DNA from: Balneolaceae bacterium
GTDB taxonomy: Bacteria > Bacteroidota > Rhodothermia > Balneolales > Balneolaceae
Assembly: GCA_017795005.1 (NCBI GenBank)
Contig: CP051242.1
Span: 2,690,976 to 2,754,975 of the forward strand
DNA: 64,000 nucleotides
Direction of reading: 5' to 3'
Under the pieces are notes generated by a model, which was not told where the DNA came from, did not search any database, and saw only the letters and a program-made list of their open reading frames with translations. Position numbers and translations under genes: made by a program. This document shows, piece by piece, positions 1 through 64,000 of this stretch (positions are counted from its first letter, which is position 1; each line of letters opens with the position of its first letter).

Positions 1-302
1 ATATCTTCCCAGTCTTCGTTTTTTACCCCTTTAATTTCAGCTCCCTTATAGTCCTTTTTCTCTGATTTGATTTCCCCTTTTTCATTGATTGCATAAATAT
101 GATCTTTGGTTCCAGAATCTCCATGCACCCAATAGGTATCATCATATATTCTGCTTTTTACAATACCTGAAACCTCTTCCCGGGCAGGTTCATCAATCCG
201 TTTATAAGCCTCTAACTTTAATGGCTTATCAGAAGATGATTGGGCGTAAACATGAAAATCATGAACAAAAAACAGTACAATCAGCCAAACGATTAATTTC
301 AA
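1..302 (-). CDS. Secreted protein, N-terminal part only (cut by window edge)
   Basis: An open frame runs leftward from about 302 off the window edge. It encodes a hydrophobic signal-peptide-like start (KLIVWLIVLFFVHDF...VYAQ) followed by a stretch containing EEVSGIVKSR and YWVHGDSG. That wording resembles the first blade of secreted beta-propeller proteins of the SdiA-regulated/esterase-like phytase type, but only about 100 residues are visible, so this is a weak inference. No ATG is available: the frame is closed by a stop at 324-326, and the candidate starts are TTG at 300-302 or ATT/ATC just before it. It is divergent from the small GNAT gene that begins 38 bp away, so the two promoters must lie back to back in a very short gap. 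Confidence 0.6.
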   Translation of the reverse strand, partial: MKLIVWLIVLFFVHDFHVYAQSSSDKPLKLEAYKRIDEPAREEVSGIVKSRIYDDTYWVHGDSGTKDHIYAINEKGEIKSEKKDYKGAEIKGVKNEDWED

Positions 303-340
303 AATGATGTATTCTTTAGTAATCTAAATTTGAGGATAAA

Positions 341-622
341 ATGGACATTCAACACGAAGAATCAAACACTAAAGGCGCATTCTTTATTGAAAAAGATGGT
401 AACCGAATTGCTGAAATGACCTACTCTAAAAACGGAGACTACAGAATTATTATTGATCATACCGAAGTTTCTGATGCTCATAAAGGAGAAGGACTTGGAA
501 AAGCCCTGGTTTTTCGTGGAGTTGAATATGCCAGAGAACATAATCTTAAAGTCCTGCCTCTTTGCCCGTATGCCAGAGTTGTATTCAGAAGGCATAAAGA
601 TGAATTTTCAGACGTCACCTGA
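341..622 (+). CDS. Small GNAT-like N-acetyltransferase (YjdJ/Acetyltransf_CG type)
   Basis: This 93-residue protein matches the short GCN5-related acetyltransferase family that carries only the core acetyl-CoA binding fold. The middle contains HTEVSDAHKGEGLGKALV, the typical motif A region with its Q/K-G-x-G-x-G/A pyrophosphate loop. A later stretch, LPLCPYARVVFRRH, is also characteristic of the family, where the Cys-Pro-Tyr segment is conserved. The substrate of these minimal acetyltransferases is generally unknown. The length is normal for the family and there is no signal peptide, so the protein should be cytoplasmic. The gene stands alone, convergent with dnaJ. A palindrome directly after the stop codon probably ends transcription from both sides. 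Confidence 0.85.
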   Translation: MDIQHEESNTKGAFFIEKDGNRIAEMTYSKNGDYRIIIDHTEVSDAHKGEGLGKALVFRGVEYAREHNLKVLPLCPYARVVFRRHKDEFSDVT

Positions 623-623
623 A

Positions 624-681
624 GAACACCGAACTCTGAATAAGGAACGTTGAATCTTCGAAGTTCAACGGTTCGATGTTC
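624..681. terminator. Nested palindrome between convergent genes (likely bidirectional terminator)
   Basis: Outer arms GAACACCGAAC (624-634) and GTTCGATGTTC (671-681) pair with one mismatch. Inside them is a second stem, CGTTGAA...TTCAACG. It starts two bases after the GNAT stop codon and ends just before the dnaJ stop, so it sits where a shared terminator is expected. There is no strong T-run, so it may instead be a small dispersed palindrome. Confidence 0.5.
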
Positions 682-690
682 TCATGTTCA

Positions 691-1857
691 TCAGCCAAAT
701 ACATCTTTCATCTTAGAAAAGAAGCCTTTTTCCTCCTTTGTTTGATTGGAAGCATCAAAATTTTCTGCACCCTTTAAACTTTCTATTGCTTTCTTTTCTG
801 AATCACTAAGTTCTCTCGGGATATATACATTCACCCGCACAAACTGGTCTCCTTCCCCTGAATTATTTAAACCAATGATTCCTTTTCCTCGCATTCGAAG
901 TAATTTTCCGGGTTGTGTACCCGATTCAATTCTTAGCTTTGCCTTACCTTTCAGTGTAGGAACCTGTACTTCTGTTCCAAGAACAGCATCAGGAATACTC
1001 AGAGCTAAATCATAATAAATATTATTGCCTTCTCTGATGAAATGTTCATGCTCTTTTTCTTCAATAAGAACAATCAAATCACCAGCCTGACCTCCTCTTC
1101 GACCCGCATTCCCTTGTCCACGAAGAGTTATATAATTTCCATTTGATACTCCTGAAGGGATATTCACCTTAATGGTTTCCTCTCCTTTCATTCTGCCTTC
1201 GCCGGAGCAAGTTTTACATTTATTCTTAATAACGCGTCCATCACCCTGGCAAGTTGGGCAAGGCTGTTCGCTAACCATTTGGCCTAACATAGTACGTGTA
1301 ACTTGCCGAACTGCTCCCATTCCATTACAAGTACCACAGGTTTCAAAATCAGAATCGGTTGCAGCGCCGGTTCCTGAACAGGTTTCACAACGTACCTGCT
1401 TTTTGACTTTTAGCTTTTTTTCGACTCCAAATGCAATTTCTTCCAGAGTCAAAGGCATCCTTATTTTCATATCAGAACCGGGAGTACCGGGCTGGCGTCT
1501 GCCTCTTGATCGGCTTCTTCCTCCACCAAAGATATCATCACCAAAAAATCCGCCTCCAAAAATATCTCCAAACCGACTGAAGATATCTTCCATATCAAAT
1601 TCGACGCCACCGCCGCCGAATCCACCCTGGTTATTCAAACCAGCATGTCCATATTGATCATATCTTGCTCGTTTTTGAGGATCACGGAGTATTTCGTAAG
1701 CCTCAGCTGCTTCTTTAAACTTTTGCTCTGCATCAGCATCCCCTTTGTTTCTATCGGGATGATATTTCATGGCCTGCTTACGATAAGCCTTCTTTAATTC
1801 AGCTTCGCTTACACCTTTATCAACGCCAAGTATTTCGTAGTAATCTCTTTTACTCAT
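691..1857 (-). CDS. dnaJ: Chaperone protein DnaJ
   Basis: This is the Hsp40 co-chaperone that delivers unfolded substrates to DnaK and stimulates its ATPase. At 388 residues it is a normal type I DnaJ. Residues 1-70 form the J domain with the essential HPD at 33-35. A Gly/Phe-rich linker follows at about 75-115. Four zinc-binding CxxCxGxG repeats start near residues 157, 174, 200 and 214. The C-terminal substrate-binding domains end with a short acidic/lysine tail. It lies 8 bp downstream of grpE on the same strand, so the two are almost certainly co-transcribed. No CIRCE operator or hrcA gene was noticed nearby, and dnaK is not in the window. Confidence 0.98.
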
Positions 1858-1865
1858 GGATGACC

Positions 1866-2474
1866 TTATTCGCTTACAATTACTTTTGCGTGCTTAATCA
1901 CTTTATTTCCAATTCTATATCCGTTTTCCAGTACTTGAAGTACTGTATCACTTTTAGTTTTCTTTTCCGGGGCTGGTTGACGAAGCATTGCATCGTGTAA
2001 GTTTACATCAAAGGGAACACCTGTCTGATCTATTGCTTCGACTCCGTACTTCGAAAGCACCTCTTCGAACTTGTTAGCTACAAGTTTCATCCCTTCTAAA
2101 AAACTATCCTCAATTTTGCTGGATTCAGATGCATCCAAAGCTCTTTTCATATCTTCAGAAATAGGAAGGAATTCTTCCAGTGCAGCTACCTTCGCATCTT
2201 CAAATAATGCGATACGCTCTCTTTGAACTCTCTTTCTGACATTTTCAAGTTCGGCGGCTTTTCTTAGTAACGAATCTTTAGCATCCGATAACTCTTTCTC
2301 TAGTTTTTCAATCAAAAGTGTCTGTTCATCTTTTTCGACTTCACTATCCTCAGAGCCTCTTGACACCTCTCCTTCTGAAGTTTCGCTCATGGGATCATTT
2401 TGAATTTCCTCTTCGGTTTCAACCGAAGCTTCCTGCACTTTTTCTTCTGCTTCTTTGATATTATCAGCGCTCAT
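1866..2474 (-). CDS. grpE: Nucleotide exchange factor GrpE
   Basis: GrpE releases ADP from DnaK and works with DnaJ, encoded just downstream. The product is about 202 residues from the ATG at 2474. It has a long acidic N-terminal tail rich in Glu/Asp and Ser. A coiled-coil region includes [15 protein letters not shown], the hallmark of the GrpE dimer helix. The C-terminal beta domain carries [20 protein letters not shown] and [18 protein letters not shown]. The frame stays open upstream to an earlier ATG at 2531. The 19 extra residues there are basic and hydrophobic, unlike the acidic start of GrpE proteins, so the internal Met ([12 protein letters not shown]) was chosen. Neither start has a clear ribosome binding site. 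Confidence 0.95.
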
Positions 2475-2585
2475 CTTTTTGAATAAATTAAATGTTCTTT
2501 TTTGTCCTCTAGCAAGCAAATATAATGCCATAGACTATCTGTAAAACCAGAATGACAAAGTTACCCATTTTCTACATTGATCATA

Positions 2586-2620
2586 AAAAAAGCCCTACAC
2601 TTAAACTAAGTACAGGGCTT
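2586..2620 (-). terminator. Rho-independent terminator after the TonB receptor gene
   Basis: Arms AGCCCT...AGGGCT, extended by TAC/GTA-like pairs with two mismatches, form a hairpin. It is followed on the minus strand by a run of seven T. It sits about 20 bp downstream of the receptor stop codon and separates that gene from grpE-dnaJ. Confidence 0.75.
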
Positions 2621-2640
2621 TAAATTAGAGGTTGTCAGAA

Positions 2641-5547
2641 TTATCTGAACAACTGGTCAAATACGATAGATACGTAGTAGATACCACTCATATTTGGACC
2701 ACCACCACTTAGAGTGTAAGTCTGGTTAGTAATATTAGATCCACCAACTTTTACAGTAGCATTGTAGTCTGACAGAGAATAGCTGACCTGAGCATCAATA
2801 GTTGAAACAGCATCTAAATCAACGCTGGCAAATGAAGATTCCCAACGGAAAGCATCCTGCCATCTGTAAGTTACATTGAATCCAACATTGTCAATCACTT
2901 CACGATTCCCAAAACTCATATTAATCTTATGCTTTGGAGTATTAAAGTCATTTTGGAACTCGTTGTCTAAACCACTTAATAACTCATTAAAGTTGTAGTT
3001 ACCACTTAATTTATATCCTTGTGGTAAACTATACTCTAGTCCAAATACCGCACCATGAGCTGTTACACTCTCATCATTGTTGGTGTAAATCTGGAACGTA
3101 TTCTGGAAATCACCTGAAAGTAGCGAAGCTACAACAGCTGCATCTCCCGGACCTCCTGTAAATGGACCTGAAGCTTTTCTTACTCTAATCTGAGTAATGA
3201 AATCATCATAAACATTGTAATAATAAGCGGCATCAACAAATAAGTTATCCCCTATTAACCCTTTATAACCAACTTCAAAAGCCTGAATTTGTTCAGGTTT
3301 TACGGCGTTATGAGTTGTATAAGGCACTAATAAAGTTGGGTTAGTTGCTCCGGCTAATACAGACTCAGAAAAAGCCTGAACCGATTCAATAGTGTACGTG
3401 TTTTCGGTAACTCCGTATTTATCCGCAAATCTTGGCAGACCACCAAGTAATCTGGCAGTGATCACATTTAAGTCAATGTATTGTCCCTGTGTAGTAGGAT
3501 TTCTGAATCCAGTCTGGAAAGAAGCACGGATATTTTGATTATCAGCAATACCAATTACCGCAGAAATTCTTGGGCTGATCTGGCCGTCAAAGTTCTCATT
3601 CTTATCATAACGGATAGATGCAGAAAGCTTTAACATGTCATCCATGAATGACTTAGAACCTTGTAAGAATCCACCAAACTCGTTGATGTCTACTCCACCT
3701 GCATCATCAAAGATAGTACCATTAGATCTTAACTGGAACTGACGGAAGCTAACACCTGCAATCAGATCCATAAAATCAATTTCGTTCTTGAAATTATATT
3801 GACCTTCAGTATGGTAGAATTTTGATTTATCATCAAATAAAGCTCCATTAGGAATAGTTGCTCCAAGTGCATTGTCTACTGCTGTATTAAAAGCAGCTGT
3901 ACCAGGTTGTAGTCTTGTAGCATCAGCTGTTCCTCTTGCAGCTGCATGGAACTGAGAAACTAATGCCGGATTAGACATAATCGCCTGAACAGTAGCAGCA
4001 TTGTATGTTGGATCTCCACCCTGTGCTGTAGCAGCTGCTTGCAGAATACCACCCGCGAATACGGTTCCATAAGTTCCAAACCATGTACTACTTGGAGAAG
4101 CTTGTTCATTTACAGAAAAGCCTACGAAGTCAGCTATATATGAATCTCCAGAGTTTTCAAAAGTACCATAAGCTTTCACCAGGAAGTTATCCCCTTCCAG
4201 CTGAAGTTTATGCTGAGCAATACTGAAGTCAACAAGGCTATATCTTTGAGCACCTGTGTAAATAGAAGTACCAAATCCATAGTTAAAGCTATAGCTCAAT
4301 TCTGCGTTATCAGTAATACGATAATGTAAAGAAGCATTCGTTTTTAGGTTCTCAGCACCATAATTAACTAAATAATGCTCATCATATCCTGTTCTGTTTA
4401 CTGGCTGAGCGGGTAGAGAAGCAACATATTGCTCTGTTTCTGATTGTGGAACACCTGTTTGGGCAGAAAGTGCAGCAGCTAATTGACCACGAATTGTTGG
4501 ATTAACAGCTAAAAGAGCGATGTTAAAAGAACCATCATCACCATATCTGTGAATACCATCGAAAGCAGGATTAGTTGAAAGACTTCCCTGAAGTCCGGCG
4601 TTTTTATCAGAGAAATTTGTTCCTCTCCAATCTTCTGCAGTCATGTATGATACATTGAACTTATATGCGAACTTATTATTTAATGCATTAGCATAACGAG
4701 CGGCAAATGTATACATCGGCTGTGGGCTATCAGGCTCTCCAACAGCAGCATCTCCATCTAAATGATTAACACCTGTTTTAAGCATAACACTTAATCCCTG
4801 GTATTGAAATGGATCTTTACTGTTTACAAGCAGGATACCATTGAAAGCATTAGGTCCGTATAGTGCAGATGATGCACCGGGAATGAATTCCACACTTTCA
4901 ATATCAATTTCTGAAGGTCCGTTCAGGTTACCAATCGGGAAGTTTAAGGCAGGTGCCTGAGTATCCATACCATCCGTTAATTGTACCATTCGGGTATTAC
5001 CAGTAGAATTGAATCCACGTGAATTGATGATTTGGAAATTGATACTACTTGCAGTCATATCAACCCCTTTAAGGTTAGCAATCGACTTATAGTAATCATC
5101 GGATGCGGTAGTTCTTACAGAAATAACATCCATTTTTTCAATTGTAACAGGAGCATCAATAATACTTTCTTCTACTCTGGATGCTGATACTACAACATCA
5201 CTTCCCAAAATAGTTTGCTCAAGCAATGTAATAGTGATATCGGAAGTGTTAGCTGAAGTGATATCAAGTTCCTGGCTTTGAAAACCAACTGCTGAAAATT
5301 GAAGAATTAATGGGGGGTCCTGACGAACGGTTAGTGTAAATCGTCCATCTGAATCGGTTGGTGTACCAACAATAGTACCTTTTACAACTACACTTACACC
5401 CGGTAATGGTTCACCTTCTGAATCGATTACCTGACCTGAAATGGTAGTATTATTTACTTTATCAGATGAAAAAGCCTTGGAAGGCGCAATACCTATTAAT
5501 AGCATTGCCAGGCTTAAAAACGAAATAAGCCGAATCTGTTTACTCAT
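2641..5547 (-). CDS. TonB-dependent outer membrane receptor (with CarboxypepD_reg-like domain)
   Basis: This 968-residue gated outer-membrane barrel is expected to import a bulky nutrient using TonB-ExbBD energy. Residues 1-27 are a signal peptide. Residues from about 35 to 115 form a carboxypeptidase-regulatory-like domain (TISGQVIDSEGEPLPGVSV), typical of Bacteroidota receptors. A plug domain follows from about 120 to 240, including QLTDGMD, IESVEFIPGASSALYGPNAFNG and the NSRGFN segment. The rest is barrel repeats ending with an aromatic-rich strand (FDQLFR). There is no adjacent SusD gene, so it is an orphan receptor. A LacI-type operator (TGCAAGCGCTTCCA) lies about 120 bp upstream, which suggests control by a sugar-responsive repressor and a carbohydrate substrate. 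The substrate itself cannot be read from the sequence. Confidence 0.93.
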   Translation of the reverse strand: MSKQIRLISFLSLAMLLIGIAPSKAFSSDKVNNTTISGQVIDSEGEPLPGVSVVVKGTIVGTPTDSDGRFTLTVRQDPPLILQFSAVGFQSQELDITSANTSDITITLLEQTILGSDVVVSASRVEESIIDAPVTIEKMDVISVRTTASDDYYKSIANLKGVDMTASSINFQIINSRGFNSTGNTRMVQLTDGMDTQAPALNFPIGNLNGPSEIDIESVEFIPGASSALYGPNAFNGILLVNSKDPFQYQGLSVMLKTGVNHLDGDAAVGEPDSPQPMYTFAARYANALNNKFAYKFNVSYMTAEDWRGTNFSDKNAGLQGSLSTNPAFDGIHRYGDDGSFNIALLAVNPTIRGQLAAALSAQTGVPQSETEQYVASLPAQPVNRTGYDEHYLVNYGAENLKTNASLHYRITDNAELSYSFNYGFGTSIYTGAQRYSLVDFSIAQHKLQLEGDNFLVKAYGTFENSGDSYIADFVGFSVNEQASPSSTWFGTYGTVFAGGILQAAATAQGGDPTYNAATVQAIMSNPALVSQFHAAARGTADATRLQPGTAAFNTAVDNALGATIPNGALFDDKSKFYHTEGQYNFKNEIDFMDLIAGVSFRQFQLRSNGTIFDDAGGVDINEFGGFLQGSKSFMDDMLKLSASIRYDKNENFDGQISPRISAVIGIADNQNIRASFQTGFRNPTTQGQYIDLNVITARLLGGLPRFADKYGVTENTYTIESVQAFSESVLAGATNPTLLVPYTTHNAVKPEQIQAFEVGYKGLIGDNLFVDAAYYYNVYDDFITQIRVRKASGPFTGGPGDAAVVASLLSGDFQNTFQIYTNNDESVTAHGAVFGLEYSLPQGYKLSGNYNFNELLSGLDNEFQNDFNTPKHKINMSFGNREVIDNVGFNVTYRWQDAFRWESSFASVDLDAVSTIDAQVSYSLSDYNATVKVGGSNITNQTYTLSGGGPNMSGIYYVSIVFDQLFR

Positions 5548-5668
5548 AGTCTGATCCTGTTTGATTGATATTATTATTTAAATTCGCTGCGATATACCTC
5601 AATACCCATACCTGTTCCTTTGCCGATATGGTTTTATCTTCACAAAGAAAAGTTTGTTTTGGGGATAA

Positions 5669-5682
5669 TGCAAGCGCTTCCA
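5669..5682. promoter_or_regulatory. LacI-family operator upstream of the TonB receptor
   Basis: TGCAAGCGCTTCCA fits the LacI/CcpA-type operator pattern TGNAANCGNTTNCA exactly, with a central CG and AA/TT flanks. It lies in the 181-bp gap between the divergent TonB receptor and SGNH lipoprotein genes, so it could act on either. A second site of the same pattern is found at 63901-63914. Confidence 0.6.
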
Positions 5683-5728
5683 TAGTTTTTTTTATAACTC
5701 CAAAACTTAAAGAAATTCAGCCTTTTGT

Positions 5729-6499
5729 ATGAATTTTATTTTCCAAAAAAATCGTGTATCTACTCCCTTTAACAATTTAAAACTGTATCAAGTGACACCA
5801 CTAAGAATTACTAAGATTTCTCTCGTTTTCATTCTTTTTTTAAGCTTTTGCTCTTCATCACCTCAAAGAAGTTCTTCCATTGAAAACACTCCTATTCAAA
5901 TTAAATACCTAGCCTTGGGCGATTCTTATACTATAGGAGAGTCTGTTGCAGATTCATTGAGGTGGCCTGTTCAGCTATCAGACTCCCTTTTCAAGTCGAA
6001 TATCAGTGTCTCAGAATTAAAAATTATAGCTACAACTGGCTGGACTACGGCAGAATTACAAGCGGGTATTGAAAAAGAAGTTTTAAACACTCCTTATGAT
6101 TTAGTCTCTCTTTTAATTGGAGTGAATAACCAATACCGGGGCTATGATATTGAAATTTATAAAACTGAGTTCCGCAAATTATTGGAGCAATCCATCCAAT
6201 ATGCGGGTAATGATCGTACTAAAGTTTTCGTAGTTTCAATTCCAAATTATGGAGTAACACCATTTGGGCAGTCCCGTGGGGAAGATAAAATCAGGCAGGA
6301 ATTATTGGGATATGATGCAATAGCCGAACAAATTTCTTCAGAGTATGGAATTCCTTTTGTTAATATCACTCCGATATCTGAAGGCGCCAAAACTGACCCA
6401 TCACTAATTGCAGAAGACCAACTTCATCCTTCCGGTAAAATGTATTCTCTATGGGTTCAGGAAATGCTTTCTACTGTTGTTTCTTTGATTGAGCAATAG
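5729..6499 (+). CDS. SGNH/GDSL-family hydrolase, predicted lipoprotein
   Basis: This is a serine esterase or acyl hydrolase of the SGNH fold. The blocks are visible in order: GDSYTIG with catalytic Ser66, ATTGWTT (block II Gly), GVNN with Asn133, and DQLHP with Asp230 and His233. The protein has 256 residues. A basic N-terminus is followed by a hydrophobic stretch ending FLSFC (Cys41), consistent with lipid attachment, so the enzyme is probably anchored in the envelope. The first 25 residues before the signal helix are unusually long, so the true start may lie downstream at a non-ATG codon. It is divergent from the TonB receptor, and the shared gap holds a LacI-type operator. The substrate is unknown. 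Confidence 0.85.
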   Translation: MNFIFQKNRVSTPFNNLKLYQVTPLRITKISLVFILFLSFCSSSPQRSSSIENTPIQIKYLALGDSYTIGESVADSLRWPVQLSDSLFKSNISVSELKIIATTGWTTAELQAGIEKEVLNTPYDLVSLLIGVNNQYRGYDIEIYKTEFRKLLEQSIQYAGNDRTKVFVVSIPNYGVTPFGQSRGEDKIRQELLGYDAIAEQISSEYGIPFVNITPISEGAKTDPSLIAEDQLHPSGKMYSLWVQEMLSTVVSLIEQ

Positions 6500-6550
6500 A
6501 TTCCTGTAAACCAAGTTTATGTATGTACATTTAAATTTATGGAGAGCAAC

Positions 6551-7240
6551 ATGAAACAACTATTCATTCTTACATTCCTTTTTTTTGGGATAGGATGCGC
6601 AACACAAGCGCAACAAATCGGTGATTCTCAGAAGAAAATATCTATTAACATGACAGCTTCAGAAGCCGTTGAAGCAGATCTGGTCATATTTAATATCAAT
6701 ATCAACGCTGAGGGAAAAAGTCCCCAGGAAGCTTTTCAGATTCATAAACAAAGAGAAGAAGTACTCGCCGGATTGTTAAAAAAATTCGATATAAAAGAAG
6801 AAGACATCAAGTTTCTACCTGTTCGAATGAACAAGCGATATTCGAATGACCGAAACAATCAGATAACAGTAACCAATCAACAAGTGTCCGTTACATTTCG
6901 TGATTTTGATATTTACGAAGAAATCCAGCTCACTTTAATCGAAAATAATTTTGATAACTTTAATGGAAGCTTCTCCAGTACTATGATATCTGAAGGAAAA
7001 GAGAAAGCTTTGGTTTCTGCCATTCAGGCTGCTAAAGAAAAAGCCACTTTGATTGCAAGTGCATCAGGAGTGGACTTGGGAACTATCATCAATATTTCTT
7101 ATTCGGATTACACGGTTACTCCTAGGAGTAGTTCGGGAAGATTTGATCTTATGGAACAATCTTCCGCTTCAATGATGGACTACAATCAAATAGTAAATGT
7201 AACTGCTACTATATCCATTGAATTTTCAATTGCAGACTAG
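6551..7240 (+). CDS. SIMPL domain (DUF541) periplasmic protein
   Basis: This 229-residue protein has a signal peptide (MKQLFILTFLFFGIG...QA) and one SIMPL/DUF541 domain. The domain includes the beta-alpha segment ADLVIFNININAEGKSPQEAF, the VTNQQVSVTFRDFD stretch and the conserved KEKALVSAIQAAKEKATLIA helix. Members are secreted or outer-membrane-associated proteins of poorly defined function, named after a mouse signalling protein and related to the Brucella BP26 antigen. The start at 6551 was chosen because GGAG lies six bases upstream. An in-frame ATG four codons earlier has no such site. The 3' end overlaps the PIG-L gene by 4 bp in convergent orientation. Confidence 0.85.
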   Translation: MKQLFILTFLFFGIGCATQAQQIGDSQKKISINMTASEAVEADLVIFNININAEGKSPQEAFQIHKQREEVLAGLLKKFDIKEEDIKFLPVRMNKRYSNDRNNQITVTNQQVSVTFRDFDIYEEIQLTLIENNFDNFNGSFSSTMISEGKEKALVSAIQAAKEKATLIASASGVDLGTIINISYSDYTVTPRSSSGRFDLMEQSSASMMDYNQIVNVTATISIEFSIAD

Positions 7241-8115
7241 TCAGGTTGAGCGGCATTAATAACTTCAAAAAACTGGCGGGTTTTATCTAATCCGTCAGTT
7301 CCATTTATTTCCGCATACCAGTATTGTTCAACCCTTCCTCCCTGCATAAGTAATTGCATGGTTCCCTGACTTTTATGTTCTGCGATCACCCAGTTTGTAA
7401 TAATGTTGTAATCCAATCTGTCATCGAACCCAAACTTTTGATTTCTGTCAAACTCAAAGATTACATTGGGAAGTACTTTAGTTATGGGATATCCTTCCAG
7501 CATCTCAAAATCCAATCCTTCCTGCCCTTCCCTTTTATTCCATGAGGGTAATGCAATCGGACGATTGTCAGGATCCATTGATTCAATTGCCTGCAATGCC
7601 ATAATTGTAGCGACATTATGATGGCCGTGATTTCCGTTGAATGGCAACATCATAAATACAAAATCATACTTCTCTTTTTCAATGATAGATGTTAACCGTT
7701 CCAGGATCGGTGGTGTATCCCATTTTTCGAGTGTTTCCTCAACATCCTGTGTGTAGTAAAAATCCTGCTGATCAAAGAAAAAATAATTTCTGATTCCAAC
7801 AACATCCCCTCCCGCCATCAATTCTTTTTTTCTTATTCCGGGTAAATAGTCACGTCCTGTTTCCTCTTGATCTAACTCTTTACCATAAACATAATTTCCA
7901 AGTGTGGAATATTTATACCCTCCTTCTCCATTGGTCATTAGTGCTAGATCAACAATGCCGCCTAAAAGTTTAGTAGTCTTCCAAACAGTAACAGAAAATA
8001 AGGCATCATCATCTGGATGAGCAGTTACAAGAAGAATTTTGGGTTGGTAGTCAAGCTCTTGTGAAATTCCTTGAACGGAATACGATACCAGAAATAATAA
8101 AAACAACTTTTTCAT
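7237..8115 (-). CDS. PIG-L/LmbE family deacetylase, secreted
   Basis: Zinc-dependent PIG-L enzymes remove N-acetyl groups from glucosamine-linked substrates. The 292-residue product has a signal peptide (about residues 1-19). The signature metal site AHPDDDALF has H33, D35 and D36. A second metal region, NGHHNVA, has His residues at 163-166. Export suggests it acts on envelope or extracellular sugar derivatives rather than on mycothiol/bacillithiol precursors, but that is inference. Transcription runs away from tesA, which lies upstream on the same strand with a 74-bp gap containing a long inverted repeat. The two genes are therefore probably separate transcripts or only partly linked. Confidence 0.88.
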   Translation of the reverse strand: MKKLFLLFLVSYSVQGISQELDYQPKILLVTAHPDDDALFSVTVWKTTKLLGGIVDLALMTNGEGGYKYSTLGNYVYGKELDQEETGRDYLPGIRKKELMAGGDVVGIRNYFFFDQQDFYYTQDVEETLEKWDTPPILERLTSIIEKEKYDFVFMMLPFNGNHGHHNVATIMALQAIESMDPDNRPIALPSWNKREGQEGLDFEMLEGYPITKVLPNVIFEFDRNQKFGFDDRLDYNIITNWVIAEHKSQGTMQLLMQGGRVEQYWYAEINGTDGLDKTRQFFEVINAAQPD

Positions 8116-8125
8116 TAATACAACA

Positions 8126-8190
8126 ATTATGAATTATGAGTTTTGAATTTGAGATACTAATTCAAAATCCATAATCCGAAATTCATAATT
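8126..8190. repeat. Long AT-rich inverted repeat between tesA and the PIG-L gene
   Basis: Left arm AATTATGAATTATGAGTTTTG and right arm CAAAATCCATAATCCGAAATTCATAATT are near complements around a short centre. The structure begins at the tesA stop codon and can act as its terminator. Its size and A/T-rich arms resemble dispersed palindromes rather than a classic terminator. Confidence 0.5.
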
Positions 8191-8801
8191 TATTTTTTTA
8201 AAACCGGGTATAACGATTCCCAAACAGTGTTAGCAACTATTCGATGTCCGGCTGCATTAGGATGGATTTGATCTGCCTGCATGTACTCATCTCGTCCTCC
8301 AACTTTATCCAGAATTAATGGAATCAGCGGAATTTCATTGGATTCGGCCAGGTCGGGGTATAAATCCTGAAATTCACGAGTATATTCAATCCCCAAATTA
8401 GGAGGCACCTGCATTCCTGCAATCAGAATTTCCATATCCGGATTATTTGCTAATGCCCTGTTAATAATTTGTTGAAGGTTCTCTTTGGTTGAAGAAAGAT
8501 CAATCCCCCGCAATCCATCATTACCTCCCAGTTCAAGAATCATGATGTCTACTTTTCGTTGCAGAACCCAATTAATCCTTCTTAGTCCTCCTGCGGAAGT
8601 CTCACCGCTTAATCCGCCATTAATGACGGTATAATTTAGTCCGAGTGAATCAATTTTTTCCTGTATCACAGCTGGAAAAGCCTGACTTGGATCTACACCA
8701 AGTCCTGCAGTAATACTATCGCCAAAGATCAGAATAGTTTTCTTTTCCTGAGCTATGGCAGATGTTGTAAGTAGTAAAAAAAGTAAAAGTAGTCGTTTCA
8801 T
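8190..8801 (-). CDS. tesA: Arylesterase/lysophospholipase of the TesA (TAP) family
   Basis: This 203-residue SGNH hydrolase has a clear signal peptide (MKRLLLLFLLLTTSAIA-Q), so it is periplasmic like E. coli TesA (thioesterase I/protease I/lysophospholipase L1). All blocks are present: FGDSITAG (Ser29), NGGLSGETSAGG (block II), LGGNDGLRG (Asn94) and DQIHPNAAGH (Asp177, His180). Length and motif spacing are normal. It is divergent from the ABC transporter pair ybbA-ybbP. The same divergent tesA/ybbAP neighbourhood is known in E. coli and many other bacteria, which supports the assignment. A 15-bp perfect-armed palindrome at 8817-8831 lies just upstream and could be an operator. Confidence 0.92.
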   Translation of the reverse strand: MKRLLLLFLLLTTSAIAQEKKTILIFGDSITAGLGVDPSQAFPAVIQEKIDSLGLNYTVINGGLSGETSAGGLRRINWVLQRKVDIMILELGGNDGLRGIDLSSTKENLQQIINRALANNPDMEILIAGMQVPPNLGIEYTREFQDLYPDLAESNEIPLIPLILDKVGGRDEYMQADQIHPNAAGHRIVANTVWESLYPVLKK

Positions 8802-8816
8802 AGTTCATTTTTTGAT

Positions 8817-8831
8817 GCTAACCGTGTTAGC
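8817..8831. promoter_or_regulatory. Operator-like palindrome in the tesA/ybbA divergent gap
   Basis: GCTAAC-CGT-GTTAGC has perfect 6-bp arms. It lies 16 bp upstream of the tesA start and 125 bp upstream of ybbA. The regulator is unknown and chance occurrence is possible. Confidence 0.3.
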
Positions 8832-8955
8832 TTGTACAGGATTCCATTAAACCTAAACAAAACACTTTTTAAAACGTAGATTTTAAGGTTTTAGTCGGAA
8901 TGAAATTGAGGTTCCCGTCGGTTACACTATCAAGTTTAAAAAAATATTTTTCATT

Positions 8956-9663
8956 GTGTCCAGCATACTTACTGTAAATAGTCTCTCCAGAGAATTTAAA
9001 AGCGGTTCAAAAACTTTAACCGTTGTAAATAACATTAATTTTGAAATAGAAGAAGGAACTTCCTGTGCAATTGTAGGCCCTTCCGGAAGTGGAAAAACAA
9101 CCTTACTAGGTCTTTGCGCAGGACTGGATCGTCCGACCTCGGGTGAAGTTATTCTTAAAGGGGTGAACTTGAACCCACTAAATGAAGATCAAAGAGCAAC
9201 CGTAAGAAATCAACATGTAGGTTTCGTCTTTCAAACGTTTCAGTTAGTTCCAACCCTTACCGCAATTGAAAATGTAATGGTACCACTTGAACTTCGTGGC
9301 GAAGCAACAAAAGCTGTTCGCGAGAGAGCTAAACAGTTATTAGAAGAAGTTGGGTTAGGAGACCGGACTCATCACTACCCTACTCAGCTATCCGGGGGAG
9401 AGCAGCAACGTGTAGCTATTGCAAGAGCCTTTATTAACGAACCTAAAATATTATTCGCAGACGAACCTACCGGAAACCTTGATACCGAAACCGGAGAGTA
9501 CATCGAAAAATTGATATTTGATTTAAATGAGAAACAGCAAACTACCTTAGTTCTTGTTACACATGACCTTGAGTTAGCAGATAAATGTGATCGTATTATC
9601 AAAATCAAGAATGGAAAAGTGGATGAAGACATATTCACTTCAAATAAAGAGGTAGTATCTTAA
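8956..9663 (+). CDS. ybbA: ABC transporter ATP-binding protein, YbbA/LolD type
   Basis: This 235-residue ATPase has Walker A GPSGSGKTT at 41-49, the Q-loop FVFQTFQLVP, the signature LSGGEQQR near 145-152 and Walker B ILFADEP at about 165-171. These match the MacB/LolD/YbbA group that powers FtsX-like permeases. The start is GTG at 8956; no ATG is available in frame nearby. The stop codon overlaps the ATG of the following permease (TAATG), indicating translational coupling. Together the pair probably extracts or moves lipids, lipoproteins or hydrophobic compounds across the cytoplasmic membrane. The exact cargo is not known for YbbAP systems. Confidence 0.93.
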   Translation: MSSILTVNSLSREFKSGSKTLTVVNNINFEIEEGTSCAIVGPSGSGKTTLLGLCAGLDRPTSGEVILKGVNLNPLNEDQRATVRNQHVGFVFQTFQLVPTLTAIENVMVPLELRGEATKAVRERAKQLLEEVGLGDRTHHYPTQLSGGEQQRVAIARAFINEPKILFADEPTGNLDTETGEYIEKLIFDLNEKQQTTLVLVTHDLELADKCDRIIKIKNGKVDEDIFTSNKEVVS

Positions 9664-12197
9664 TGGGTTGGTCGTGGGTTTTTAAAATGGCTTGGAGAGA
9701 TTCCCGCTCTAATCGCCGGAAATTATTTTTATATATGGCTGCTATTATCGTTGGAGTTGCAGCCCAGGTAGCAATTACTTCTTTCAGAGTAAATTTAAAT
9801 TCCAGTATTGATGAACAGGCAAAAGAACTTCTTGGAGCAGACTTAGAAGTTGAAAGAAATGCTGAGTTTCAGCCGGAACTACAGGCATATTTGGATTCAA
9901 TCAGTGAAGATCAATCCAGAATGCTTGCTTTTTCTTCCATGGCTTTATTTCCAAGAACAGGAGCAATGCGTCTTTCCCAGATTTCTGCAATGGAAGATGG
10001 TTTCCCATTTTATGGAGTCATAGAAACTAATCCACCTGATGCTGCATCCAGATATTTAGAAGAATACGGTGCGCTTGTCGACCAAACCATACTTACACAA
10101 TTTGAACTGAAGCCGGGCGATTCTGTTAAGGTAGGATTCCTCACATATGAAATTATTGGAGGAATCGTTGAAATTCCCGGTCAATCGATGGCTACAACCT
10201 TTTTAGGTCCAAGAGTGCTTATCCCATTAGAAGGGGTAGAAGATACCGGATTACTGGAACGGGGAAGTCGACTCGAATATAAAAACTATGTTAAGTACAA
10301 AGATTGGGTTGAACCTATTGTTGTTGATAACCAGCTGGACGCAATGAATGATACCCTCAACTTCCGGTATGATGATATTGCTGAACGTCAGGAAGAAGTT
10401 GGTGAGGCGATTTCAGCTCTTTCAAACTTCTTAAACATGATAGGTTTTATCGCTTTACTGCTTGGAGGAATTGGTATTGCAAGTTCCATATTTGTTTACA
10501 TCCGTCAGAAGATAAATACCGTTGCAGTATTACGTTGTGTTGGAGCTTCTTCAAACCAGACAATGGCTATTTATTTAATTCAAGCTACTGCTATGGGTTT
10601 CGTAGGAGCTGCAATTGGTGCTTTTCTTGGCACTATTGTTCAGCTATATCTTCCAGTACTTGTTGGCGATTTCATTCCTGTTGATATCGATTTATTCATT
10701 TCATGGGGTTCCATTTTAATTGGATTAGCTACTGGAGTAGCCATTTCTATTGTTTTTGCACTATTCCCACTTCTTGCTGTAAGAAAAATTTCTCCACTCT
10801 TTACACTTCGTTCGGCCGAAGTAAATCTTTCAAAGTTATTAGGAGTATTTACCAGAATTGGACTATTCATAGTAATTGGAGCAGCGATTACCGGATATGC
10901 GTGGCTTATGCTGGGCGAATTACCTGCTGCCATTTTCTTCACGCTGGGTTTTGCATTTTGTTTGCTTTTGCTAGCGGGATTTTCAGTGTTAGTAATGAAA
11001 GTTTCACGCAAATTTATGCCTTCTGGTTGGAGCTATGAATGGAGACAAGGATTATCCAATCTTTACCGACCGAATAATCAGACCAGTACCCTCCTTCTTA
11101 CTTTTGGTCTTGGGGTTACATTAATCAGCTCTTTGTATCTCACACAAGATATGCTTCTTGGAACAATCAATTTTGAAGGTGAGGATGAACTTCCTAATCT
11201 GGCTATGTTTGATATTCAATATGACCAGAATCCAGGAGTTAATCAGATTATTGAAGATAATGGACTGGAAATCATTCAAAACGTTCCAATTGTAACGATG
11301 AAATTACAATCTATTCGTGGACGTTCTGTAGATGAGATTCTTTCAGATACCAGTAGAAATGCTCGTAGATGGGCTCTTACCCGGGAATACCGGTCTACTT
11401 ACAGAGATTCGTTAGTATCCACTGAAAAGCTGGATTCAGGTAAATTTGTCGGTAACGTACCAGACCTTAGCAACCCCGTTCCAATTTCAGTAGAGCTTGG
11501 TTTGATGGATGATTTGAATGCTGAAATTGGTGACACCATAGTTTGGGATGTTCAAGGAATCCCTATTGAGAGTTATATTTCCAGCACCCGAAACGTGAAT
11601 TGGCAAACTCCTCAACCTAACTTTTTTGTCGTTTTCCCAACCGGAGTACTGGAACCGGCTCCTCAATTTTTCGCCACTACCGTTCGTACCCCAGATCGTG
11701 AGGCTTCGATAGCCTTACAGCAACAAATTGTTCAAACATATCCCAATGTTTCTGCTATTGATGTAGGGTTAATCATCAATACAATAAGGGAGTTTCTGGA
11801 CAGGGTCACATTTGTAATCCAGTTTATCGGTTTATTCAGCATCATAACAGGATTAATTGTACTTGCAGGTTCCGCTGCCACAAGTAGATTCCAACGAATT
11901 CGTGAGGCTGTTCTGTTAAGAACTTTGGGAGCCAAACAAAACCAGGTTGTTAAAATTCAGATTATTGAATACGCTATCCTGGGTGTTATGGCAGCTTTGA
12001 TTGGATTGATCTTATCTGTTGGAGCGAGCGCACTTCTGGGATACTTTTATTTCGATATCGAGTTTGTACCTAACTTTGTAATTCTTGGAGCAGAAGTCGT
12101 AATCCTTGTTATACTTGTTCTGGCAATTGGTTTAGTTAACACAAGAGGAATTCAGGAAAAATCCCCTTTAGAAGTTTTGAGGGCTGAAGGTGTTTGA
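9663..12197 (+). CDS. ybbP: ABC transporter permease of the FtsX/YbbP family
   Basis: This 844-residue inner-membrane permease has two FtsX domains, each made of a large extracytoplasmic region followed by transmembrane helices. An N-terminal helix at about 17-38 precedes a MacB-like periplasmic domain. Helices near 250-275, 300-330 and 345-375 form the first FtsX unit. Two helices at about 395-445 link to the second half. A second extracytoplasmic domain follows, and helices near 715-740, 765-795 and 805-830 end the protein. The tail SPLEVLRAEG is typical of FtsX/YbbP permeases. It is coupled by a 1-bp overlap to ybbA. The duplicated architecture is normal for YbbP and distinguishes it from single-unit LolC/E proteins. 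Confidence 0.92.
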   Translation: MGWSWVFKMAWRDSRSNRRKLFLYMAAIIVGVAAQVAITSFRVNLNSSIDEQAKELLGADLEVERNAEFQPELQAYLDSISEDQSRMLAFSSMALFPRTGAMRLSQISAMEDGFPFYGVIETNPPDAASRYLEEYGALVDQTILTQFELKPGDSVKVGFLTYEIIGGIVEIPGQSMATTFLGPRVLIPLEGVEDTGLLERGSRLEYKNYVKYKDWVEPIVVDNQLDAMNDTLNFRYDDIAERQEEVGEAISALSNFLNMIGFIALLLGGIGIASSIFVYIRQKINTVAVLRCVGASSNQTMAIYLIQATAMGFVGAAIGAFLGTIVQLYLPVLVGDFIPVDIDLFISWGSILIGLATGVAISIVFALFPLLAVRKISPLFTLRSAEVNLSKLLGVFTRIGLFIVIGAAITGYAWLMLGELPAAIFFTLGFAFCLLLLAGFSVLVMKVSRKFMPSGWSYEWRQGLSNLYRPNNQTSTLLLTFGLGVTLISSLYLTQDMLLGTINFEGEDELPNLAMFDIQYDQNPGVNQIIEDNGLEIIQNVPIVTMKLQSIRGRSVDEILSDTSRNARRWALTREYRSTYRDSLVSTEKLDSGKFVGNVPDLSNPVPISVELGLMDDLNAEIGDTIVWDVQGIPIESYISSTRNVNWQTPQPNFFVVFPTGVLEPAPQFFATTVRTPDREASIALQQQIVQTYPNVSAIDVGLIINTIREFLDRVTFVIQFIGLFSIITGLIVLAGSAATSRFQRIREAVLLRTLGAKQNQVVKIQIIEYAILGVMAALIGLILSVGASALLGYFYFDIEFVPNFVILGAEVVILVILVLAIGLVNTRGIQEKSPLEVLRAEGV

Positions 12198-12236
12198 AAC
12201 TTAATAAGAAGATCACCTTCCATTAATATCAGGAAC

Positions 12237-12282
12237 ATATGTTAGTGAGATTAATTCAACTAAGAAATCTAAACTAACATAT
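12237..12282. promoter_or_regulatory. Inverted repeat in the leader of the OmpA-like gene
   Basis: Arms ATATGTTAGT (12237-12246) and ACTAACATAT (12273-12282) are perfect 10-bp complements separated by 26 bp. The right arm ends four bases before the ATG. It could be an operator pair, or an mRNA hairpin that covers the ribosome entry site. Confidence 0.45.
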
Positions 12283-12286
12283 CGTT

Positions 12287-12961
12287 ATGAAATCTATTTC
12301 AATTAAATTATTCACATTAATTTTAGCTGCTGCGCTAACTGTATCCGCATGCGATTCTTTAAGTAAAACGGCGAAAGGTACCGCAATTGGTGCTACTGCC
12401 GGAGCACTTGCGGGTGCAATTATTGGTAAAGCTGCCGGAAACACGACTACGGGAGCAATTGCAGGAGCTGCAGTTGGTGGAGCAACTGGAGCAGCGATTG
12501 GTAATTACATGGACCGCCAATCAAGAGAAATGGAAGAAGATCTTGAAGGAGCAAAAGTTGAGCGTGTAGGTGAAGGAATTAAAGTTACTTTCGACTCAGG
12601 TATTTTATTTGAAGTGAATTCGTATCAATTAAGTGAACAATCGAAAGAAGAAATAGCCAAATTATCTGAAATTCTTCAAAAGTATGAAGATACCAACATC
12701 ATGTTTGCTGGTCATACCGATAACACCGGAACTGAAGAATATAATCTAGAGCTATCAGAAGAGCGTGCAAAAGCAGTTGCTGAATATGCAGCATTTACCG
12801 GAGTTGATGCAACCAGAATGACAATCACAGGGTACGGTGAGTCTGATCCTATAGCTGATAATTCTACAATTGATGGTCGTGCTGAAAATCGCCGTGTTGA
12901 AGTTGCTATCTGGGCTAATGACAAACTGAAAGAGGCAGCAAAGAAAGGCGAAATCGAATAA
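12287..12961 (+). CDS. OmpA-family lipoprotein with glycine-zipper domain
   Basis: This 224-residue peptidoglycan-binding envelope protein has a signal peptide with a lipobox ending ALTVSAC (Cys22). A glycine-zipper segment (Gly/Ala-rich, about 33-72) is of the type that inserts in or spans membranes. Residues from about 95 to 212 form the OmpA C-terminal domain with GHTDNTGTEEYN, LSEERAKAVAEY and GYGESDPIADNSTIDGRAENRRVEV. These include the Asp and Arg residues that bind diaminopimelate. The arrangement is like YiaD/PlpD-type lipoproteins. A perfect inverted repeat lies in the leader and a strong terminator follows, so the gene is probably transcribed alone. Confidence 0.92.
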   Translation: MKSISIKLFTLILAAALTVSACDSLSKTAKGTAIGATAGALAGAIIGKAAGNTTTGAIAGAAVGGATGAAIGNYMDRQSREMEEDLEGAKVERVGEGIKVTFDSGILFEVNSYQLSEQSKEEIAKLSEILQKYEDTNIMFAGHTDNTGTEEYNLELSEERAKAVAEYAAFTGVDATRMTITGYGESDPIADNSTIDGRAENRRVEVAIWANDKLKEAAKKGEIE

Positions 12962-12978
12962 ATTTATTGCTCTTCTTA

Positions 12979-13014
12979 AATCCCTGCGCATTGTTATGTG
13001 CAGGGATTTTTTTT
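12979..13014 (+). terminator. Rho-independent terminator after the OmpA lipoprotein gene
   Basis: ATCCCTGCGCA and TGCAGGGAT form the stem around a TTGTTATG loop, followed by eight T on the plus strand. Confidence 0.88.
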
Positions 13015-13043
13015 ATCTACCTACTCAATCTAATTAATAGAGT

Positions 13044-14129
13044 ATGAGTCTTAGAAAGAAAATCATCCCAAAAAAAATCCAATCAGTAATTTTCAATAAA
13101 AAAGTTGGTAGTGCGCCGGGTACTCTTACTCATATTGGAGCTAAGAAAACTGAGAAAGTAACTATTGAGATCCATGATTATGGAACTGATCACCTGGAAG
13201 AAAAACTTATTGATTCGGTAGAAGAATGTCGCCCGTATGTTGATACATCTAACCCTACCTGGGTTCAGGTTAAAGGGCTTCATGATATTGAGAAATTAAA
13301 AGATCTCTGGGATGAATTTAACTTCCACCCTCTTATTCAGGAGGATATTCTTAATACAAATCAGCGCCCTAAAATCGAGGACTATCAGGAACAGATCTTT
13401 GTCGTTCTAAAGATGATATATATCGAAGATGATCAGCTTTTTCAGGAACAGGTAAGTTTGGTTTTTTCGGATAAATTCATCTTTTCATTTCAGGAGTCAG
13501 AGCGCAAACTTTTTATTCCGGTCAGAGAACGTTTGAAAGTTGAGAATACACGCATGAGAAAAGGTGGGCCAGATTACATGGCCTATGCCTTAATGGACGT
13601 TATTATTGATTATTACTTCAACGCCCTCGATGAGATAAATTCAAAAATTGAAGGTATTGAAGAAATCTTATGGTCAAACTCTGATACTGATACTCTTGCA
13701 GATATCCATCAATCAAGGAGGATGTTAATTCAGTTTAGAAAAAGTGTATGGCCAATCAGAGATAGTATTAATTCGTTATTGAGAGATCAATCACCCTTAG
13801 TTGCTGAAGAAACAAAGCTTTTTATCAGGGATGTGTATGATCATGTAACTCAGATTATTGACAACCTGGATAATAACAGGGAAATAGTTTCTGGTTTACA
13901 TGATATGTATATGACTAATATCAGTAATAAAATGAATGAGGTAATGAAGGTACTTACCATTATTGCCACCATTTTTATTCCCCTCACTTTTATAGCTGGT
14001 ATTTATGGTATGAATTTCAGTTATATGCCCGAATTAAGCTGGAAATGGAGTTATCCCATAGTTTGGGGACTTATGATCATTGTCACAATCGGAATGATTT
14101 TTTACTTCCGAAAGAAAAAGTGGCTATAA
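13044..14129 (+). CDS. corA: Magnesium/cobalt transport protein CorA
   Basis: This 361-residue divalent cation channel has a large cytoplasmic N-terminal funnel domain and a long stalk helix. Two C-terminal transmembrane segments follow, with the signature GMN at 322-324 in IYGMNFSYMPE. The loop after GMN holds MPE, as is usual. The final residues are basic (FRKKKW), matching the positive ring at the membrane edge. Length and layout are standard. It lies alone between two terminators, the upstream one belonging to the OmpA gene. No magnesium riboswitch was recognised in the short 80-bp leader. Confidence 0.95.
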   Translation: MSLRKKIIPKKIQSVIFNKKVGSAPGTLTHIGAKKTEKVTIEIHDYGTDHLEEKLIDSVEECRPYVDTSNPTWVQVKGLHDIEKLKDLWDEFNFHPLIQEDILNTNQRPKIEDYQEQIFVVLKMIYIEDDQLFQEQVSLVFSDKFIFSFQESERKLFIPVRERLKVENTRMRKGGPDYMAYALMDVIIDYYFNALDEINSKIEGIEEILWSNSDTDTLADIHQSRRMLIQFRKSVWPIRDSINSLLRDQSPLVAEETKLFIRDVYDHVTQIIDNLDNNREIVSGLHDMYMTNISNKMNEVMKVLTIIATIFIPLTFIAGIYGMNFSYMPELSWKWSYPIVWGLMIIVTIGMIFYFRKKKWL

Positions 14130-14165
14130 AAAAAGAGAAGACCTCGATCAAAAGGCCTTCTCTTA
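14127..14165 (-). terminator. Terminator shared by corA and the FadL-like gene
   Basis: Stem AGAGAAGACC/GGCCTTCTCT (one mismatch) with a short loop is flanked by a seven-base T-run on the minus strand. It best serves the leftward FadL-like gene and may also stop corA. Confidence 0.75.
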
Positions 14166-14208
14166 AAACTAACTACGGAGGTTTTGGGGATTATCAATCG
14201 TAATCATT

Positions 14209-15747
14209 CTAAAACCTATATTTGAATCCAACCATGAAGTTTAATCGACTTATGGTTTCATCGATACTCTCAAATCTCTCTTGACCAGATTGAGAGTCGA
14301 AGTATTCATATAGTACAGAACGATCGTTCCATCTGGTATATTGCGAAGTAATATCCAGATAGAGTTCTCTTGATAAAGGAATCCCCAAACCTCCTGATAA
14401 AATATATTTATCCGCTGTATAACTTGAGCTTTTTCCTGGTAGAAATCCGAATCCTCCTCTGAGCTCAAACCCTGTTTTAGATTGATATTTAAAACCAGCT
14501 TTTAGGTTGGTGACCAAATTGTAATCTGCATTTACAACACTATCAAAAACAGCCTCTTGTTCCCTTAAATTTGCAACTGCTCTGAATTCAAGATTATTAT
14601 CTCTTGTTAGGTTAATACTGGTACTTCTATAATCTATTAATTCAATCGAAGAGGAAAGTGTGAATCCATTTAAATCCTCCAAAGCTAAACCCAGACTTAG
14701 CTGTCCGGGTTGACGGATTGAATAACTAAACTCACCGGAATAGCTATCCCCAAAAGGAGTTCTACCATCATCCAAATTTGTAATTATTTCCGAATAATAA
14801 TCTTCTGTAATAACAAATTTGGTGGGAAGCAGAACACTGGCACCAATATTTACATTAGGAAATAGCTTATAAAGTAAACCGGCTCTTACATTTGTTCCTA
14901 CAATCTCAGAATTGAATTCATCTTCCAAAGAAATATCAGCGATATCGGTCCCCCCGTTTCCTTCACTATCGGTATCAATGAAATCTCCATCGTATGCATC
15001 TCGGGTATCTCTTTCCAAAAAAAATCGATTATAAGAAAAATTACCATAGGTAACCCCTAGTGAAGCTCCCAAGAATAAATTCTTCTGAAGCTCAGTAGCC
15101 ATAAAAATAGAGTATTCTCCAACGGAGCCCCTTTGTTTTATTTCTGCTTGTTGCTGAATTCCCGGAAAAGTAGCGGGGGTAAATCCTATCCTGAAAATTG
15201 ATTCAAGTGTGGTTTGTTCATCATTGGCATAATCAATTGCATAGGCTTCAAAAGCTATATTATTGTAGTCACTGCTTTCATTTTTAAAAACATCAGTAAT
15301 CGTACTGGTTTCATTATAGCCACTTAGAACATTCGTTCTGTTAATCTGGGTATTTAATGTATACCCGCCCCCTACTACTAAACTCCCCTGGTTGGTTGGT
15401 ACTGAATAAATCAACCCAATATTTCCAAATTGTGACCTATTATTATCAAAAGAAGAGCTATTCCCTAAATACGAACTGCTTTGTTCGTCATAGTTTGAAA
15501 TAAAACTTGTATTGAAATAGCTTTTATTGATTAGCGCCATACTTGCAGGGTTATCCAAAAAGCTTCCAAAACCATTCTGTACTGCTACAGATGGTAGTAC
15601 ACCTGCATTCGCATCACCATTTACATTTACAGTTGAAAGCTGTTGTGCAATACTTGAATATCTAACGGGATTCTGTCCGTCCTGCCCCATTATAGTGGCA
15701 GGAGTAAAAACCCCTGCCATTAAGAGCATCATAATCAGTCTCTTCAT
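14209..15747 (-). CDS. Outer-membrane beta-barrel protein, FadL/OMPP1-like
   Basis: This 512-residue protein begins with a signal peptide (ending TIMGQ). The mature N-terminus includes GSFLDNPASMALI, which resembles the NPA motif of the FadL/OMPP1 hydrophobic-compound transporters. The remainder has alternating beta-strand patterns with turns rich in Asp, Asn and Gly. It ends in a C-terminal strand LNFMVGFKYRF whose terminal Phe is a barrel-assembly signal. The likely role is passage of hydrophobic molecules through the outer membrane, but the substrate is unknown and the family call is moderate. It lies 29 bp after the Ser/Arg-rich lipoprotein gene on the same strand, so the two are probably one operon. 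Confidence 0.7.
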   Translation of the reverse strand: MKRLIMMLLMAGVFTPATIMGQDGQNPVRYSSIAQQLSTVNVNGDANAGVLPSVAVQNGFGSFLDNPASMALINKSYFNTSFISNYDEQSSSYLGNSSSFDNNRSQFGNIGLIYSVPTNQGSLVVGGGYTLNTQINRTNVLSGYNETSTITDVFKNESSDYNNIAFEAYAIDYANDEQTTLESIFRIGFTPATFPGIQQQAEIKQRGSVGEYSIFMATELQKNLFLGASLGVTYGNFSYNRFFLERDTRDAYDGDFIDTDSEGNGGTDIADISLEDEFNSEIVGTNVRAGLLYKLFPNVNIGASVLLPTKFVITEDYYSEIITNLDDGRTPFGDSYSGEFSYSIRQPGQLSLGLALEDLNGFTLSSSIELIDYRSTSINLTRDNNLEFRAVANLREQEAVFDSVVNADYNLVTNLKAGFKYQSKTGFELRGGFGFLPGKSSSYTADKYILSGGLGIPLSRELYLDITSQYTRWNDRSVLYEYFDSQSGQERFESIDETISRLNFMVGFKYRF

Positions 15748-15776
15748 TATTTTAAAAAATAAGCTGTGGATGATGA

Positions 15777-17165
15777 TTAGTTATTCTTTCCTCTTTTTGA
15801 TCGGCTTGAAGAACCAGAGGATCTGGTTCCGGAAGAAGACCTTGAAGACGAACTGCTTCTTTTAACATTAGAGGATGAAGACCTTGAAGATGTACTACTT
15901 CTTTTAACCGTGGTACTTCTTGAATTTGAATTAGAAGATCTTGATCTAACATTTGAATTAGTTCCTCTTGAAGAACTATTAGTTCGAACTCTTGTTCCGT
16001 TTGTTCTAACTGAACTTCTACCTGAATTATTAGTTCTTACAGAAGATCTGCCATTAGAAACAGAAGAGCTGTTACTCCGGCTTCTGGTAGTTCTAACACT
16101 TCCTGAAGATCCGTTAGAATTTGATCGCCCAGTACTTCTTACTACACCAGAACCCCTGTTTGATGATCTGGAACGATTCACTGATGAACTATTACCAGAT
16201 GATCTTCCTGTTCTTCGGACAGTAGATGAACCATTATTAGACCCGCTTCGTGTTCGACTAACAGTGCTTCCTGTTGACCGACCAGTACTATTGCCACTCG
16301 TTCTGCCTGTATATCTTGATCCTCTGGTAGTATTTGTATTAGTTCGCTTAGTAAGAGCGGAACCACTATTCCTTCCTGTTCTGGAAATAGAAGTATTACC
16401 GGAATTACTACTACCTGAACGAGTTCTTGTTCCAGAGGTAATTGCATTGTTACCATTTCCTTTACTGTAAAGTCCGGTACTTCTTGGTCTGGAGGATCTG
16501 GTAGTCGTTCTGGCATAATTATTATAAACAACTACGGTAGGATGATAATATCCCCATCCTCCCCAGCCGTAATAACCATAGTCGTAGTAATCCCAATAAT
16601 GAGGATATCTGTACCAATGGTATCTGCTACTGGCATACCAATAATCATTCCAGCCATATCCAAAATGAAAACTTACCCAAGGTCTGAAGTGCGTGCGGAA
16701 ATGAATGGATGATCTACCGTAATATCCTCTGTAATAGCTATAGTCTGACCAGCTATATGAATCATATCTTCCGTCCCAATAACCTTCATCATACCCATCA
16801 TCGTATCCTTCCCAATACATACGGTCGGCATAATTATCTTTATACCATTGCTCAGTTTCATAATCTTTGTAGTAAAAATCTGAATATTCTTCATCCTCAG
16901 AGTAAACTGGATTTTCCTCGTAATACTCTTCATCATAAACAGGATCAGAAGCAGCTGTATATGCTTTTGCTGTTTGTTCTTCATCACTCCAGTTATATCC
17001 TGCCTGTGCATTTTCATCATCATCTCCCCATGAATAGTATGTGTCTGAAACCGGGGCGTTCGTTCTGGAAAATCCGTCAGTTGCCTGAAGTTGAGTGTAG
17101 CACCCAGTTAGAAAAAGAGAAAGGGATGCGATGGTTAGGTTGAGAATGTTTTTAAAAGCTTTCAT
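15777..17165 (-). CDS. Charge-segregated Tyr/Asp-rich and Ser/Arg-rich lipoprotein
   Basis: This 462-residue envelope protein has no recognised catalytic domain. The signal peptide ends SLFLTGC, a lipobox. Residues from about 25 to 125 are acidic and Tyr-rich, with many Asp/Glu. A Tyr/Trp/Gly/His-rich central part (about 130-210) contains HFRPWVSFHFGYGW. The last 240 or so residues are almost only Ser, Arg, Gly, Asn and Thr, giving a strongly basic disordered tail. Such tails bind polyanions, cell walls or surfaces, but that is inference. The start at 17165 was chosen because AGGA lies about eight bases upstream; an earlier ATG at 17183 lacks this. It sits between the NarL regulator and the FadL-like gene, all on the same strand. 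Confidence 0.8.
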   Translation of the reverse strand: MKAFKNILNLTIASLSLFLTGCYTQLQATDGFSRTNAPVSDTYYSWGDDDENAQAGYNWSDEEQTAKAYTAASDPVYDEEYYEENPVYSEDEEYSDFYYKDYETEQWYKDNYADRMYWEGYDDGYDEGYWDGRYDSYSWSDYSYYRGYYGRSSIHFRTHFRPWVSFHFGYGWNDYWYASSRYHWYRYPHYWDYYDYGYYGWGGWGYYHPTVVVYNNYARTTTRSSRPRSTGLYSKGNGNNAITSGTRTRSGSSNSGNTSISRTGRNSGSALTKRTNTNTTRGSRYTGRTSGNSTGRSTGSTVSRTRSGSNNGSSTVRRTGRSSGNSSSVNRSRSSNRGSGVVRSTGRSNSNGSSGSVRTTRSRSNSSSVSNGRSSVRTNNSGRSSVRTNGTRVRTNSSSRGTNSNVRSRSSNSNSRSTTVKRSSTSSRSSSSNVKRSSSSSRSSSGTRSSGSSSRSKRGKNN

Positions 17166-17254
17166 AACTGATCCTGAGAACATTATTTAAAGTTACTTCT
17201 TAAACATCAATTAATTCCAAAACATTAAATATAACATGATAATGTTAGGATGAA

Positions 17255-17887
17255 TTAAATCTCTCCTCTTAACGATTTTGCAATAACCTCGGCCTTAGAA
17301 TTAACGTGCAGTTTCTTGTAGATATTACGAATATGAGCCCTAACGGTATCTATTGAAATATCAAAACGATCGGCAATCATTTTATAGCTTAAACCGTCAA
17401 CCAATCCATTCACAATATCCTGCTCTCTGGAAGTAAGCATGCTATCTTCGTTTTTCTTAGGTGCCTGATCATTAAAATGAGTAATCACTTTTCTGGCAAT
17501 TTGGGGAGACATTGGTGCTCCACCTTTAAGAAGCGTTTCAATTGATTCTTTTATCTCAGGAAGTGAAGTATGCTTTAGTAAATAACCGGAAGCACCTGCT
17601 TTCAAGGAATCAAAAATTTTATGTGAATCATGATAAACAGTAAGCATAATTATATCTATGTCTGGGTATTTAGATTTAATGATTTCCATCCCTTTAATAC
17701 CAGACATTCCTGGAAGTTGAATATCCATCAGAAGTACATCCGGGTTTTGATGATCTTCTAAAAACTCCAGCATTTCTTCTACGGTGTCGGTTGCTACCGG
17801 GCAATCCATTCCTTCCTGCATATCCAGGTAACGCTGAATAAGGTCTCTGATTTTTTTGTTGTCTTCTACAATCCCAATTACTGCCAT
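17255..17887 (-). CDS. NarL/LuxR-type two-component response regulator
   Basis: This 210-residue transcription factor has a receiver domain at about 1-122, with acidic residues E8/D9, phospho-acceptor D55 (MDIQLPGMSG), T83 and K105. A LuxR-type helix-turn-helix spans about 150-205, with LTSREQDIVNGLVDGLSYKMIA and SIDTVRAHIRNIYKKL. It lies 14 bp downstream of the sensor kinase gene on the same strand, so the two form a cognate pair. The nearest downstream genes are the Ser/Arg-rich lipoprotein, starting 90 bp after its stop, and the FadL-like barrel. These are the natural first candidates for its regulon. Confidence 0.93.
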   Translation of the reverse strand: MAVIGIVEDNKKIRDLIQRYLDMQEGMDCPVATDTVEEMLEFLEDHQNPDVLLMDIQLPGMSGIKGMEIIKSKYPDIDIIMLTVYHDSHKIFDSLKAGASGYLLKHTSLPEIKESIETLLKGGAPMSPQIARKVITHFNDQAPKKNEDSMLTSREQDIVNGLVDGLSYKMIADRFDISIDTVRAHIRNIYKKLHVNSKAEVIAKSLRGEI

Positions 17888-17901
17888 GATAATCTCCGCT
17901 A

Positions 17902-20775
17902 TTAATTCAGTTTACCCTTGAGGATAACTGTAAATCCATTTTCGTCTTCAAAGTTGAAATTTCCACCAATTCTTTGCGCTCGCATTTCCATGTTACGCAA
18001 ACCATGTCCGGTTTTCTTTGTTCCTTTCCCGGTATCTCCATTATCGTAAATTTTAAACTCATACTCTCCATTTTTTGATTCCATACTAACTTCAACTTCA
18101 TTTCCATTGGAGTATTTTGCAATATTATTTACTGCTTCCTTAAATATCAGATATAAATTCTCTTTAACTGATACCGGAAGTTTATTCTCCATTTTCAGTT
18201 CTTCAAAATCATAGCTAACCCTGAAATTCTTGGGTTCCAGAACATTGATTATATAATCCTGCATCCTGTCTGTGAGATCACCTAAGGTGTCATTACGGGC
18301 GTCTATTGACCATACTATATCGTCTAAACTCGTTACAACATGTCGACACTGTTTCCCAATCTGATTTAATGATTTTTTGAATTCCGGCTCTGCATGACTT
18401 GCCTGAAGGAAATCAGATTGCAGGGCTATTTCGGTAAGACTAGCACCCACATCGTCATGCAAATCACTTGCAATTCTAACTCTCATACGTTCTATATCTA
18501 CCATTTTCATAATTTGGTAATTACGATAGAAGAGTGAAATGATACCAACAATCACAATAACAACTATAGCCAAAAACCACCAAGTCATCCAGAATGGAGC
18601 GTTTACTTTAAACCTCATTGTAGCAACTTCTTCACTCCATATTCCATTCGAATTTCTTGCATGTACTCTGAACGCATAATCTCCGGGAGGTAAAGAAGGG
18701 TATCTTACACTTCTTGCAGTTGTTTGTTGCCACCCGGGATCAATTCCACCATTCATTCTATACTCATAAATCACCTGATTTGGAGCAGTAAAGTTTAAAC
18801 CGGCATAGGTTATTTCTATATAATTTCTGTTGTGTGATAACTCAAACCCTCCCTTATAAAAATGATTTCCTGCTGCATTAAAATCAGTAATATGAACCTT
18901 AGGTGGCACCTGATTACCGTAATAAGCTTCTGGATTGAAGTGGCTAACACCCTCAACACTTCCAAACCAAAAATGACCTTCTTTATCCTCATAAACAGCC
19001 CCAAGGTTCATTTCATCAGAGATTAGCCCTTGCTCTCTGCTTAATGTTTGAATTGCTCTTTCTTTTTCAGACGTGTCTTCACTGTATAAAAGTTGAATAT
19101 CTATCCTTGCGATACCTTTATTTGTTCCAACCCAGAAAAATCCATTTCTATCCTGAGATATAAAGTAACAAACGCGACCAGGTAAGCCATCATCCAGAGT
19201 AATATCTATAAACCGAACGCCATCAAACCAAGCGATACCTCCAAAAGTGGATATCCATATTGTCCCACTTTGATCTTTCATAATAGACATTACCTGAACA
19301 TTTGGTATTCCCTCTTGAATTGAGAAATTCTCAATTCCATCGTCTGATATTTTTGAAACACCACCGTACGTCGCTACCCAGATATTTCCGTCATTATCTT
19401 CAATAGAGCGTCTTGTATTATTACTTGCCAGTCCCTGTTCTTCGGTAATATTAACATAGCCACCATCAGAAAATTTAATAACTCCATCATCTTCAGTACT
19501 GACCCAATAATCACCGGATGAGTCTTCCATTATATGTCGGATTTTCCTGAATGGGAATTCATCTTCATCTAATATATTTACTTTGCCATCTTTTAGATAG
19601 GCTAAGCCATCTCTCATTCCAATCCAAAAACGGTTTTTTGAGTCATTAGTTATATAATAAATACGATCATCAGGAAGCCCGTTTTCTGTATTCAAGTAAT
19701 TGAAAGAATTGTCCTCCAATGACATCATTCCACCCCCAAAAGTAGAAATCCAAAGTTTACCATCTTCGTCTTCTGCGATCGAAGTTACCAGGTCATTGGA
19801 AAGTCCTGATTCTGTACTGTAATTCTGGAAATAATCTCCTAAAAAAAGACTAACACCTCCACCATATGTGCCAAACCAAATATTTTTCTCTCTGTCAATT
19901 AAAGAAGACTGTATGATATTATTAGACAACCCCTGTTCGAGGAAATAATTTTTAAAATTTCCATCCTTTAATTGACTAAGTCCGTTTTCTGTACCAACCC
20001 AAATTGATCCATCTTCAGCAATAGAAATATTCAGCGTTTTAGGATCGCTAATACCTTCTCTAATTCCATAATTCTGAAAAGTGTTTCCATCAAATTTAGA
20101 TATACCATTTCTCGTTGCAATCCAGATATTTCTGTTTGTGTCGATTTTCACATCTCTGGTTCTGTTTTCTGGTAATCCATCATCAACAGTAAAGTTCCTC
20201 AAATTACCGTTTGAAAGTCTTGTCAGTCCTCCCCTGGTAGCAAACCATAAATCACCATTTTCAGATTCTGCAATCGCTCTAATCTGGTTACTCAAAAGAC
20301 CTTGTGAGGTAGAATATAATACCAGTTCATTTTCACTGATATAATGCCAGACACCGTTTCCATCAGTTCCAAACCATAAGTGACCATTTTCATCTTCATG
20401 AATACTTGTTACTTCGCTATTTTGCAATGCATTTAAGTCTTCAGAATAATAAATACTATCTCCTTCCATATAATTAACTCCTGAAGAAGTCCCAATCCAG
20501 AGTCTACCATTTTCTGACTGATGCAACGAAAGTATTTTGTTATGATTTAAACCACTTTCTTCAAAGAAATGATCAAAATCAATCCCATCGAAACGATTTA
20601 ACCCAAAGCCTGTTGCAAACCATAAATATCCATCATCATCTTGAAGAACATCATAAACTACTGATTCACTTAGTCCATTCTGAATAGAATATGTTCTGAA
20701 AGGATAAGTTTGAGAAACCACACCCGGTATATATCCAAACAAAAACAGTAGAAGTAAAAAGAAAAATTTTTGCAT
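17902..20775 (-). CDS. Hybrid-length sensor histidine kinase with beta-propeller sensor (Reg_prop/Y_Y_Y/HisKA_3)
   Basis: This membrane sensor has about 957 residues. After a signal peptide, some 14 short repeats of the form DxxGxLWxGTxxGLxxL build two seven-bladed propellers in the periplasm (about 25-625). A Y_Y_Y beta-sandwich follows at about 645-720, then one transmembrane helix at 730-752. The cytoplasmic part is a HisKA_3 dimerisation domain with His773 in SDLHDDVGASL and an ATPase domain with N-box KEAVNNIAKYS and G-box GHGLRNM. There is no receiver or AraC domain, so it signals to the NarL regulator encoded 14 bp downstream. In Bacteroidota this layout often senses polysaccharide fragments, though no polysaccharide locus is adjacent. 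The ATG at 20775 is preferred to a TTG six codons upstream. Confidence 0.92.
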   Translation of the reverse strand: MQKFFFLLLLFLFGYIPGVVSQTYPFRTYSIQNGLSESVVYDVLQDDDGYLWFATGFGLNRFDGIDFDHFFEESGLNHNKILSLHQSENGRLWIGTSSGVNYMEGDSIYYSEDLNALQNSEVTSIHEDENGHLWFGTDGNGVWHYISENELVLYSTSQGLLSNQIRAIAESENGDLWFATRGGLTRLSNGNLRNFTVDDGLPENRTRDVKIDTNRNIWIATRNGISKFDGNTFQNYGIREGISDPKTLNISIAEDGSIWVGTENGLSQLKDGNFKNYFLEQGLSNNIIQSSLIDREKNIWFGTYGGGVSLFLGDYFQNYSTESGLSNDLVTSIAEDEDGKLWISTFGGGMMSLEDNSFNYLNTENGLPDDRIYYITNDSKNRFWIGMRDGLAYLKDGKVNILDEDEFPFRKIRHIMEDSSGDYWVSTEDDGVIKFSDGGYVNITEEQGLASNNTRRSIEDNDGNIWVATYGGVSKISDDGIENFSIQEGIPNVQVMSIMKDQSGTIWISTFGGIAWFDGVRFIDITLDDGLPGRVCYFISQDRNGFFWVGTNKGIARIDIQLLYSEDTSEKERAIQTLSREQGLISDEMNLGAVYEDKEGHFWFGSVEGVSHFNPEAYYGNQVPPKVHITDFNAAGNHFYKGGFELSHNRNYIEITYAGLNFTAPNQVIYEYRMNGGIDPGWQQTTARSVRYPSLPPGDYAFRVHARNSNGIWSEEVATMRFKVNAPFWMTWWFLAIVVIVIVGIISLFYRNYQIMKMVDIERMRVRIASDLHDDVGASLTEIALQSDFLQASHAEPEFKKSLNQIGKQCRHVVTSLDDIVWSIDARNDTLGDLTDRMQDYIINVLEPKNFRVSYDFEELKMENKLPVSVKENLYLIFKEAVNNIAKYSNGNEVEVSMESKNGEYEFKIYDNGDTGKGTKKTGHGLRNMEMRAQRIGGNFNFEDENGFTVILKGKLN

Positions 20776-20863
20776 GATCAGAATGTAACGCAAAATCTTA
20801 GAGAATAGTAGGATTCTGAGCTAAGCTTTATATTCTAATTACATTTTTCAAAAAGTAGTATGA

Positions 20864-21976
20864 ATGAGCGAAAAAAAGCATAGTAAAAAAAGTACCTCAC
20901 TTGATGTTGTTACGAAATCAGGTTCTTCTCCTGAAATTATTTCTCTTCTGCAACAAACAGTATTTGGCACAAAAGGAAAAGTAAGGTACAGGCAAAAACA
21001 TATTGCTGAAGGAATGAAACATCAACCTAATCTTGAGTTCATTCAAATTCAGAAAGGGAATAGAATTTTAGGTACAACCGGAGTGGTAAGTAGAATAACG
21101 TCAGGTCTCAATCATGAATTTAAAAGTTTATATGTACGATATCTTTCTGTGAATAACCCATTTCGGAAAAATCAGAAAAAAAGATTGGAGAAGTCATCTG
21201 TCAAAAAAAATCGTACAAGTAATACACTAAAGAAACTTATTGGTGACCAAATAACGAATCATTTTGAAAAACCTGTTTTCGACACCAATGAAAAGGCTTC
21301 TTTTTATGCCTTTGTTGAATCCGAAAATTATAATTCGAAAGAGCTCTGCATAAATATGGGATTCTATCCAACCCGAAAAATTAGCACGTTATTATTTAGC
21401 CGTTTTTCTCCTAACACTTCAAATGCCGTCTCTAAAAATACAGTAAATGAACAACCATTGATCAAAGATCAGTTAGCCTCATTTTATAATCAACACACAT
21501 ACTATTTTGAAGACCGGTTATTTGAATCAGGCTCTTATTACGTCAAAAAAAGAGGCGATCAGATTATTGCCGGAATACGATGTAAGCCTGTAAACTGGGA
21601 AATTGTAGAAGTTCCTGGATTTAGTGGTTTTCTGATGCAAAATGTACTGCCCTACCTCCCTTATACTAAAAGGTTGTTCAATCCCAAGAATCTGAATTTC
21701 CTTGGTTTTGATTATGCTTTTGGGAGTTCGAAAGACATTCTGGAACTCATGGAGCATTGTTGTGCAGTAACTGGTATTTATATGGGTATGTTCTGGGGTG
21801 ATATTGAAACTCCTTTAATCATGGATTTAAAACAATCGGGTAAGCTTGGGTTTATTCACACATTAAATGGAGATGTAACCGCCGAAGTAATGCAACGATT
21901 TATAAATCTATCAGATGCAGAAAAAGACACGCTTCTCTCAAAACCTGTTTTTGTTTCTGCACTGGATATGACCTAA
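20864..21976 (+). CDS. Uncharacterised protein with GNAT-like fold signals
   Basis: This 370-residue cytoplasmic protein is not firmly recognised. The first 20 residues are Lys/Ser-rich. Residues from about 55 to 85 (LEFIQIQKGNRILGTTGVVSR) and 148-180 (FYAFVESENYNSKELCINMGFYPTRKI) read like the beta-4/beta-5 and alpha-4 parts of a GCN5-type acetyltransferase, including the usual N-x-x-x-x-x-x-x-x-GF pattern. The second half (about 195-360) may hold a second, divergent GNAT-like unit with IIAGIRCKP. No catalytic residue can be named. It starts 88 bp from the divergent sensor kinase and precedes the broken oxidoreductase gene by 77 bp on the same strand. Confidence 0.6.
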   Translation: MSEKKHSKKSTSLDVVTKSGSSPEIISLLQQTVFGTKGKVRYRQKHIAEGMKHQPNLEFIQIQKGNRILGTTGVVSRITSGLNHEFKSLYVRYLSVNNPFRKNQKKRLEKSSVKKNRTSNTLKKLIGDQITNHFEKPVFDTNEKASFYAFVESENYNSKELCINMGFYPTRKISTLLFSRFSPNTSNAVSKNTVNEQPLIKDQLASFYNQHTYYFEDRLFESGSYYVKKRGDQIIAGIRCKPVNWEIVEVPGFSGFLMQNVLPYLPYTKRLFNPKNLNFLGFDYAFGSSKDILELMEHCCAVTGIYMGMFWGDIETPLIMDLKQSGKLGFIHTLNGDVTAEVMQRFINLSDAEKDTLLSKPVFVSALDMT

Positions 21977-22053
21977 GATTTCAACTTTTTGCAAAAAGTT
22001 TTGGTTCTGATGATCATATTATTTCGTAAATCAAAACTTCCTCATCTTTTATC

Positions 22054-23149
22054 ATGACGAAAAACGTTTCCCGCAAAGAGTTTTTAAGAAAAGCAGGAAT
22101 TACACTTACCGGTCTGCCTGCTCTGGCCTCATTTGGCTTTCCTAATATCATCCTTCCAAAAAAGAAAGATAAAATCGGTGTAGCTTTGGTCGGATTGGGA
22201 AGATATAGTAACGGTCGTCTGGCTCCCGGACTTCAATTAACAGAACATTGCGAACTAAAAGGTATTGTGACCGGAACTCCAAGTAAAATCCCTGTTTGGC
22301 AGGAACGCTATAACATTCCTGATAACAATGTATATAATTACGAGACTATGCATGAAATCGCCAATAATGATGATATTGATGTTGTTTATATCGTCTTACC
22401 TACCGGACTTCATGCTAAATATTCCATCATTGGCGCAGAAGCTGGTAAAAATGTCTGGTGTGAAAAAAACAGTCGAAGACTGTCAGGCAATAATTGATGC
22501 CGCTTCTAAAAATAACGTATTTCTTTCTATTGGATATCGGTTACAGCACGAACCTAATAATCAGAAAGTCATAGAATACACCCGGAATAAAACATATGGA
22601 GAGATCCAGGAAGTTAAAACCGGGGCTGGTTATAATGGAAGGCATGGTGAAGGAAACTGGAGAAGAAGTGCAGAACTAGGTGGTGGAGCACTATATGATA
22701 TGGGAGTCTATCCGGTTAATGCTGCCCGTTATGCTACACAAATGGAACCAATTCGTGTTCGAGGCAGACAATGGTCGGAACGATCAGATATGTATAATGA
22801 GGTGGATGAATTTTCAGAATTTGAAATGGAGTTTCCGGGGGGAGTAATTGCTAAGGGAGAAACAGCGTTTGGAAAGTCCAGTAATTACCTTGAAGTAACA
22901 GCCAGCAAAGGCTGGTATCGCCTAAGACCCTTTCAAATTTATTCCGGAGTTCGTGGAGAAACCAGCGATGGGACTCAGCTCCCTGCTGATCCAAAACATC
23001 AGCAAGCCCGCCAAATGGATAATGATGCACTTGCGATAAAAGAAGGAAATGCACCAATTGCACCCGGGGAAGATGGACTAAAAGATATCCGAATTATCCA
23101 GGCGATTATGGAGTCCTCCAAGAAAGATGGTTCCTGGATAGAATTATAG
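22054..23149 (+). pseudogene. Gfo/Idh/MocA-family oxidoreductase, frameshifted at the EKP motif
   Basis: Two reading frames join to give one sugar-dehydrogenase-like protein of about 365 residues. The first (22054-22497) holds an export-type N-terminus (SRKEFLRKAG), the Rossmann motif VALVGLGRYSNG and ends its homology at NVWCEK. The second resumes at TVEDCQAIIDAASKNN and runs to 23149 with the C-terminal GGGALYDMGVYPVNAARYAT domain. The intact paralogue at 58930-60048 has CEKPMAVSVEES at this point. Comparison shows 11 bases missing near 22465-22470, removing the Pro-Met-Ala after the catalytic Lys. The flanks are A-rich. The rest of both halves is well conserved, so the lesion is recent or the gap is an assembly error. 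Confidence 0.85.
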
Positions 23150-23160
23150 TTATTTAGAAA

Positions 23161-23268
23161 GTCATCCTGAGGCCAGTCCGCCGTACAAGTACTTTGGCAG
23201 GTGGAATACCTCCGAAGGATCTACACAATTACTAAGCTTGCAGATTCTTCGCTTTCGCTCTGAACGAC
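23161..23268. repeat. Dispersed palindromic element with GTCAT-like ends
   Basis: It starts GTCATCCTGAG and ends CGCTCTGAACGAC, with inner GAAGGATCTACAC and GCAGATTCTTCGCT arms. Similar ends and the GATCCTTCGGAGGTAT segment recur elsewhere in this window (for example 52228-52250, reversed). It lies between the broken oxidoreductase and the rpoD terminator. Confidence 0.6.
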
Positions 23269-23271
23269 ATA

Positions 23272-23308
23272 TAAAACAAAAAAGCCTTGCTCAATTGAAC
23301 AAGGCTTT
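23272..23308 (-). terminator. Rho-independent terminator after rpoD
   Basis: AAGCCTTGCTCAA and TTGAACAAGGCTT form the stem with one G-T pair. The minus strand continues into a T-rich run. Confidence 0.85.
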
Positions 23309-23327
23309 TAATTTCTTAAGTATATTC

Positions 23328-24182
23328 TCACCCAAGATAGACTCTTAACGCTGCGCTTCTGTTATGATGTCGAAGCTTTCTAAGGGCTTTTTCTTTGATC
23401 TGACGTACACGTTCACGGGTAAGATCGAAACGTTCTCCGATTTCTTCCAGAGTAAGTGAATGTTCACGTCCGATTCCGAAATAAAGACGAATTACTTCTG
23501 CTTCTCTTTTAGTCAGTTTAGAAAGAGCTCTTTCAATTTCCACTTTGAGAGACTCGCCCATTAATTCGAAATCAGGGTTTGGAATCTCCTCATTCTCAAG
23601 AACATCAAGAAGACGGTTGTCTTCGCCTTGTGCGAATGGAGCATCCATCGAAAGGTGACGACCTGATATCTTTAATGTATCAGCTACTTCACCCACAGTC
23701 ATCTCCAGACTTTCAGCTAATTCGTGTGCAGATGGTAGTCGCTCATATTCTTGCTCTAGTTTAGAAAGCTCTTTACCAATTTTGTTAAGAGCCCCTACCC
23801 TGTTAAGCGGTAGTCGTACAATACGGCTTTGCTCTGCCAGTGCTTGTAAAATAGACTGACGAATCCACCATACTGCATATGAGATAAACTTAAATCCACG
23901 GGTCTCATCAAAACGTTTAGCTGCTTTAATCAAACCTAGGTTACCTTCGTTAATCAAATCACCTAATGAAAGACCTTGATTTTGGTACTGTTTTGCTACA
24001 GAAACTACAAAACGAAGGTTTGCTTTAGTCAGGTCTTCAAGTGCGCGCTGACTTCCTTTTTGAATCTCTTTGGCCAGACGAACTTCATCATCCGGTGTAA
24101 TTAATTTCTCTTTACCAATTTCGTGTAGATACCGATCTAACGATTCCGACTCACGAGTCGATATTCCTGAACTTTTTGCCAC
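23328..24182 (-). CDS. rpoD: Primary RNA polymerase sigma factor (RpoD/SigA)
   Basis: This 284-residue housekeeping sigma factor has the short form usual in the Bacteroidota group, lacking the long region 1.1 of proteobacterial RpoD. Region 1.2 begins [15 protein letters not shown]. Region 2 holds [22 protein letters not shown]-like [17 protein letters not shown] and [13 protein letters not shown], which read the -10 element and melt DNA. Region 3 follows. Region 4 carries [28 protein letters not shown] for the -35 element. It is transcribed alone, with a 180-bp leader and a terminator. Confidence 0.97.
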
Positions 24183-24362
24183 AATTAAATTATTTGGTGA
24201 AAATTATGTGCGGTAATTATGTGTGCAGGTATTTAATGTTAAGCTGAACGGTTGCAACCTGTTTTCGAAGCTTCTTTTCACGTCTGCACTCTTTCTGAAA
24301 ATTACAAGTGTTAAATATACGAATTTATAGATTTAATATTTTGATTTTCCTTCAATCAAAAA

Positions 24363-25529
24363 TTAATTCTTTCTCAAAAAAGAACTCGATTTAAAATCCT
24401 CTTCTATTTCAAAAAAATCTGCTGTAGAAGCAGCTATATCTGCAAAGCTATCTCTAATCCCCAGGTCTTCTGCGATAGCTTTCTCTTTTGGATATACCAA
24501 TAGCGGCACAAATTCTCTGGAATGGTCGGTGGAAGTTGAACAGGGATCATTACCATGATCTCCGGTAATTATAAGCAGATCATCATCCTTAACTTTTGAC
24601 AGGATAGTTGGTAAAGCTTCATCAAATTCTTTAAGGCTTCCTGCAAATCCATGTGGGTCCAAACGATGTCCAAATAATTGATCAGTATCGATCAGATTTA
24701 CAAACACAAAGGTGTTTTGGACTTCATCCATGACTCTGAGTAACGTCTGAATTCCTTCCTCGTTATTTTTGGTTCGCTCAAACTTTGAAAAACCTTTTTC
24801 AGCAAAAAGATCTATTACTTTACCAATTGAATAGGTTTGTATCCCAGAATCATACAGATTCTGAACTATATTATTTGACGGTGGAATCGCCGAAAAATCA
24901 TGCCGTTGATCCGATAATCTTTCAAAAGGATGTGTTCCCGTAAATGGACGAGCGATTACCCTTCCTACTTCGTGCTCATCCACGCAAATTTCTTTTCGGG
25001 CAAACTCGCACCATTCGTATAGCATTGAAACGGGAGTGACTTCTTCATGGGTTGCTACCTGAAATACACTATCGGCGGAAGTATATACAATCGGTTTTCC
25101 GGTTTTGAGATGTTCATCCCCGTAATCACGAATAACATCCGTTCCTGAATAAGGAAGATTACATAACACACCTTCAACACCAATTCCTTTGCAGAAATCG
25201 GAAATTAGCTTGTTTGGAAATCCATTAGGATAAGTAGGGAAAGGTTTATCCAGTTTAATTCCTGCGATTTCCCAGTGACCGGTAGTGGAGTCTTTACCAC
25301 CTGAGACTTCTCTCATTTTTCCAAAAGCGGCATTAGGACTTTCCTCACCAGGTACAGAAACTAATGGGATAATATTACCAATTCCCATTTTAGCAAGATT
25401 CGGAAGTTTTACTCCTGTCTCCTCCGAAACATGACCTAAGGTATTCATTCCCTCATCACCATAAAGATCAGCGTCTTCCTGGGCACCGACTCCAAGCCCA
25501 TCAATAATTATGAGGTAACAATTTGGCAT
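24363..25529 (-). CDS. deoB: Phosphopentomutase
   Basis: DeoB interconverts (deoxy)ribose 1-phosphate and 5-phosphate in nucleoside salvage, using two Mn ions and a phosphorylated Thr. This 388-residue protein fits the family length. The N-terminal metal region is IIDGLGVGAQEDADLYGDEG with NTLGH. The phospho-acceptor region is SGGKDSTTGHWEIAG. The C-terminal metal residues lie in NLIDTDQLFGHRLDPHGFAGSL and ITGDHGNDPCSTSTDHSRE. It belongs to the alkaline phosphatase superfamily. No other salvage gene is adjacent, and the gene has its own leader, so it is probably a single-gene transcript or is co-transcribed with the GAF protein upstream. Confidence 0.95.
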   Translation of the reverse strand: MPNCYLIIIDGLGVGAQEDADLYGDEGMNTLGHVSEETGVKLPNLAKMGIGNIIPLVSVPGEESPNAAFGKMREVSGGKDSTTGHWEIAGIKLDKPFPTYPNGFPNKLISDFCKGIGVEGVLCNLPYSGTDVIRDYGDEHLKTGKPIVYTSADSVFQVATHEEVTPVSMLYEWCEFARKEICVDEHEVGRVIARPFTGTHPFERLSDQRHDFSAIPPSNNIVQNLYDSGIQTYSIGKVIDLFAEKGFSKFERTKNNEEGIQTLLRVMDEVQNTFVFVNLIDTDQLFGHRLDPHGFAGSLKEFDEALPTILSKVKDDDLLIITGDHGNDPCSTSTDHSREFVPLLVYPKEKAIAEDLGIRDSFADIAASTADFFEIEEDFKSSSFLRKN

Positions 25530-25611
25530 TGGATTAATTTTTAAAGGCTTTCGTAATCATAAATTGACACACCCCTAAATCCCCTCTCAAAAGGGGACTT
25601 TTAATATTAAA

Positions 25612-27075
25612 TCAGGCTTCGAATAGTTCAAGCTCTTCATTTCGGACAACTTCACTAAGAGCTTGCTTAGCTTTAGTTAGCACTTGATATGAATTTGAAT
25701 CTTCCGGTGATAATTTTGTGAAACCGGCTTTGAAAGAGACATCTAATGTTTCTCCATTCGAAAGCTTCAGACCATGTGCCAGTTTTGTTTTTACACTCTC
25801 CATCCATTCTGTAACCGCTGACTCAGAATCACTTTGAATGATAAATCCATACACATAATCTGAATTGTACCCTATAAAACCTGGGATTCCATGAGCAGAT
25901 GGGTTTAGAAAAGTGACAAAATCTTTTTGAATTTTCTGAAGTTCCTCTAGTCTGTATTTAGTCCTTAAACTGGAAAGATCATGCGGAGAGGTAAGTCCAA
26001 ACCATGTGTATGTTCCTTTTCCCGAACGAATGCGATGCAATTCGTTATTCAAGGAAGTCTCCCATAATTCCGTCATTAATGCACCAAAGTTCTGGGTCAA
26101 AAGCTCTTCAGCCATTCCAGCTTTCTTAACAACAGACTGAATTGATAAAGAAGCAATTCTTGCCAAATTAGAGAGCTTGTGTTTTGTTGATTCTTTATAA
26201 GTCAATGGGTCGTTATCGTAGGTGACCACAACGGCCTGTCGCCGGTCATGAATCATAATCGGAATAGCAAAACTTGCTCCTTCTGTTCTTCTCTCCTTGC
26301 TTGATATCAACCGTGGGCTATTATTAAAGTGCATACTGAAAACCGGAGCACCCTTTTCTACTGCTTCATAGGCAACACTCTTCTCTTCCATTTGAAGTCC
26401 AAGTAACGGTACATTTTTTGCGAATTTGGAAGACATAACCAAATTCCAACTCTCCATACCTGGGCAAACAAGACAAGCGCCTCCATTTGGGAGGAACAGC
26501 TGCATTTCCTCCAACATCTTTGAAAGCAATTCTACTCTGTGCAAACGATAGTCTAGGGCATCCAAAGATTCTTCATACTCTTCCCATTCTTTTTGCTGTT
26601 CATGGAGATCTACAATTTCCAAATAGGTATCCAGAACATTTACTAACGCATTATTATAGGAATGTATCTGATCATTGATAGTTCTGATCTCTATTTCTTT
26701 TTCAGTTTCCAGAACGGTAATTGCAACTGTTTCACCCTTATTTATAAATGGAATTAACAACATATTCTTTGCATTCACGAAATCGAAATAATGTGCCAAT
26801 TTACCCTTTGACACATCTTCTCCAATCTTCAGCTGAGTAATTTCATTTATGTCTTTGAAATCATTTAAAAAATGATGTTCAAACGCTACCCGATCCTGAA
26901 ACATCACATTAGGTAAGTGTGTGCTGTTAGATTCCCAAACAAACTGTTGGCGTTGGTGATTCACCCAACACATATATGCCAGTTCAACACGTGTGGACGT
27001 TCTAAGCAAATGAACCAGATCAGCCATGATCTGTTTAAATTCCCGTAAAGCTTTTTCCTGTCTGTCGAGACTCAT
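25612..27075 (-). CDS. GAF-domain protein with degenerate GGDEF-like C-terminus
   Basis: This 487-residue cytoplasmic protein lacks a signal peptide. Residues from about 12 to 160 and 190 to 345 look like two GAF-type domains, separated by a Glu-rich coiled stretch (DLHEQQKEWEEYEESLDALD). The last 130 residues end in VSFKAGFTKLSPEDSNSYQVLTKAKQAL, which resembles the end of a GGDEF domain. No GGDEF motif is visible, so cyclase activity is unlikely. No effector or kinase domain is present. It may be a signalling scaffold or ligand sensor, but the function is not known. It lies 82 bp upstream of deoB on the same strand, and the gap holds a weak CCCCTCTCAAAAGGGG hairpin. Confidence 0.6.
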   Translation of the reverse strand: MSLDRQEKALREFKQIMADLVHLLRTSTRVELAYMCWVNHQRQQFVWESNSTHLPNVMFQDRVAFEHHFLNDFKDINEITQLKIGEDVSKGKLAHYFDFVNAKNMLLIPFINKGETVAITVLETEKEIEIRTINDQIHSYNNALVNVLDTYLEIVDLHEQQKEWEEYEESLDALDYRLHRVELLSKMLEEMQLFLPNGGACLVCPGMESWNLVMSSKFAKNVPLLGLQMEEKSVAYEAVEKGAPVFSMHFNNSPRLISSKERRTEGASFAIPIMIHDRRQAVVVTYDNDPLTYKESTKHKLSNLARIASLSIQSVVKKAGMAEELLTQNFGALMTELWETSLNNELHRIRSGKGTYTWFGLTSPHDLSSLRTKYRLEELQKIQKDFVTFLNPSAHGIPGFIGYNSDYVYGFIIQSDSESAVTEWMESVKTKLAHGLKLSNGETLDVSFKAGFTKLSPEDSNSYQVLTKAKQALSEVVRNEELELFEA

Positions 27076-27080
27076 CGTTA

Positions 27081-27177
27081 AATTTCAATGTTCAAATTTC
27101 AAATGCTAAACTAAACTCAATTCCTAAGGATGAATGTAATAAACATATATGACTTTGGAATTTTGAATTTGAAACTT
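27081..27177. repeat. AT-rich inverted repeat between pepF and the GAF gene
   Basis: The TTCAATGTTCAAATTTCAAAT-type left arm (27081-27104) and the TTTGGAATTTTGAATTTGAAA-type right arm (27154-27177) are imperfect complements. It resembles the palindrome at 8126-8190 in composition and probably folds downstream of the pepF stop. Confidence 0.4.
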
Positions 27178-27189
27178 GTTTGATTGTTG

Positions 27190-28992
27190 CTAATTGTTTT
27201 TTGCTATTTCTGATGTAAGTTCTTCTGCTTCAACCACCATTTTTTCAAATGAAGCCAGTCCCTTATTCCAGAATTCAGGATCTCTGATATCCAGCCCCAT
27301 TTTTGCTACCAGATCATGAGGCCATTCAGCACCTCCTGCTCCTAATAATTCCAAATACTTATCTGCGAAACCTTCGGGTTTACGAGTATACTCTTCATAT
27401 AGCGCTAATACCAGTAACTCTCCAAAAGCGTATGCATATACATATCCCGGAGTATGAAGGAAATGTGGAATATAGCTCCACCAGATTCCATACTCATCTG
27501 TCAGAGTAACCGAATCTCCATATAACGCTTTTTGTTGTTCCATCCATAATTCTGAGAATCGATCTGTTGTCAATTCACCTTCTTCTCTCCTGGCAGTATG
27601 CATTGCATTTTCAAACCGATTCATTGAAATTTGTCTAAACACAGTAGCAATAGTATCGTCGATTTTACCAATAATAAGAGCCAGCTTCTCTTTAGGATCA
27701 TTCAGTTCTTTAAGCAATTTCTGAAAGACCAACATTTCCCCAAAAACAGAGGCTGTTTCTGCTGTGGTTAAAGGAGTTCCCGCTTGAAGTGGACCTTGTT
27801 GTCGGGATAAATACTGATGAACTCCATGTCCCAATTCATGAGCGAGTGTTTGTACGTCACGGATTTTCCCATCAAAATTCATGAATACATACGGATGTAC
27901 AGATGGAACAGTGCTTGCGGAATAAGCCCCACCTCTTTTTCCGGGTTTAATAGCTGCATCAATCCAGTTTTTATCAAAGAAATAGCTGGTTATTTCACCC
28001 ATTTGGGGATGGAAATTAGAATAGGAATCCATCACCATTTCTTCCGCTTCTTTCCAGGTGATGGTTGCTTCATTCCTGGCTATTGGCGCATAACGGTCGT
28101 AATCCATCATCTCATCCAAGCCAAGTAATTGTGCTTTGAGTTTATAATATCTCTGAACTAATTCATATTTAGAAGTCACGGAATTTACCAGTGCTTCTAC
28201 AGTTTCATCATCCGTTTCGTTAGAAAGGTTTCGGGACGTAATCCAACTTGGATATTTCCTGAGTTTATCGTTGGTTGACTTATCCGCCAGTAACGTGTTA
28301 AAAACAAATGTAAGCGGGTGTGCAAGCTCTTTAAACTTTTTGGTAAGAGATGCATGAGCCCTGATTCTTAAATCCCGATCTGAATCATGCAGCTTGCTTA
28401 ATACTTCCTGTTCGGAATACTCTTTCCCATCCAGTTCAAACTTCGCCTGACCCAATGTTTCATCAAAAAAGCGAACCCAGGCGCTTCTACCGGTTACGGA
28501 TTTTGCAGAAAGAATCTGCTCCTGTTCTTCTTTGAGTACATGCTCTTTATATCTTCGGGAAGATTCAAGGTAATGTTTGTAGAACTCCAGTTCAGGAGCA
28601 TCAATCATTTTCTGAGCTTCTTCTTCCGGAACTTTGAGCCATTCCACATCCATAAATACAAGTTTTTGACTCAATTCCGAACCAAGTTCATTCGATTCCT
28701 GGACTAGTCTACCATATTCTGAATTACCGGTATTTGTGCTCCATTGCAGATAAGCGAAAGAACCAATCTTTCCACCTTTATCCTGAAGCGCTTCATACTC
28801 CTGAAGCATTTCCTTAAACTCCGAAACCGAAAGCTCCGCAATTCTACCTTTATATGTTGAAGCAAAAGCATCCGCTTCTTGTAAAATAGATTCTTTGTCT
28901 TTCGCTAATTGAGGGTCGTTGCTTGATGAATACAAATCACTGAGATCCCAATGTATTTCCTCAGCTCCTGTCAGTCTTTTATTATCACTCAT
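27190..28992 (-). CDS. pepF: M3-family oligoendopeptidase F (PepF)
   Basis: This 600-residue cytoplasmic zinc metallopeptidase cuts short peptides. The zinc motif HELGHGVHQY lies at about 384-393 (HExxH), with the third ligand Glu expected in TTAETASVFGEML about 25 residues on. The N-terminal half is the helical oligopeptidase F domain (LTGAEEIHWDLSDLYSS at the start). The C-terminal region YIPHFLHTPGYVYAYAFGELL is typical of the PepF subfamily and holds the His/Tyr residues that bind substrate. Length matches family members. It is preceded by a 207-bp AT-rich gap shared with a divergent lipoprotein gene. Confidence 0.95.
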   Translation of the reverse strand: MSDNKRLTGAEEIHWDLSDLYSSSNDPQLAKDKESILQEADAFASTYKGRIAELSVSEFKEMLQEYEALQDKGGKIGSFAYLQWSTNTGNSEYGRLVQESNELGSELSQKLVFMDVEWLKVPEEEAQKMIDAPELEFYKHYLESSRRYKEHVLKEEQEQILSAKSVTGRSAWVRFFDETLGQAKFELDGKEYSEQEVLSKLHDSDRDLRIRAHASLTKKFKELAHPLTFVFNTLLADKSTNDKLRKYPSWITSRNLSNETDDETVEALVNSVTSKYELVQRYYKLKAQLLGLDEMMDYDRYAPIARNEATITWKEAEEMVMDSYSNFHPQMGEITSYFFDKNWIDAAIKPGKRGGAYSASTVPSVHPYVFMNFDGKIRDVQTLAHELGHGVHQYLSRQQGPLQAGTPLTTAETASVFGEMLVFQKLLKELNDPKEKLALIIGKIDDTIATVFRQISMNRFENAMHTARREEGELTTDRFSELWMEQQKALYGDSVTLTDEYGIWWSYIPHFLHTPGYVYAYAFGELLVLALYEEYTRKPEGFADKYLELLGAGGAEWPHDLVAKMGLDIRDPEFWNKGLASFEKMVVEAEELTSEIAKNN

Positions 28993-29199
28993 GTACTGGT
29001 TCTAAAGCTTTTAAATTTCGATTGGAATATAAAACAACTATCAAGGGTTTTAAAGCTACAACTCATCCAATGTTAAGTTTTTACTTGTTCTTGCATATCC
29101 CCAAAAAAAGTAACACTTTCAACTTAACAATTAATCTAATTTTTCTACTCACGGAATACAGCTACTACTTTTAAATCCTAATCTTCACAAAGTATAGCT

Positions 29200-29946
29200 A
29201 TGAAAAATTCAATAATTGTTCTTCTGTTTTCAGGAGTCCTTTTCCACTCTTGCACAACTTCTTCCTCAGATGAATTAGAGAAAATAAGTCTCCCACTCAA
29301 AGTTGGTAATTCCTGGACTTATGATGTCTTTATTACCGACTTTCAGGAAAATCCAATTACAGTAAGACAGGAAAAAGGTGTTACTTTCACCGTTTTGAGT
29401 GACACGGTAGTTGATGGAGTACAATGGTATTACATTGAAAGTGATGTTCACGAAATGAACTTTTGCAAAGCCGGCTATTACAGCAATCAGGAAGATGGCA
29501 TATACTTCATGCGCTGGTTTGACGTAAATCAAAGTAAAACGTATACGGGTGTAACCCCCCTGACTTTAAGTGAACTCAGCTCAAATACCGTTTCAAACGT
29601 ACAAGAAAATGGATACCCCTTTCTCCATCATCCCGACACGGAAATTCCGGACCGACTTATAAAAAATGAGAGCGTAATTGCTTCCGTATCATACACTGGG
29701 GAAAGCATCAATGAGCAACCGGAAACCCGAACCGAGAATTATATATGGAACTACTATCAACAGTCTGTTGGCATTCGGGCATACGCTATTAATCCTTTTG
29801 ATTTGAATTTTTCTGTTTCAAATGAAGTAGGTTTTACTGTTTATGAAGGTGCATATATTTCCAGTTTGGGAAGTACAGAAGACGATCCTAGACTTCAGCT
29901 CTTGTCGCTTTATAGATATGAACTTACTGAGTTTAATGAGAACTAA
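29200..29946 (+). CDS. Predicted lipoprotein of unknown function
   Basis: This 248-residue protein starts with a signal peptide whose lipobox reads SGVLFHSC (Cys18), followed by Thr/Ser. The mature part begins LEKISLPLKVGNSWTYDVF, a phrase common in Bacteroidota lipoproteins of unknown role that form a beta-sandwich. The rest alternates short beta-strand-like stretches. No catalytic motif is visible. It is divergent from pepF and followed by a DUF1572 gene 92 bp downstream on the same strand. The genes may be separately transcribed. Confidence 0.7.
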   Translation: MKNSIIVLLFSGVLFHSCTTSSSDELEKISLPLKVGNSWTYDVFITDFQENPITVRQEKGVTFTVLSDTVVDGVQWYYIESDVHEMNFCKAGYYSNQEDGIYFMRWFDVNQSKTYTGVTPLTLSELSSNTVSNVQENGYPFLHHPDTEIPDRLIKNESVIASVSYTGESINEQPETRTENYIWNYYQQSVGIRAYAINPFDLNFSVSNEVGFTVYEGAYISSLGSTEDDPRLQLLSLYRYELTEFNEN

Positions 29947-30037
29947 TACATTCCCTCATCAAACTTAATGGGTTTTAAAGGTGGATTAGCTGGACACTAA
30001 CTATTGTATTTATGTTATTTCATCTTTTAATTAAAAA

Positions 30038-30610
30038 ATGGTTACTAATTATCTGGAAAGCGTCCGCAAACAATTCGAGTATTATAAAATGCTGGGAGAA
30101 AAAACCTTTGATCAGCTTGATGATGAAGACTTATTCTGGCAGTACAATCCCGAAAGTAATTCTATTGCAATAACGGTTAAACATCTCTGGGGGAATATGC
30201 TTTCCAGATGGACCGAATTCCTCACTTCTGACGGCGAAAAGGAATGGAGAAACCGGGAAGCTGAATTCGACGCGGATATTAAAACGAGAGAAGAACTGCT
30301 TGAGAAATGGAATGAGGGCTGGGATTGTCTTTTCAACGCTCTTGATTCTGTGAATGAAGAGAACTTCGATGCCATAATCTATATTCGAAATATGGGTCAT
30401 ACGATTACAGAAGCTATAAACCGTCAACTAACCCATTACTCTTATCACGTTGGTCAGATTGTGTACATAGGCAGAATGATTAAAGGCAATGATTGGGAAA
30501 GCTTATCAATTCCCCGTGGAAACTCAGCTACATATAATGCGGAAAAATTCTCCAAAGAAAAACGCAGAGCTCATTTTACTGATGAGTTAATGGATAAGAA
30601 GAAGAACTAA
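30038..30610 (+). CDS. DUF1572/DinB-like four-helix protein
   Basis: This 190-residue cytoplasmic protein belongs to the DinB/YfiT-like metalloenzyme superfamily, DUF1572 branch. The first helix includes YLESVRKQFEYYKMLGEKTFDQL. A conserved stretch, NSIAITVKHLWGNMLSRWTEFL, carries the first metal-binding His. The later RQLTHYSYHVGQIVYIGRMI carries the His pair (HxxxH) of the metal site. Many relatives are thiol-transferase-like or stress-related proteins, but the activity here is unknown. The gene ends 11 bp before the first 162-bp hairpin repeat, so the repeat is inserted immediately after it and may act as its terminator. Confidence 0.85.
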   Translation: MVTNYLESVRKQFEYYKMLGEKTFDQLDDEDLFWQYNPESNSIAITVKHLWGNMLSRWTEFLTSDGEKEWRNREAEFDADIKTREELLEKWNEGWDCLFNALDSVNEENFDAIIYIRNMGHTITEAINRQLTHYSYHVGQIVYIGRMIKGNDWESLSIPRGNSATYNAEKFSKEKRRAHFTDELMDKKKN

Positions 30611-30621
30611 TTGCCTTAATT

Positions 30622-30783
30622 TTCCTCTCCCTGACTCGCTCAATGTTCGCGAGTCTGTCCCTCCCCTAGGAGGGACAGGGTTAGCCTTCACTTTTTTACA
30701 AGCCAAATTTTTTGATTGGGGCTTCCACTGTCTCCCGCTTGAGGGAGACAGATTTTGCACCTGTGCAAAATCAGAGGGAGGAC
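30622..30783. repeat. 162-bp four-hairpin repeat, copy 1 (flanks DUF559 gene)
   Basis: The unit holds four consecutive hairpins: GACTCGC/GCGAGTC (30633-30655), TGTCCCTCC/GGAGGGACA (30656-30677), CTGTCTCCC/GGGAGACAG (30728-30751) and GATTTTGCAC/GTGCAAAATC (30751-30772). It ends CAGAGGGAGGAC, and its left end TTCCTCTCCCTGA is the near inverse of that. The second copy, in the same orientation at 31236-31397, has the same length. The stop codon of the DUF559 gene lies inside the right end. Confidence 0.9.
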
Positions 30784-31169
30784 TCACGGACTCCCAACTC
30801 AGAAATGACCTCCGAAATCATCCTCCTAACATCATCCATATTATCCAACACCTCCTCATCCGTAAACCGAATAACAGTAAATCCAGCATTTTCCAATTCC
30901 ATTTGTCGCTTCAAGTCTTTTAATCGAACTACCAAATCATCATGCGAACTACCATCCACCTCGATAATCAACTTTAACTCCTGACACATAAAATCGGCAA
31001 TGTATTTTAAAACAGGTCTCTGTCTTTTGAAGGTGAATCCTGTTTGCTTTTTGGATAAGCCATATTTCCATAAACAGGCTTCTGCTTTGGTGGCTTTATT
31101 TCTTTTGATTCTGGCTAAATCTTTCATGTTGATATTATAGCCGAAGTTGTTGGATTTTTCCGCTTTCAT
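30771..31169 (-). CDS. DUF559 endonuclease-like protein (VSR/PD-(D/E)XK-related)
   Basis: This 132-residue protein is of the DUF559 family, predicted nucleases related to very-short-patch-repair endonucleases. The core is FKRQRPVLKYIADF followed by LKLIIEVDGSSH, giving D59, E70, D72 and H76 as the likely PD-(D/E)XK-type metal site. A later FTVIRFTDEEVLDN supplies the conserved Arg101. The N-terminal KAEKSNNFGYNI matches the usual family start, so the ATG at 31169 is preferred to 31127. It is bracketed by two direct 162-bp repeats. Its last three codons and stop (Ser-Ser-Leu-stop) lie within the end sequence GTCCTCCCTCTGA of copy 1. The partner or target is unknown; a mobile or repeat-maintenance role is inference. 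Confidence 0.9.
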   Translation of the reverse strand: MKAEKSNNFGYNINMKDLARIKRNKATKAEACLWKYGLSKKQTGFTFKRQRPVLKYIADFMCQELKLIIEVDGSSHDDLVVRLKDLKRQMELENAGFTVIRFTDEEVLDNMDDVRRMISEVISELGVRESSL

Positions 31170-31235
31170 GAGTTGGTCTTTTCTTACGTGAGACCGGGGT
31201 GAGAGGGATTCCTTACAAAGTTTTTTGCTCGAACC

Positions 31236-31397
31236 GTCCTCTCCCTGACTTGCTCAATGTTCGCAAGTCTGTCCCTCCCCGAGGAGGGACACTTTAGATA
31301 CCTTACTTTTCTGCCAGCCAAATTTCTGATTGGGGCCTCTACTGTCTCCCCTTGGGGGGAGACAGATTTTGCACCTGTGCAAAATCAGAGGGAGGAC
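31236..31397. repeat. 162-bp four-hairpin repeat, copy 2
   Basis: Same order of hairpins as copy 1, with ends GTCCTCTCCCTGA and CAGAGGGAGGAC. Stem 1 reads GACTTGC/GCAAGTC instead of GACTCGC/GCGAGTC, a paired C-G to T-A change that keeps the stem. The fourth hairpin (GATTTTGCACCTGTGCAAAATC) is identical in both copies. The rest of the gap 31170-31484 holds only the DUF559 leader and about 90 bp of featureless AT-rich DNA. Confidence 0.9.
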
Positions 31398-31484
31398 GGA
31401 ATGGCAACCAACTTTAAAATACTTTTTTCCTATCTCTTTGAATTGTATTTGGAAAGGATCAAGAATTTCATTTAAAATGTACCT

Positions 31485-31613
31485 ATGAAAGATTGGGAAC
31501 AATATGAAGATCAAAGCGATGACCCAAATAAATATGTCGATGAAATATCCCAATCTAAAAGGGATTCAGATAATTTATTAGATCCAAACCAAAAAGACTT
31601 ATTTGATAACTAA
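31485..31613 (+). CDS. Possible small acidic protein, 42 residues
   Basis: A short frame from ATG 31485 to TAA 31613 encodes MKDWEQYEDQSDDPN..., ending KDLFDN. It is very rich in Asp and Asn, has no transmembrane segment and stops one base before the convergent polA stop codon. There is no ribosome binding site. Its full use of the gap up to polA makes it worth listing, but it could be chance. Confidence 0.35.
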   Translation: MKDWEQYEDQSDDPNKYVDEISQSKRDSDNLLDPNQKDLFDN

Positions 31614-31614
31614 C

Positions 31615-34368
31615 CTAATGCGCCTCTAACCAGTTCTCTCCTATTCCGGCTTCCACGCTTAGGGGAACATCCATTTCCATTGCACTTTCCATTAATTCAG
31701 TGATTTTAGCCGGCACGGTATCTAGTTCACTTTCATGGATTTCGAAAATCAATTCATCATGTACCTGAAGAAGCATTCTGCTTTTTAACTCATTGTTTTC
31801 AAGATAATCGTGAATGTGAATCATTGCCAGTTTGATGATATCAGCCGCCGTTCCCTGAATGGGCATGTTGATGGCCACCCGTTCGGCAAATCCACGCACA
31901 TTCCAGTTGCCGGAGTTGATATCCGGAATATAGCGCCGGCGACCCAGCAGCGTTTTCACATAGCCGTTTTCTTTAGCAAAAAGCTGGGTCTCCTTGATAT
32001 AATCCTGAATGTTCGGGAAACGATTGAAGTACTCATCGATCATCTCTTTCCCCTCACTGTTTTCGATCCCTAAATTCTGTGCAAGTCCGTATGCACTGAG
32101 TCCGTAGGGAATACCAAAATTCACTTCTTTGGCTTTGCGCCGGTGATCCTGGGTGACTTCCTCCAGTGAATCCAGGTGAAAAATCTCCTTTGCTGTTCTG
32201 GCGTGAATGTCTTCCCCATTTTTAAAAGCTTCAATCATGGCTTCGTCTTTAGCGATATGGGCAATTACTCTAAGTTCCACCTGAGAGTAATCTGCCGACA
32301 TAATTTTATACCCGTCTTTGGCAATAAACGCTTTTCGGATTTCACGTCCACGTTGAGTTCGGATTGGAATATTTTGCAGATTCGGATTTGAAGATGCCAA
32401 CCGACCGGTAGCAGCGACACTTTGGTTAAAGTCGGTATGCACCCGACCAGTTTCAGGATTAATCATAGATGGAAGAGCATCAACATAAGTTGATTTGAGC
32501 TTTGCCAGCGAACGATATTCCAGAATCAGACTTGGGATTTCATATTTAACTGCAAGTTTAGTTAATACCGCTTCATTCGTTGAATATTTACCGGTTTTGG
32601 TTTTCTTACCGGCGGGGAGCCCGAGTTTATCGAACAGTATATCTCCCAGCTGGGATGGCGAATTTATATTAAACTCTTCACCGGCCTTCTCATAAATCTC
32701 CTTTTCCAGTACTTTAATATCCGTTTCCAAATCTTTTGAAAAGCCGGACAGCATTTCTTCATCCAGTCTTACTCCGTAATATTCTATATCTCCGAGTACT
32801 TCCATGAGGGGGAAATCAACTGTATTCGCAATTTCTTCCAACTCATCTTCATTAAGTTTCTTACTGAGGATTTCATATAGCTGAAGTGTCACATCTGCAT
32901 CTTCACAAGCATATAAATAGACTTCTTCAGGAGTTAAATCAGCCATTGACTTCTGAGCTTTCCCCTTTCCAATTAATGCCTGGATTGGAACCGGCTCATA
33001 GCCAAGATATTTTTTTGAAAGCTCATCCATTTTGATCTTCTGGCTGGCATCTACCAGATATGCAGCTACCATAGTATCAAAAGGTTTCCCTTCAATCTTA
33101 ATGCCATGTCGAAACAACATAGTGTAATCGAACTTGTAGTTGTGCGCTACTTTGATGGAATCTTTATTTCCAAAAACGGGCTTCAGTATTTCCAGCACTT
33201 CTTTCTCTTCGAGCCCACCAGCCACATTTACCGGAATGTAAGACCCAAAACCAGGTTTGGTGCAAAAAGATAATCCAACCAGATTTGCCGAAATAGGGTT
33301 TGGAGAATCAGTTTCGGTATCAAAACAGAGGACTTCTTCTTTAAGCAATTCTGAAACCAGCTCTTTCACCCGATCCAGCGATTTCACCAGTTCATAATTG
33401 TTATTCTCTTCATCCAGTTTTTGCAATTCTTCCGGTTCTTCCACCGATCCGAATAAATCTACTTGATCTCCTGATTTCTCAGCTACCGGTCCGTCCTGAT
33501 CCAGATACTTTTTGGTAAGTGTTCTGAACTCCATCTTCTTAAAAAAGAGTCCCAGTTCTTTTCTATCAAAACCGCCCCATTCCAGTTGTTCCCATTCTAC
33601 GGTGTTTGGAACATCGGTTTTAATAGTTACCATAAACTTGGCATGCATTGCCTGATCAGCAAATTCCTGAAGATTTTCACGCTGTCGTTTTGCGGAAATA
33701 GTTTCAGCCTGAGCAATGCACTCTTCCAGGGAACCAAATTCATCGATTAATTTCGGAGCCCCTTTTTTCCCAATACCCGGCACTCCCGGAATGTTGTCTG
33801 CTGTATCACCAAGAATTGCAAGTACATCAATTACTTTCTCCGGGTAAACTCCAAAGTAGTCCATTACCCCTTCCCTGTCTATGATATCAAAACCGCCGTC
33901 TTTGTTATTTGGCTTCATCATTTTGATGTGGTCGTGAACCAGCTGCATAAAATCTTTGTCAGGCGTGACCAACAATACATCTACATCATCGGCATTAGCA
34001 CCGGATGCCACCGTACCAATTATATCATCCGCTTCATATCCATCCTGTTCAATATTTTTAATTCCCCATGCATCCAACATTTCTTTTATAAGGGGAATAC
34101 CGATAGTCAACTCTTCAGGTTGTGGTGGTCGTTGCGCTTTATACGTTTCATCTTTTACATGCCGGAAGGTTGGAGCATGTGTATCCCATGCGACAGCAAT
34201 ATGGCTAGGCTTTTCCTCTTCCAGCATCTTCTCAAGTGTATTTGCAAAGCCTAAGACGGGTCCTGTAGGAATTCCTTTACTATTCTTAAGATTTGCATTT
34301 ATAAAAGCGAAATGTGCCCGGTACGCGAGTGCCATTCCATCAAGAAGAAAAAGAAGTTTTTTAGACAT
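31615..34368 (-). CDS. polA: DNA polymerase I
   Basis: This 917-residue repair and Okazaki-fragment polymerase has all three domains. The N-terminal 5'-3' flap nuclease (about 1-290) has FLLDGMALAYRAHFAF, the acidic EADDIIGTVA and the helix-hairpin-helix NIPGVPGIGKKGAPKLI. The 3'-5' proofreading domain keeps its motifs CFDTETDS, VAHNYKFDY and YACEDADVT, so it should be active, unlike in some Gram-positive PolA proteins. The polymerase domain has motif A SADYSQVELRVIAH, the O-helix RRKAKEVNFGIPYG and motif C QVHDELIFE. A dispersed palindrome lies in its leader. Confidence 0.98.
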   Translation of the reverse strand: MSKKLLFLLDGMALAYRAHFAFINANLKNSKGIPTGPVLGFANTLEKMLEEEKPSHIAVAWDTHAPTFRHVKDETYKAQRPPQPEELTIGIPLIKEMLDAWGIKNIEQDGYEADDIIGTVASGANADDVDVLLVTPDKDFMQLVHDHIKMMKPNNKDGGFDIIDREGVMDYFGVYPEKVIDVLAILGDTADNIPGVPGIGKKGAPKLIDEFGSLEECIAQAETISAKRQRENLQEFADQAMHAKFMVTIKTDVPNTVEWEQLEWGGFDRKELGLFFKKMEFRTLTKKYLDQDGPVAEKSGDQVDLFGSVEEPEELQKLDEENNNYELVKSLDRVKELVSELLKEEVLCFDTETDSPNPISANLVGLSFCTKPGFGSYIPVNVAGGLEEKEVLEILKPVFGNKDSIKVAHNYKFDYTMLFRHGIKIEGKPFDTMVAAYLVDASQKIKMDELSKKYLGYEPVPIQALIGKGKAQKSMADLTPEEVYLYACEDADVTLQLYEILSKKLNEDELEEIANTVDFPLMEVLGDIEYYGVRLDEEMLSGFSKDLETDIKVLEKEIYEKAGEEFNINSPSQLGDILFDKLGLPAGKKTKTGKYSTNEAVLTKLAVKYEIPSLILEYRSLAKLKSTYVDALPSMINPETGRVHTDFNQSVAATGRLASSNPNLQNIPIRTQRGREIRKAFIAKDGYKIMSADYSQVELRVIAHIAKDEAMIEAFKNGEDIHARTAKEIFHLDSLEEVTQDHRRKAKEVNFGIPYGLSAYGLAQNLGIENSEGKEMIDEYFNRFPNIQDYIKETQLFAKENGYVKTLLGRRRYIPDINSGNWNVRGFAERVAINMPIQGTAADIIKLAMIHIHDYLENNELKSRMLLQVHDELIFEIHESELDTVPAKITELMESAMEMDVPLSVEAGIGENWLEAH

Positions 34369-34451
34369 GGATTTATCTGTGAAGTCTTTTTTAATTAAAT
34401 GAGAAACTAATGGATTTCAATGAGAGATGTGAGTTTCTAATGAAGGGTTTT

Positions 34452-34535
34452 GTCATTTCGAAGGAGTAAAGCGACTGAGAAATCTAACGTACTCAATAAA
34501 ATGCTCTTTAGATATCTCGCTTCGCTCGATATGAC
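34452..34535. repeat. Dispersed palindromic element upstream of polA
   Basis: Ends GTCATTTCGA and TCGATATGAC pair with one mismatch. Internal AAGCGACTGAGAAATCTA and TAGATATCTCGCTTCGCT pair imperfectly. The whole is 84 bp. The end motifs match the elements at 60976-61073 and 55630-55744. Confidence 0.65.
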
Positions 34536-34627
34536 AAAAGGAAACTTAAAACTGATTCCTAAAAACAAAACTTTTTGCCTATTATTACGAACACCGTCCA
34601 CAAACAACAAACTGAGTCAGTACACTT

Positions 34628-35812
34628 TTGAGTTTAAAGAACGAAGCACAATCGGGTTACGGAACCAAAAAATTCTATCAGGAATATGTTTCCGGGATGA
34701 GCCGTGAGCGTATTTCAAAAGAGCTTACCGCAGATACCGATCGACTTAAATTGCTTTATAAAGAAGCCGTAGCTGATATCGAACGGCAACAAGGTCAGCA
34801 GTTGCCGGGGCATATTAAATTCATGCGCCTGTTTTCGGATTTAACTCAGCGTCTGAATCCTACCCGCCGTTTAGCTTTTGGTGTAGGTTCGGTAAGTTTT
34901 GTGGGCCATTATTTGTTGAACTTTTTTGGTCTGTCAGAATTCATCTTTTTCTCCGGATTGATGCTTCCTTTGGCTTTTTCTTCCATGTTTCTCCTGCTTT
35001 TGGTTGAATTACTTGAAAAATCAGATGTACAAAAAGAAATTGATCTCGCCAGAGATATTCAGTTAAGCCTTCTTCCCGGGACTTCTCTAAACAAAGACAA
35101 TCTTGAAGTTTACTCTTTTGCTCATACAGCTAAAGAAGTGGGTGGAGATTATCTGGATGTGATTGATACAGAAAAAGGCACATACGTCATTATTGCTGAT
35201 GTATCTGGCAAAGGATTAAGTGCCGCCCTTTATATGGTTCGAATGCAAGCTTTGGTAAATCTGCTGGTTCATAAGGAACAGCCATCCCCAAAAGATTTAT
35301 TCCTTCAGTTGAATGATTTTGTAAAGAGTAATAGTAAGGATAAAACCTTTGTTACCGGTTGTGTGGCTTATTTTCCTAATGATAAAGAGGAATTTGAATA
35401 CGTTCGTGCCGGACACAATATCCCTGTCTATTACAGTCGTGAGCGTGATGCAACATTCAATCTCAAAGCAAATGGCTTTGCACTGGGAATGACTTCCACA
35501 AATATGCTGAATCAACATCTGGAAGTTAAACGGTTTCATTTTAAGCCCGGTGATTCTGTTCTACTATATACTGATGGGTTAAATGAAGCCCGTAACGAAC
35601 GTGGTGAAGAATATGGAGAAGAGCGCATTGAGTCATTGATGGAAATCTACGGTTCACTTCACGCTAAAACAGTCGTTCAAAAAATCCAATCCTCTCTTGA
35701 AGCGTTTATTGGAACAGTAGAACCCGCCGACGATGTCACTTTTACCTGTATTCACAGACCAGAATCTGCAGAATCTCCAAAATTAATTGAGGAAGCTAAA
35801 GAAGTTGGATAA
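34628..35812 (+). CDS. SpoIIE/RsbU-type PP2C serine phosphatase with membrane anchor
   Basis: This 394-residue protein probably reverses Ser phosphorylation of an anti-anti-sigma factor. Residues from about 85 to 130 contain two hydrophobic helices (FGVGSVSFVGHYLLNFFGL, IFFSGLMLPLAFSSMFLLLL). The C-terminal phosphatase from about 140 has DIQLSLLPG, EVGGDYLDVI, IADVSGKGLSAAL, VRAGHNIPVYY and LLYTDGLNEARN, covering the Asp residues of the Mn/Mg centre. The start is a TTG at 34628 with no ribosome binding site. An ATG at 34697 is the alternative, but the TTG-initiated part (FYQEYVSGMSRERI) looks conserved in style. No STAS or anti-sigma gene is adjacent. Confidence 0.85.
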   Translation: MSLKNEAQSGYGTKKFYQEYVSGMSRERISKELTADTDRLKLLYKEAVADIERQQGQQLPGHIKFMRLFSDLTQRLNPTRRLAFGVGSVSFVGHYLLNFFGLSEFIFFSGLMLPLAFSSMFLLLLVELLEKSDVQKEIDLARDIQLSLLPGTSLNKDNLEVYSFAHTAKEVGGDYLDVIDTEKGTYVIIADVSGKGLSAALYMVRMQALVNLLVHKEQPSPKDLFLQLNDFVKSNSKDKTFVTGCVAYFPNDKEEFEYVRAGHNIPVYYSRERDATFNLKANGFALGMTSTNMLNQHLEVKRFHFKPGDSVLLYTDGLNEARNERGEEYGEERIESLMEIYGSLHAKTVVQKIQSSLEAFIGTVEPADDVTFTCIHRPESAESPKLIEEAKEVG

Positions 35813-35817
35813 AAGGT

Positions 35818-37305
35818 ATGAAAAAGTACCTTTCCATACTGCTACCACTTCTTCTGTTTAAATTCATAATACAGTTTTTAGGGAATCTCAATTATGGATT
35901 TCACCGAGATGAGTTGCTTCATCTTTCAGTAAGTGAACATTTTGATTGGGGATATTTTGAATTTCCTCCATTTATCGCATTCATTGGAAAGCTGTCTTTT
36001 CTGCTTTTTGATTATTCACTTTTGGGAACCCGGCTATTTCCAACTCTGGCGGGAGTGTTGATCCTTTATTTATGTTGTCTGATTGCCAAAGAACTTGGAG
36101 GGAAATCAAAAGCCATATTACTAGCTGGAATTTCTATTCTGGCTTTTATTCCTTTCTACCGAAATCATACTCTTTTCCAACCTGTAGCCTTCGATCAACT
36201 TTTCTGGACGTTTGGTTTTTATCTTGTTGTCAAATATTTCAATTCAGAAAATAAGAGAGATTTACTACTACTTGGATTGATTGCAGGACTCGGATTACTT
36301 AATAAATACACCATGTTTGTCTGGGGATTTGGGCTTGCTATGGGTTTAATATTCTACAATAAAGGCAGCCTCTATAAATCGAAATGGCTTTATATATCCG
36401 GTTTGATTGCATTCCTGATTTTTCTTCCAAATCTGATATGGCAAATACAACATGGAATTCCCTTTTTCGATCATATGAAGGAACTCAATAGTTCTCAGCT
36501 TTCTGAACAAGGTCCGTGGGATTTTATCCTTGGTCAACTAGAAATCATTCCAACGCTAGGCATTTCTTTGATTGGATTAGGGGCATTATTCTTAAATAAA
36601 TCACTAAAAAAGTATCAAAGTTTGGGAATCGCATTTATTGTAATTCTTGTCACCATGTGGATTCTGAAAGCCAAAGCTTACTACTTCTTTGCTGCTTATC
36701 CCATTGTATTTGCAGCAGGTGCTGTTCAAGTGGAGCAGTGGCTTTATAGGTGGCCAAAATGGAATTATGCGGTAGCTGCATCTATGTTTTTACCTGCAAT
36801 ATATTTTATTCCTCAGATGACTCCTATTCTTCCAATACAAACGTTCACTGAGTTTTATGGAGTTGAACAAACAGACGGCAAATATCAGTTATCAGGAGAT
36901 TATGCTGATATGTTTGGATGGGTAGAACAGGTTGTTTTAGTTGACAGCGTTTATCGGTCACTCCCAAAAGAAACTCAGAAAAATACAGTTTTGTGGGCCG
37001 AAAATTATGGAGAGGCAGGAGCCTTGAAAATTCTAGGTGATTCTTATAATCTGCCAAACCCAATCAGCAGGCATGGTAGTTTCTGGTATTGGGGATATGG
37101 TAATCCTGATGCTGAATACTGGATTAGTCTTGGCAATGAAAAAGAATCAGTTGAGTATGTTTTCAATCAATGTGAACTCATCAAAACTATTACGCATCCA
37201 TACGCTATTGATGAAGAAAATGGGATTCCATTATATGTATGTAGCGATCCAAAATTAGATATTCACCAATGGTGGGCAAGTTATGAGGAATATGTATTCG
37301 ATTGA
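35818..37305 (+). CDS. GT39-like membrane glycosyltransferase (ArnT/PMT type)
   Basis: This 495-residue integral membrane protein has about ten transmembrane helices. The N-terminal loop FHRDELLHLS carries the D-E pair typical of the first periplasmic loop of dolichyl/undecaprenyl-phosphate-sugar transferases. GTRLFPTLAGVL and the FIPFYRNHTLFQPVAFDQLFWTF region are also family-like. It likely transfers a sugar from a polyprenyl carrier to a lipid or protein outside the membrane; acceptor and donor are unknown. It begins six bases after the SpoIIE phosphatase stop, so the two are probably one operon. The 3' end overlaps the convergent membrane gene by 25 bp. Confidence 0.85.
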   Translation: MKKYLSILLPLLLFKFIIQFLGNLNYGFHRDELLHLSVSEHFDWGYFEFPPFIAFIGKLSFLLFDYSLLGTRLFPTLAGVLILYLCCLIAKELGGKSKAILLAGISILAFIPFYRNHTLFQPVAFDQLFWTFGFYLVVKYFNSENKRDLLLLGLIAGLGLLNKYTMFVWGFGLAMGLIFYNKGSLYKSKWLYISGLIAFLIFLPNLIWQIQHGIPFFDHMKELNSSQLSEQGPWDFILGQLEIIPTLGISLIGLGALFLNKSLKKYQSLGIAFIVILVTMWILKAKAYYFFAAYPIVFAAGAVQVEQWLYRWPKWNYAVAASMFLPAIYFIPQMTPILPIQTFTEFYGVEQTDGKYQLSGDYADMFGWVEQVVLVDSVYRSLPKETQKNTVLWAENYGEAGALKILGDSYNLPNPISRHGSFWYWGYGNPDAEYWISLGNEKESVEYVFNQCELIKTITHPYAIDEENGIPLYVCSDPKLDIHQWWASYEEYVFD

Positions 37306-37787
37306 CTTTCCCAAACTTGGTGTTTTTTACGAAATAGACCAAACTTAAGTACAAGAAAGAACGCTGTTGTGATTCCTAAAACTGAAGCAATTATATCATT
37401 CGGATCATAGATATTATGACCTCCCAGGTTATGGATTTTCAACTCCTGGGTAATTACATATACTCCTGAAATTAAAGAAGTAATCAGATAGAGCCATAGT
37501 TGCTCTTTGGGGAAAGTTTTTTCAAACTTAAATCTTATTAAAACCAGTACTACTGAGACCGAAAAGAATCCAATAACACCTTCCACAAAATTAGGGTAAG
37601 ATAGTAAGATCAACGCCATTACACTTTCTGAATCCCATTCCAAGACTAGAGGGCGAATAATACCTTTTATAAAAGGAAAGCTGATCAGGGCAATCCAATA
37701 CCAAATCCAGGATTTTTTTTGAAATTGATTCGACTCAAAAAAACTTCGTATAAAAGTTCCATTTCCTGTAAGACTTTCTTCTCTCAT
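37281..37787 (-). CDS. Four-helix membrane protein at end of ECF sigma operon
   Basis: This 168-residue hydrophobic protein has about four transmembrane helices (near 28-45, 52-78, 88-108 and 118-150) and is not recognised by family. It is the third gene of a leftward operon: the ATG at 37787 overlaps the stop of the preceding membrane gene by 4 bp, indicating coupled translation. The context, ECF sigma then anti-sigma-like gene then this one, suggests a role in the sigma response at the membrane. This is inference. Confidence 0.65.
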   Translation of the reverse strand: MREESLTGNGTFIRSFFESNQFQKKSWIWYWIALISFPFIKGIIRPLVLEWDSESVMALILLSYPNFVEGVIGFFSVSVVLVLIRFKFEKTFPKEQLWLYLITSLISGVYVITQELKIHNLGGHNIYDPNDIIASVLGITTAFFLVLKFGLFRKKHQVWESQSNTYSS

Positions 37788-38428
37788 TGCTCAGCTTCCA
37801 GTTCTTTAAGAGATTCCTCAAGCGCCTCCATTTGCCGCTCGTACCTGCTACACTGACCTCTTTTAGAAATGAAATACGAAAGGATTCCCATTCCAATTGA
37901 AACGATCAAGGAAATCAAAACAAGTTTCGGATTTGTAAATGCTCCAATCCCCCTGATATATGCAACTACTGAAAGCACTGTCACGGTGAAAGGCAAAACA
38001 AATGTGTCTGAAAAAATCTTTGCATTCATTGCACTTTTAAGAATCTTAATCACGCTTGTTATCGAGGTTTTTAAATCAGACTCGAAGCGTTCAATCTCCA
38101 TAATTTTTCTGAAGCTGTATAAATTAAAAAGTGAAATAAAAGCGATTACCAGTCCAAATATCAGATAAAAAATTCCTGCTTCTATATTAGATACCTTATC
38201 AAAAAGTGGCTCTACTCTATTAAATGCCCATACTGAAAACATCAGCATAAGAATTGAAATAGTTCCGGCATACCCCACTTTCTGCTTCATCTGTCGCTTT
38301 ACTTTAGCAATAGTAGTATTTGATTTCTTCTGAATTAGCTTCTTCATAGACTCTTCGCTAATAAAATACCCCTCACCCATTTCACCGGAGGTTTTTTTCC
38401 AAACACTTTTAAGTTGATCGAGATCCAT
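37784..38428 (-). CDS. Putative membrane anti-sigma protein of the ECF operon
   Basis: This 214-residue protein has an N-terminal cytoplasmic segment (DLDQLKSVWKKTSGEMGEGYF) and four predicted membrane helices (about 50-70, 82-103, 142-162 and 167-187). A C-terminal coiled tail follows (RQMEALEESLKELEAEQ). No zinc-binding anti-sigma motif is visible, so the anti-sigma label rests on position: it starts one base after the ECF sigma stop codon. Proteins of this layout are common next to ECF sigma genes in Bacteroidota. It overlaps the next gene by 4 bp. Confidence 0.6.
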   Translation of the reverse strand: MDLDQLKSVWKKTSGEMGEGYFISEESMKKLIQKKSNTTIAKVKRQMKQKVGYAGTISILMLMFSVWAFNRVEPLFDKVSNIEAGIFYLIFGLVIAFISLFNLYSFRKIMEIERFESDLKTSITSVIKILKSAMNAKIFSDTFVLPFTVTVLSVVAYIRGIGAFTNPKLVLISLIVSIGMGILSYFISKRGQCSRYERQMEALEESLKELEAEQ

Positions 38429-38429
38429 A

Positions 38430-38927
38430 TTATGCCTCCACCAATTCTTTAAGCTTATTTCGGATACGAGTCATTTTAACGCGTACATTATTCTGTGAAA
38501 TCCCAATAATATCGGCGATATCCTCATTATCACGCTCTTCCAGATATAGCATCACTATGGCTTTTTCAATTTCGTTTAGTTGACCAATAGCATATCTAAG
38601 CATTTTCTTTTCCTTTCCTAGCTCTTCTTCCTCTGGCACTTCAGATAAATGATCGAAACGTTCCGGGAGTACTACATCTTCTTTCTTTTTCTTTTCTTTT
38701 CTGAGGTGCTGGATTGCGACATTAAAAGCGACTCGGTACATCCATGTAGAAAATTTCGCATCTCCTTTGAATGAGGGATAGGATTTCCAAAGATGAATCA
38801 AAATCTCCTGAAAGAGATCTTTACGTTCCTCTTCTTCATCACAGTACATCCTGCATACTTTATGCACGATTCCCTGAGAGTCGTTTAGCTTTGCTAAGAA
38901 CTCTTGTTCAAGAGATAAATTTGTCAA
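38430..38927 (-). CDS. ECF-type sigma-70 factor
   Basis: This 165-residue alternative sigma factor has region 2 (about 25-90) with YCDEEEERKDLFQEILIHLWKSYPSF and FSTWMYRVAFNVAIQHLRK. Region 4 (about 110-162) has LNEIEKAIVMLYLEERDNEDIADIIGISQNNVRVKMTRIRNKL. The order in the operon is this sigma, a membrane protein and a second membrane protein. The upstream gap of 135 bp to transketolase probably holds an autoregulated promoter, but no consensus was recognised. Confidence 0.93.
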   Translation of the reverse strand: MTNLSLEQEFLAKLNDSQGIVHKVCRMYCDEEEERKDLFQEILIHLWKSYPSFKGDAKFSTWMYRVAFNVAIQHLRKEKKKKEDVVLPERFDHLSEVPEEEELGKEKKMLRYAIGQLNEIEKAIVMLYLEERDNEDIADIIGISQNNVRVKMTRIRNKLKELVEA

Positions 38928-39004
38928 ACTATTTAAATAGGATGGTTAACCTTCAAAAAGTATGTTGCAAAAAAATGACCAGAATTACAGCAAAAAAATA
39001 ATTC

Positions 39005-39038
39005 AAAAAAAAAAGCCGGACTCTTTCGAACCCGGCTT
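39005..39038 (-). terminator. Rho-independent terminator after transketolase
   Basis: AAGCCGG...CCGGCTT forms the stem. The minus-strand copy is followed by a T-run of at least nine bases. Confidence 0.85.
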
Positions 39039-39062
39039 TAATTTCTTGAGAAAGGTAATTCA

Positions 39063-41051
39063 TCAGCTTGCTGCTTCTACCATTTTTGCTGTTGTTATGC
39101 CAAAGTGTTCGTATAACTCTTCTGCCGGACCTGATTCCCCAAAGGTATCCAACCCGATTGCCGTGCCTTCTGCACCAACGTATCGCTCCCATCCAAATGT
39201 AGACCCAGCTTCAATTGAAATCCGGTTTGTAACTGATTTTGGAAGTACGTTTTCTTTGTATTCTGCGCTTTGCTTTTCGAATAGATCCCAGCTTGGCATA
39301 CTTACTACACGAGCATCAACCCCTTTTTCTTTCAACTCTGCTTTTGCGTTAACAGCCAAATGAAGCTCCGAACCTGTTCCAATCAGGATAGCATCAGGAG
39401 TTTCTTTTTCTGAGTCAGCAAAGATATAAGCTCCTTTTGCAACAAGAGAAGCCGAATTTGCATCCGTTCTTTCATACGTCGGCATCCCCTGACGAGTAAG
39501 AACCAGTACTGTTGGTGAAGAAGTATTCTCAATAGCCACTTTCCATGCATAAGCCACCTCATTTGCATCTCCAGGTCGAAGAACCGTTACATTAGGCATT
39601 GCCCGAATACTTGCAAGGTGTTCAACAGGTTGATGTGTCGGACCATCTTCCCCTAAGCCTATACTGTCGTGTGTCATCACAAAAATCGAAGGGGCTTTCA
39701 TTAGTGCTGCTAATCGAAGAGCTGGACGTAAATAATCAGTAAATACAAAGAAAGTTGCCCCAAATGGTATTACGCCACCATGGAGTGCCATGCCATTTAC
39801 AGCCGCTGCCATACCGAATTCCCGAACTCCAAAATGGATTGTACGACCTTCCGGAGTTTCAGCACTATATTCTCCTTCTCCATTTATATCCGTTTTTGTA
39901 CTTGGTCCTAAATCAGCGGAACCACCAAATAGATTAGGCACTACGTCTTTAATGGCATTAATTACTTTTCCTGATGAAGCTCTGGTAGCTGGTCCGTTAT
40001 CCGTAACCTCGAACTTAGGAAGAGCAGCTTCCAAATCCATTGAAATTTCACGGTTCATCCATTTTGTGAATGATGCAGCTTCATCACTATAACTTGATGC
40101 ATACGCTTCAAAATTAGCGTTCCATTCTGCCTCTGAAGTTGCACCTTTTGCAACCTCACCTCTGAATACTTCAAGCGCATCATCCGGGATAAAAAATTTC
40201 TTTTCAGGATCAAAACCATAGACTTCTTTGGTAAGAACAATTTCATCATCTCCCAGAGGTGAACCATGCGATTCTTCTTTCCCTTCTTTATTTGGTGAAC
40301 CAAAACCAATCTTTGTTTTACAAATTACTAATGATGGCTTATTTGTTATTGATTGTGCCTCTTCAATTCCGCTTGAAATTTGAGAATGATTATGACCATC
40401 AATTTCGATCACATGCCAGCCATAAGCTTCAAACCTCTTTTTTACATCTTCTGTAAAAGCTAGCTCAGTAGAGCCTTCTATCGAAATCATATTCGAATCA
40501 TATAAATAGATCAATTTCCCAAGCTTCATATGACCAGCCATCGAAGCAGCTTCATGAGAAACACCTTCCATTAAATCTCCATCACTAACAATTGCATAGG
40601 TATAGTGGTCAACAATGCTATACCCATCTTTATTAAATTTTGCTGCAAGGTGACTCTCAGCCATTGCCATCCCAACACCGGTTGCAAAACCTTGACCAAG
40701 CGGCCCTGTTGTAGTTTCAACTCCTGGTGTCATTCCAAACTCCGGGTGTCCAGGGGTTCTGCTTCCTGTTTGTCTGAAATTCTTCAAATCTTCCATCGTT
40801 ACATCGTACCCTGTAAGGTGAAGTAAACTATAAATCAACATTGAACCATGTCCTGCCGATAACACAAAACGATCCCGATCTACCCAATTGGGATTTTTTG
40901 GATTATGCTTGAGGTACTTAGTCCATAAAACATAGGCTACATCAGCCATACCCATTGGCATACCAGGATGTCCTGAATTTGCTTTCTGCACTCCATCCAT
41001 TGAAAGCGTTCGTATGGTATTAGCACAAAGTTGATCAAGTTGAGAAGACAT
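39063..41051 (-). CDS. tkt: Transketolase
   Basis: This 662-residue enzyme moves two-carbon units between sugar phosphates in the pentose phosphate pathway, using thiamine diphosphate. The N-terminal pyrophosphate domain holds GHGSMLIYSLLHL, GPLGQGFATGVGMA and the ThDP-binding VSDGDLMEGVSHEAAS...N. The middle pyrimidine domain holds GVREFGMAAAVNGMALHGG with the catalytic Glu, and TFFVFTDYLRPALR. The C-terminal domain is complete. Length matches class I transketolases. It stands alone with its own terminator. Confidence 0.97.
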   Translation of the reverse strand: MSSQLDQLCANTIRTLSMDGVQKANSGHPGMPMGMADVAYVLWTKYLKHNPKNPNWVDRDRFVLSAGHGSMLIYSLLHLTGYDVTMEDLKNFRQTGSRTPGHPEFGMTPGVETTTGPLGQGFATGVGMAMAESHLAAKFNKDGYSIVDHYTYAIVSDGDLMEGVSHEAASMAGHMKLGKLIYLYDSNMISIEGSTELAFTEDVKKRFEAYGWHVIEIDGHNHSQISSGIEEAQSITNKPSLVICKTKIGFGSPNKEGKEESHGSPLGDDEIVLTKEVYGFDPEKKFFIPDDALEVFRGEVAKGATSEAEWNANFEAYASSYSDEAASFTKWMNREISMDLEAALPKFEVTDNGPATRASSGKVINAIKDVVPNLFGGSADLGPSTKTDINGEGEYSAETPEGRTIHFGVREFGMAAAVNGMALHGGVIPFGATFFVFTDYLRPALRLAALMKAPSIFVMTHDSIGLGEDGPTHQPVEHLASIRAMPNVTVLRPGDANEVAYAWKVAIENTSSPTVLVLTRQGMPTYERTDANSASLVAKGAYIFADSEKETPDAILIGTGSELHLAVNAKAELKEKGVDARVVSMPSWDLFEKQSAEYKENVLPKSVTNRISIEAGSTFGWERYVGAEGTAIGLDTFGESGPAEELYEHFGITTAKMVEAAS

Positions 41052-41140
41052 TTCTTTTTTTTAATTGGTTAGTAAGAAGGGATTAAAGATAGTGATTTTT
41101 AAAGAGCAAAATATCTCAATTTTAAGGAGAATTTTGCGCA

Positions 41141-41172
41141 TAAAAAAAGCCCCCATAAAAAATGAGGGCTTT
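41141..41172 (-). terminator. Rho-independent terminator after the TPR gene
   Basis: AAGCCCCCAT and ATGAGGGCTT flank an A-rich loop, followed on the minus strand by seven T. Confidence 0.8.
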
Positions 41173-41192
41173 TAATTTAGAAAAAGAAAACT

Positions 41193-42197
41193 CTATCTGG
41201 CACTTTCGCATTTAAGCTCAAATTCCATCTTATGTTCAGCCGGAGCTTTAAAAGAACCGTATGAAGCATTCTCAAAGGCTTCACATGCTTTTCCTTTTTC
41301 GTCCTTAGCTTGATGAGCAACACCTAATTCATAATAAATTTTTGCTTTATCTGTGTTTCCACCAGTCTCGTAAGTGAGTGCTTGGTTTGCATATCTGATA
41401 GCGTTATCCCAATTACCAAGTTTATTAGAAGCCTCAGCCAAACGGTAGTAAGAGTCTCCAGATTCATTATTATACTCAAGAGACATCTGCAATAATTCAA
41501 TTGCACGAGTTGATTGTCCTTGTTCAGTTGATTTAGCTCCTCTGAACAATAATTCAGCATGTGCAGATTCATTTGCCTGGCGAACAACAGCACCATCATT
41601 TACCTGTTCACCAACGGTAATCGCTCGATCAAACCAGCTTATAATTCCATCCAGGTCATTTGGTTTATTCTTTTTATGAACCAATGCTTTTTGATAATAT
41701 GCTTTTGCGTAATTGGCATTTACCTGTATTGCCTGATCAAAAGAAGCTTCAGCATCCACAAAATTTTCTCGCTTAAATAACATTGTCCCTTTCTGGTAAT
41801 GAAGCTGTGCAAGCACACCACGAGATCTGTCACGAATCTGATCGTCTCCCGATTCTGCTCCAATGGTTCTAGCCTCTCCAAACTGAGCGATTGCAGTATC
41901 CAAATTTGGAATAGTAGGCGAACTTTTAAAGGTGTTGTAAGCATCTACAGCTTTAGAAAAATACATTTGGGGGATGGCTTTCTCAGAACGGCTTTTGATA
42001 TCCTCTCCATCAGCTCCAAGCCCTTCAGCAATAGTTATTGCTTCACGGTATTTAGTAATTGCCGCATCATAATTTTTAGATTGCGCTAATTCAAGAGCTT
42101 CGTTGTAAGCATTGATGGCATCTTCGTTCTGTGCCTGAACAGCAATTGATCCTAGTGCAAAAATTGCTATTAAAAATATTCTCTTTAAATCCTTCAT
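41193..42197 (-). CDS. Secreted tetratricopeptide-repeat protein
   Basis: This 334-residue protein has a signal peptide (IFLIAIFALGSIAVQAQ) and a series of TPR-like helices across most of its length. Examples are INAYNEALELAQSKNYDAAITKYREAI, FVDAEASFDQAIQVNANYAKAYYQKALVH and ESGDSYYRLAEASNKLGNWDNAIRYANQAL. It is a periplasmic or surface adaptor for protein-protein contacts; partners are unknown. It carries two Cys near the C-terminus (KACEAF, ELKCES). It is a single-gene unit with a terminator. Confidence 0.88.
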   Translation of the reverse strand: MKDLKRIFLIAIFALGSIAVQAQNEDAINAYNEALELAQSKNYDAAITKYREAITIAEGLGADGEDIKSRSEKAIPQMYFSKAVDAYNTFKSSPTIPNLDTAIAQFGEARTIGAESGDDQIRDRSRGVLAQLHYQKGTMLFKRENFVDAEASFDQAIQVNANYAKAYYQKALVHKKNKPNDLDGIISWFDRAITVGEQVNDGAVVRQANESAHAELLFRGAKSTEQGQSTRAIELLQMSLEYNNESGDSYYRLAEASNKLGNWDNAIRYANQALTYETGGNTDKAKIYYELGVAHQAKDEKGKACEAFENASYGSFKAPAEHKMEFELKCESAR

Positions 42198-42331
42198 GTC
42201 TTTAATTATTTAATTCGGTTCGAACAAGTAAGCAATTTAATAAAAATTGCCCTTTTATTTAAACACTTAAACTTATTAAAATTTAAAATTATTGTTATCT
42301 AGTCAGTTTATGCGATGCGAACTATTACACT

Positions 42332-43033
42332 TTAAAAGTGAAAATTCGGCATAGGTTCCTGTTGTTGGTAAAACTCACAAATATGATCCACACCTTCTTC
42401 ACAACTATCTGTAAGTATAAAAAGATCAGTGTCATTGTCTGATATTGTACCCCAGGATTTCATGGTAGATTCAATCCAGTCTACCAACCCTCCCCAGTAT
42501 TCAGTTCCAAAGAGTACTATGGGTATTTTACTGATTTTCTTTGTCTGAACAAGTGTGAGACTTTCAAAAAGTTCATCTAAGGTTCCAAATCCACCGGGGA
42601 ATACTACTAAGGCCTGAGAGTATTTGACGAACATCACTTTGCGAACAAAAAAGTAATTGAAATTGATTTTATACCTTGGATCAACAAATTCATTGATTCC
42701 TTGTTCATGAGGCAATTCAATGCCGACACCTACCGATTTACCATTACTTTCTGCTGCACCTTTATTAGCTGCTTCCATAATACCGGGTCCTCCACCAGAT
42801 ATCACTCCAAATCCTTTACTTGTTAACTGTGCAGCAAATTCAGATGCAAGTTTATAGTATTTTTGTTCAGGCTTTGTTCTTGCAGAACCAAAGATGCTAA
42901 CACATGGACCAATTTTAAAGAGCTTGTCATAGCCCTCAACAAATTCACCCATAATTTTAAATACACTCCAAAGATCGCTTGAGGAATCACCGCGATAGTT
43001 ACCAGGAATGGAAGGCTGATTGTTATTAGTCAT
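42332..43033 (-). CDS. LOG-family Rossmann-fold protein (TIGR00730 type)
   Basis: This 233-residue cytoplasmic protein is of the Lonely Guy family, which includes cytokinin riboside 5'-monophosphate phosphoribohydrolases and AMP nucleosidase-like enzymes. The signature pair is present: SGGGPGIMEAANKGA at about 79-93 and PGGFGTLDELFE at about 147-158. These are the nucleotide and catalytic motifs. Length is somewhat longer than plant LOG proteins and fits the bacterial type. It starts one base upstream of the end of the DUF5683 gene region and shares its strand, so it belongs to the parA-parB-DUF5683 transcript. Confidence 0.9.
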   Translation of the reverse strand: MTNNNQPSIPGNYRGDSSSDLWSVFKIMGEFVEGYDKLFKIGPCVSIFGSARTKPEQKYYKLASEFAAQLTSKGFGVISGGGPGIMEAANKGAAESNGKSVGVGIELPHEQGINEFVDPRYKINFNYFFVRKVMFVKYSQALVVFPGGFGTLDELFESLTLVQTKKISKIPIVLFGTEYWGGLVDWIESTMKSWGTISDNDTDLFILTDSCEEGVDHICEFYQQQEPMPNFHF

Positions 43034-43034
43034 A

Positions 43035-43652
43035 TTATTTCTTGTTTAATGAAAAAGTGATAGAAAAACCGGGAACATTAAGAGAGGCATTGTTCGTAAT
43101 TAAATCAGGTTTAATGCTTGTATTCATGGATAAATCATCAGATACATCAAAAGATCTGAGATGTGCGAATACATAGGCATCTACTGCATTTAACAAATAA
43201 GCCAATCCAATGGTTACATAAATAAAATCTCTTCTATTTCTTAAAAAGTTACGATTTGATAGTAAGGCATTTTGGTTAGCTCCAACTAAATCGCTCCTTG
43301 TGGGGCCAAATCGCAAATCGGTATTACCTGTATATTGGTTATAATATGCGGCACGATAGTCGTGATATTCTTTGGTAAGATACACGCTGTAATAAGTTAA
43401 GCCCCCTATCAATCCATAAACAATCGGTATCTTCCATGCCTGATCGTTTGTTATTTGTCCCCACCCCGGGACTATTAAAGAACGCCTTAACACCATTTTT
43501 GGGTCAGGATAACCCTGTTGATTAACCTCTGATTGGAACGAACTATTTGTGGGAAGAAATGATAAAGATGAAGAGGATGAAAAATTCTGGGCAAATAAAT
43601 TACCAGAAATAGTAAGTGCAAGAGTAAGTATTAAATACTTAAATAGAGTCAA
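43035..43652 (-). CDS. DUF5683-family membrane protein
   Basis: This protein has about 205 residues. A signal-like helix (TLFKYLILTLALTISGNLFAQ) precedes a segment RRSLIVPGWGQITNDQAWKIPIVYGLIGGLTYYSVYL, the hallmark of DUF5683 (a PGWGQ motif followed by a helix). A third helix is FIYVTIGLAYLLNAVDAYVFAHL. The function is unknown. The gene regularly follows parAB in Bacteroidota. An ATG at 43712 would overlap parB by 74 bp. The TTG at 43652 reduces this to 14 bp and places the signal peptide at the start, so it is preferred. Confidence 0.8.
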   Translation of the reverse strand: MTLFKYLILTLALTISGNLFAQNFSSSSSLSFLPTNSSFQSEVNQQGYPDPKMVLRRSLIVPGWGQITNDQAWKIPIVYGLIGGLTYYSVYLTKEYHDYRAAYYNQYTGNTDLRFGPTRSDLVGANQNALLSNRNFLRNRRDFIYVTIGLAYLLNAVDAYVFAHLRSFDVSDDLSMNTSIKPDLITNNASLNVPGFSITFSLNKK

Positions 43653-44577
43653 AGATGGATAAAATTCGTTCGAGATCTTCTTCTGAATAATATTCGATTT
43701 TAATTTCGCCACCTTTTGCTTTCGGTTTGATATTCACTTTGGTACTGAAAGTACGTCTTAATCTGGCAGAAATTTCATCATAAAAAGGATTTTTTGGATC
43801 GCCTTTTGAAGATTTCTTCTTTTTGGAAGCCCCTTTTCCTAATTCACGTACTGCATCCTCTACCTGACGAACAGACCAGCCAAATTTAACAATCTTATTC
43901 AGAAGTTTTTGTTGGATGCTTTTATCCTCAATAGTGATAAGTGCGCGTGCATGTCCGGTAGTTATGGAGCCTGAAACTAACGCAGCCTGAATAAAATCCG
44001 GAAGATTCAACAAACGAAGCATGTTTGTTACTGTGGTTCGGTTTTTCCCAACCCGGTTTGCAACTTCAGCCTGTGTATAATCAAATTCTTCTAACAGCCT
44101 TTTATATCCCATTGCCACTTCAAGTGGGTTCAACTCTTCGCGCTGAATATTCTCAATCAATGCAAAAGCCATGCTTTGTTCATCGTCAGCTTCTCTGATA
44201 TAGGCAGGAATTTCACCCAAACCAGCTAATTTGGCGGCTCTTAGTCTTCTCTCACCACTTATAAGCTCGAATCTTTTTTCCCCGATATAACGGACTGTGA
44301 TGGGTTGAATAAGACCGTGTTTTTTCAGAGAGTCAGCAAGTTCTTCTAATCGTTCTTCATCAAACTCTTTTCTTGGTTGATGAGGGTTTGCCCGAATATG
44401 ATCAGTAGGTACATTTAGAACAATATTTACCCTTTCCTCCGGTGCAATTATATTCTTTTCAACGCCCTGTTTTGGTTCGGTATTTTTTGCCTTATCTGAT
44501 TCAGATTTACTTCCTTCCGATTCATATTCAGGGAAAAATGCTCCTAATCCTCTACCGAGTACCTTTTTACTAGCCAT
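43639..44577 (-). CDS. parB: Chromosome partitioning protein ParB
   Basis: This 312-residue parS-binding CTPase is of the Spo0J/ParB type. The N-terminal arm reads GRGLGAFFP. The CTP/ParB nuclease-like domain (about 50-145) includes IRANPHQPRKEFDEERLEELADSLKKHGLIQPITVR and the GERRLRAAKLAG motif. The central helix-turn-helix includes YTQAEVANRVGKNRTTVTNMLRLLNLP. The C-terminal dimer domain carries KAKGGEIKIEYYSEEDLERILSIF. It is separated from parA by 10 bp. No parS-like palindrome was noticed in the window by eye. Confidence 0.96.
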   Translation of the reverse strand: MASKKVLGRGLGAFFPEYESEGSKSESDKAKNTEPKQGVEKNIIAPEERVNIVLNVPTDHIRANPHQPRKEFDEERLEELADSLKKHGLIQPITVRYIGEKRFELISGERRLRAAKLAGLGEIPAYIREADDEQSMAFALIENIQREELNPLEVAMGYKRLLEEFDYTQAEVANRVGKNRTTVTNMLRLLNLPDFIQAALVSGSITTGHARALITIEDKSIQQKLLNKIVKFGWSVRQVEDAVRELGKGASKKKKSSKGDPKNPFYDEISARLRRTFSTKVNIKPKAKGGEIKIEYYSEEDLERILSIFDSI

Positions 44578-44587
44578 AATAGTCTAT

Positions 44588-45382
44588 TTAAGAAAGTACC
44601 GGACTGTTTTTAAACAGCTTTCGATTTTTCTTGATGATTTCTCTGGCTAAGGCAAGATAATTTTTTGATCCAACACTTGTTGAATCGTAAAGCAAAGCGG
44701 GTTTACCAAAGCTTGGAGCTTCAGCAAGACGAACATTTCTGGCAATAACAGACTTAAAAACTCTATCATCAAAATAGCGTTTTACTTCTTCTGCAACCTG
44801 ATTTGAAAGTCTTGTGCGTGTATCATACATAGTCAAAAGAACCCCTTCGATATCTAATTCAGGATTCAGATGCTGGCGTACAATTTTTATGGTATTCAAC
44901 AGCTGACCAAGTCCTTCCAAAGCGAAATACTCACATTGGACAGGAATTACTATTGAATCGGAAGCTGTTAGTGCGTTAATGGTTAGAAGTCCTAAAGAAG
45001 GAGGACAGTCAATCACAATAAAATCATACCGGTCTCTTAAATCAGCGATCGCTTTTTTAAGTATGCGCTCCCGTTCTTCACGGTCGATCATTTCAATTTC
45101 GGCACCTACAAGATTGATATGGGCCGGAACCAGGTCAAGAAAATCTAATTCAGTCTGACGGATAGAATCATTCACATCCGTACTCCCAATCATTACTTCA
45201 TAAATGGAATTTGTGACTGTTTTCGAGTCGATCCCAAGTCCACTTGTTGTATTACTTTGGGGGTCAATATCAATAACCAAAGTCGGGTGTTCGATAGCAG
45301 CAAGGCTGGCCGCCAGATTAATTGCCGTGGTTGTTTTTCCTACTCCACCTTTCTGATTGGCAATGGCAATAACTTTACCCAT
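44588..45382 (-). CDS. parA: Chromosome partitioning ATPase ParA
   Basis: This 264-residue Soj/ParA Walker-type ATPase separates replicated origins together with ParB. The deviant Walker A motif [18 protein letters not shown] lies at about 10-27. The Walker A' region is [14 protein letters not shown], and Walker B is [14 protein letters not shown]. Length is standard for the short chromosomal type that lacks an N-terminal DNA-binding domain. It heads the parA-parB-DUF5683-LOG cluster. A perfect DnaA box lies about 105 bp upstream. Confidence 0.97.
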
Positions 45383-45486
45383 TAAAAAATTTCCTGCTTA
45401 TAGAATGAATGATTCTCAACTTAAATTTCAATATAAAGCGACCCTATCTTGGTTACAAAAAAACTTATTAACACATTATCCTGAAG

Positions 45487-45495
45487 TTATCCACA
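45487..45495 (+). promoter_or_regulatory. DnaA-box-like sequence upstream of parA
   Basis: TTATCCACA matches the consensus DnaA box exactly. Two weaker variants (TTATTAACA and TTATCCTGA) lie within 25 bp upstream in an AT-rich stretch. One perfect box is not enough to call an origin. Confidence 0.4.
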
Positions 45496-45522
45496 TAAAA
45501 AAGGCAACCTATTGGTTGCCTT
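45496..45522 (-). terminator. Rho-independent terminator after the anti-sigma gene
   Basis: AAGGCAACC-TATT-GGTTGCCTT is a perfect 9-bp stem with a 4-base loop. The minus strand continues with six T. Confidence 0.9.
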
Positions 45523-45526
45523 GAAT

Positions 45527-46093
45527 TTATCGGGATGAACTTGTCAACACTATCTTTCTTGTTGGAGGGGCAAAACCCGTCTCTGCGTTTATGAGTTTGA
45601 GTTTTGACAAACTGCGATCTCTTTCTAACTGAAGTGGTTTCGAATTGTCTTGCTGGAGCGATGTGCCCGCAAAATGGATCGTATTACTTCGATCAACCCA
45701 GGGGGCTACTGTTTCAGTTTGTAAGTTTTCAGAGTTTTGGATCGTATCAGTTTGTGTATAAGCTTCTCCGTTGGAAAAATAAATGGTTGTTGAGCTCATT
45801 AAGATTGCTACTGCAGCGGCGGCTACCGAACGGGACATTATGCTTGTCCAGCGGCTTGAGCGACTAATTTGCTCAAGTTGCTTTTGCACCGCATCGCTTG
45901 CAATCTTAGCCTTAAGATCGGGAGGCGGCTCCCAAAGTGGGAGCTTCCCGAGTTTTTGATATGTTTTTCTGAGACTCTCGACTTCAATCAGAAGATTTTC
46001 ATCGATCATCATTTCACGTTCAAATTCAATTTCTTCAGAAGGATCCATTTCCTTCATCAGATACCGAATACAAACATCTTCACTTTTTTGCAT
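45527..46093 (-). CDS. Putative anti-sigma factor (single-pass membrane protein)
   Basis: This 188-residue protein has an N-terminal acidic cytoplasmic part (KSEDVCIRYLMKEMDPSEEIEFEREM), which fits the anti-sigma domain of zinc-less RskA-like proteins. One transmembrane helix follows at about 85-106 (SVAAAAVAILMSSTTIYFS), then a periplasmic tail. It overlaps the ECF sigma gene by 14 bp on the same strand, which makes co-translation and a regulator-partner relationship likely. The family call is by position and architecture rather than a clear motif. Confidence 0.7.
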   Translation of the reverse strand: MQKSEDVCIRYLMKEMDPSEEIEFEREMMIDENLLIEVESLRKTYQKLGKLPLWEPPPDLKAKIASDAVQKQLEQISRSSRWTSIMSRSVAAAAVAILMSSTTIYFSNGEAYTQTDTIQNSENLQTETVAPWVDRSNTIHFAGTSLQQDNSKPLQLERDRSLSKLKLINAETGFAPPTRKIVLTSSSR

Positions 46094-46724
46094 GCTTTAA
46101 CTCTAGTTGTCTTTCTTCTTCAAAGTATTTTCGAAGATTGATTAACGCATATCTCATTCGGCCTAATGCCGTATTGATCGATACGTTAGTTAATTCTGCG
46201 ATTTCTTTAAAGGGCATTTCGTAATAATGCCTCAAAAGTACAACGGATCTTTGCTCTTCAGGTAATTTCGAGATGTGATTCATCAAACTGGACTTCATTT
46301 CCTTGTCTACCATTTGATCATCCGCATCAACAACACTTTCATCTTCGAGTCGGTCGAAATAATCTGTTTTCGAGTCTTCCTCGTCGTACCAAGAGTTAAC
46401 GTCGATAAAACGTTTTTGTTTTCTAATATGATCAATTGTTGCATTATGAGCAATTCTCATTACCCATGCAATCCATTTACCTTGTTCATTGTAGGTATCA
46501 TCCATTTTTGTGACCACCTTGGTAAATGTTTCCTGGAAAATATCGTTAGCCGTTTCAGGATTGTTAACCATACTGTATATGTAGGAATAAATTTTAGATT
46601 GATGACGATTCATTAGCTCATTAAAAGCTCCTTCATCAGCCTTTCTTCTAAATAATTTTACCAGTTCCTGATCTTTTAATTCAGAGTATGATTTTTTGCC
46701 TGTATGTCTTTTAATTAGTTCCAT
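46080..46724 (-). CDS. ECF-type sigma-70 factor
   Basis: This 214-residue alternative sigma factor has region 2 at about 30-105, with FNELMNRHQSKIYSYIYSMVNNPETANDIFQETFTKV and WIAWVMRIAHNATIDHIRKQKRF. Region 4 at about 145-205 has LPEEQRSVVLLRHYYEMPFKEIAELTNVSINTALGRMRYALINL. The ATG at 46724 is preferred over an in-frame GTG three codons upstream because AGGGTG lies about eight bases before it. It is coupled to a putative anti-sigma factor. A 30-residue linker rich in Asp/Glu joins the two regions. The 234-bp gap to uvrC shows no gene or obvious structure. Confidence 0.93.
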   Translation of the reverse strand: MELIKRHTGKKSYSELKDQELVKLFRRKADEGAFNELMNRHQSKIYSYIYSMVNNPETANDIFQETFTKVVTKMDDTYNEQGKWIAWVMRIAHNATIDHIRKQKRFIDVNSWYDEEDSKTDYFDRLEDESVVDADDQMVDKEMKSSLMNHISKLPEEQRSVVLLRHYYEMPFKEIAELTNVSINTALGRMRYALINLRKYFEEERQLELKHAKK

Positions 46725-46958
46725 AATAATCACCCTTAATTTGGGTTAGGCTCTTTGTTCAAGATAACTTAGTTGTCTGATCATTTGATCCCACTAAACA
46801 ATCTTTAACAAAGAACAGTTTTACCTCAAATCTTTTGCTTTTGTAGTTAGTACGAAGAGCAAAGCTTTTTGGCTTGGGTACATTTTAATACTCAATGCGC
46901 AAGGTCAATATCACATGTTGATGTTAGACCTCACATCAGTACTACACATCAAGACGAA

Positions 46959-48803
46959 TCAGCCCCTAAAGTAGTTGAAGATTTTTCCGGCTAATTTGTT
47001 TCCTACCAGTTCCTCTAATTCTTCTTTGCTGGCTTTCTTTATCTCTTTTACCGAACCCAGTTCTGTAAGCAGTTTTTGAGAGGTTTTTGCTCCTACTCCT
47101 TCTATCTCAGTTAATTCCGTAACAAAGGTTCTCTTCGCTCTTTTCTTACGATGAAATGTAATAGCAAATCTATGGGCTTCATCTCTAGCTTGTTGCAATA
47201 ATTTAAGTGCAGATGATTTTTTTGGAATCATATATGCTTCAGAACGATTAGGAACAAACACTTCTTCCAGCCTCTTGGCTAATCCAATTATTTCACACTC
47301 TCCGTAAAAGCCGATTTCCTTTAACGCCTCAACTGCAGAGCTTAACTGTCCCTTTCCGCCATCAACTACAATTAAGTCAGGAATCTGGAGGCCGTCTTTC
47401 ATTACAGCCGAATACCTTCTGGTCAGAATTTCCTTCATGGAAGCAAAGTCATCCGGTCCTTCCACTGTTTTGATATGAAATCTCTTGTATTCACTTTTGC
47501 GAGGTTTCGCATCCACAAATGAAACCATGGAAGCAACCGGATCAGTGCCTTGAAAGTTGGAATTATCAAAACACTCTATTCTTCTGGGCAACCTTTGGAG
47601 TTTTAAATGCTCTTTTAATTCTTTAACCGCATGGGGAATCCGATCCCGTTCTGCTTTTTCTTTTTCTAGTCGTCGCTCATTTAAATGTAATCGGGCATTT
47701 GCGTTCGCCATTTTAATCAGCTGTGCTTTCTCTCCAATCTGTGGTACATGAACAGGCACTTTCTTCCCACGCTCCTGGTAAAGATAATCCACAAGTGGTT
47801 CATCATCAGATATTGGATGACTCAGATACACCTCATCAGGTATTGCAGCAGTGTATTGTCCGGTGTAATAATCTTCTACAAAAGATTGTAACAACTCCCC
47901 TATTTCAAGTCCGTCTATATTTTTTAGAAACCGATGGAATTTCCCAATCAATTTCCCTTCTCTCACCTTAAATAGTACTCCGCAGGCTTCTCCAATATCC
48001 TCTGCAATACTCATTCCAAATACATCCCGATCGACTTTCTTGTCATCAACCATTTTCATTTTTTGGCTATACCGTTCAACAGCAACCAGGCTATCTCTGA
48101 GTTTTGCTGCTTCTTCAAAAGCAAGGGCATCAGAAGCAATCTGCATCTCGTCTTTTATATCTCTTATTAATGCGTCGGAATGCCCGTTTAATAAACGTTC
48201 TACTTTTTTAATGGTCTCTTGATATCGTTCATCATCCCAATCCCCGGAACAGTTTTGTAGGTAATCATCAAAACAGGAATGCCATTTAGGTACGCCTCTG
48301 GTTTTATCAATATTCTTAATGCTGACAGCACAAGTACATAAATCGAAAGCTTTCCGGATGGTTTCCAGCATCCTTTTCATTGTGGTTACACTATCATAAG
48401 GACCGTAATATTTACTTCCGTCTTTGATAATAGTCCGGGTTGGATACACTCTTGGTTTGGAGTCCTGAGTAACACAGATATAGGGATACGATTTATCATC
48501 ACGATACATAATGTTATATCGTGGCTGATATTGTTTGATGAAGTTGTTTTCCAGAATAAGGGCTTCGGCTTCAGAATCAGTGACTACTACTTCCAAATCA
48601 TCAATTTTGGAAACCATGGTTTTGATACGCCCATCTGCTGGCCTTGAATCCTGAAAATAAGAACGTACTCTGTTCCTAAGCTTCTTAGCTTTCCCTACAT
48701 ATAATACACTACCGGATTTATCCCGATAGATATAAACACCAGGTGATAAAGGCAGGTTGGATACTTTTTCAGAAAGGTCAATTCCTTGGTTCTCTTCGCT
48801 CAT
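46959..48803 (-). CDS. uvrC: UvrABC system protein C (excinuclease subunit C)
   Basis: This 614-residue nuclease makes both cuts in nucleotide excision repair. The N-terminal GIY-YIG domain (about 15-95) reads LSPGVYIYRDKSGSVLYVGKAKKLRNRVRSYF. A UVR interaction motif lies near 205-240 (IKDEMQIASDALAFEEAAKLRD). The RNase H-like C-terminal nuclease includes ECFDNSNFQGTDPVASMVSF, LIVVDGGKGQLSSA and HRFAITFHRKKR, with the catalytic Asp/His. A helix-hairpin-helix tail reads LTEIEGVGAKTSQKLLTELGSVKEI. It is a complete gene with its own leader. Confidence 0.97.
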   Translation of the reverse strand: MSEENQGIDLSEKVSNLPLSPGVYIYRDKSGSVLYVGKAKKLRNRVRSYFQDSRPADGRIKTMVSKIDDLEVVVTDSEAEALILENNFIKQYQPRYNIMYRDDKSYPYICVTQDSKPRVYPTRTIIKDGSKYYGPYDSVTTMKRMLETIRKAFDLCTCAVSIKNIDKTRGVPKWHSCFDDYLQNCSGDWDDERYQETIKKVERLLNGHSDALIRDIKDEMQIASDALAFEEAAKLRDSLVAVERYSQKMKMVDDKKVDRDVFGMSIAEDIGEACGVLFKVREGKLIGKFHRFLKNIDGLEIGELLQSFVEDYYTGQYTAAIPDEVYLSHPISDDEPLVDYLYQERGKKVPVHVPQIGEKAQLIKMANANARLHLNERRLEKEKAERDRIPHAVKELKEHLKLQRLPRRIECFDNSNFQGTDPVASMVSFVDAKPRKSEYKRFHIKTVEGPDDFASMKEILTRRYSAVMKDGLQIPDLIVVDGGKGQLSSAVEALKEIGFYGECEIIGLAKRLEEVFVPNRSEAYMIPKKSSALKLLQQARDEAHRFAITFHRKKRAKRTFVTELTEIEGVGAKTSQKLLTELGSVKEIKKASKEELEELVGNKLAGKIFNYFRG

Positions 48804-48897
48804 GCTGGGAAGATAAGAAGAATATGGCTTCGTTGATTCTTCTTCCTTTTGATTAAAAAGATCAATTTTGATTAACTGTCAGATGATTTCTAAAAGT

Positions 48898-48935
48898 AAA
48901 AAAGCATTCAAACATGTTTCAGTTGAATGCTTTTT
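48898..48935 (-). terminator. Rho-independent terminator after the 103-residue gene
   Basis: AAAGCATTCAA and TTGAATGCTTT are perfect arms of 11 bp with a 10-base loop, followed by T on both strands. Confidence 0.88.
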
Positions 48936-48959
48936 CATAATGCATTAATACTATTTATT

Positions 48960-49271
48960 TCAGGACATTTTTGTTATGGTACATGGTTCTAAATCAGCTA
49001 AACCAAGGTGCTGTGTGTATAGCATGTAAAAACCGGTCCCTGAATCGCCGTTTAACTTGAACGAATAAACCGCATTCCACCACCCATATGGGGATGGTCC
49101 CTGAATTATAAGATTTTCACCTGTATCGTCGATCGCCCAAATTCCTTCTGTTGGTTGGGCAGCTCCTATAACCTGTATCTCAACACTGCTTTTAGTTGGT
49201 GCAAAAGTTAATTGTACATGTGCTGGCCATCTAGGTACAACTACTTGCCATTTTGTTCCCGGTATACTCAT
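48960..49271 (-). CDS. Small Trp-rich protein of unknown function
   Basis: This 103-residue protein is not recognised. It has no signal peptide, no transmembrane segment and a pattern of short beta-strand-like stretches (WQVVVPRWPAHVQLTFAP, SVEIQVIGAAQP, GIWAIDD, NAVYSFKLNG, GFYMLYTQH). It could be a small beta-sandwich or lectin-like domain, but that is a guess. Translation looks efficient: AAGGGGA lies about eight bases before the ATG, one of the best ribosome sites in the window, and a strong terminator follows. It is therefore likely real and expressed. Confidence 0.75.
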   Translation of the reverse strand: MSIPGTKWQVVVPRWPAHVQLTFAPTKSSVEIQVIGAAQPTEGIWAIDDTGENLIIQGPSPYGWWNAVYSFKLNGDSGTGFYMLYTQHLGLADLEPCTITKMS

Positions 49272-49461
49272 TTTATTTCCCCTTTTTTAATTGTTATTAA
49301 TAGTGTTAATCAGAAATAATTAAAACACTTACGGATAGTATTTAGTCCTAAAGAAAATTCCAATTTTTTGTTCTTAAAAAATTAATCTGAAAAATTGACA
49401 CCTGTATAAGTTTTATTTGAAGTATCACCTTCATCTGTTACTTTCTTCGAAATTATTTTTT

Positions 49462-49716
49462 ATGAGTAATGAACTACCAAAAGGTTTAGTCTTCTCGGCT
49501 ACATCCCCACAAAGAAGAAAAAGAGCTTTAATACTTATCGCTGTATTATTTGTACTTCAAATTTGTCTGATCTGGCCGGTTTACCCCATATTTTCCTCAC
49601 CAACGCCGCAGATTCTTGGATTTCCACTATCCTTTGTATGGGTGATTTTCATCCTGATTTGTTCCTTCAGTTCTTTGCTGATTTTCTTTAGAAAAGATAC
49701 TTCGGAGGACTCCTGA
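49462..49716 (+). CDS. DUF3311-family small membrane subunit
   Basis: This 84-residue protein has two transmembrane helices (about 20-42 and 52-75). PVYPIF between them resembles the NRxxP/xFG loop of DUF3311 proteins. Small DUF3311 proteins are usually encoded directly before a sodium:solute symporter, as is the case here, and may stabilise it. The ATG at 49462 was chosen over one 15 codons upstream because it gives the family-like start MSNELPKG. Its stop codon lies one base before the symporter start. Confidence 0.8.
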   Translation: MSNELPKGLVFSATSPQRRKRALILIAVLFVLQICLIWPVYPIFSSPTPQILGFPLSFVWVIFILICSFSSLLIFFRKDTSEDS

Positions 49717-49717
49717 T

Positions 49718-51196
49718 TTGGAAAGCTGGATCATTATTCTCGGAATTTGTGGAATCTATCTTCTAATTACTCTCATAATGGGAATTGTACCGGGACTAAA
49801 AGTAAGTCATAGTACGACGGGCTATGTAGCAGGCGACCGTTCGATGAATGTACTTATTCTTTATTTCGTATTGGGCGCTTCCATCTTTTCTTCCTTTGCA
49901 TTTCTAGGTGGTCCCGGATGGGCATATTCCAGAGGAGCTGCTGCACTTTATATCATAGCTTATGGTGCCATCGGTATGGTTCCTTTTTATTTCTTTGGAC
50001 CTAAAGCAAGAGCACTAGGTGAAAAATACGGTTTTGTTACTCAGGCCGAACTATTGGAAGATCGATATAACTCAAAGCTACTTTCCGGATTACTAGCCAT
50101 ACTAACGGTTGTGGTGTTAATTCCTTACCTCACTCTTCAAATGAAAGGTGCCGGACTTGTTTTAAATACGATTAGTGAAGGAACAATCCCTGTCTGGCTT
50201 GGAGCCGGAATTGCCTATTTCGTAGTTCTTATTTATGTGTTTTTTAGCGGAGTGATGGGTGTTGGGTGGACAAATACTTTTCAGGGTATTTTTATGTTAG
50301 TTATTGCCTGGTTTCTTGGGATTTACCTTCCTGAGAAAATGTATGGCGGTATAGGTCCGATGTTTGAGCAACTTATTAACTCTGAATTTAAACAGGCTCT
50401 TACTGCTCCGGGTCTTACATCCGGTGGGGAACCCTGGGATTGGTGGGGATTTAGTTCTGCGGTACTTGTTTCTGCCATTGGATTTTCTATGTGGCCACAT
50501 TTCTTTATGAAAGCATTTGCCGCAAAAAGTGACAGAACAATTAAACTAACGGTCGTTTTATATCCAACTTTTCAGGTTTTTTTGGTACCAATCCTGATTA
50601 TTGGTTTTTCTGCTGTCCTGGCTTTTCCCGGTGTAACTCCTGCTGATTCTATCCTTCCGCATGTGCTGCTCCAAATGGATTTACCGGTAATTCTTATCGG
50701 ACTTGTGTGCGCCGGTACGTTAGCTGCTTCAATGAGTTCAGGAGATGCCATCGTGCATGCCGCAGCTTCGGTTGGGGTCAGAGATGGATTGACTAAAATC
50801 CCAGCTGTAGATACATGGTTACAGTCGGGAGATCATGAGCGGCTACTTATCCGGATTGGTGTAGTGATCATTAGCTTAATTGCTTATTACTTTGCCGTAT
50901 TCTCCGAAACGGATATTGTCTCACTTCTCCTCGGTGCTTATGGTGGAATTGCACAAATGTTTCCGCTTGTATTTGCCATGTTCTACTGGCCCAGAGCAAA
51001 TGGAAAAGGCGCTCTTGCAGGACTAATTGGTGGAATATTAGTTACTCTCTTCTTCCTTTATAACCCGGAATTCAAGCCGGTACCCATGCATGAAGGTATT
51101 TATGGACTGATTATAAATATTATTCTTTTAGTTGGAGTTAGTTTAAGAACAAAACCTGAAGAAGTTGAAAGGATAAAAAGGTATACGGGGTTTTGA
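49718..51196 (+). CDS. Sodium:solute symporter (SSS family)
   Basis: This 492-residue transporter has about 13 transmembrane helices, similar to the PutP/PanF/SGLT group. Family features include TTGYVAGDRSMNVLILYFVLGASIFSSFAFLGGPGWAYSRG in the first two helices, GVMGVGWTNTFQGIFMLV and the helix with GTLAASMSSGDAIVHAAAS, which contains the sodium-binding Ser/Ala positions. Substrate cannot be inferred. The start codon is TTG, with a good GGAGG site nine bases upstream. The gene lies between DUF3311 and a small membrane gene, and the three form one operon. Confidence 0.93.
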   Translation: MESWIIILGICGIYLLITLIMGIVPGLKVSHSTTGYVAGDRSMNVLILYFVLGASIFSSFAFLGGPGWAYSRGAAALYIIAYGAIGMVPFYFFGPKARALGEKYGFVTQAELLEDRYNSKLLSGLLAILTVVVLIPYLTLQMKGAGLVLNTISEGTIPVWLGAGIAYFVVLIYVFFSGVMGVGWTNTFQGIFMLVIAWFLGIYLPEKMYGGIGPMFEQLINSEFKQALTAPGLTSGGEPWDWWGFSSAVLVSAIGFSMWPHFFMKAFAAKSDRTIKLTVVLYPTFQVFLVPILIIGFSAVLAFPGVTPADSILPHVLLQMDLPVILIGLVCAGTLAASMSSGDAIVHAAASVGVRDGLTKIPAVDTWLQSGDHERLLIRIGVVIISLIAYYFAVFSETDIVSLLLGAYGGIAQMFPLVFAMFYWPRANGKGALAGLIGGILVTLFFLYNPEFKPVPMHEGIYGLIINIILLVGVSLRTKPEEVERIKRYTGF

Positions 51197-51197
51197 A

Positions 51198-51386
51198 ATG
51201 AAACTAAAATTTCTAAACATAGTGATATTGATTGGGAGTTCCACTCTTCTTGTAATTAACACCTACAGATATATTGTTGATGGCTCTACTTCTTCAATTA
51301 CATCAGGAGTTGTAGTAAACTTACTAAGTATAATATCTATGATCCTGTTGCTAATTCATTTGAAGAGAAAAGAACGCAATAGCTGA
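51198..51386 (+). CDS. Small two-helix membrane protein, third gene of symporter operon
   Basis: This 62-residue protein has two hydrophobic helices (about 7-25 and 35-54) and a basic end (HLKRKERNS). It starts one base after the symporter stop codon (TGAAATG), which supports translation as part of the operon. No family was recognised. It may be a transporter accessory peptide, but only the context suggests that. Confidence 0.65.
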   Translation: MKLKFLNIVILIGSSTLLVINTYRYIVDGSTSSITSGVVVNLLSIISMILLLIHLKRKERNS

Positions 51387-51452
51387 ATCATAAGAAGATC
51401 AACTTATTGCTATTAAATTCTGCTGTGGAATGCAAACCGGAAGCTCCAGTTT

Positions 51453-51592
51453 CCTCTTCAAAATTAATCTCCTACCCTTCGAATTCTTTCTCTTCTTCAA
51501 TCAGCTAAAGCCTCGGGTTCTCTTTTTTTATTCTTTTCACCCCGGACTGAAGTCCGGGGCTTGTTAAATTTGATTCTTTACGGATCAAGTTT
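51453..51592. repeat. 140-bp hairpin repeat, copy A (upstream of TM2 gene)
   Basis: It begins CCTCTTCAAAATTAATCTCC and contains the hairpin CCCCGGACTGAAGTCCGGGG (a perfect stem) and the AATTTGATTC...GGATCAAGTTT arms. Copy B at 52008-52146 shares over 80 percent of its bases in the same orientation. The remainder of the 333-bp gap 51387-51719 holds a spaced direct repeat TTAATTGTC (51655-51663 and 51670-51678) and no gene. Confidence 0.85.
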
Positions 51593-51719
51593 AAGGAAGT
51601 ACAAATTATAGCCGGCAATTTCAGGTTATGATCAGAAGGAAAACCTGGAGAGACTTAATTGTCTTGTAATTAATTGTCAGAAGTGTAAATTCCAATAATT
51701 ACTAACTAACTATGATATA

Positions 51720-51935
51720 ATGAGCGGTAAAAGTGATAAGAATTATCTGGCAATGATTTTACTTTGTTTTTTCCTGGGTAGCCTTGGAGTACATCGTTTT
51801 TATGCCGGAAAAATAGGCACCGGAATTTTAATGATCGTTACTTTAGGAGGACTTGGAATCTGGACACTTATTGACTTAATAATCATCATCCTCGGCAATT
51901 TCAAAGACGGCGACGGAAATCTGATTAAGAATTAA
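51720..51935 (+). CDS. TM2-domain membrane protein
   Basis: This 71-residue protein consists of one TM2 domain: two hydrophobic helices around GSLGVHRFYAGKIGTGILMIVTLGGLGIWTLIDLIII. The G-x-x-G-x-H-R-F-Y motif and the W-x-x-I-D-x segment are diagnostic. The role of these proteins is poorly known. The gene lies between two direct copies of a 140-bp repeat, an arrangement like that of the DUF559 gene. A terminator hairpin follows its stop codon. Confidence 0.9.
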   Translation: MSGKSDKNYLAMILLCFFLGSLGVHRFYAGKIGTGILMIVTLGGLGIWTLIDLIIIILGNFKDGDGNLIKN

Positions 51936-51975
51936 TTGACCTCGTACAGTAGCCCTACTGCGGAACACTATACGG

Positions 51976-52004
51976 GAGCCTGTCTGACTGGAGGCAGGCC
52001 TTTT
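51976..52004 (+). terminator. Likely terminator after the TM2 gene
   Basis: GCCTG...CAGGC with an interior of partly paired bases is followed by TTTT. It sits 40 bp downstream of the TM2 stop codon and just before repeat copy B. Confidence 0.55.
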
Positions 52005-52007
52005 CAT

Positions 52008-52146
52008 CCTCTTCAAGATTCATCTCCTACCCTTCGAATTCTTTCTCTTCTTCAATTAGCAAAAGCCTCGGGTTTTCTTTTTTTCATCAAACACCACGGA
52101 CTGAAGTCTGGGGCTATTATAATTTGATCCTTTCAGGATCTAAATT
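52008..52146. repeat. 140-bp hairpin repeat, copy B (downstream of TM2 gene)
   Basis: Copy B begins CCTCTTCAAGATTCATCTCC and contains CCACGGACTGAAGTCTGGGG (stem with G-T pairs) and AATTTGATCC...GGATCTAAATT. The CTCCTACCCTTCGAATTC stretch is identical to copy A. The rest of the gap 51936-52322 holds a terminator-like hairpin, a fragment of a GTCAT-type element and otherwise nothing recognisable. Confidence 0.85.
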
Positions 52147-52227
52147 ATGGAAATCCCAAATTTGGCATTAGAATTGTTGGTAGAAATAGTGAGCTGATGA
52201 TTTGTTTAACCATCTAGTTATTAGAAT

Positions 52228-52250
52228 GTGCAGATCCTTCGGAGGTATCC
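52228..52250. repeat. Fragment of a dispersed palindromic element
   Basis: This stretch (GTGCAGATCC, then TTCGGAGGTATCC) matches the reverse complement of part of the element at 23161-23268. It looks like a decayed half of that repeat. Confidence 0.5.
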
Positions 52251-52322
52251 TCATTTCTTAGACTACCGTTGATCACCCCATTTGAAACATTCTTAATTGA
52301 TCATTGAAAATTGAGTATTGTT

Positions 52323-53144
52323 CTAGCTTCGTTCATCATCCACCGGATTTTCGCCAAACCTTGCCGGCACCCAGTTCATGCTAGAAATCGGAGGACGATT
52401 GTAGTCCGGATGCTTACTGATTTTTGGAAATATGATCGGTTCTGGGGTTAGATCTTCATATTCAATTTGATCCAACAGATGTGATATGCAATTTAAACGT
52501 GCATGTCTTTTGATATCTGCATTTACCACAAACCATGGAGATATTTTGGTATCAGTATGTTTGAACATTTCGTCTTTGGCTTTGGAATAATCCACCCATC
52601 GTGCCCTGGATTCAATATCCATCGGACTTAATTTCCAGCGTTTCATCGGGTCTTCATTCCGGGCAAGAAATCGTTTCTTCTGCTCTTTGTCTGAAATCGA
52701 AAACCAGTATTTGATAAGTATGATACCGGAACGAATAAGCATTTCTTCAAATGGAGGACAAGCTCTTAAAAACTCCTGATATTCTTCATGGGTACAAAAA
52801 CCCATTACTTTTTCGACTCCCGCACGGTTGTACCAACTCCGATCAAATAGGACCATCTCTCCTGCTGTTGGAAGTTGCTCAATATATCGCTGAAAATACC
52901 ATTGATTCCGTTCTTTCTCGGTGGGTTTTGGTAATGCTACAACCCTTACAGTTCTGGGATTTAGTGGTTCAGTTATTCTTTTAATTACTCCACCCTTTCC
53001 GGCTGCATCCCTTCCCTCAAAAATCACACAGACTTTTAACCCCTTTTCTTTAATCCAGTACTGCAATTTGAGTAACTCGGACTGAAGCCTGGATAACTCT
53101 GCTTCATATACATCCTGCTTCAGTTTTCCGTGTTCATTATACAT
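52323..53144 (-). CDS. ppk2: Polyphosphate kinase 2 (PPK2)
   Basis: This 273-residue PPK2-family kinase uses polyphosphate to phosphorylate nucleotides, or makes polyphosphate. The Walker A loop FEGRDAAGKGGVI lies at about 42-54. Walker B/lid residues are in LFDRSWYNRAGVEKVMGF, near D101. A substrate-binding WKLSPMDIESRARWVDYSKAKDEMF region follows. Length and motif order match single-domain (class I) PPK2. The gene is alone, with no ppk1 or exopolyphosphatase nearby. Confidence 0.95.
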   Translation of the reverse strand: MYNEHGKLKQDVYEAELSRLQSELLKLQYWIKEKGLKVCVIFEGRDAAGKGGVIKRITEPLNPRTVRVVALPKPTEKERNQWYFQRYIEQLPTAGEMVLFDRSWYNRAGVEKVMGFCTHEEYQEFLRACPPFEEMLIRSGIILIKYWFSISDKEQKKRFLARNEDPMKRWKLSPMDIESRARWVDYSKAKDEMFKHTDTKISPWFVVNADIKRHARLNCISHLLDQIEYEDLTPEPIIFPKISKHPDYNRPPISSMNWVPARFGENPVDDERS

Positions 53145-53277
53145 ATCAAATATTTTTATAAGAAGGAATCAGCTTAGAATATGAAAATCAACCCTACTTA
53201 AAAGAAACATTATTTTAAAAGTGTATTTATTACATTTAAACTATATTCATACGAGCGGAATAACTTACTATCTGATT

Positions 53278-55620
53278 ATGCACAAGCACGTACTTATACT
53301 TTTGGCAGGATTACTTGCTGCCTGCTCTCATCCTGAACCGGAAAAACTCGAGACTTTTCCTCTCACTTCGGTCACACTTTTGGATAGTCCTTTTCTGGAA
53401 GCTCAAAATACAGATATGGAATATATCCTTGAGTTGGATGCAGATCGCCTCCTTGCCCCCTACCTTATTGAAGCAGGTTTGGAACCTAAAGCTCCAAAAT
53501 ATGGAAACTGGGAAAACACCGGGTTAGATGGTCATATTGGAGGACACTATGTAAGTGCACTCGCATTAATGTATGCTTCTTCCGGTGATCAACAAGTGCT
53601 GGACCGTTTGAGTTATGTGATAGGAGAACTATACAGAGCTCAACAGGCTAATGGAGATGGATATTTGGGTGGAATTCCGAATAGTGAAGAAATCTGGTCA
53701 GAAATCGCTGAAGGTGATATCAGGGCTCAAAGTTTTTCACTTAATGGTCGTTGGGTTCCGTTGTATAACATCCATAAGATTTTTGCAGGTTTACGGGACG
53801 CTTACCTAATTACTGATATAGAGAAAGCAAAAGAAATGCTGATCGATCTAACGGATTGGTTTGTAGATGTGAATAAAAATCTGACTGAAGAACAAATTCA
53901 GGATATGCTTCGAAGTGAACACGGTGGATTAAACGAAGTCTTTGCTGATGTGTATGCCATCACCGGAAACGAAGAATATCTGACTCTTGCGAAGAAATAT
54001 TCAGACCATGCCATTCTTGATCCCCTTTTATTGGGAGAAGACGATTTAACAGGAAAACATGCCAATACTCAAATCCCTAAAGTTATAGGCTACCAACGTG
54101 TTGCAGAACTGGAAGATGATGACACATGGAAAGAAGCAGCTAAACGTTTTTGGGATATCGTAGTAGAAGATCGTTCAGTAGCCTTTGGAGGCAATAGTGT
54201 AAGGGAGCATTTCAACCCAACCGATGATTTTTCAGGGATGGTAACGGCCAATCAGGGACCGGAAACCTGTAACACCTATAACATGCTTCGTTTATCAAAA
54301 ATGTTATTTACAGATGATCCTGATGCCAAATACATCAACTATTATGAGCGGGCTTTGTACAATCACATTTTATCTTCTCAACATCCGGATGGTGGTTTTG
54401 TGTATTTCACACCTATTCGTCCAAGGCATTATCGGGTATATTCACAACCTCATACCAGTTTCTGGTGCTGTGTGGGTTCCGGAATTGAAAATCATGGCAA
54501 GTATAACGAACTCGTTTATGCTCACTCTCAAAACAATGTCTTTTTAAACTTGTTTATTCCTTCTGTTCTCAATTGGAAAGAACAAAAAGCGATCATCACA
54601 CAAACCACTCGATTTCCTTTTGAAGAAGAAACCCGACTGCAAATCCAGGTAAACCAACCAAAAGAATTTGCTCTTTCAATTCGTAAACCCTCTTGGATTG
54701 ATGGAGATGCAGAAATAAAAGTAAATGGAAAAAGCTGGAGTACTTCCACGAATTCTTTTTCATACATGACTATAAACAGAACGTGGGAAAATGGAGATGT
54801 AGTAACAGTTTCTTTACCAATGAAAACCACGGTTGAACAACTTCCCGACGGATCTCCATGGGTTGCATTTATGAAAGGCCCGATTGTACTTGCGGCCGTA
54901 ACAGATACTTCCGATTTGGGCGGACTTTATGCTGATGAAGCCAGAATGGCACACGTTGCCAGTGATATATTCTATCCTTTGGATGAAGCTCCGGTGATTT
55001 TATCGAATGATCCTTCGAAATTAGCTGATCAGGTTAAGCAAAACGGACCAATGTCTTTTTCTATTGATCCCCTTATTTATGGAGAAGACTGGGATGGACT
55101 AAAGCTTGTTCCTTTTTTCAGTATTCATGAAGCACGATACATGATGTACTGGCCGGTTTATACGGAAGCTGAATTAGAAGAAAGACAAGCGGCCATAAAA
55201 GCTCAGGAAGCTGCTATGCTGGAGCTGGAATCCAGAACCGTAGATATGGTAGCCACAGGCGAACAACAACCAGAATCAGATCACTTTTTCCGGGGAGAAG
55301 GAACAGAATCAGGAGTATATGAAGGTCGGTATTGGAGGCATGCCTGGGGCTGGTTCAGTTATGAACTCAGAAATCCTGATACAGAAGGAAGTATTCTCAG
55401 AGTAACCTATTCGGGTGCTGACCAAGGACGTACCTTTGATATTCTGATTGATGAGGTACTTCTTGAAACGGTTACCTCAACCGGTCAACCATCTACCTTT
55501 TTTGATGTTGATTATGAAATCCCTGAAGAATTGGTTTCTGAAAAAATGCGGGTCAAATTTCAGGCTCATGAAAATTCAATGGCAGGCGGAGTATTTGAAG
55601 TAAGGTTATTGAGGGAATAA
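53278..55620 (+). CDS. GH127-family glycosidase (beta-L-arabinofuranosidase type), lipoprotein
   Basis: This 780-residue envelope glycosidase of the DUF1680/GH127 family would remove beta-L-arabinofuranose or related furanosides from glycans. The start at 53278 gives a lipoprotein signal (MHKHVLILLAGLLAAC), so it is preferred to an earlier GTG at 53221. The catalytic and zinc residues of the characterised enzymes are preserved: Glu329 and Cys331 in GPETCNTYN, and Cys397/Cys398 in FWCCVGSGIENH. The enzyme has an alpha/alpha barrel followed by beta-sandwich domains. The final 100 residues contain a further beta domain ending at the C-terminus. No other glycan gene is adjacent. Confidence 0.9.
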   Translation: MHKHVLILLAGLLAACSHPEPEKLETFPLTSVTLLDSPFLEAQNTDMEYILELDADRLLAPYLIEAGLEPKAPKYGNWENTGLDGHIGGHYVSALALMYASSGDQQVLDRLSYVIGELYRAQQANGDGYLGGIPNSEEIWSEIAEGDIRAQSFSLNGRWVPLYNIHKIFAGLRDAYLITDIEKAKEMLIDLTDWFVDVNKNLTEEQIQDMLRSEHGGLNEVFADVYAITGNEEYLTLAKKYSDHAILDPLLLGEDDLTGKHANTQIPKVIGYQRVAELEDDDTWKEAAKRFWDIVVEDRSVAFGGNSVREHFNPTDDFSGMVTANQGPETCNTYNMLRLSKMLFTDDPDAKYINYYERALYNHILSSQHPDGGFVYFTPIRPRHYRVYSQPHTSFWCCVGSGIENHGKYNELVYAHSQNNVFLNLFIPSVLNWKEQKAIITQTTRFPFEEETRLQIQVNQPKEFALSIRKPSWIDGDAEIKVNGKSWSTSTNSFSYMTINRTWENGDVVTVSLPMKTTVEQLPDGSPWVAFMKGPIVLAAVTDTSDLGGLYADEARMAHVASDIFYPLDEAPVILSNDPSKLADQVKQNGPMSFSIDPLIYGEDWDGLKLVPFFSIHEARYMMYWPVYTEAELEERQAAIKAQEAAMLELESRTVDMVATGEQQPESDHFFRGEGTESGVYEGRYWRHAWGWFSYELRNPDTEGSILRVTYSGADQGRTFDILIDEVLLETVTSTGQPSTFFDVDYEIPEELVSEKMRVKFQAHENSMAGGVFEVRLLRE

Positions 55621-55629
55621 ATAGAATTA

Positions 55630-55744
55630 GTCATCGCGAGAAGCTTCAATTGTATTTGAAGCTAAATTACCATCGATGCGACGACCTCATGGAACTACAT
55701 CTCAAGCCTTTTCAATGAGATTGCTTCGCTCCGCTCGCAATGAC
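55630..55744. repeat. Dispersed palindromic element downstream of the GH127 gene
   Basis: Ends GTCATCGCGAG and CTCGCAATGAC pair with one mismatch over 11 bp. The inner AAGCTTCAATTG...TTGAAGCT also pairs. The whole is 115 bp and has the same end type as the elements at 34452-34535 and 60976-61073. Confidence 0.7.
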
Positions 55745-55791
55745 TTTATTAGTTCTATTTTTGGTTACTAGAATCCTTAGTTTTGGATCCT

Positions 55792-56490
55792 ATGAAAAAG
55801 AAAACCACGCGAACACGACCAGACGTCTCCATTATTTATGAAGACAATCATCTGTTAGTGATTGATAAACCTTCGGGAGTGCTCTCTCAGGAAGACCATA
55901 CCGGTGATCCGGATATCCTTACTCTTTGTAAGCAATACATCAAAAAGGAATACAATAAACCCGGAAATGTATGGCTTGGATTGGTTCACCGCCTGGACCG
56001 ACCGGTAAGCGGGTTAATGGTTCTCGCTAAAACATCGAAAGCAGCGTCGAGGTTGTCCGAAGAAGTCCGAAAAAACAAGATGGATAAAACCTACTGGGCG
56101 CTTGTGTATGGAATGACGCCCATGGAAGCAGACCTCAAGCATTATCTGGAAAAAGACCGGAGGTCAAACTCAGTCAAAGCCTATACATCGAAAAAAGGAA
56201 AGTCAAAAGAAGCTCGCCTTAGTTTTAAAACCATCAAACAAAGCAAAGATTACAGCATTGTAGAAATTGATCTGGAAACTGGTCGCCCCCATCAGATTCG
56301 GGTACAATTAGAGAAAATTGGTCACCCTATTTTTGGAGATTATAAATATGCGGAAGAGAATTCCGGTCCCGGAAAAAATATGGCTCTTCGAGCAATGAAA
56401 CTGAGTTTCAAACACCCTACGATTGATAAAGTGATGAACTTTGAAGTAAAACCGCCAAAGCAACAACCCTGGGATTTATTTGATTATTAG
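55792..56490 (+). CDS. RluA-family pseudouridine synthase
   Basis: This 232-residue RNA-modifying enzyme lacks an S4 domain. The catalytic Asp lies in GLVHRLDRPVSGLMVLAKT, the RluA signature. Other family motifs are VIDKPSGVLSQEDH at the start and VEIDLETGRPHQIRVQLEKIGHPIFGDYKYA. Which uridine it modifies cannot be read from sequence. An in-frame TTG lies three codons earlier at 55783, but the ATG at 55792 was preferred, giving KKKTTRTRPDVSII. It is followed by a very strong hairpin. Confidence 0.93.
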   Translation: MKKKTTRTRPDVSIIYEDNHLLVIDKPSGVLSQEDHTGDPDILTLCKQYIKKEYNKPGNVWLGLVHRLDRPVSGLMVLAKTSKAASRLSEEVRKNKMDKTYWALVYGMTPMEADLKHYLEKDRRSNSVKAYTSKKGKSKEARLSFKTIKQSKDYSIVEIDLETGRPHQIRVQLEKIGHPIFGDYKYAEENSGPGKNMALRAMKLSFKHPTIDKVMNFEVKPPKQQPWDLFDY

Positions 56491-56507
56491 AAAAAAGCCC
56501 CCTGCTT

Positions 56508-56549
56508 TCAGCCTTCAGCTTTTTCCAACCAAAAAAAGCTGAAGGCTGA
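56508..56549 (+). terminator. Very long perfect hairpin after the RluA-type gene
   Basis: TCAGCCTTCAGCTTTTT pairs with AAAAAGCTGAAGGCTGA over 17 bp with a short loop. It is longer than a typical terminator and may be a small dispersed palindrome doing that job. Confidence 0.7.
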
Positions 56550-56593
56550 TTGCTGAAAACTTTTCAATTATTAAGACCATTAGTTTTTTAACA

Positions 56594-57466
56594 ATGAAGA
56601 TTTCGTACACAGCTGCTTATATCGTTGTAAAGTTTTACGGGCTGACTAAATTTCCAGAGATAGCAAGCAAGTTCGATTCGTTTGTTCTCGATTTCTATAA
56701 ACATATGGTTGGATTTCTTCCCTCACATCTGAGCTGGTACCAACGATCACTGAACTCTTACCTTTTACGAAAGTTTTTTATTTGGTCAGAAGAGCTACTC
56801 CTACCCGGAGATTTGATGCATATCATTTGCCGAAAGTATTATATGACAAAATTGCTAGATAAAGCTCTTAACAATGGGGTTGAACAAGTGGTAAGTATGG
56901 GAGCCGGATTTGATCATCTTGGAGTGTATGCCTCAACAAAAGGAATACCGACTTTTGAACTCGACCGAACATTGATGGTTGACCAAAAGCAGGAATTTAT
57001 AGAGCAATACAACTACCAAAATGAGCTTCTGCATCTGATTGCTACTGACTTTGAGAAAGAACCATTATCAGATACACTTGCAAGAATACCGAAGTTTGAT
57101 CCTGATAAAAAAACTCTCTTTATAGGGGAAGGTTTTTTTGATTACCTCCCTCCTCATACAACAAAAGAAATCCTGTCGAATATCAAATCTCTGAATCCCA
57201 GGAACCAGCTTCTTACTACTTTTTTTTCTTTGGATGAATTGAACTGGTTTCATCGGTTTTCATTTACAAGTGGAGTTAGTTTAGTTGGTGAATCCCTAAA
57301 ACTCCCATTAAATAAAGAAGAATTTGTAAAGCTACTTTCTGACTATGGCTTTCAGCTCGATAATGAAATCAGTTATAAAGAAATGCAGGAAGAGTTAGTT
57401 AGCTCTATCGGTATTGAGCTGCCTGTGCTAAAAGGGTTTTATATTCTTGATTTCGTTATTCGTTGA
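56594..57466 (+). CDS. LCMT/TIGR00027-type SAM-dependent methyltransferase
   Basis: This 290-residue protein probably methylates a carboxyl group or a small molecule using S-adenosylmethionine. The SAM-binding loop is VVSMGAGFDHLGVY. ELDRTLMVDQKQEF, a D-x-x-x-x-x-x-x-K segment, is characteristic of the leucine carboxyl methyltransferase-like family. IGEGFFDYLPPHTTKEIL supplies the third conserved block, E-G-x-x-x-Y-L. Length fits. The substrate is unknown. It stands between a strong hairpin and a palindromic repeat, so it is transcribed alone. Confidence 0.82.
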   Translation: MKISYTAAYIVVKFYGLTKFPEIASKFDSFVLDFYKHMVGFLPSHLSWYQRSLNSYLLRKFFIWSEELLLPGDLMHIICRKYYMTKLLDKALNNGVEQVVSMGAGFDHLGVYASTKGIPTFELDRTLMVDQKQEFIEQYNYQNELLHLIATDFEKEPLSDTLARIPKFDPDKKTLFIGEGFFDYLPPHTTKEILSNIKSLNPRNQLLTTFFSLDELNWFHRFSFTSGVSLVGESLKLPLNKEEFVKLLSDYGFQLDNEISYKEMQEELVSSIGIELPVLKGFYILDFVIR

Positions 57467-57485
57467 TTAAATAATATATAAGCTC

Positions 57486-57594
57486 GTCATCCCGGACTTG
57501 ATCCGGGATCTTAAGTGAAGTTTTTGATCCAAATTATTAGTTTGAACCTGCTTTTCTAAATTCCACAAAGATCCTGAAACGAGTTCAGGATGAC
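57486..57594. repeat. Dispersed palindromic element between the methyltransferase and rmuC
   Basis: Ends GTCATCCCGGACTTG and AGTTCAGGATGAC pair imperfectly. Each end holds a smaller palindrome of its own, CGGACTTGATCCGGGATC and GATCCTGAAACGAGTTCAGGATG. At 109 bp it belongs to the same class as the other GTCAT elements. Confidence 0.65.
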
Positions 57595-57605
57595 CTACAC
57601 TTCTG

Positions 57606-58916
57606 TTAGTTTTCATCACCTGTAAACGAATCAGGCAGCTTTTTTGAAGCTTTAGCACCAAGTTCTTTCAACATCTCTGCCTGCCGTACTAAATTTCCCG
57701 AACCTTCTGATAATCGGGTTCGTGCTTCTTCATAGCTCTTTTGAGTTTGCTGAATACGATCTCCGATTTGTTCCATACTTTCAACAAAAAGAACAAATTT
57801 ATCATACAATGCTCCTCCACGCTGAGCAATCTCAAGAGCATTTTTATTCTGATATTCCTGCTTCCAGACACTGTCGATGGTTGCAAGTGTTGCAAGTAAG
57901 GTAGAAGGACTCACAATCACGATATTTCTATCAAATGCTTCGTAGTACAAATTCGGATCAGATTGGAGCGCTAATCCAAATGCTGGCTCTATTGGAATAA
58001 ATAGTAATACAAAATCAGGACTTCGATCTCCATGAATTTGCTGATAGTTTTTTGCACTCAACCCTTTCACATGCGCTCTTAAGGAAGCTATATGTTGTTT
58101 AATCGCTGATTCAGCTTCTGCATCGTCATCACTTGAAGCAAACTTTTCATAAGCAGCTAAGGAAACTTTGGAATCAATCACCAAAAACTTCTCGTCGGGT
58201 AAGTGAACTACCACATCAGGTTGAAGCCTGCGACCTTCTTCCGTAGTGGTACTTTGTTGCACTTCATATTCGCGTCCTTTCGTTAAACCAGACCTTTCCA
58301 GTATTCTTTCAAGGATCACTTCTCCCCAATTACCCTGAGCTTTAGAATCCCCTTTAAGTGCTTTGGTTAAATTCTTAGCATCCTCACTCATTTTCTGATT
58401 GAGTTCTGCCATTTGACGAATCTGTTCTTTCAGAGTTGCCCGTTGCCTGTTTTCATCATTATAGGTCTCCTCTACTTTCTTTTTGAACGATTCCAGATTG
58501 TCTCCAAGCGGTTTTAAAATCTGATCCAGACTCTCTTTGTTTTGCTTAGTGAATTTTTCGGCTTTCTCATCCAGAATTTTGTTTGCCAGATTTTCGAACT
58601 GAACTTTAAGTTGCTCCTGCATTCCGGCCAGTTCTTCTTTTTGTTCCGAAAGTTTTTCTTCAAGGGAAGCATACTCTGCTTTTAACCCTGCAAGCTGACG
58701 ATCCAATGCCGATTTATCTTCCCGTTCTTTTTTGAGCTCTTCTTCTTTTTCTTTAGTGATTTGATCTAATCTGGATTCTGCTTCTTCTGCCTGTTTTTCA
58801 AGATTGGCATTCCGCTCTTCCAGCCTCGAGCTCTCTGACTTTGATTTAAAATGAGCAATAAAAAAGCCCGCTATTCCGCCAATTAACAATGCAACTATTC
58901 CTAAAACTATATCCAT
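57606..58916 (-). CDS. rmuC: DNA recombination protein RmuC
   Basis: This 436-residue protein is thought to limit DNA inversions at short inverted repeats. It has an N-terminal transmembrane helix (about 3-22) and a long Glu/Lys-rich coiled coil at about 30-190. The RmuC nuclease-like domain includes KGDSKAQGNWGEVILERILERSGLTKGREYEVQ, RRLQPDVVVHLPDEKFLVIDSKVSL and SPDFVLLFIPIEPAF. The DSKVSL region carries the predicted PD-(D/E)XK residues. It lies 14 bp upstream of nothing on its strand and just after the oxidoreductase stop at 58930, so it may be co-transcribed with the oxidoreductase and hydrolase genes. Confidence 0.93.
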   Translation of the reverse strand: MDIVLGIVALLIGGIAGFFIAHFKSKSESSRLEERNANLEKQAEEAESRLDQITKEKEEELKKEREDKSALDRQLAGLKAEYASLEEKLSEQKEELAGMQEQLKVQFENLANKILDEKAEKFTKQNKESLDQILKPLGDNLESFKKKVEETYNDENRQRATLKEQIRQMAELNQKMSEDAKNLTKALKGDSKAQGNWGEVILERILERSGLTKGREYEVQQSTTTEEGRRLQPDVVVHLPDEKFLVIDSKVSLAAYEKFASSDDDAEAESAIKQHIASLRAHVKGLSAKNYQQIHGDRSPDFVLLFIPIEPAFGLALQSDPNLYYEAFDRNIVIVSPSTLLATLATIDSVWKQEYQNKNALEIAQRGGALYDKFVLFVESMEQIGDRIQQTQKSYEEARTRLSEGSGNLVRQAEMLKELGAKASKKLPDSFTGDEN

Positions 58917-58929
58917 CTAAATCCTTTAT

Positions 58930-60048
58930 TCAAAGCTCTACCCGAGCAGAATTCATAGCAATTGATTTATAAATCGCCTCAATTATTTTCATGTCCTGAA
59001 GACCTTCTTCTCCTGATGCAGAAGTTACTGTACCGTTATTTATCGCAACAGCCATCGCGTCCATCTGCAGTGCCTGTTGATTCGGGTTTCCAAAGTCAAG
59101 GGGTTCGCCACCCAATGTACCTTTTAATCCTCCATAGATGTACGCCGGAGACAGGATCGCCTGGAAATTATTCCGTTCGTAACTCACCTGTAAACGTTCT
59201 GTCCTGAAATTATAGGTTGTATTACAATTAGCAACGGCTCCGCTTGGAAATTCCATCTGCCAGGTAATCGTCTCGTCCACTTCTGCAAACTTAACGGCAT
59301 CCGTTTTAAATTCCTGAGCAGTAACAGAAACAGGTTCTTCCTGGGTAGCGTATCTTGCAGCCTGAATACAATAAATTCCCACATCCATCATGGCACCGCC
59401 ACCTGCCATTGCTTTTTTAAGCCGCCACTGATTCGGATTGCCTATTGTAAATCCAAACTCGGCGTTTACATACTTTGGGAGACCGTTTTTACCACTTTTG
59501 GTATGATTAACTATCGCCTGATTATATGGATCAAAATGAAGCCGATATCCAATCTGCAGTGTAACATTGTTGGCTTTACAAGCAGCAATCATTTGTTCAC
59601 TCTCTTCCACACTTACGGCCATTGGTTTTTCACAGATCACATGTTTTCCCGCATTTGCTGCCCTAATAGTATACTCAGCATGCATGGAATTAGGTAAAAC
59701 CACATACACAATATCCACATCCGGATTGTCTACGATTTCATCAAAATTTTCATAATTGTAAATGTGACTTTCGGGGATATCATACTCCTTTCCATATCTT
59801 TCTGCCTTAGATGGGGTTCCCGTTACTAAAGCAGTAAGTTTGCAATGTTCGGTTTCTTTAAGAGCAGGCGCAAGCTGCCCCATAGCATACCCACCTAAAC
59901 CAACCAGTGCTATACCTAGCTGTTTTTCGCTCTTTATTCCACCAAATAAATCTTTGGTGTTTAGCAGTGGAAACATGGCTGCAGCACCAATGCTTTTTCC
60001 TGTTAATCCTAAAAACCTTCTTCTGTTTAGTGAGTTTTCATCTTTCAT
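58930..60048 (-). CDS. Gfo/Idh/MocA-family NAD(P)-dependent oxidoreductase, exported by Tat
   Basis: This intact 372-residue paralogue matches the broken gene at 22054-23149. The N-terminus has a twin-arginine signal (LNRRRFLGLTGKSIGAAA), so it is folded in the cytoplasm and exported. The Rossmann motif is GIALVGLGGYAMG. The conserved catalytic motif is CEKPMAVSVEES. The C-terminal half has GGGAMMDVGIYCIQAARYAT, the usual second-domain motif. It most likely oxidises or reduces a sugar or sugar-like alcohol; the substrate is unknown. It starts four bases downstream of the hydrolase stop, indicating one transcript. Confidence 0.93.
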   Translation of the reverse strand: MKDENSLNRRRFLGLTGKSIGAAAMFPLLNTKDLFGGIKSEKQLGIALVGLGGYAMGQLAPALKETEHCKLTALVTGTPSKAERYGKEYDIPESHIYNYENFDEIVDNPDVDIVYVVLPNSMHAEYTIRAANAGKHVICEKPMAVSVEESEQMIAACKANNVTLQIGYRLHFDPYNQAIVNHTKSGKNGLPKYVNAEFGFTIGNPNQWRLKKAMAGGGAMMDVGIYCIQAARYATQEEPVSVTAQEFKTDAVKFAEVDETITWQMEFPSGAVANCNTTYNFRTERLQVSYERNNFQAILSPAYIYGGLKGTLGGEPLDFGNPNQQALQMDAMAVAINNGTVTSASGEEGLQDMKIIEAIYKSIAMNSARVEL

Positions 60049-60052
60049 TCCA

Positions 60053-60865
60053 TTATCCCCTGTTTAATATTTCTTTCATCTTTTTTTGTAGTTCTGCATT
60101 ATGAAAAACTCCATTATGTCCCTGTCCTTCCAGTATAATGTATTCATCATTTTCATCCAGAAACTGATTGAGCTTTATTCCCCTTTCCACAGGTAAAAGA
60201 ACATCCTTTCCCGCGTAAAAAATAGTAATTGGTTCTTCAATTTCAGGTAATGCAAGATCTGTTCTTAATGGATATCTGACCAAAAAAGTGGGTAAAAACC
60301 AGTACTCAGCATTTTTCATATCCACCATACTATAATATGGAGTCCAGATAACAAGCTCTCTTGGATCATTTTCTGTGGCAACTAAGGCGGCAACTCCCGA
60401 ACCCAGAGAATACCCGAGTACGATAATATTTTCTTCTTCATACTCTTTAGTCATTTCCTGGTATACAACTTTCATATCGCCTACAAGATCCTGCTCATTC
60501 TTCAGCTCTCCTGTACTTAGCCCGAATTCGCGATAATCGGGATAAAGAACATCGTATCCTTCATTCAGAAAGAGATGAAATTTTGCCGGACTTGTATCTG
60601 CACTTCCACCGTTTCCATGAAAATATATCACCAAGCCTTTAGAGGAGTCTGCTTTAGCATGAATCGCATGAATCTTTACTCCTTCTTCAATTTCAAACCA
60701 CCGTTCTTCAAAATTAAAGTCATAATCGAATATATGACCTTCTTCCAGTTTTGTAGGATTAAAAAGAATGGCATTCTGGATGCTGTAGAAATAAATACAT
60801 ACAGCCAAATATAAACCTACTAGCGTAACTACTGTAGAGAAAATGGTTTTTTTTGACTTACTCAT
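60053..60865 (-). CDS. Membrane-anchored alpha/beta hydrolase
   Basis: This 270-residue protein has an N-terminal hydrophobic segment (FSTVVTLVGLYLAVCIYFYSI) that anchors it with the enzyme outside the cytoplasm. The alpha/beta-hydrolase core has the oxyanion region YFHGNGGS, the nucleophile elbow LGYSLGSG, the acid Asp in FYAGKDVLLP and the His in EGQGHNG. It resembles BEM46/YjfP-type hydrolases of unclear substrate. The gene directly precedes the oxidoreductase. A terminator lies upstream, in the 231-bp gap, belonging to the opposite-end gene cluster. Confidence 0.9.
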   Translation of the reverse strand: MSKSKKTIFSTVVTLVGLYLAVCIYFYSIQNAILFNPTKLEEGHIFDYDFNFEERWFEIEEGVKIHAIHAKADSSKGLVIYFHGNGGSADTSPAKFHLFLNEGYDVLYPDYREFGLSTGELKNEQDLVGDMKVVYQEMTKEYEEENIIVLGYSLGSGVAALVATENDPRELVIWTPYYSMVDMKNAEYWFLPTFLVRYPLRTDLALPEIEEPITIFYAGKDVLLPVERGIKLNQFLDENDEYIILEGQGHNGVFHNAELQKKMKEILNRG

Positions 60866-60913
60866 ACACTTATGATACTAAATTTTGATTTAGTATGGAC
60901 TTATTGAATATAA

Positions 60914-60948
60914 AAAAAGACAGCCCGGATAATTTGGACTGTCTTTTT
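60914..60948. terminator. Terminator-like hairpin
   Basis: AAAAAGACAG and CTGTCTTTTT form a 10-bp stem around a 15-base loop that ends in T on both strands. It lies upstream of the alpha/beta hydrolase and downstream of the PID-CTERM gene, with a palindromic element between. Confidence 0.7.
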
Positions 60949-60975
60949 GTACGGTCATAAAGAAGCATTTAGATT

Positions 60976-61073
60976 TCATTTCGAATCCTCCTATGAAGGT
61001 GAGAAATCTAAGGTGCTTATTGCAGTGTATTCAATCTTAAGATTTCTCAGTCGCTTCGCTTCTTCGAAATGAC
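60976..61073. repeat. Dispersed palindromic element downstream of the PID-CTERM gene
   Basis: The TTCATTTCGAA and TTCGAAATGAC ends pair. Internal GAGAAATCTA and TAAGATTTCTC also pair, with CAGTCGCTTCGCTTCTTCG at the right. The 98-bp unit is close in sequence to the element at 34452-34535. Confidence 0.7.
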
Positions 61074-61096
61074 AAAAAGCTCAGTTTATCATTTAA

Positions 61097-61300
61097 TCAG
61101 AGATCGATGTTCTCTTCTTCGTTTTTCTTTTTATCCCGAAGCTTCTTAATAGCGTAGGCTCCTCCTGCTGCTGCAAGTAGTCCTAAGCCTCCATCAATGG
61201 GAGCCTGAGACGGTGCAGATGGAAGTCCCGGTTGGGCCATAGCAAATTCGGTGATAAATAACGCAAATGCTGTAAGTGTAAATAGTATTCTTGTTTTCAT
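61097..61300 (-). CDS. Small PID-CTERM sorting-domain protein
   Basis: This 67-residue protein has a signal peptide (MKTRILFTLTAFALFITEFAMAQ), a short Pro-rich linker and the C-terminal sorting block APIDGGLGLLAAAGGAYAIKKLRDKKKNEE. The PIDGG motif, hydrophobic helix and basic tail resemble the PEP-CTERM/exosortase logic, but with the PID signature known from Bacteroidota. The mature part before the motif is only about ten residues, so it may be a tiny surface or membrane peptide. The start at 61300 is preferred to an upstream ATG at 61390, because it begins the signal peptide. It lies directly downstream of the T9SS protein gene. Confidence 0.85.
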   Translation of the reverse strand: MKTRILFTLTAFALFITEFAMAQPGLPSAPSQAPIDGGLGLLAAAGGAYAIKKLRDKKKNEEENIDL

Positions 61301-61316
61301 AATTGTATGATTAGAA

Positions 61317-61388
61317 GAAAGGAGAAAGGACGAAGGAGAAAGGAGCTTGTGGGTTATATACCCCTGCTCCTTTCTCCCTGTTCCTTTC
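61317..61388. repeat. Large inverted repeat between the T9SS and PID-CTERM genes
   Basis: A purine-rich left arm (61317-61346) and a pyrimidine-rich right arm (61366-61388) share a perfect 12-bp core, GGAGAAAGGAGC/GCTCCTTTCTCC. The loop contains a second palindrome, GGGTTATATACCC. It could attenuate transcription or stabilise the upstream mRNA. Confidence 0.6.
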
Positions 61389-61390
61389 AC

Positions 61391-63832
61391 CTATTTGATT
61401 AATGTCATTTTTCGGGTGATGCTTTGTCCGCCTGCTTCCAAACGGTAATAGTACATGCCACTGGCTGCGTTGGCTGCATTCCAGGTCACGTTATAGCTTC
61501 CGGCAGCTTTACTTTCATTAACCAGCTCCGCTACCTTTTGTCCCATCAAATTGTAAATACTTAAGGTCACAGGACCTGCATTCTCTACTGAATAACTTAT
61601 GGTAGTAGTCGGGTTAAACGGATTCGGATAGTTTTGTGAAAGCGCAAAAATACTCACTTTATCTTCCGTTTCGGTATTTACCGACGTAGTTGGAGTGATG
61701 GTGATGCCTAGTCTGGGTGAATTAGCTGATTTAGCTTTCATAGTTTGTCCCATTGAGTTTTTAATCACACTCATTGGATTAACTTTTTCATTTGCATCCG
61801 TTACCTGAACCTCAAACTCATAGGAGTTGATTTGTCTCAAATCATAATTTTGTCCGGTTTCATAATCATGAAGTTCAATTTCCCAATCTGAAGGGAGTGT
61901 ACTCAAACCTTCCCAGGCAAGAACCAAAGATTGTGATTCACCGGTAAGATCAACCATAATTGGAAGTGTAATTGCCTCTTCAAGATCTGAAGGAATTCCT
62001 TCAATTCCTTTTAATACATTTTCTCCATCCATTTTTCCAACAAACGCTGCTGATACATTCTGAGCTAAAAGTGATCCCAGTTTTAAAAGATCATAGTTGT
62101 CGAAATCCAGAGACGCATCATCTGCAATTTGAAGTTTTAAATTTTTCTCCGTGTTATAGCTACTTGTTAATGTAAAAGCTAATTCTTTAAGAGTATTTGG
62201 ATTAGTTTTGTCAAAATGCGTTTGAGTAGCTGAACTTGAAGTTTTATCGGAAGTCCCATAAGTAAGCTGGCCACCCGCTGTGGCACTACTTGTTTGAACC
62301 CAATATCCTTGCCAAGGTTCAATAATTAAGTCACTGGAAATACTTGCAGTGGTATATGATCCAGCTGCATCGTCCCAAAATGACATATTACTTGAAATGG
62401 AAATATTAGCAGAAACATTGGCAAGATTAACTCTGGCCGCAAAAGGATTTCCAACTAATGTATAGCGCCCACTTGCTCCGCTGTACAAATCCACAACAAC
62501 ATCACTTGTTGGTTCAGCTCCGGATGCATCTAAAGTGACGGGTAATTCTACACTACCAGCATTAGTGTTATCAAAGAAATACATCGCAAATCCCAAACCA
62601 TCACCCCATGCCGTTGAAACATTAGTTGGTTCTTCGAACGCTCCATCCGAATCATAAATAATGAAATTCTCAGTGTCTGAGGTATTATCTCCTCCTGTAA
62701 TTCCCTGAACCGGTGAATCATCAGAAACATCTGCTACCGTACCTCCGGTTTTTGGAAGAGAAAGTAATCTCCATCCAGCATCACCGGTAATTTGTCTTTC
62801 CATATTTATATTTCCGGAAAAGGTCCCACCAGTCTGATAAAATGTACCACCACTAGATACTGTAACTCCGTTATTTGTTGTCAATGTACCCGAGGAAAAA
62901 GTCACTGTATTTACAGTAGTAGTTCCTGAACCAGAAAGTGTTAGTGTTCCTCCACTCACTGTAATGTTATCAGCACTTGCTGTAGAACTTGTAGAATTAA
63001 AATTCACGGTACCATCAGCAATTACTAAATCATTTTCAATAGTCCAATTATTAGATGCAGCACTGTTTCTTGTTATTGTAGAACCACTAGAATTCATTGT
63101 AAAGTCATAAACTGAGATTGTACCAAAATCAGTAATATCAGATGAAGAATTAAATACATAACTATCTTGAGAAAATGGCTTTGTTGCTGAACCGTCAGTT
63201 GTACTAGACACCAAAAAATATCTTCCATACCGTGAACTTGTACCTATATTTCCCCCATCATTTGCACTTGGAACTTCATTATAAACAAAACCACCTGATG
63301 AAGTAACATATCCAAAAAAAGCGAATGAAGAAGGGATTCCACCAACAACTGACCAAGGAATTGAATACTCTCGAAGATCGCTTCCGTTATCAGAATAACT
63401 CCCAAAGCCACTCGTTTGTGAAGACCATCCATTAGAACCATCACTAGTTCTATATTCTCGATAATCGTTTTTCACATAGAATACAGCCCTAGCTCTAAAT
63501 GGTAAACCAGCAAAACTGGTTCCATCGTAATTAAATCCAACTATTGTGCCATCAGAATTTGAACCTCCATCAATTGGATGATCGGTACGAGTACCCAAGT
63601 AAAGAACTGCTGCCTCAGCTCTATTAGAAGATGTAATTCCTATATATAAGTTTGTAGCATCCCAAGTTATATACCAGTTTCCACTTTTATTTTCACCATC
63701 TGTATGTGTTCCATACTCACTTGACCCAATACTTCCGTCAATAGTTGTAGTAGTGTATTGGCCGTAAATGTTTCCACTCAATATGAGTATTAAGCTAAAT
63801 ATTCCACTCAAGTACCTCGTAGCTTTTTTCAT
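61391..63832 (-). CDS. Secreted protein with T9SS type A C-terminal sorting domain
   Basis: This 813-residue protein has a signal peptide (ending GNIYGQ) and a C-terminal type IX secretion signal from about 731 (LSQNYPNPFNPTTTISYSV...NLMGQKVAEL...YYYRLEAGG...KMTLIK). It is therefore exported across the outer membrane and anchored or released. The N-terminal part from about 30 to 215 includes IDGSIGSSEYG and WYITWDATNLYIGI, resembling DOMON/CBM9-like folds found in carbohydrate-related proteins. The middle is Ser/Thr/Gly-rich repeat-like beta structure. No enzyme motif is visible. A LacI-type operator overlaps the probable promoter upstream, and a small PID-CTERM gene follows. Confidence 0.88.
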   Translation of the reverse strand: MKKATRYLSGIFSLILILSGNIYGQYTTTTIDGSIGSSEYGTHTDGENKSGNWYITWDATNLYIGITSSNRAEAAVLYLGTRTDHPIDGGSNSDGTIVGFNYDGTSFAGLPFRARAVFYVKNDYREYRTSDGSNGWSSQTSGFGSYSDNGSDLREYSIPWSVVGGIPSSFAFFGYVTSSGGFVYNEVPSANDGGNIGTSSRYGRYFLVSSTTDGSATKPFSQDSYVFNSSSDITDFGTISVYDFTMNSSGSTITRNSAASNNWTIENDLVIADGTVNFNSTSSTASADNITVSGGTLTLSGSGTTTVNTVTFSSGTLTTNNGVTVSSGGTFYQTGGTFSGNINMERQITGDAGWRLLSLPKTGGTVADVSDDSPVQGITGGDNTSDTENFIIYDSDGAFEEPTNVSTAWGDGLGFAMYFFDNTNAGSVELPVTLDASGAEPTSDVVVDLYSGASGRYTLVGNPFAARVNLANVSANISISSNMSFWDDAAGSYTTASISSDLIIEPWQGYWVQTSSATAGGQLTYGTSDKTSSSATQTHFDKTNPNTLKELAFTLTSSYNTEKNLKLQIADDASLDFDNYDLLKLGSLLAQNVSAAFVGKMDGENVLKGIEGIPSDLEEAITLPIMVDLTGESQSLVLAWEGLSTLPSDWEIELHDYETGQNYDLRQINSYEFEVQVTDANEKVNPMSVIKNSMGQTMKAKSANSPRLGITITPTTSVNTETEDKVSIFALSQNYPNPFNPTTTISYSVENAGPVTLSIYNLMGQKVAELVNESKAAGSYNVTWNAANAASGMYYYRLEAGGQSITRKMTLIK

Positions 63833-63867
63833 AAAATCTGTCTTTTTGTATGTGAAGATTAAACCCG

Positions 63868-63885
63868 CAGAAAAGCACTTTTCTG
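63868..63885. promoter_or_regulatory. 18-bp palindrome in the leader of the T9SS gene
   Basis: CAGAAAAG-CA-CTTTTCTG has perfect 8-bp arms. It lies between the operator at 63898-63917 and the start codon and could form a small 5' hairpin. Confidence 0.4.
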
Positions 63886-63897
63886 TACCCTAAGAGC

Positions 63898-63917
63898 TTA
63901 TGTAAGCGGTTACATAA
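63898..63917. promoter_or_regulatory. LacI-family operator at the promoter of the T9SS gene
   Basis: TTATGTAAGCGGTTACATAA has 8-bp perfect arms around GCGG and fits TGTAANCGNTTACA exactly. On the minus strand a TTG-N21-TAATTATG pattern, similar to the Bacteroidota promoter form TTTG-N19-21-TAnnTTTG, overlaps it. Binding there would block transcription. The site at 5669-5682 has the same consensus. The remaining 83 bp to the window edge show no gene. Confidence 0.65.
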
Positions 63918-64000
63918 TTAATGGAATTTCAGGGAATGGTACAAGAGCGAATTTTGCCCATTTCTACTTTTTTTATCGGATTTTTATTTTCGGATAAGCA

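Follow-up and report, generated by a model that had tools for sequence, protein, structure and literature searches.

A DUF559 nuclease gene within whalefall-1 hairpin repeats suggests an overlooked family of mobile elements

The described system closest in logic to the locus reported here is REPIN/RAYT, whose short palindromic repeats likewise form inverted pairs, lie between genes, and occur in many gene-less copies, with a solitary nuclease gene flanked by its cognate repeat and several families in one genome (PMC3116915). The two differ in enzyme, in structure, and in tag: our locus encodes a DUF559 protein of predicted PD-(D/E)XK/Vsr type rather than a Y1 HUH transposase; of the four hairpins in each of its elements, two vary in sequence yet stay paired; and the tag is GTCCTC/GAGGAC, whereas REPIN/RAYT tags are tetranucleotides of GTAG or CGTC type (PMC3733652). 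Since both the Y1 enzyme and the REPIN tag are absent, we do not place the locus within REPIN/RAYT.

The repeats themselves are known by another name. The whalefall-1 motif (Rfam RF01762) was published as a structured, most likely non-coding RNA found only in whale-fall metagenomes (PMC2864571). The repeats described here contain a 56-nt motif identical in kind; unlike the published motif, it is a dispersed DNA repeat that occurs in inverted pairs in many genomes of the order and forms the end of a nuclease-bearing unit. The enzyme has relatives of its own. EDxHD homing endonucleases such as I-Bth0305I share its catalytic fold and active-site arrangement (PMC3943268), but the DUF559 unit has no intron, intein, or extra DNA-binding domains, and is instead bracketed by hairpin repeats. 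The Vsr and VsrA mismatch nucleases share its superfamily and active site (PMC12907096); in contrast to Vsr, the gene studied here has no adjoining methyltransferase partner. We found no literature that connects DUF559 with whalefall-1, or either of them with mobile repeats, in a search outside of which most subscription papers and preprints fell, so that this absence is not proof.

Anatomy of the locus

The window analysed is a stretch of 64,000 nucleotides from a Balneolaceae bacterium (GCA_017795005.1, contig CP051242.1, positions 2,690,976 to 2,754,975). A preliminary description reported two 162-bp repeats of equal length and orientation around a nuclease gene, each with four hairpins in fixed order. 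Both the coordinates (30622–30783 and 31236–31397, 452 bp apart) and BLAST (~87% identity) agree with this, and the hairpins are present in both copies. Some details change: the outer ends given as GTCCTC and GAGGAC are found in the right copy and at both 3' ends, but the left copy starts TTCCTC; and the interval said to hold only the nuclease gene does enclose a single gene, but that gene runs into the left copy, with its last codons and stop inside the inner motif.

Each 162-bp copy consists of two inverted whalefall-1 motifs with ~49 bp between them. All four motifs match the 56-nt RF01762 model over its full length, at scores (below) that exceed the Rfam gathering score of 37 bits; the 162-bp repeat is thus motif B, ~49 bp, and motif A, and the true repeating element is the 56-nt motif in inverted pairs. 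Motif B runs in the order GTCCTC, CCTGA, variable hairpin, fixed hairpin, and motif A is its inverted version. The features are as follows:

30622–30678, minus strand: whalefall-1 motif B1, outer left (RF01762, 49.6 bits), made up of fixed hairpin, variable hairpin, and tag, the tag reading TTCCTCTCCCTGA on the plus strand
30679–30727, no strand: B1–A1 spacer, ~49 bp, homologous to the right-hand spacer
30728–30783, plus strand: whalefall-1 motif A1, inner left (RF01762, 57.8 bits), with 3' end GAGGAC and containing the nuclease stop codon
30771–31169, minus strand: DUF559 nuclease gene, 132 aa (PF04480), its C-terminus ESSL-stop derived from the repeat tail
31188–31218, minus strand: promoter-like motif TTGTAAGGA-N14-GGTCT-N-AC, upstream of the nuclease gene
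31236–31292, minus strand: whalefall-1 motif B2, inner right (RF01762, 56.1 bits)
31293–31341, no strand: B2–A2 spacer, ~49 bp
31342–31397, plus strand: whalefall-1 motif A2, outer right (RF01762, 72.7 bits)
30728–31292, no strand: core unit of A1, DUF559 gene, and inverted B2, laid out like the minimal units of genomes G045 and G064

The gene product matches PF04480 with E=5e-30 and 103.9 bits, against a Pfam cut-off of 20.6. Its neighbours in the window are a DinB/DUF1572 gene and polA, and no methyltransferase gene was found among its immediate neighbours.

Dispersed elements and gene-bearing units

As the preliminary description had proposed, copies of the repeat were counted: the window's own genome (G000, 3.75 Mb) has about 40 whalefall-1 places and a sister species about 30, and nearly all of them lack the nuclease gene. 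In G000, 22 of these places are full elements of ~140–175 bp—motif A, ~33 nt, and motif B—in which GAGGAC and GTCCTC point inwards. Like REPIN/RAYT repeats, these are inverted doublets, mostly intergenic and in multiple copies; 12 of 13 checked copies overlap no gene of at least 100 codons, the remaining one reaches 30 bp into the end of a gene, and the genes flanking intergenic motif pairs run in all directions. Gene-less solo units of the opposite arrangement, B–spacer–A, are also found (G001:C2:705877-706036 and G000:2545235-2545350).

The hairpin structure of the dispersed copies exceeds chance. Across 13 aligned copies the outer hairpins are near-constant in sequence, and the inner ones vary widely yet stay paired, retaining 97% and 87% of their pairs. 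Changes on both sides of a pair are seen in 6 of 9 and 6 of 10 pairs of the variable hairpins (12 of 19 together), and the covariation score for the whole structure is 0.301, compared with 0.106 after shuffling and no more than 0.061 when the structure is slid. A scan for terminators with a T run found none, which gives a terminator function of the repeats no support.

Within some whalefall-1 hairpin loops (L056, L062, L064, L065, L066) lies an additional palindrome, CCTGCCTG..CGGCAGACAGG, which looks like a second repeat inserted into the loop. At some intergenic slots, the family of the resident hairpin element differs from one species of the genus to the next (L054 / L223; L067 / L220 / L221). 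Empty sites were sought for six dispersed elements: G001 has one, and other orthologous sites are either too diverged or taken up by elements from other families. No obvious target-site duplication, a mark of MITEs and insertion sequences, was seen against comparison species that are only ~80% identical at the DNA level, a divergence that leaves empty sites imprecise to the base.

Gene-bearing units occur in several relatives. The simplest belong to G045 and G064, members of a different genus of the family: motif A, the DUF559 gene, and motif B follow one another, so that the unit is the short element with its ~33-nt loop swapped for the gene. In the window, one further motif lies outside this core on either side; G001 has the same layout, and G005 and G014 have part of it; in the window, G001, and G005, direct copies of motif, spacer, and inverted motif flank the gene on both sides. 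The nuclease frame ends on the repeat's own TGA in six species (the window's, G001, G018, G045, G064, and G084); the window sequence at this point is GTCCTCCCTC-TGA-hairpin. Gene and repeat thus interlock at the level of single bases.

The G001 unit lies at the same place as the window's, between polA and a peptidase gene that we take to be of the M3 family. Its variable hairpins have been replaced with pairing kept, which rules out the random segmental duplication of flanks that the preliminary description had allowed for. In G002, polA adjoins the DinB gene and the unit is absent. Two genomes speak against a simple correlation of gene and repeat: G002 keeps DUF559 genes but almost no dispersed whalefall-1 copies, and G013 has whalefall-1 copies with no DUF559 gene found in its fragmented assembly. 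In G001, a gene between the DUF559 unit and polA has a C-terminal part that by eye looks like TIR-like nucleotide-binding proteins (L203 ~8000-9500).

The nuclease, its repeats, and its promoter

The AlphaFold model of the window DUF559 protein (pLDDT 92.3) has as its best matches among solved structures NGO0050 (3hrl) and the catalytic domain of the homing endonuclease I-Bth0305I (3r3p; E=1.2e-3, TM 0.80 on target), and shows both the fold and the residues of the EDxHD catalytic domain. E30, D59, and D72 are invariant, and H76 and D85 invariant or nearly so; these acidic and histidine residues correspond to the Vsr-type active site. Judged by its model, the enzyme is a Vsr/EDxHD-type nuclease with a PD-(D/E)XK fold. 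Substitutions relative to G001 are mostly synonymous (dN 0.14, dS 0.89), pointing to purifying selection on the gene; the G001 copy has an in-frame stop close to its start and may be broken. Decayed copies exist elsewhere, with internal stops in two DUF559 genes of distant genomes (L112, L134). PADLOC gave weak matches only.

The coupling of this nuclease to structured repeats is strongly supported far beyond the window locus. The preliminary description had suggested a repeat-nuclease unit, and it was the boundaries of this unit that were misdrawn. Repeats might have been absent near other DUF559 genes; instead, G000 has six such genes and one broken one, with hairpin repeats of several families near each. 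Comparing the 300 bp to the left with the 300 bp to the right (score of at least 18), similar flanks are found for 4 of 6 DUF559 genes in G000 against 2 of 233 other sampled genes. The comparison was extended to ~80 DUF559 loci from Bacteroidota, Balneolota, Chlorobiota/Ignavibacteria, Planctomycetota, Syntrophaceae/Smithellaceae, Zixibacteria, and cyanobacterial records, where related flanks accompany 49 of 77 DUF559 genes and 3 of 142 neighbouring genes (Fisher p 4e-25); the remaining 28 DUF559 genes (~36%) fall below the left–right threshold within 300 bp. With coding ends masked, the figures are 44/96 against 5/1042 for left–right pairs drawn from different loci. These neighbouring-gene and mismatched-flank controls exclude chance adjacency.

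The repeat families differ between phyla, and in each of six further genomes tested the flank repeats also occur at dispersed sites (4 to 96 matches). Similar nucleases (pairs of at least 60% identity) tend to have similar repeats across phyla: with coding ends masked the share of similar pairs is 13.6%, against a mean of 5.8% and a maximum of 12.2% in permutations within phyla (0/1000). The rank correlation of nuclease and repeat is weaker (15/1000 permutations). A tandem array of a ~170-bp hairpin-bearing unit was seen on one side of one DUF559 gene (L014:1880-2324).

The coupling is present even in E. coli K-12, where the DUF559 gene ycjD adjoins CCCCTCACCCTAACCCTCTCCCCAGAGGGGCGAGGGGAC, a repeat found by BLAST at a median of 19 places per genome in 5,376 E. 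coli genomes and perhaps the one called 'box C'. Like the window gene, ycjD thus sits beside a multi-place repeat; unlike it, the repeat has another sequence, and no motif pair with the gene in its loop was seen. Downstream of ycjD the dispersed repeat is C-rich, and upstream there is a long, nearly perfect hairpin (L262:2205-2243 and 2760-2802).

The promoter-like motif upstream of the window gene recurs at other loci. A scored search of 1.26 Mb of sampled stretches, nearly all from G000 and G001 rather than a whole genome, gave 14 matches and none in the reversed control; in the first search, the spacing was identical in all 11 exact matches. Of the best 12 matches, one is at an unexplained place; the others precede five DUF559 genes (one clearly broken), comEC, comM in two species, a RAYT gene, a broken GIY-YIG gene, and a gene for a 23S-intervening-sequence-type protein. 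Besides the window, sites of the motif include L218:10530, L310:2507, L324:17881, and L343 near 200. The comEC and comM products have Pfam matches, and we take both to be competence proteins.

The DUF559 genes with this motif belong to different repeat families, and the RAYT and GIY-YIG genes are each bracketed by a different repeat of their own. The GIY-YIG gene has one in-frame stop and lies between inverted repeats GTCATCCTGAACTTGTTTCAGGATCTTA (L343, G000:439300-442000, ~150-600); this locus forms a repeat-nuclease unit parallel to that of DUF559 and has the promoter motif as well. The 23S-rRNA-intervening-sequence-type gene, in G001 (L334 ~15700), has by eye the inverted ends TGTTAAATG...GGTGGTTATG, which gave no score in the scripted flank test. 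A competence regulon that includes several palindrome-bracketed genes is possible, and the window DUF559 gene is probably expressed together with the DNA-uptake machinery.

A mobile element and its rivals

The pairing of gene and hairpins in many phyla suggests that mobile hairpin elements equipped with a nuclease of their own form a family so far overlooked. We lean towards reading the window as the nuclease-bearing copy of a small element that resembles REPIN/RAYT, with a Vsr/homing-type nuclease in place of the Y1 transposase. The ends of the element would be two whalefall-1 motifs in inverted orientation. Most copies, with only ~33 nt between these ends, would be non-autonomous; the few with ends around a DUF559 gene would be the source of the nuclease. 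Many gene-less sites, which the preliminary description took as a possible argument against an association, do exist, but they hold the short form, as non-autonomous copies would. The nuclease would recognise the ends by their invariant hairpin, the variable but always paired hairpin, and the GTCCTC/GAGGAC tag, and may nick or cut hairpin ends in trans; the resulting break or single-strand intermediate would be repaired by copying the hairpin element, with or without the gene, into a new or allelic site. The logic would be that of REPIN/RAYT or of homing, with an unrelated enzyme. Points against this reading are that the genome comparisons caught no element in movement, that some DUF559 proteins are domains within large proteins, and that a mismatch-repair role has been proposed for Caulobacter VsrA.

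The main rival, which we rate as somewhat unlikely, is that the gene is a homing-type passenger that lands on existing repeats and moves by homologous recombination between solo motif–spacer–inverted-motif units. The two readings part only over the gene-less copies, which the nuclease would spread in the first but not in the second. The direct copies on both sides of the gene in the window, G001, and G005 fit a passenger, as do the gene-less solo units in G001 and G000 and the homing endonuclease fold of the enzyme; however, G045 and G064 have minimal units that resemble the short element with the gene as cargo, and repeat families follow nuclease lineages across phyla. It is improbable that the repeats are simply an RNA feature—a non-coding RNA, terminator, or mRNA stabiliser—with the nuclease gene there by chance or using them as its 3' end. 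Rfam files the motif as an RNA, the covariation preserves hairpins able to act in RNA, and the repeat supplies the nuclease stop codon, but the inverted pairs are intergenic among genes running in all directions, the terminator scan was negative for T-run terminators, other repeat families stand beside DUF559 in other phyla, and the controls exclude chance adjacency.

Less probable again is a Vsr-like repair or restriction nuclease to which the repeats are incidental. Sequence and fold are indeed Vsr-like, and a role in mismatch repair has been proposed for Caulobacter VsrA (PMC12907096); against this stand the missing methyltransferase neighbour and the repeat association across many phyla. 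The idea that another enzyme, RAYT or some other transposase, spreads the repeats is the hardest to sustain, and we consider it very improbable. G000 does encode two clear Y1 transposases, but none of the four Y1 loci examined has whalefall-1 motifs, and few of the other sampled genes in G000 (the 2 of 233 above) reach the bracketing threshold. The clearest RAYT has its own, different repeat on both sides and so fails to explain whalefall-1; as a mobiliser of whalefall-1 elements RAYT is unlikely, its loci having other repeats.

To the mobile-element reading we attach a more tentative proposal, which we regard as possible but doubtful: hairpin elements built around the unrelated nucleases DUF559, RAYT, and GIY-YIG may share one promoter with comEC and comM and spread by homing in competent cells, with DUF559 and whalefall-1 as halves of one system. 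Expression together with DNA uptake, when single-stranded DNA enters the cell, would supply a single-stranded substrate. If so, the competence programme would be a common vehicle of bacterial palindromic repeats; should the promoter link hold, hairpin repeats would be connected to natural competence.

These findings give DUF559, a very common protein of unknown function, a likely role, and since the coupling extends to ycjD in E. coli K-12, this role is testable at once. They also reinterpret whalefall-1, an orphan Rfam RNA, as the end of a nuclease-bearing element, and DUF559 would be a second, unrelated class of enzyme coupled to REPIN-like repeats.
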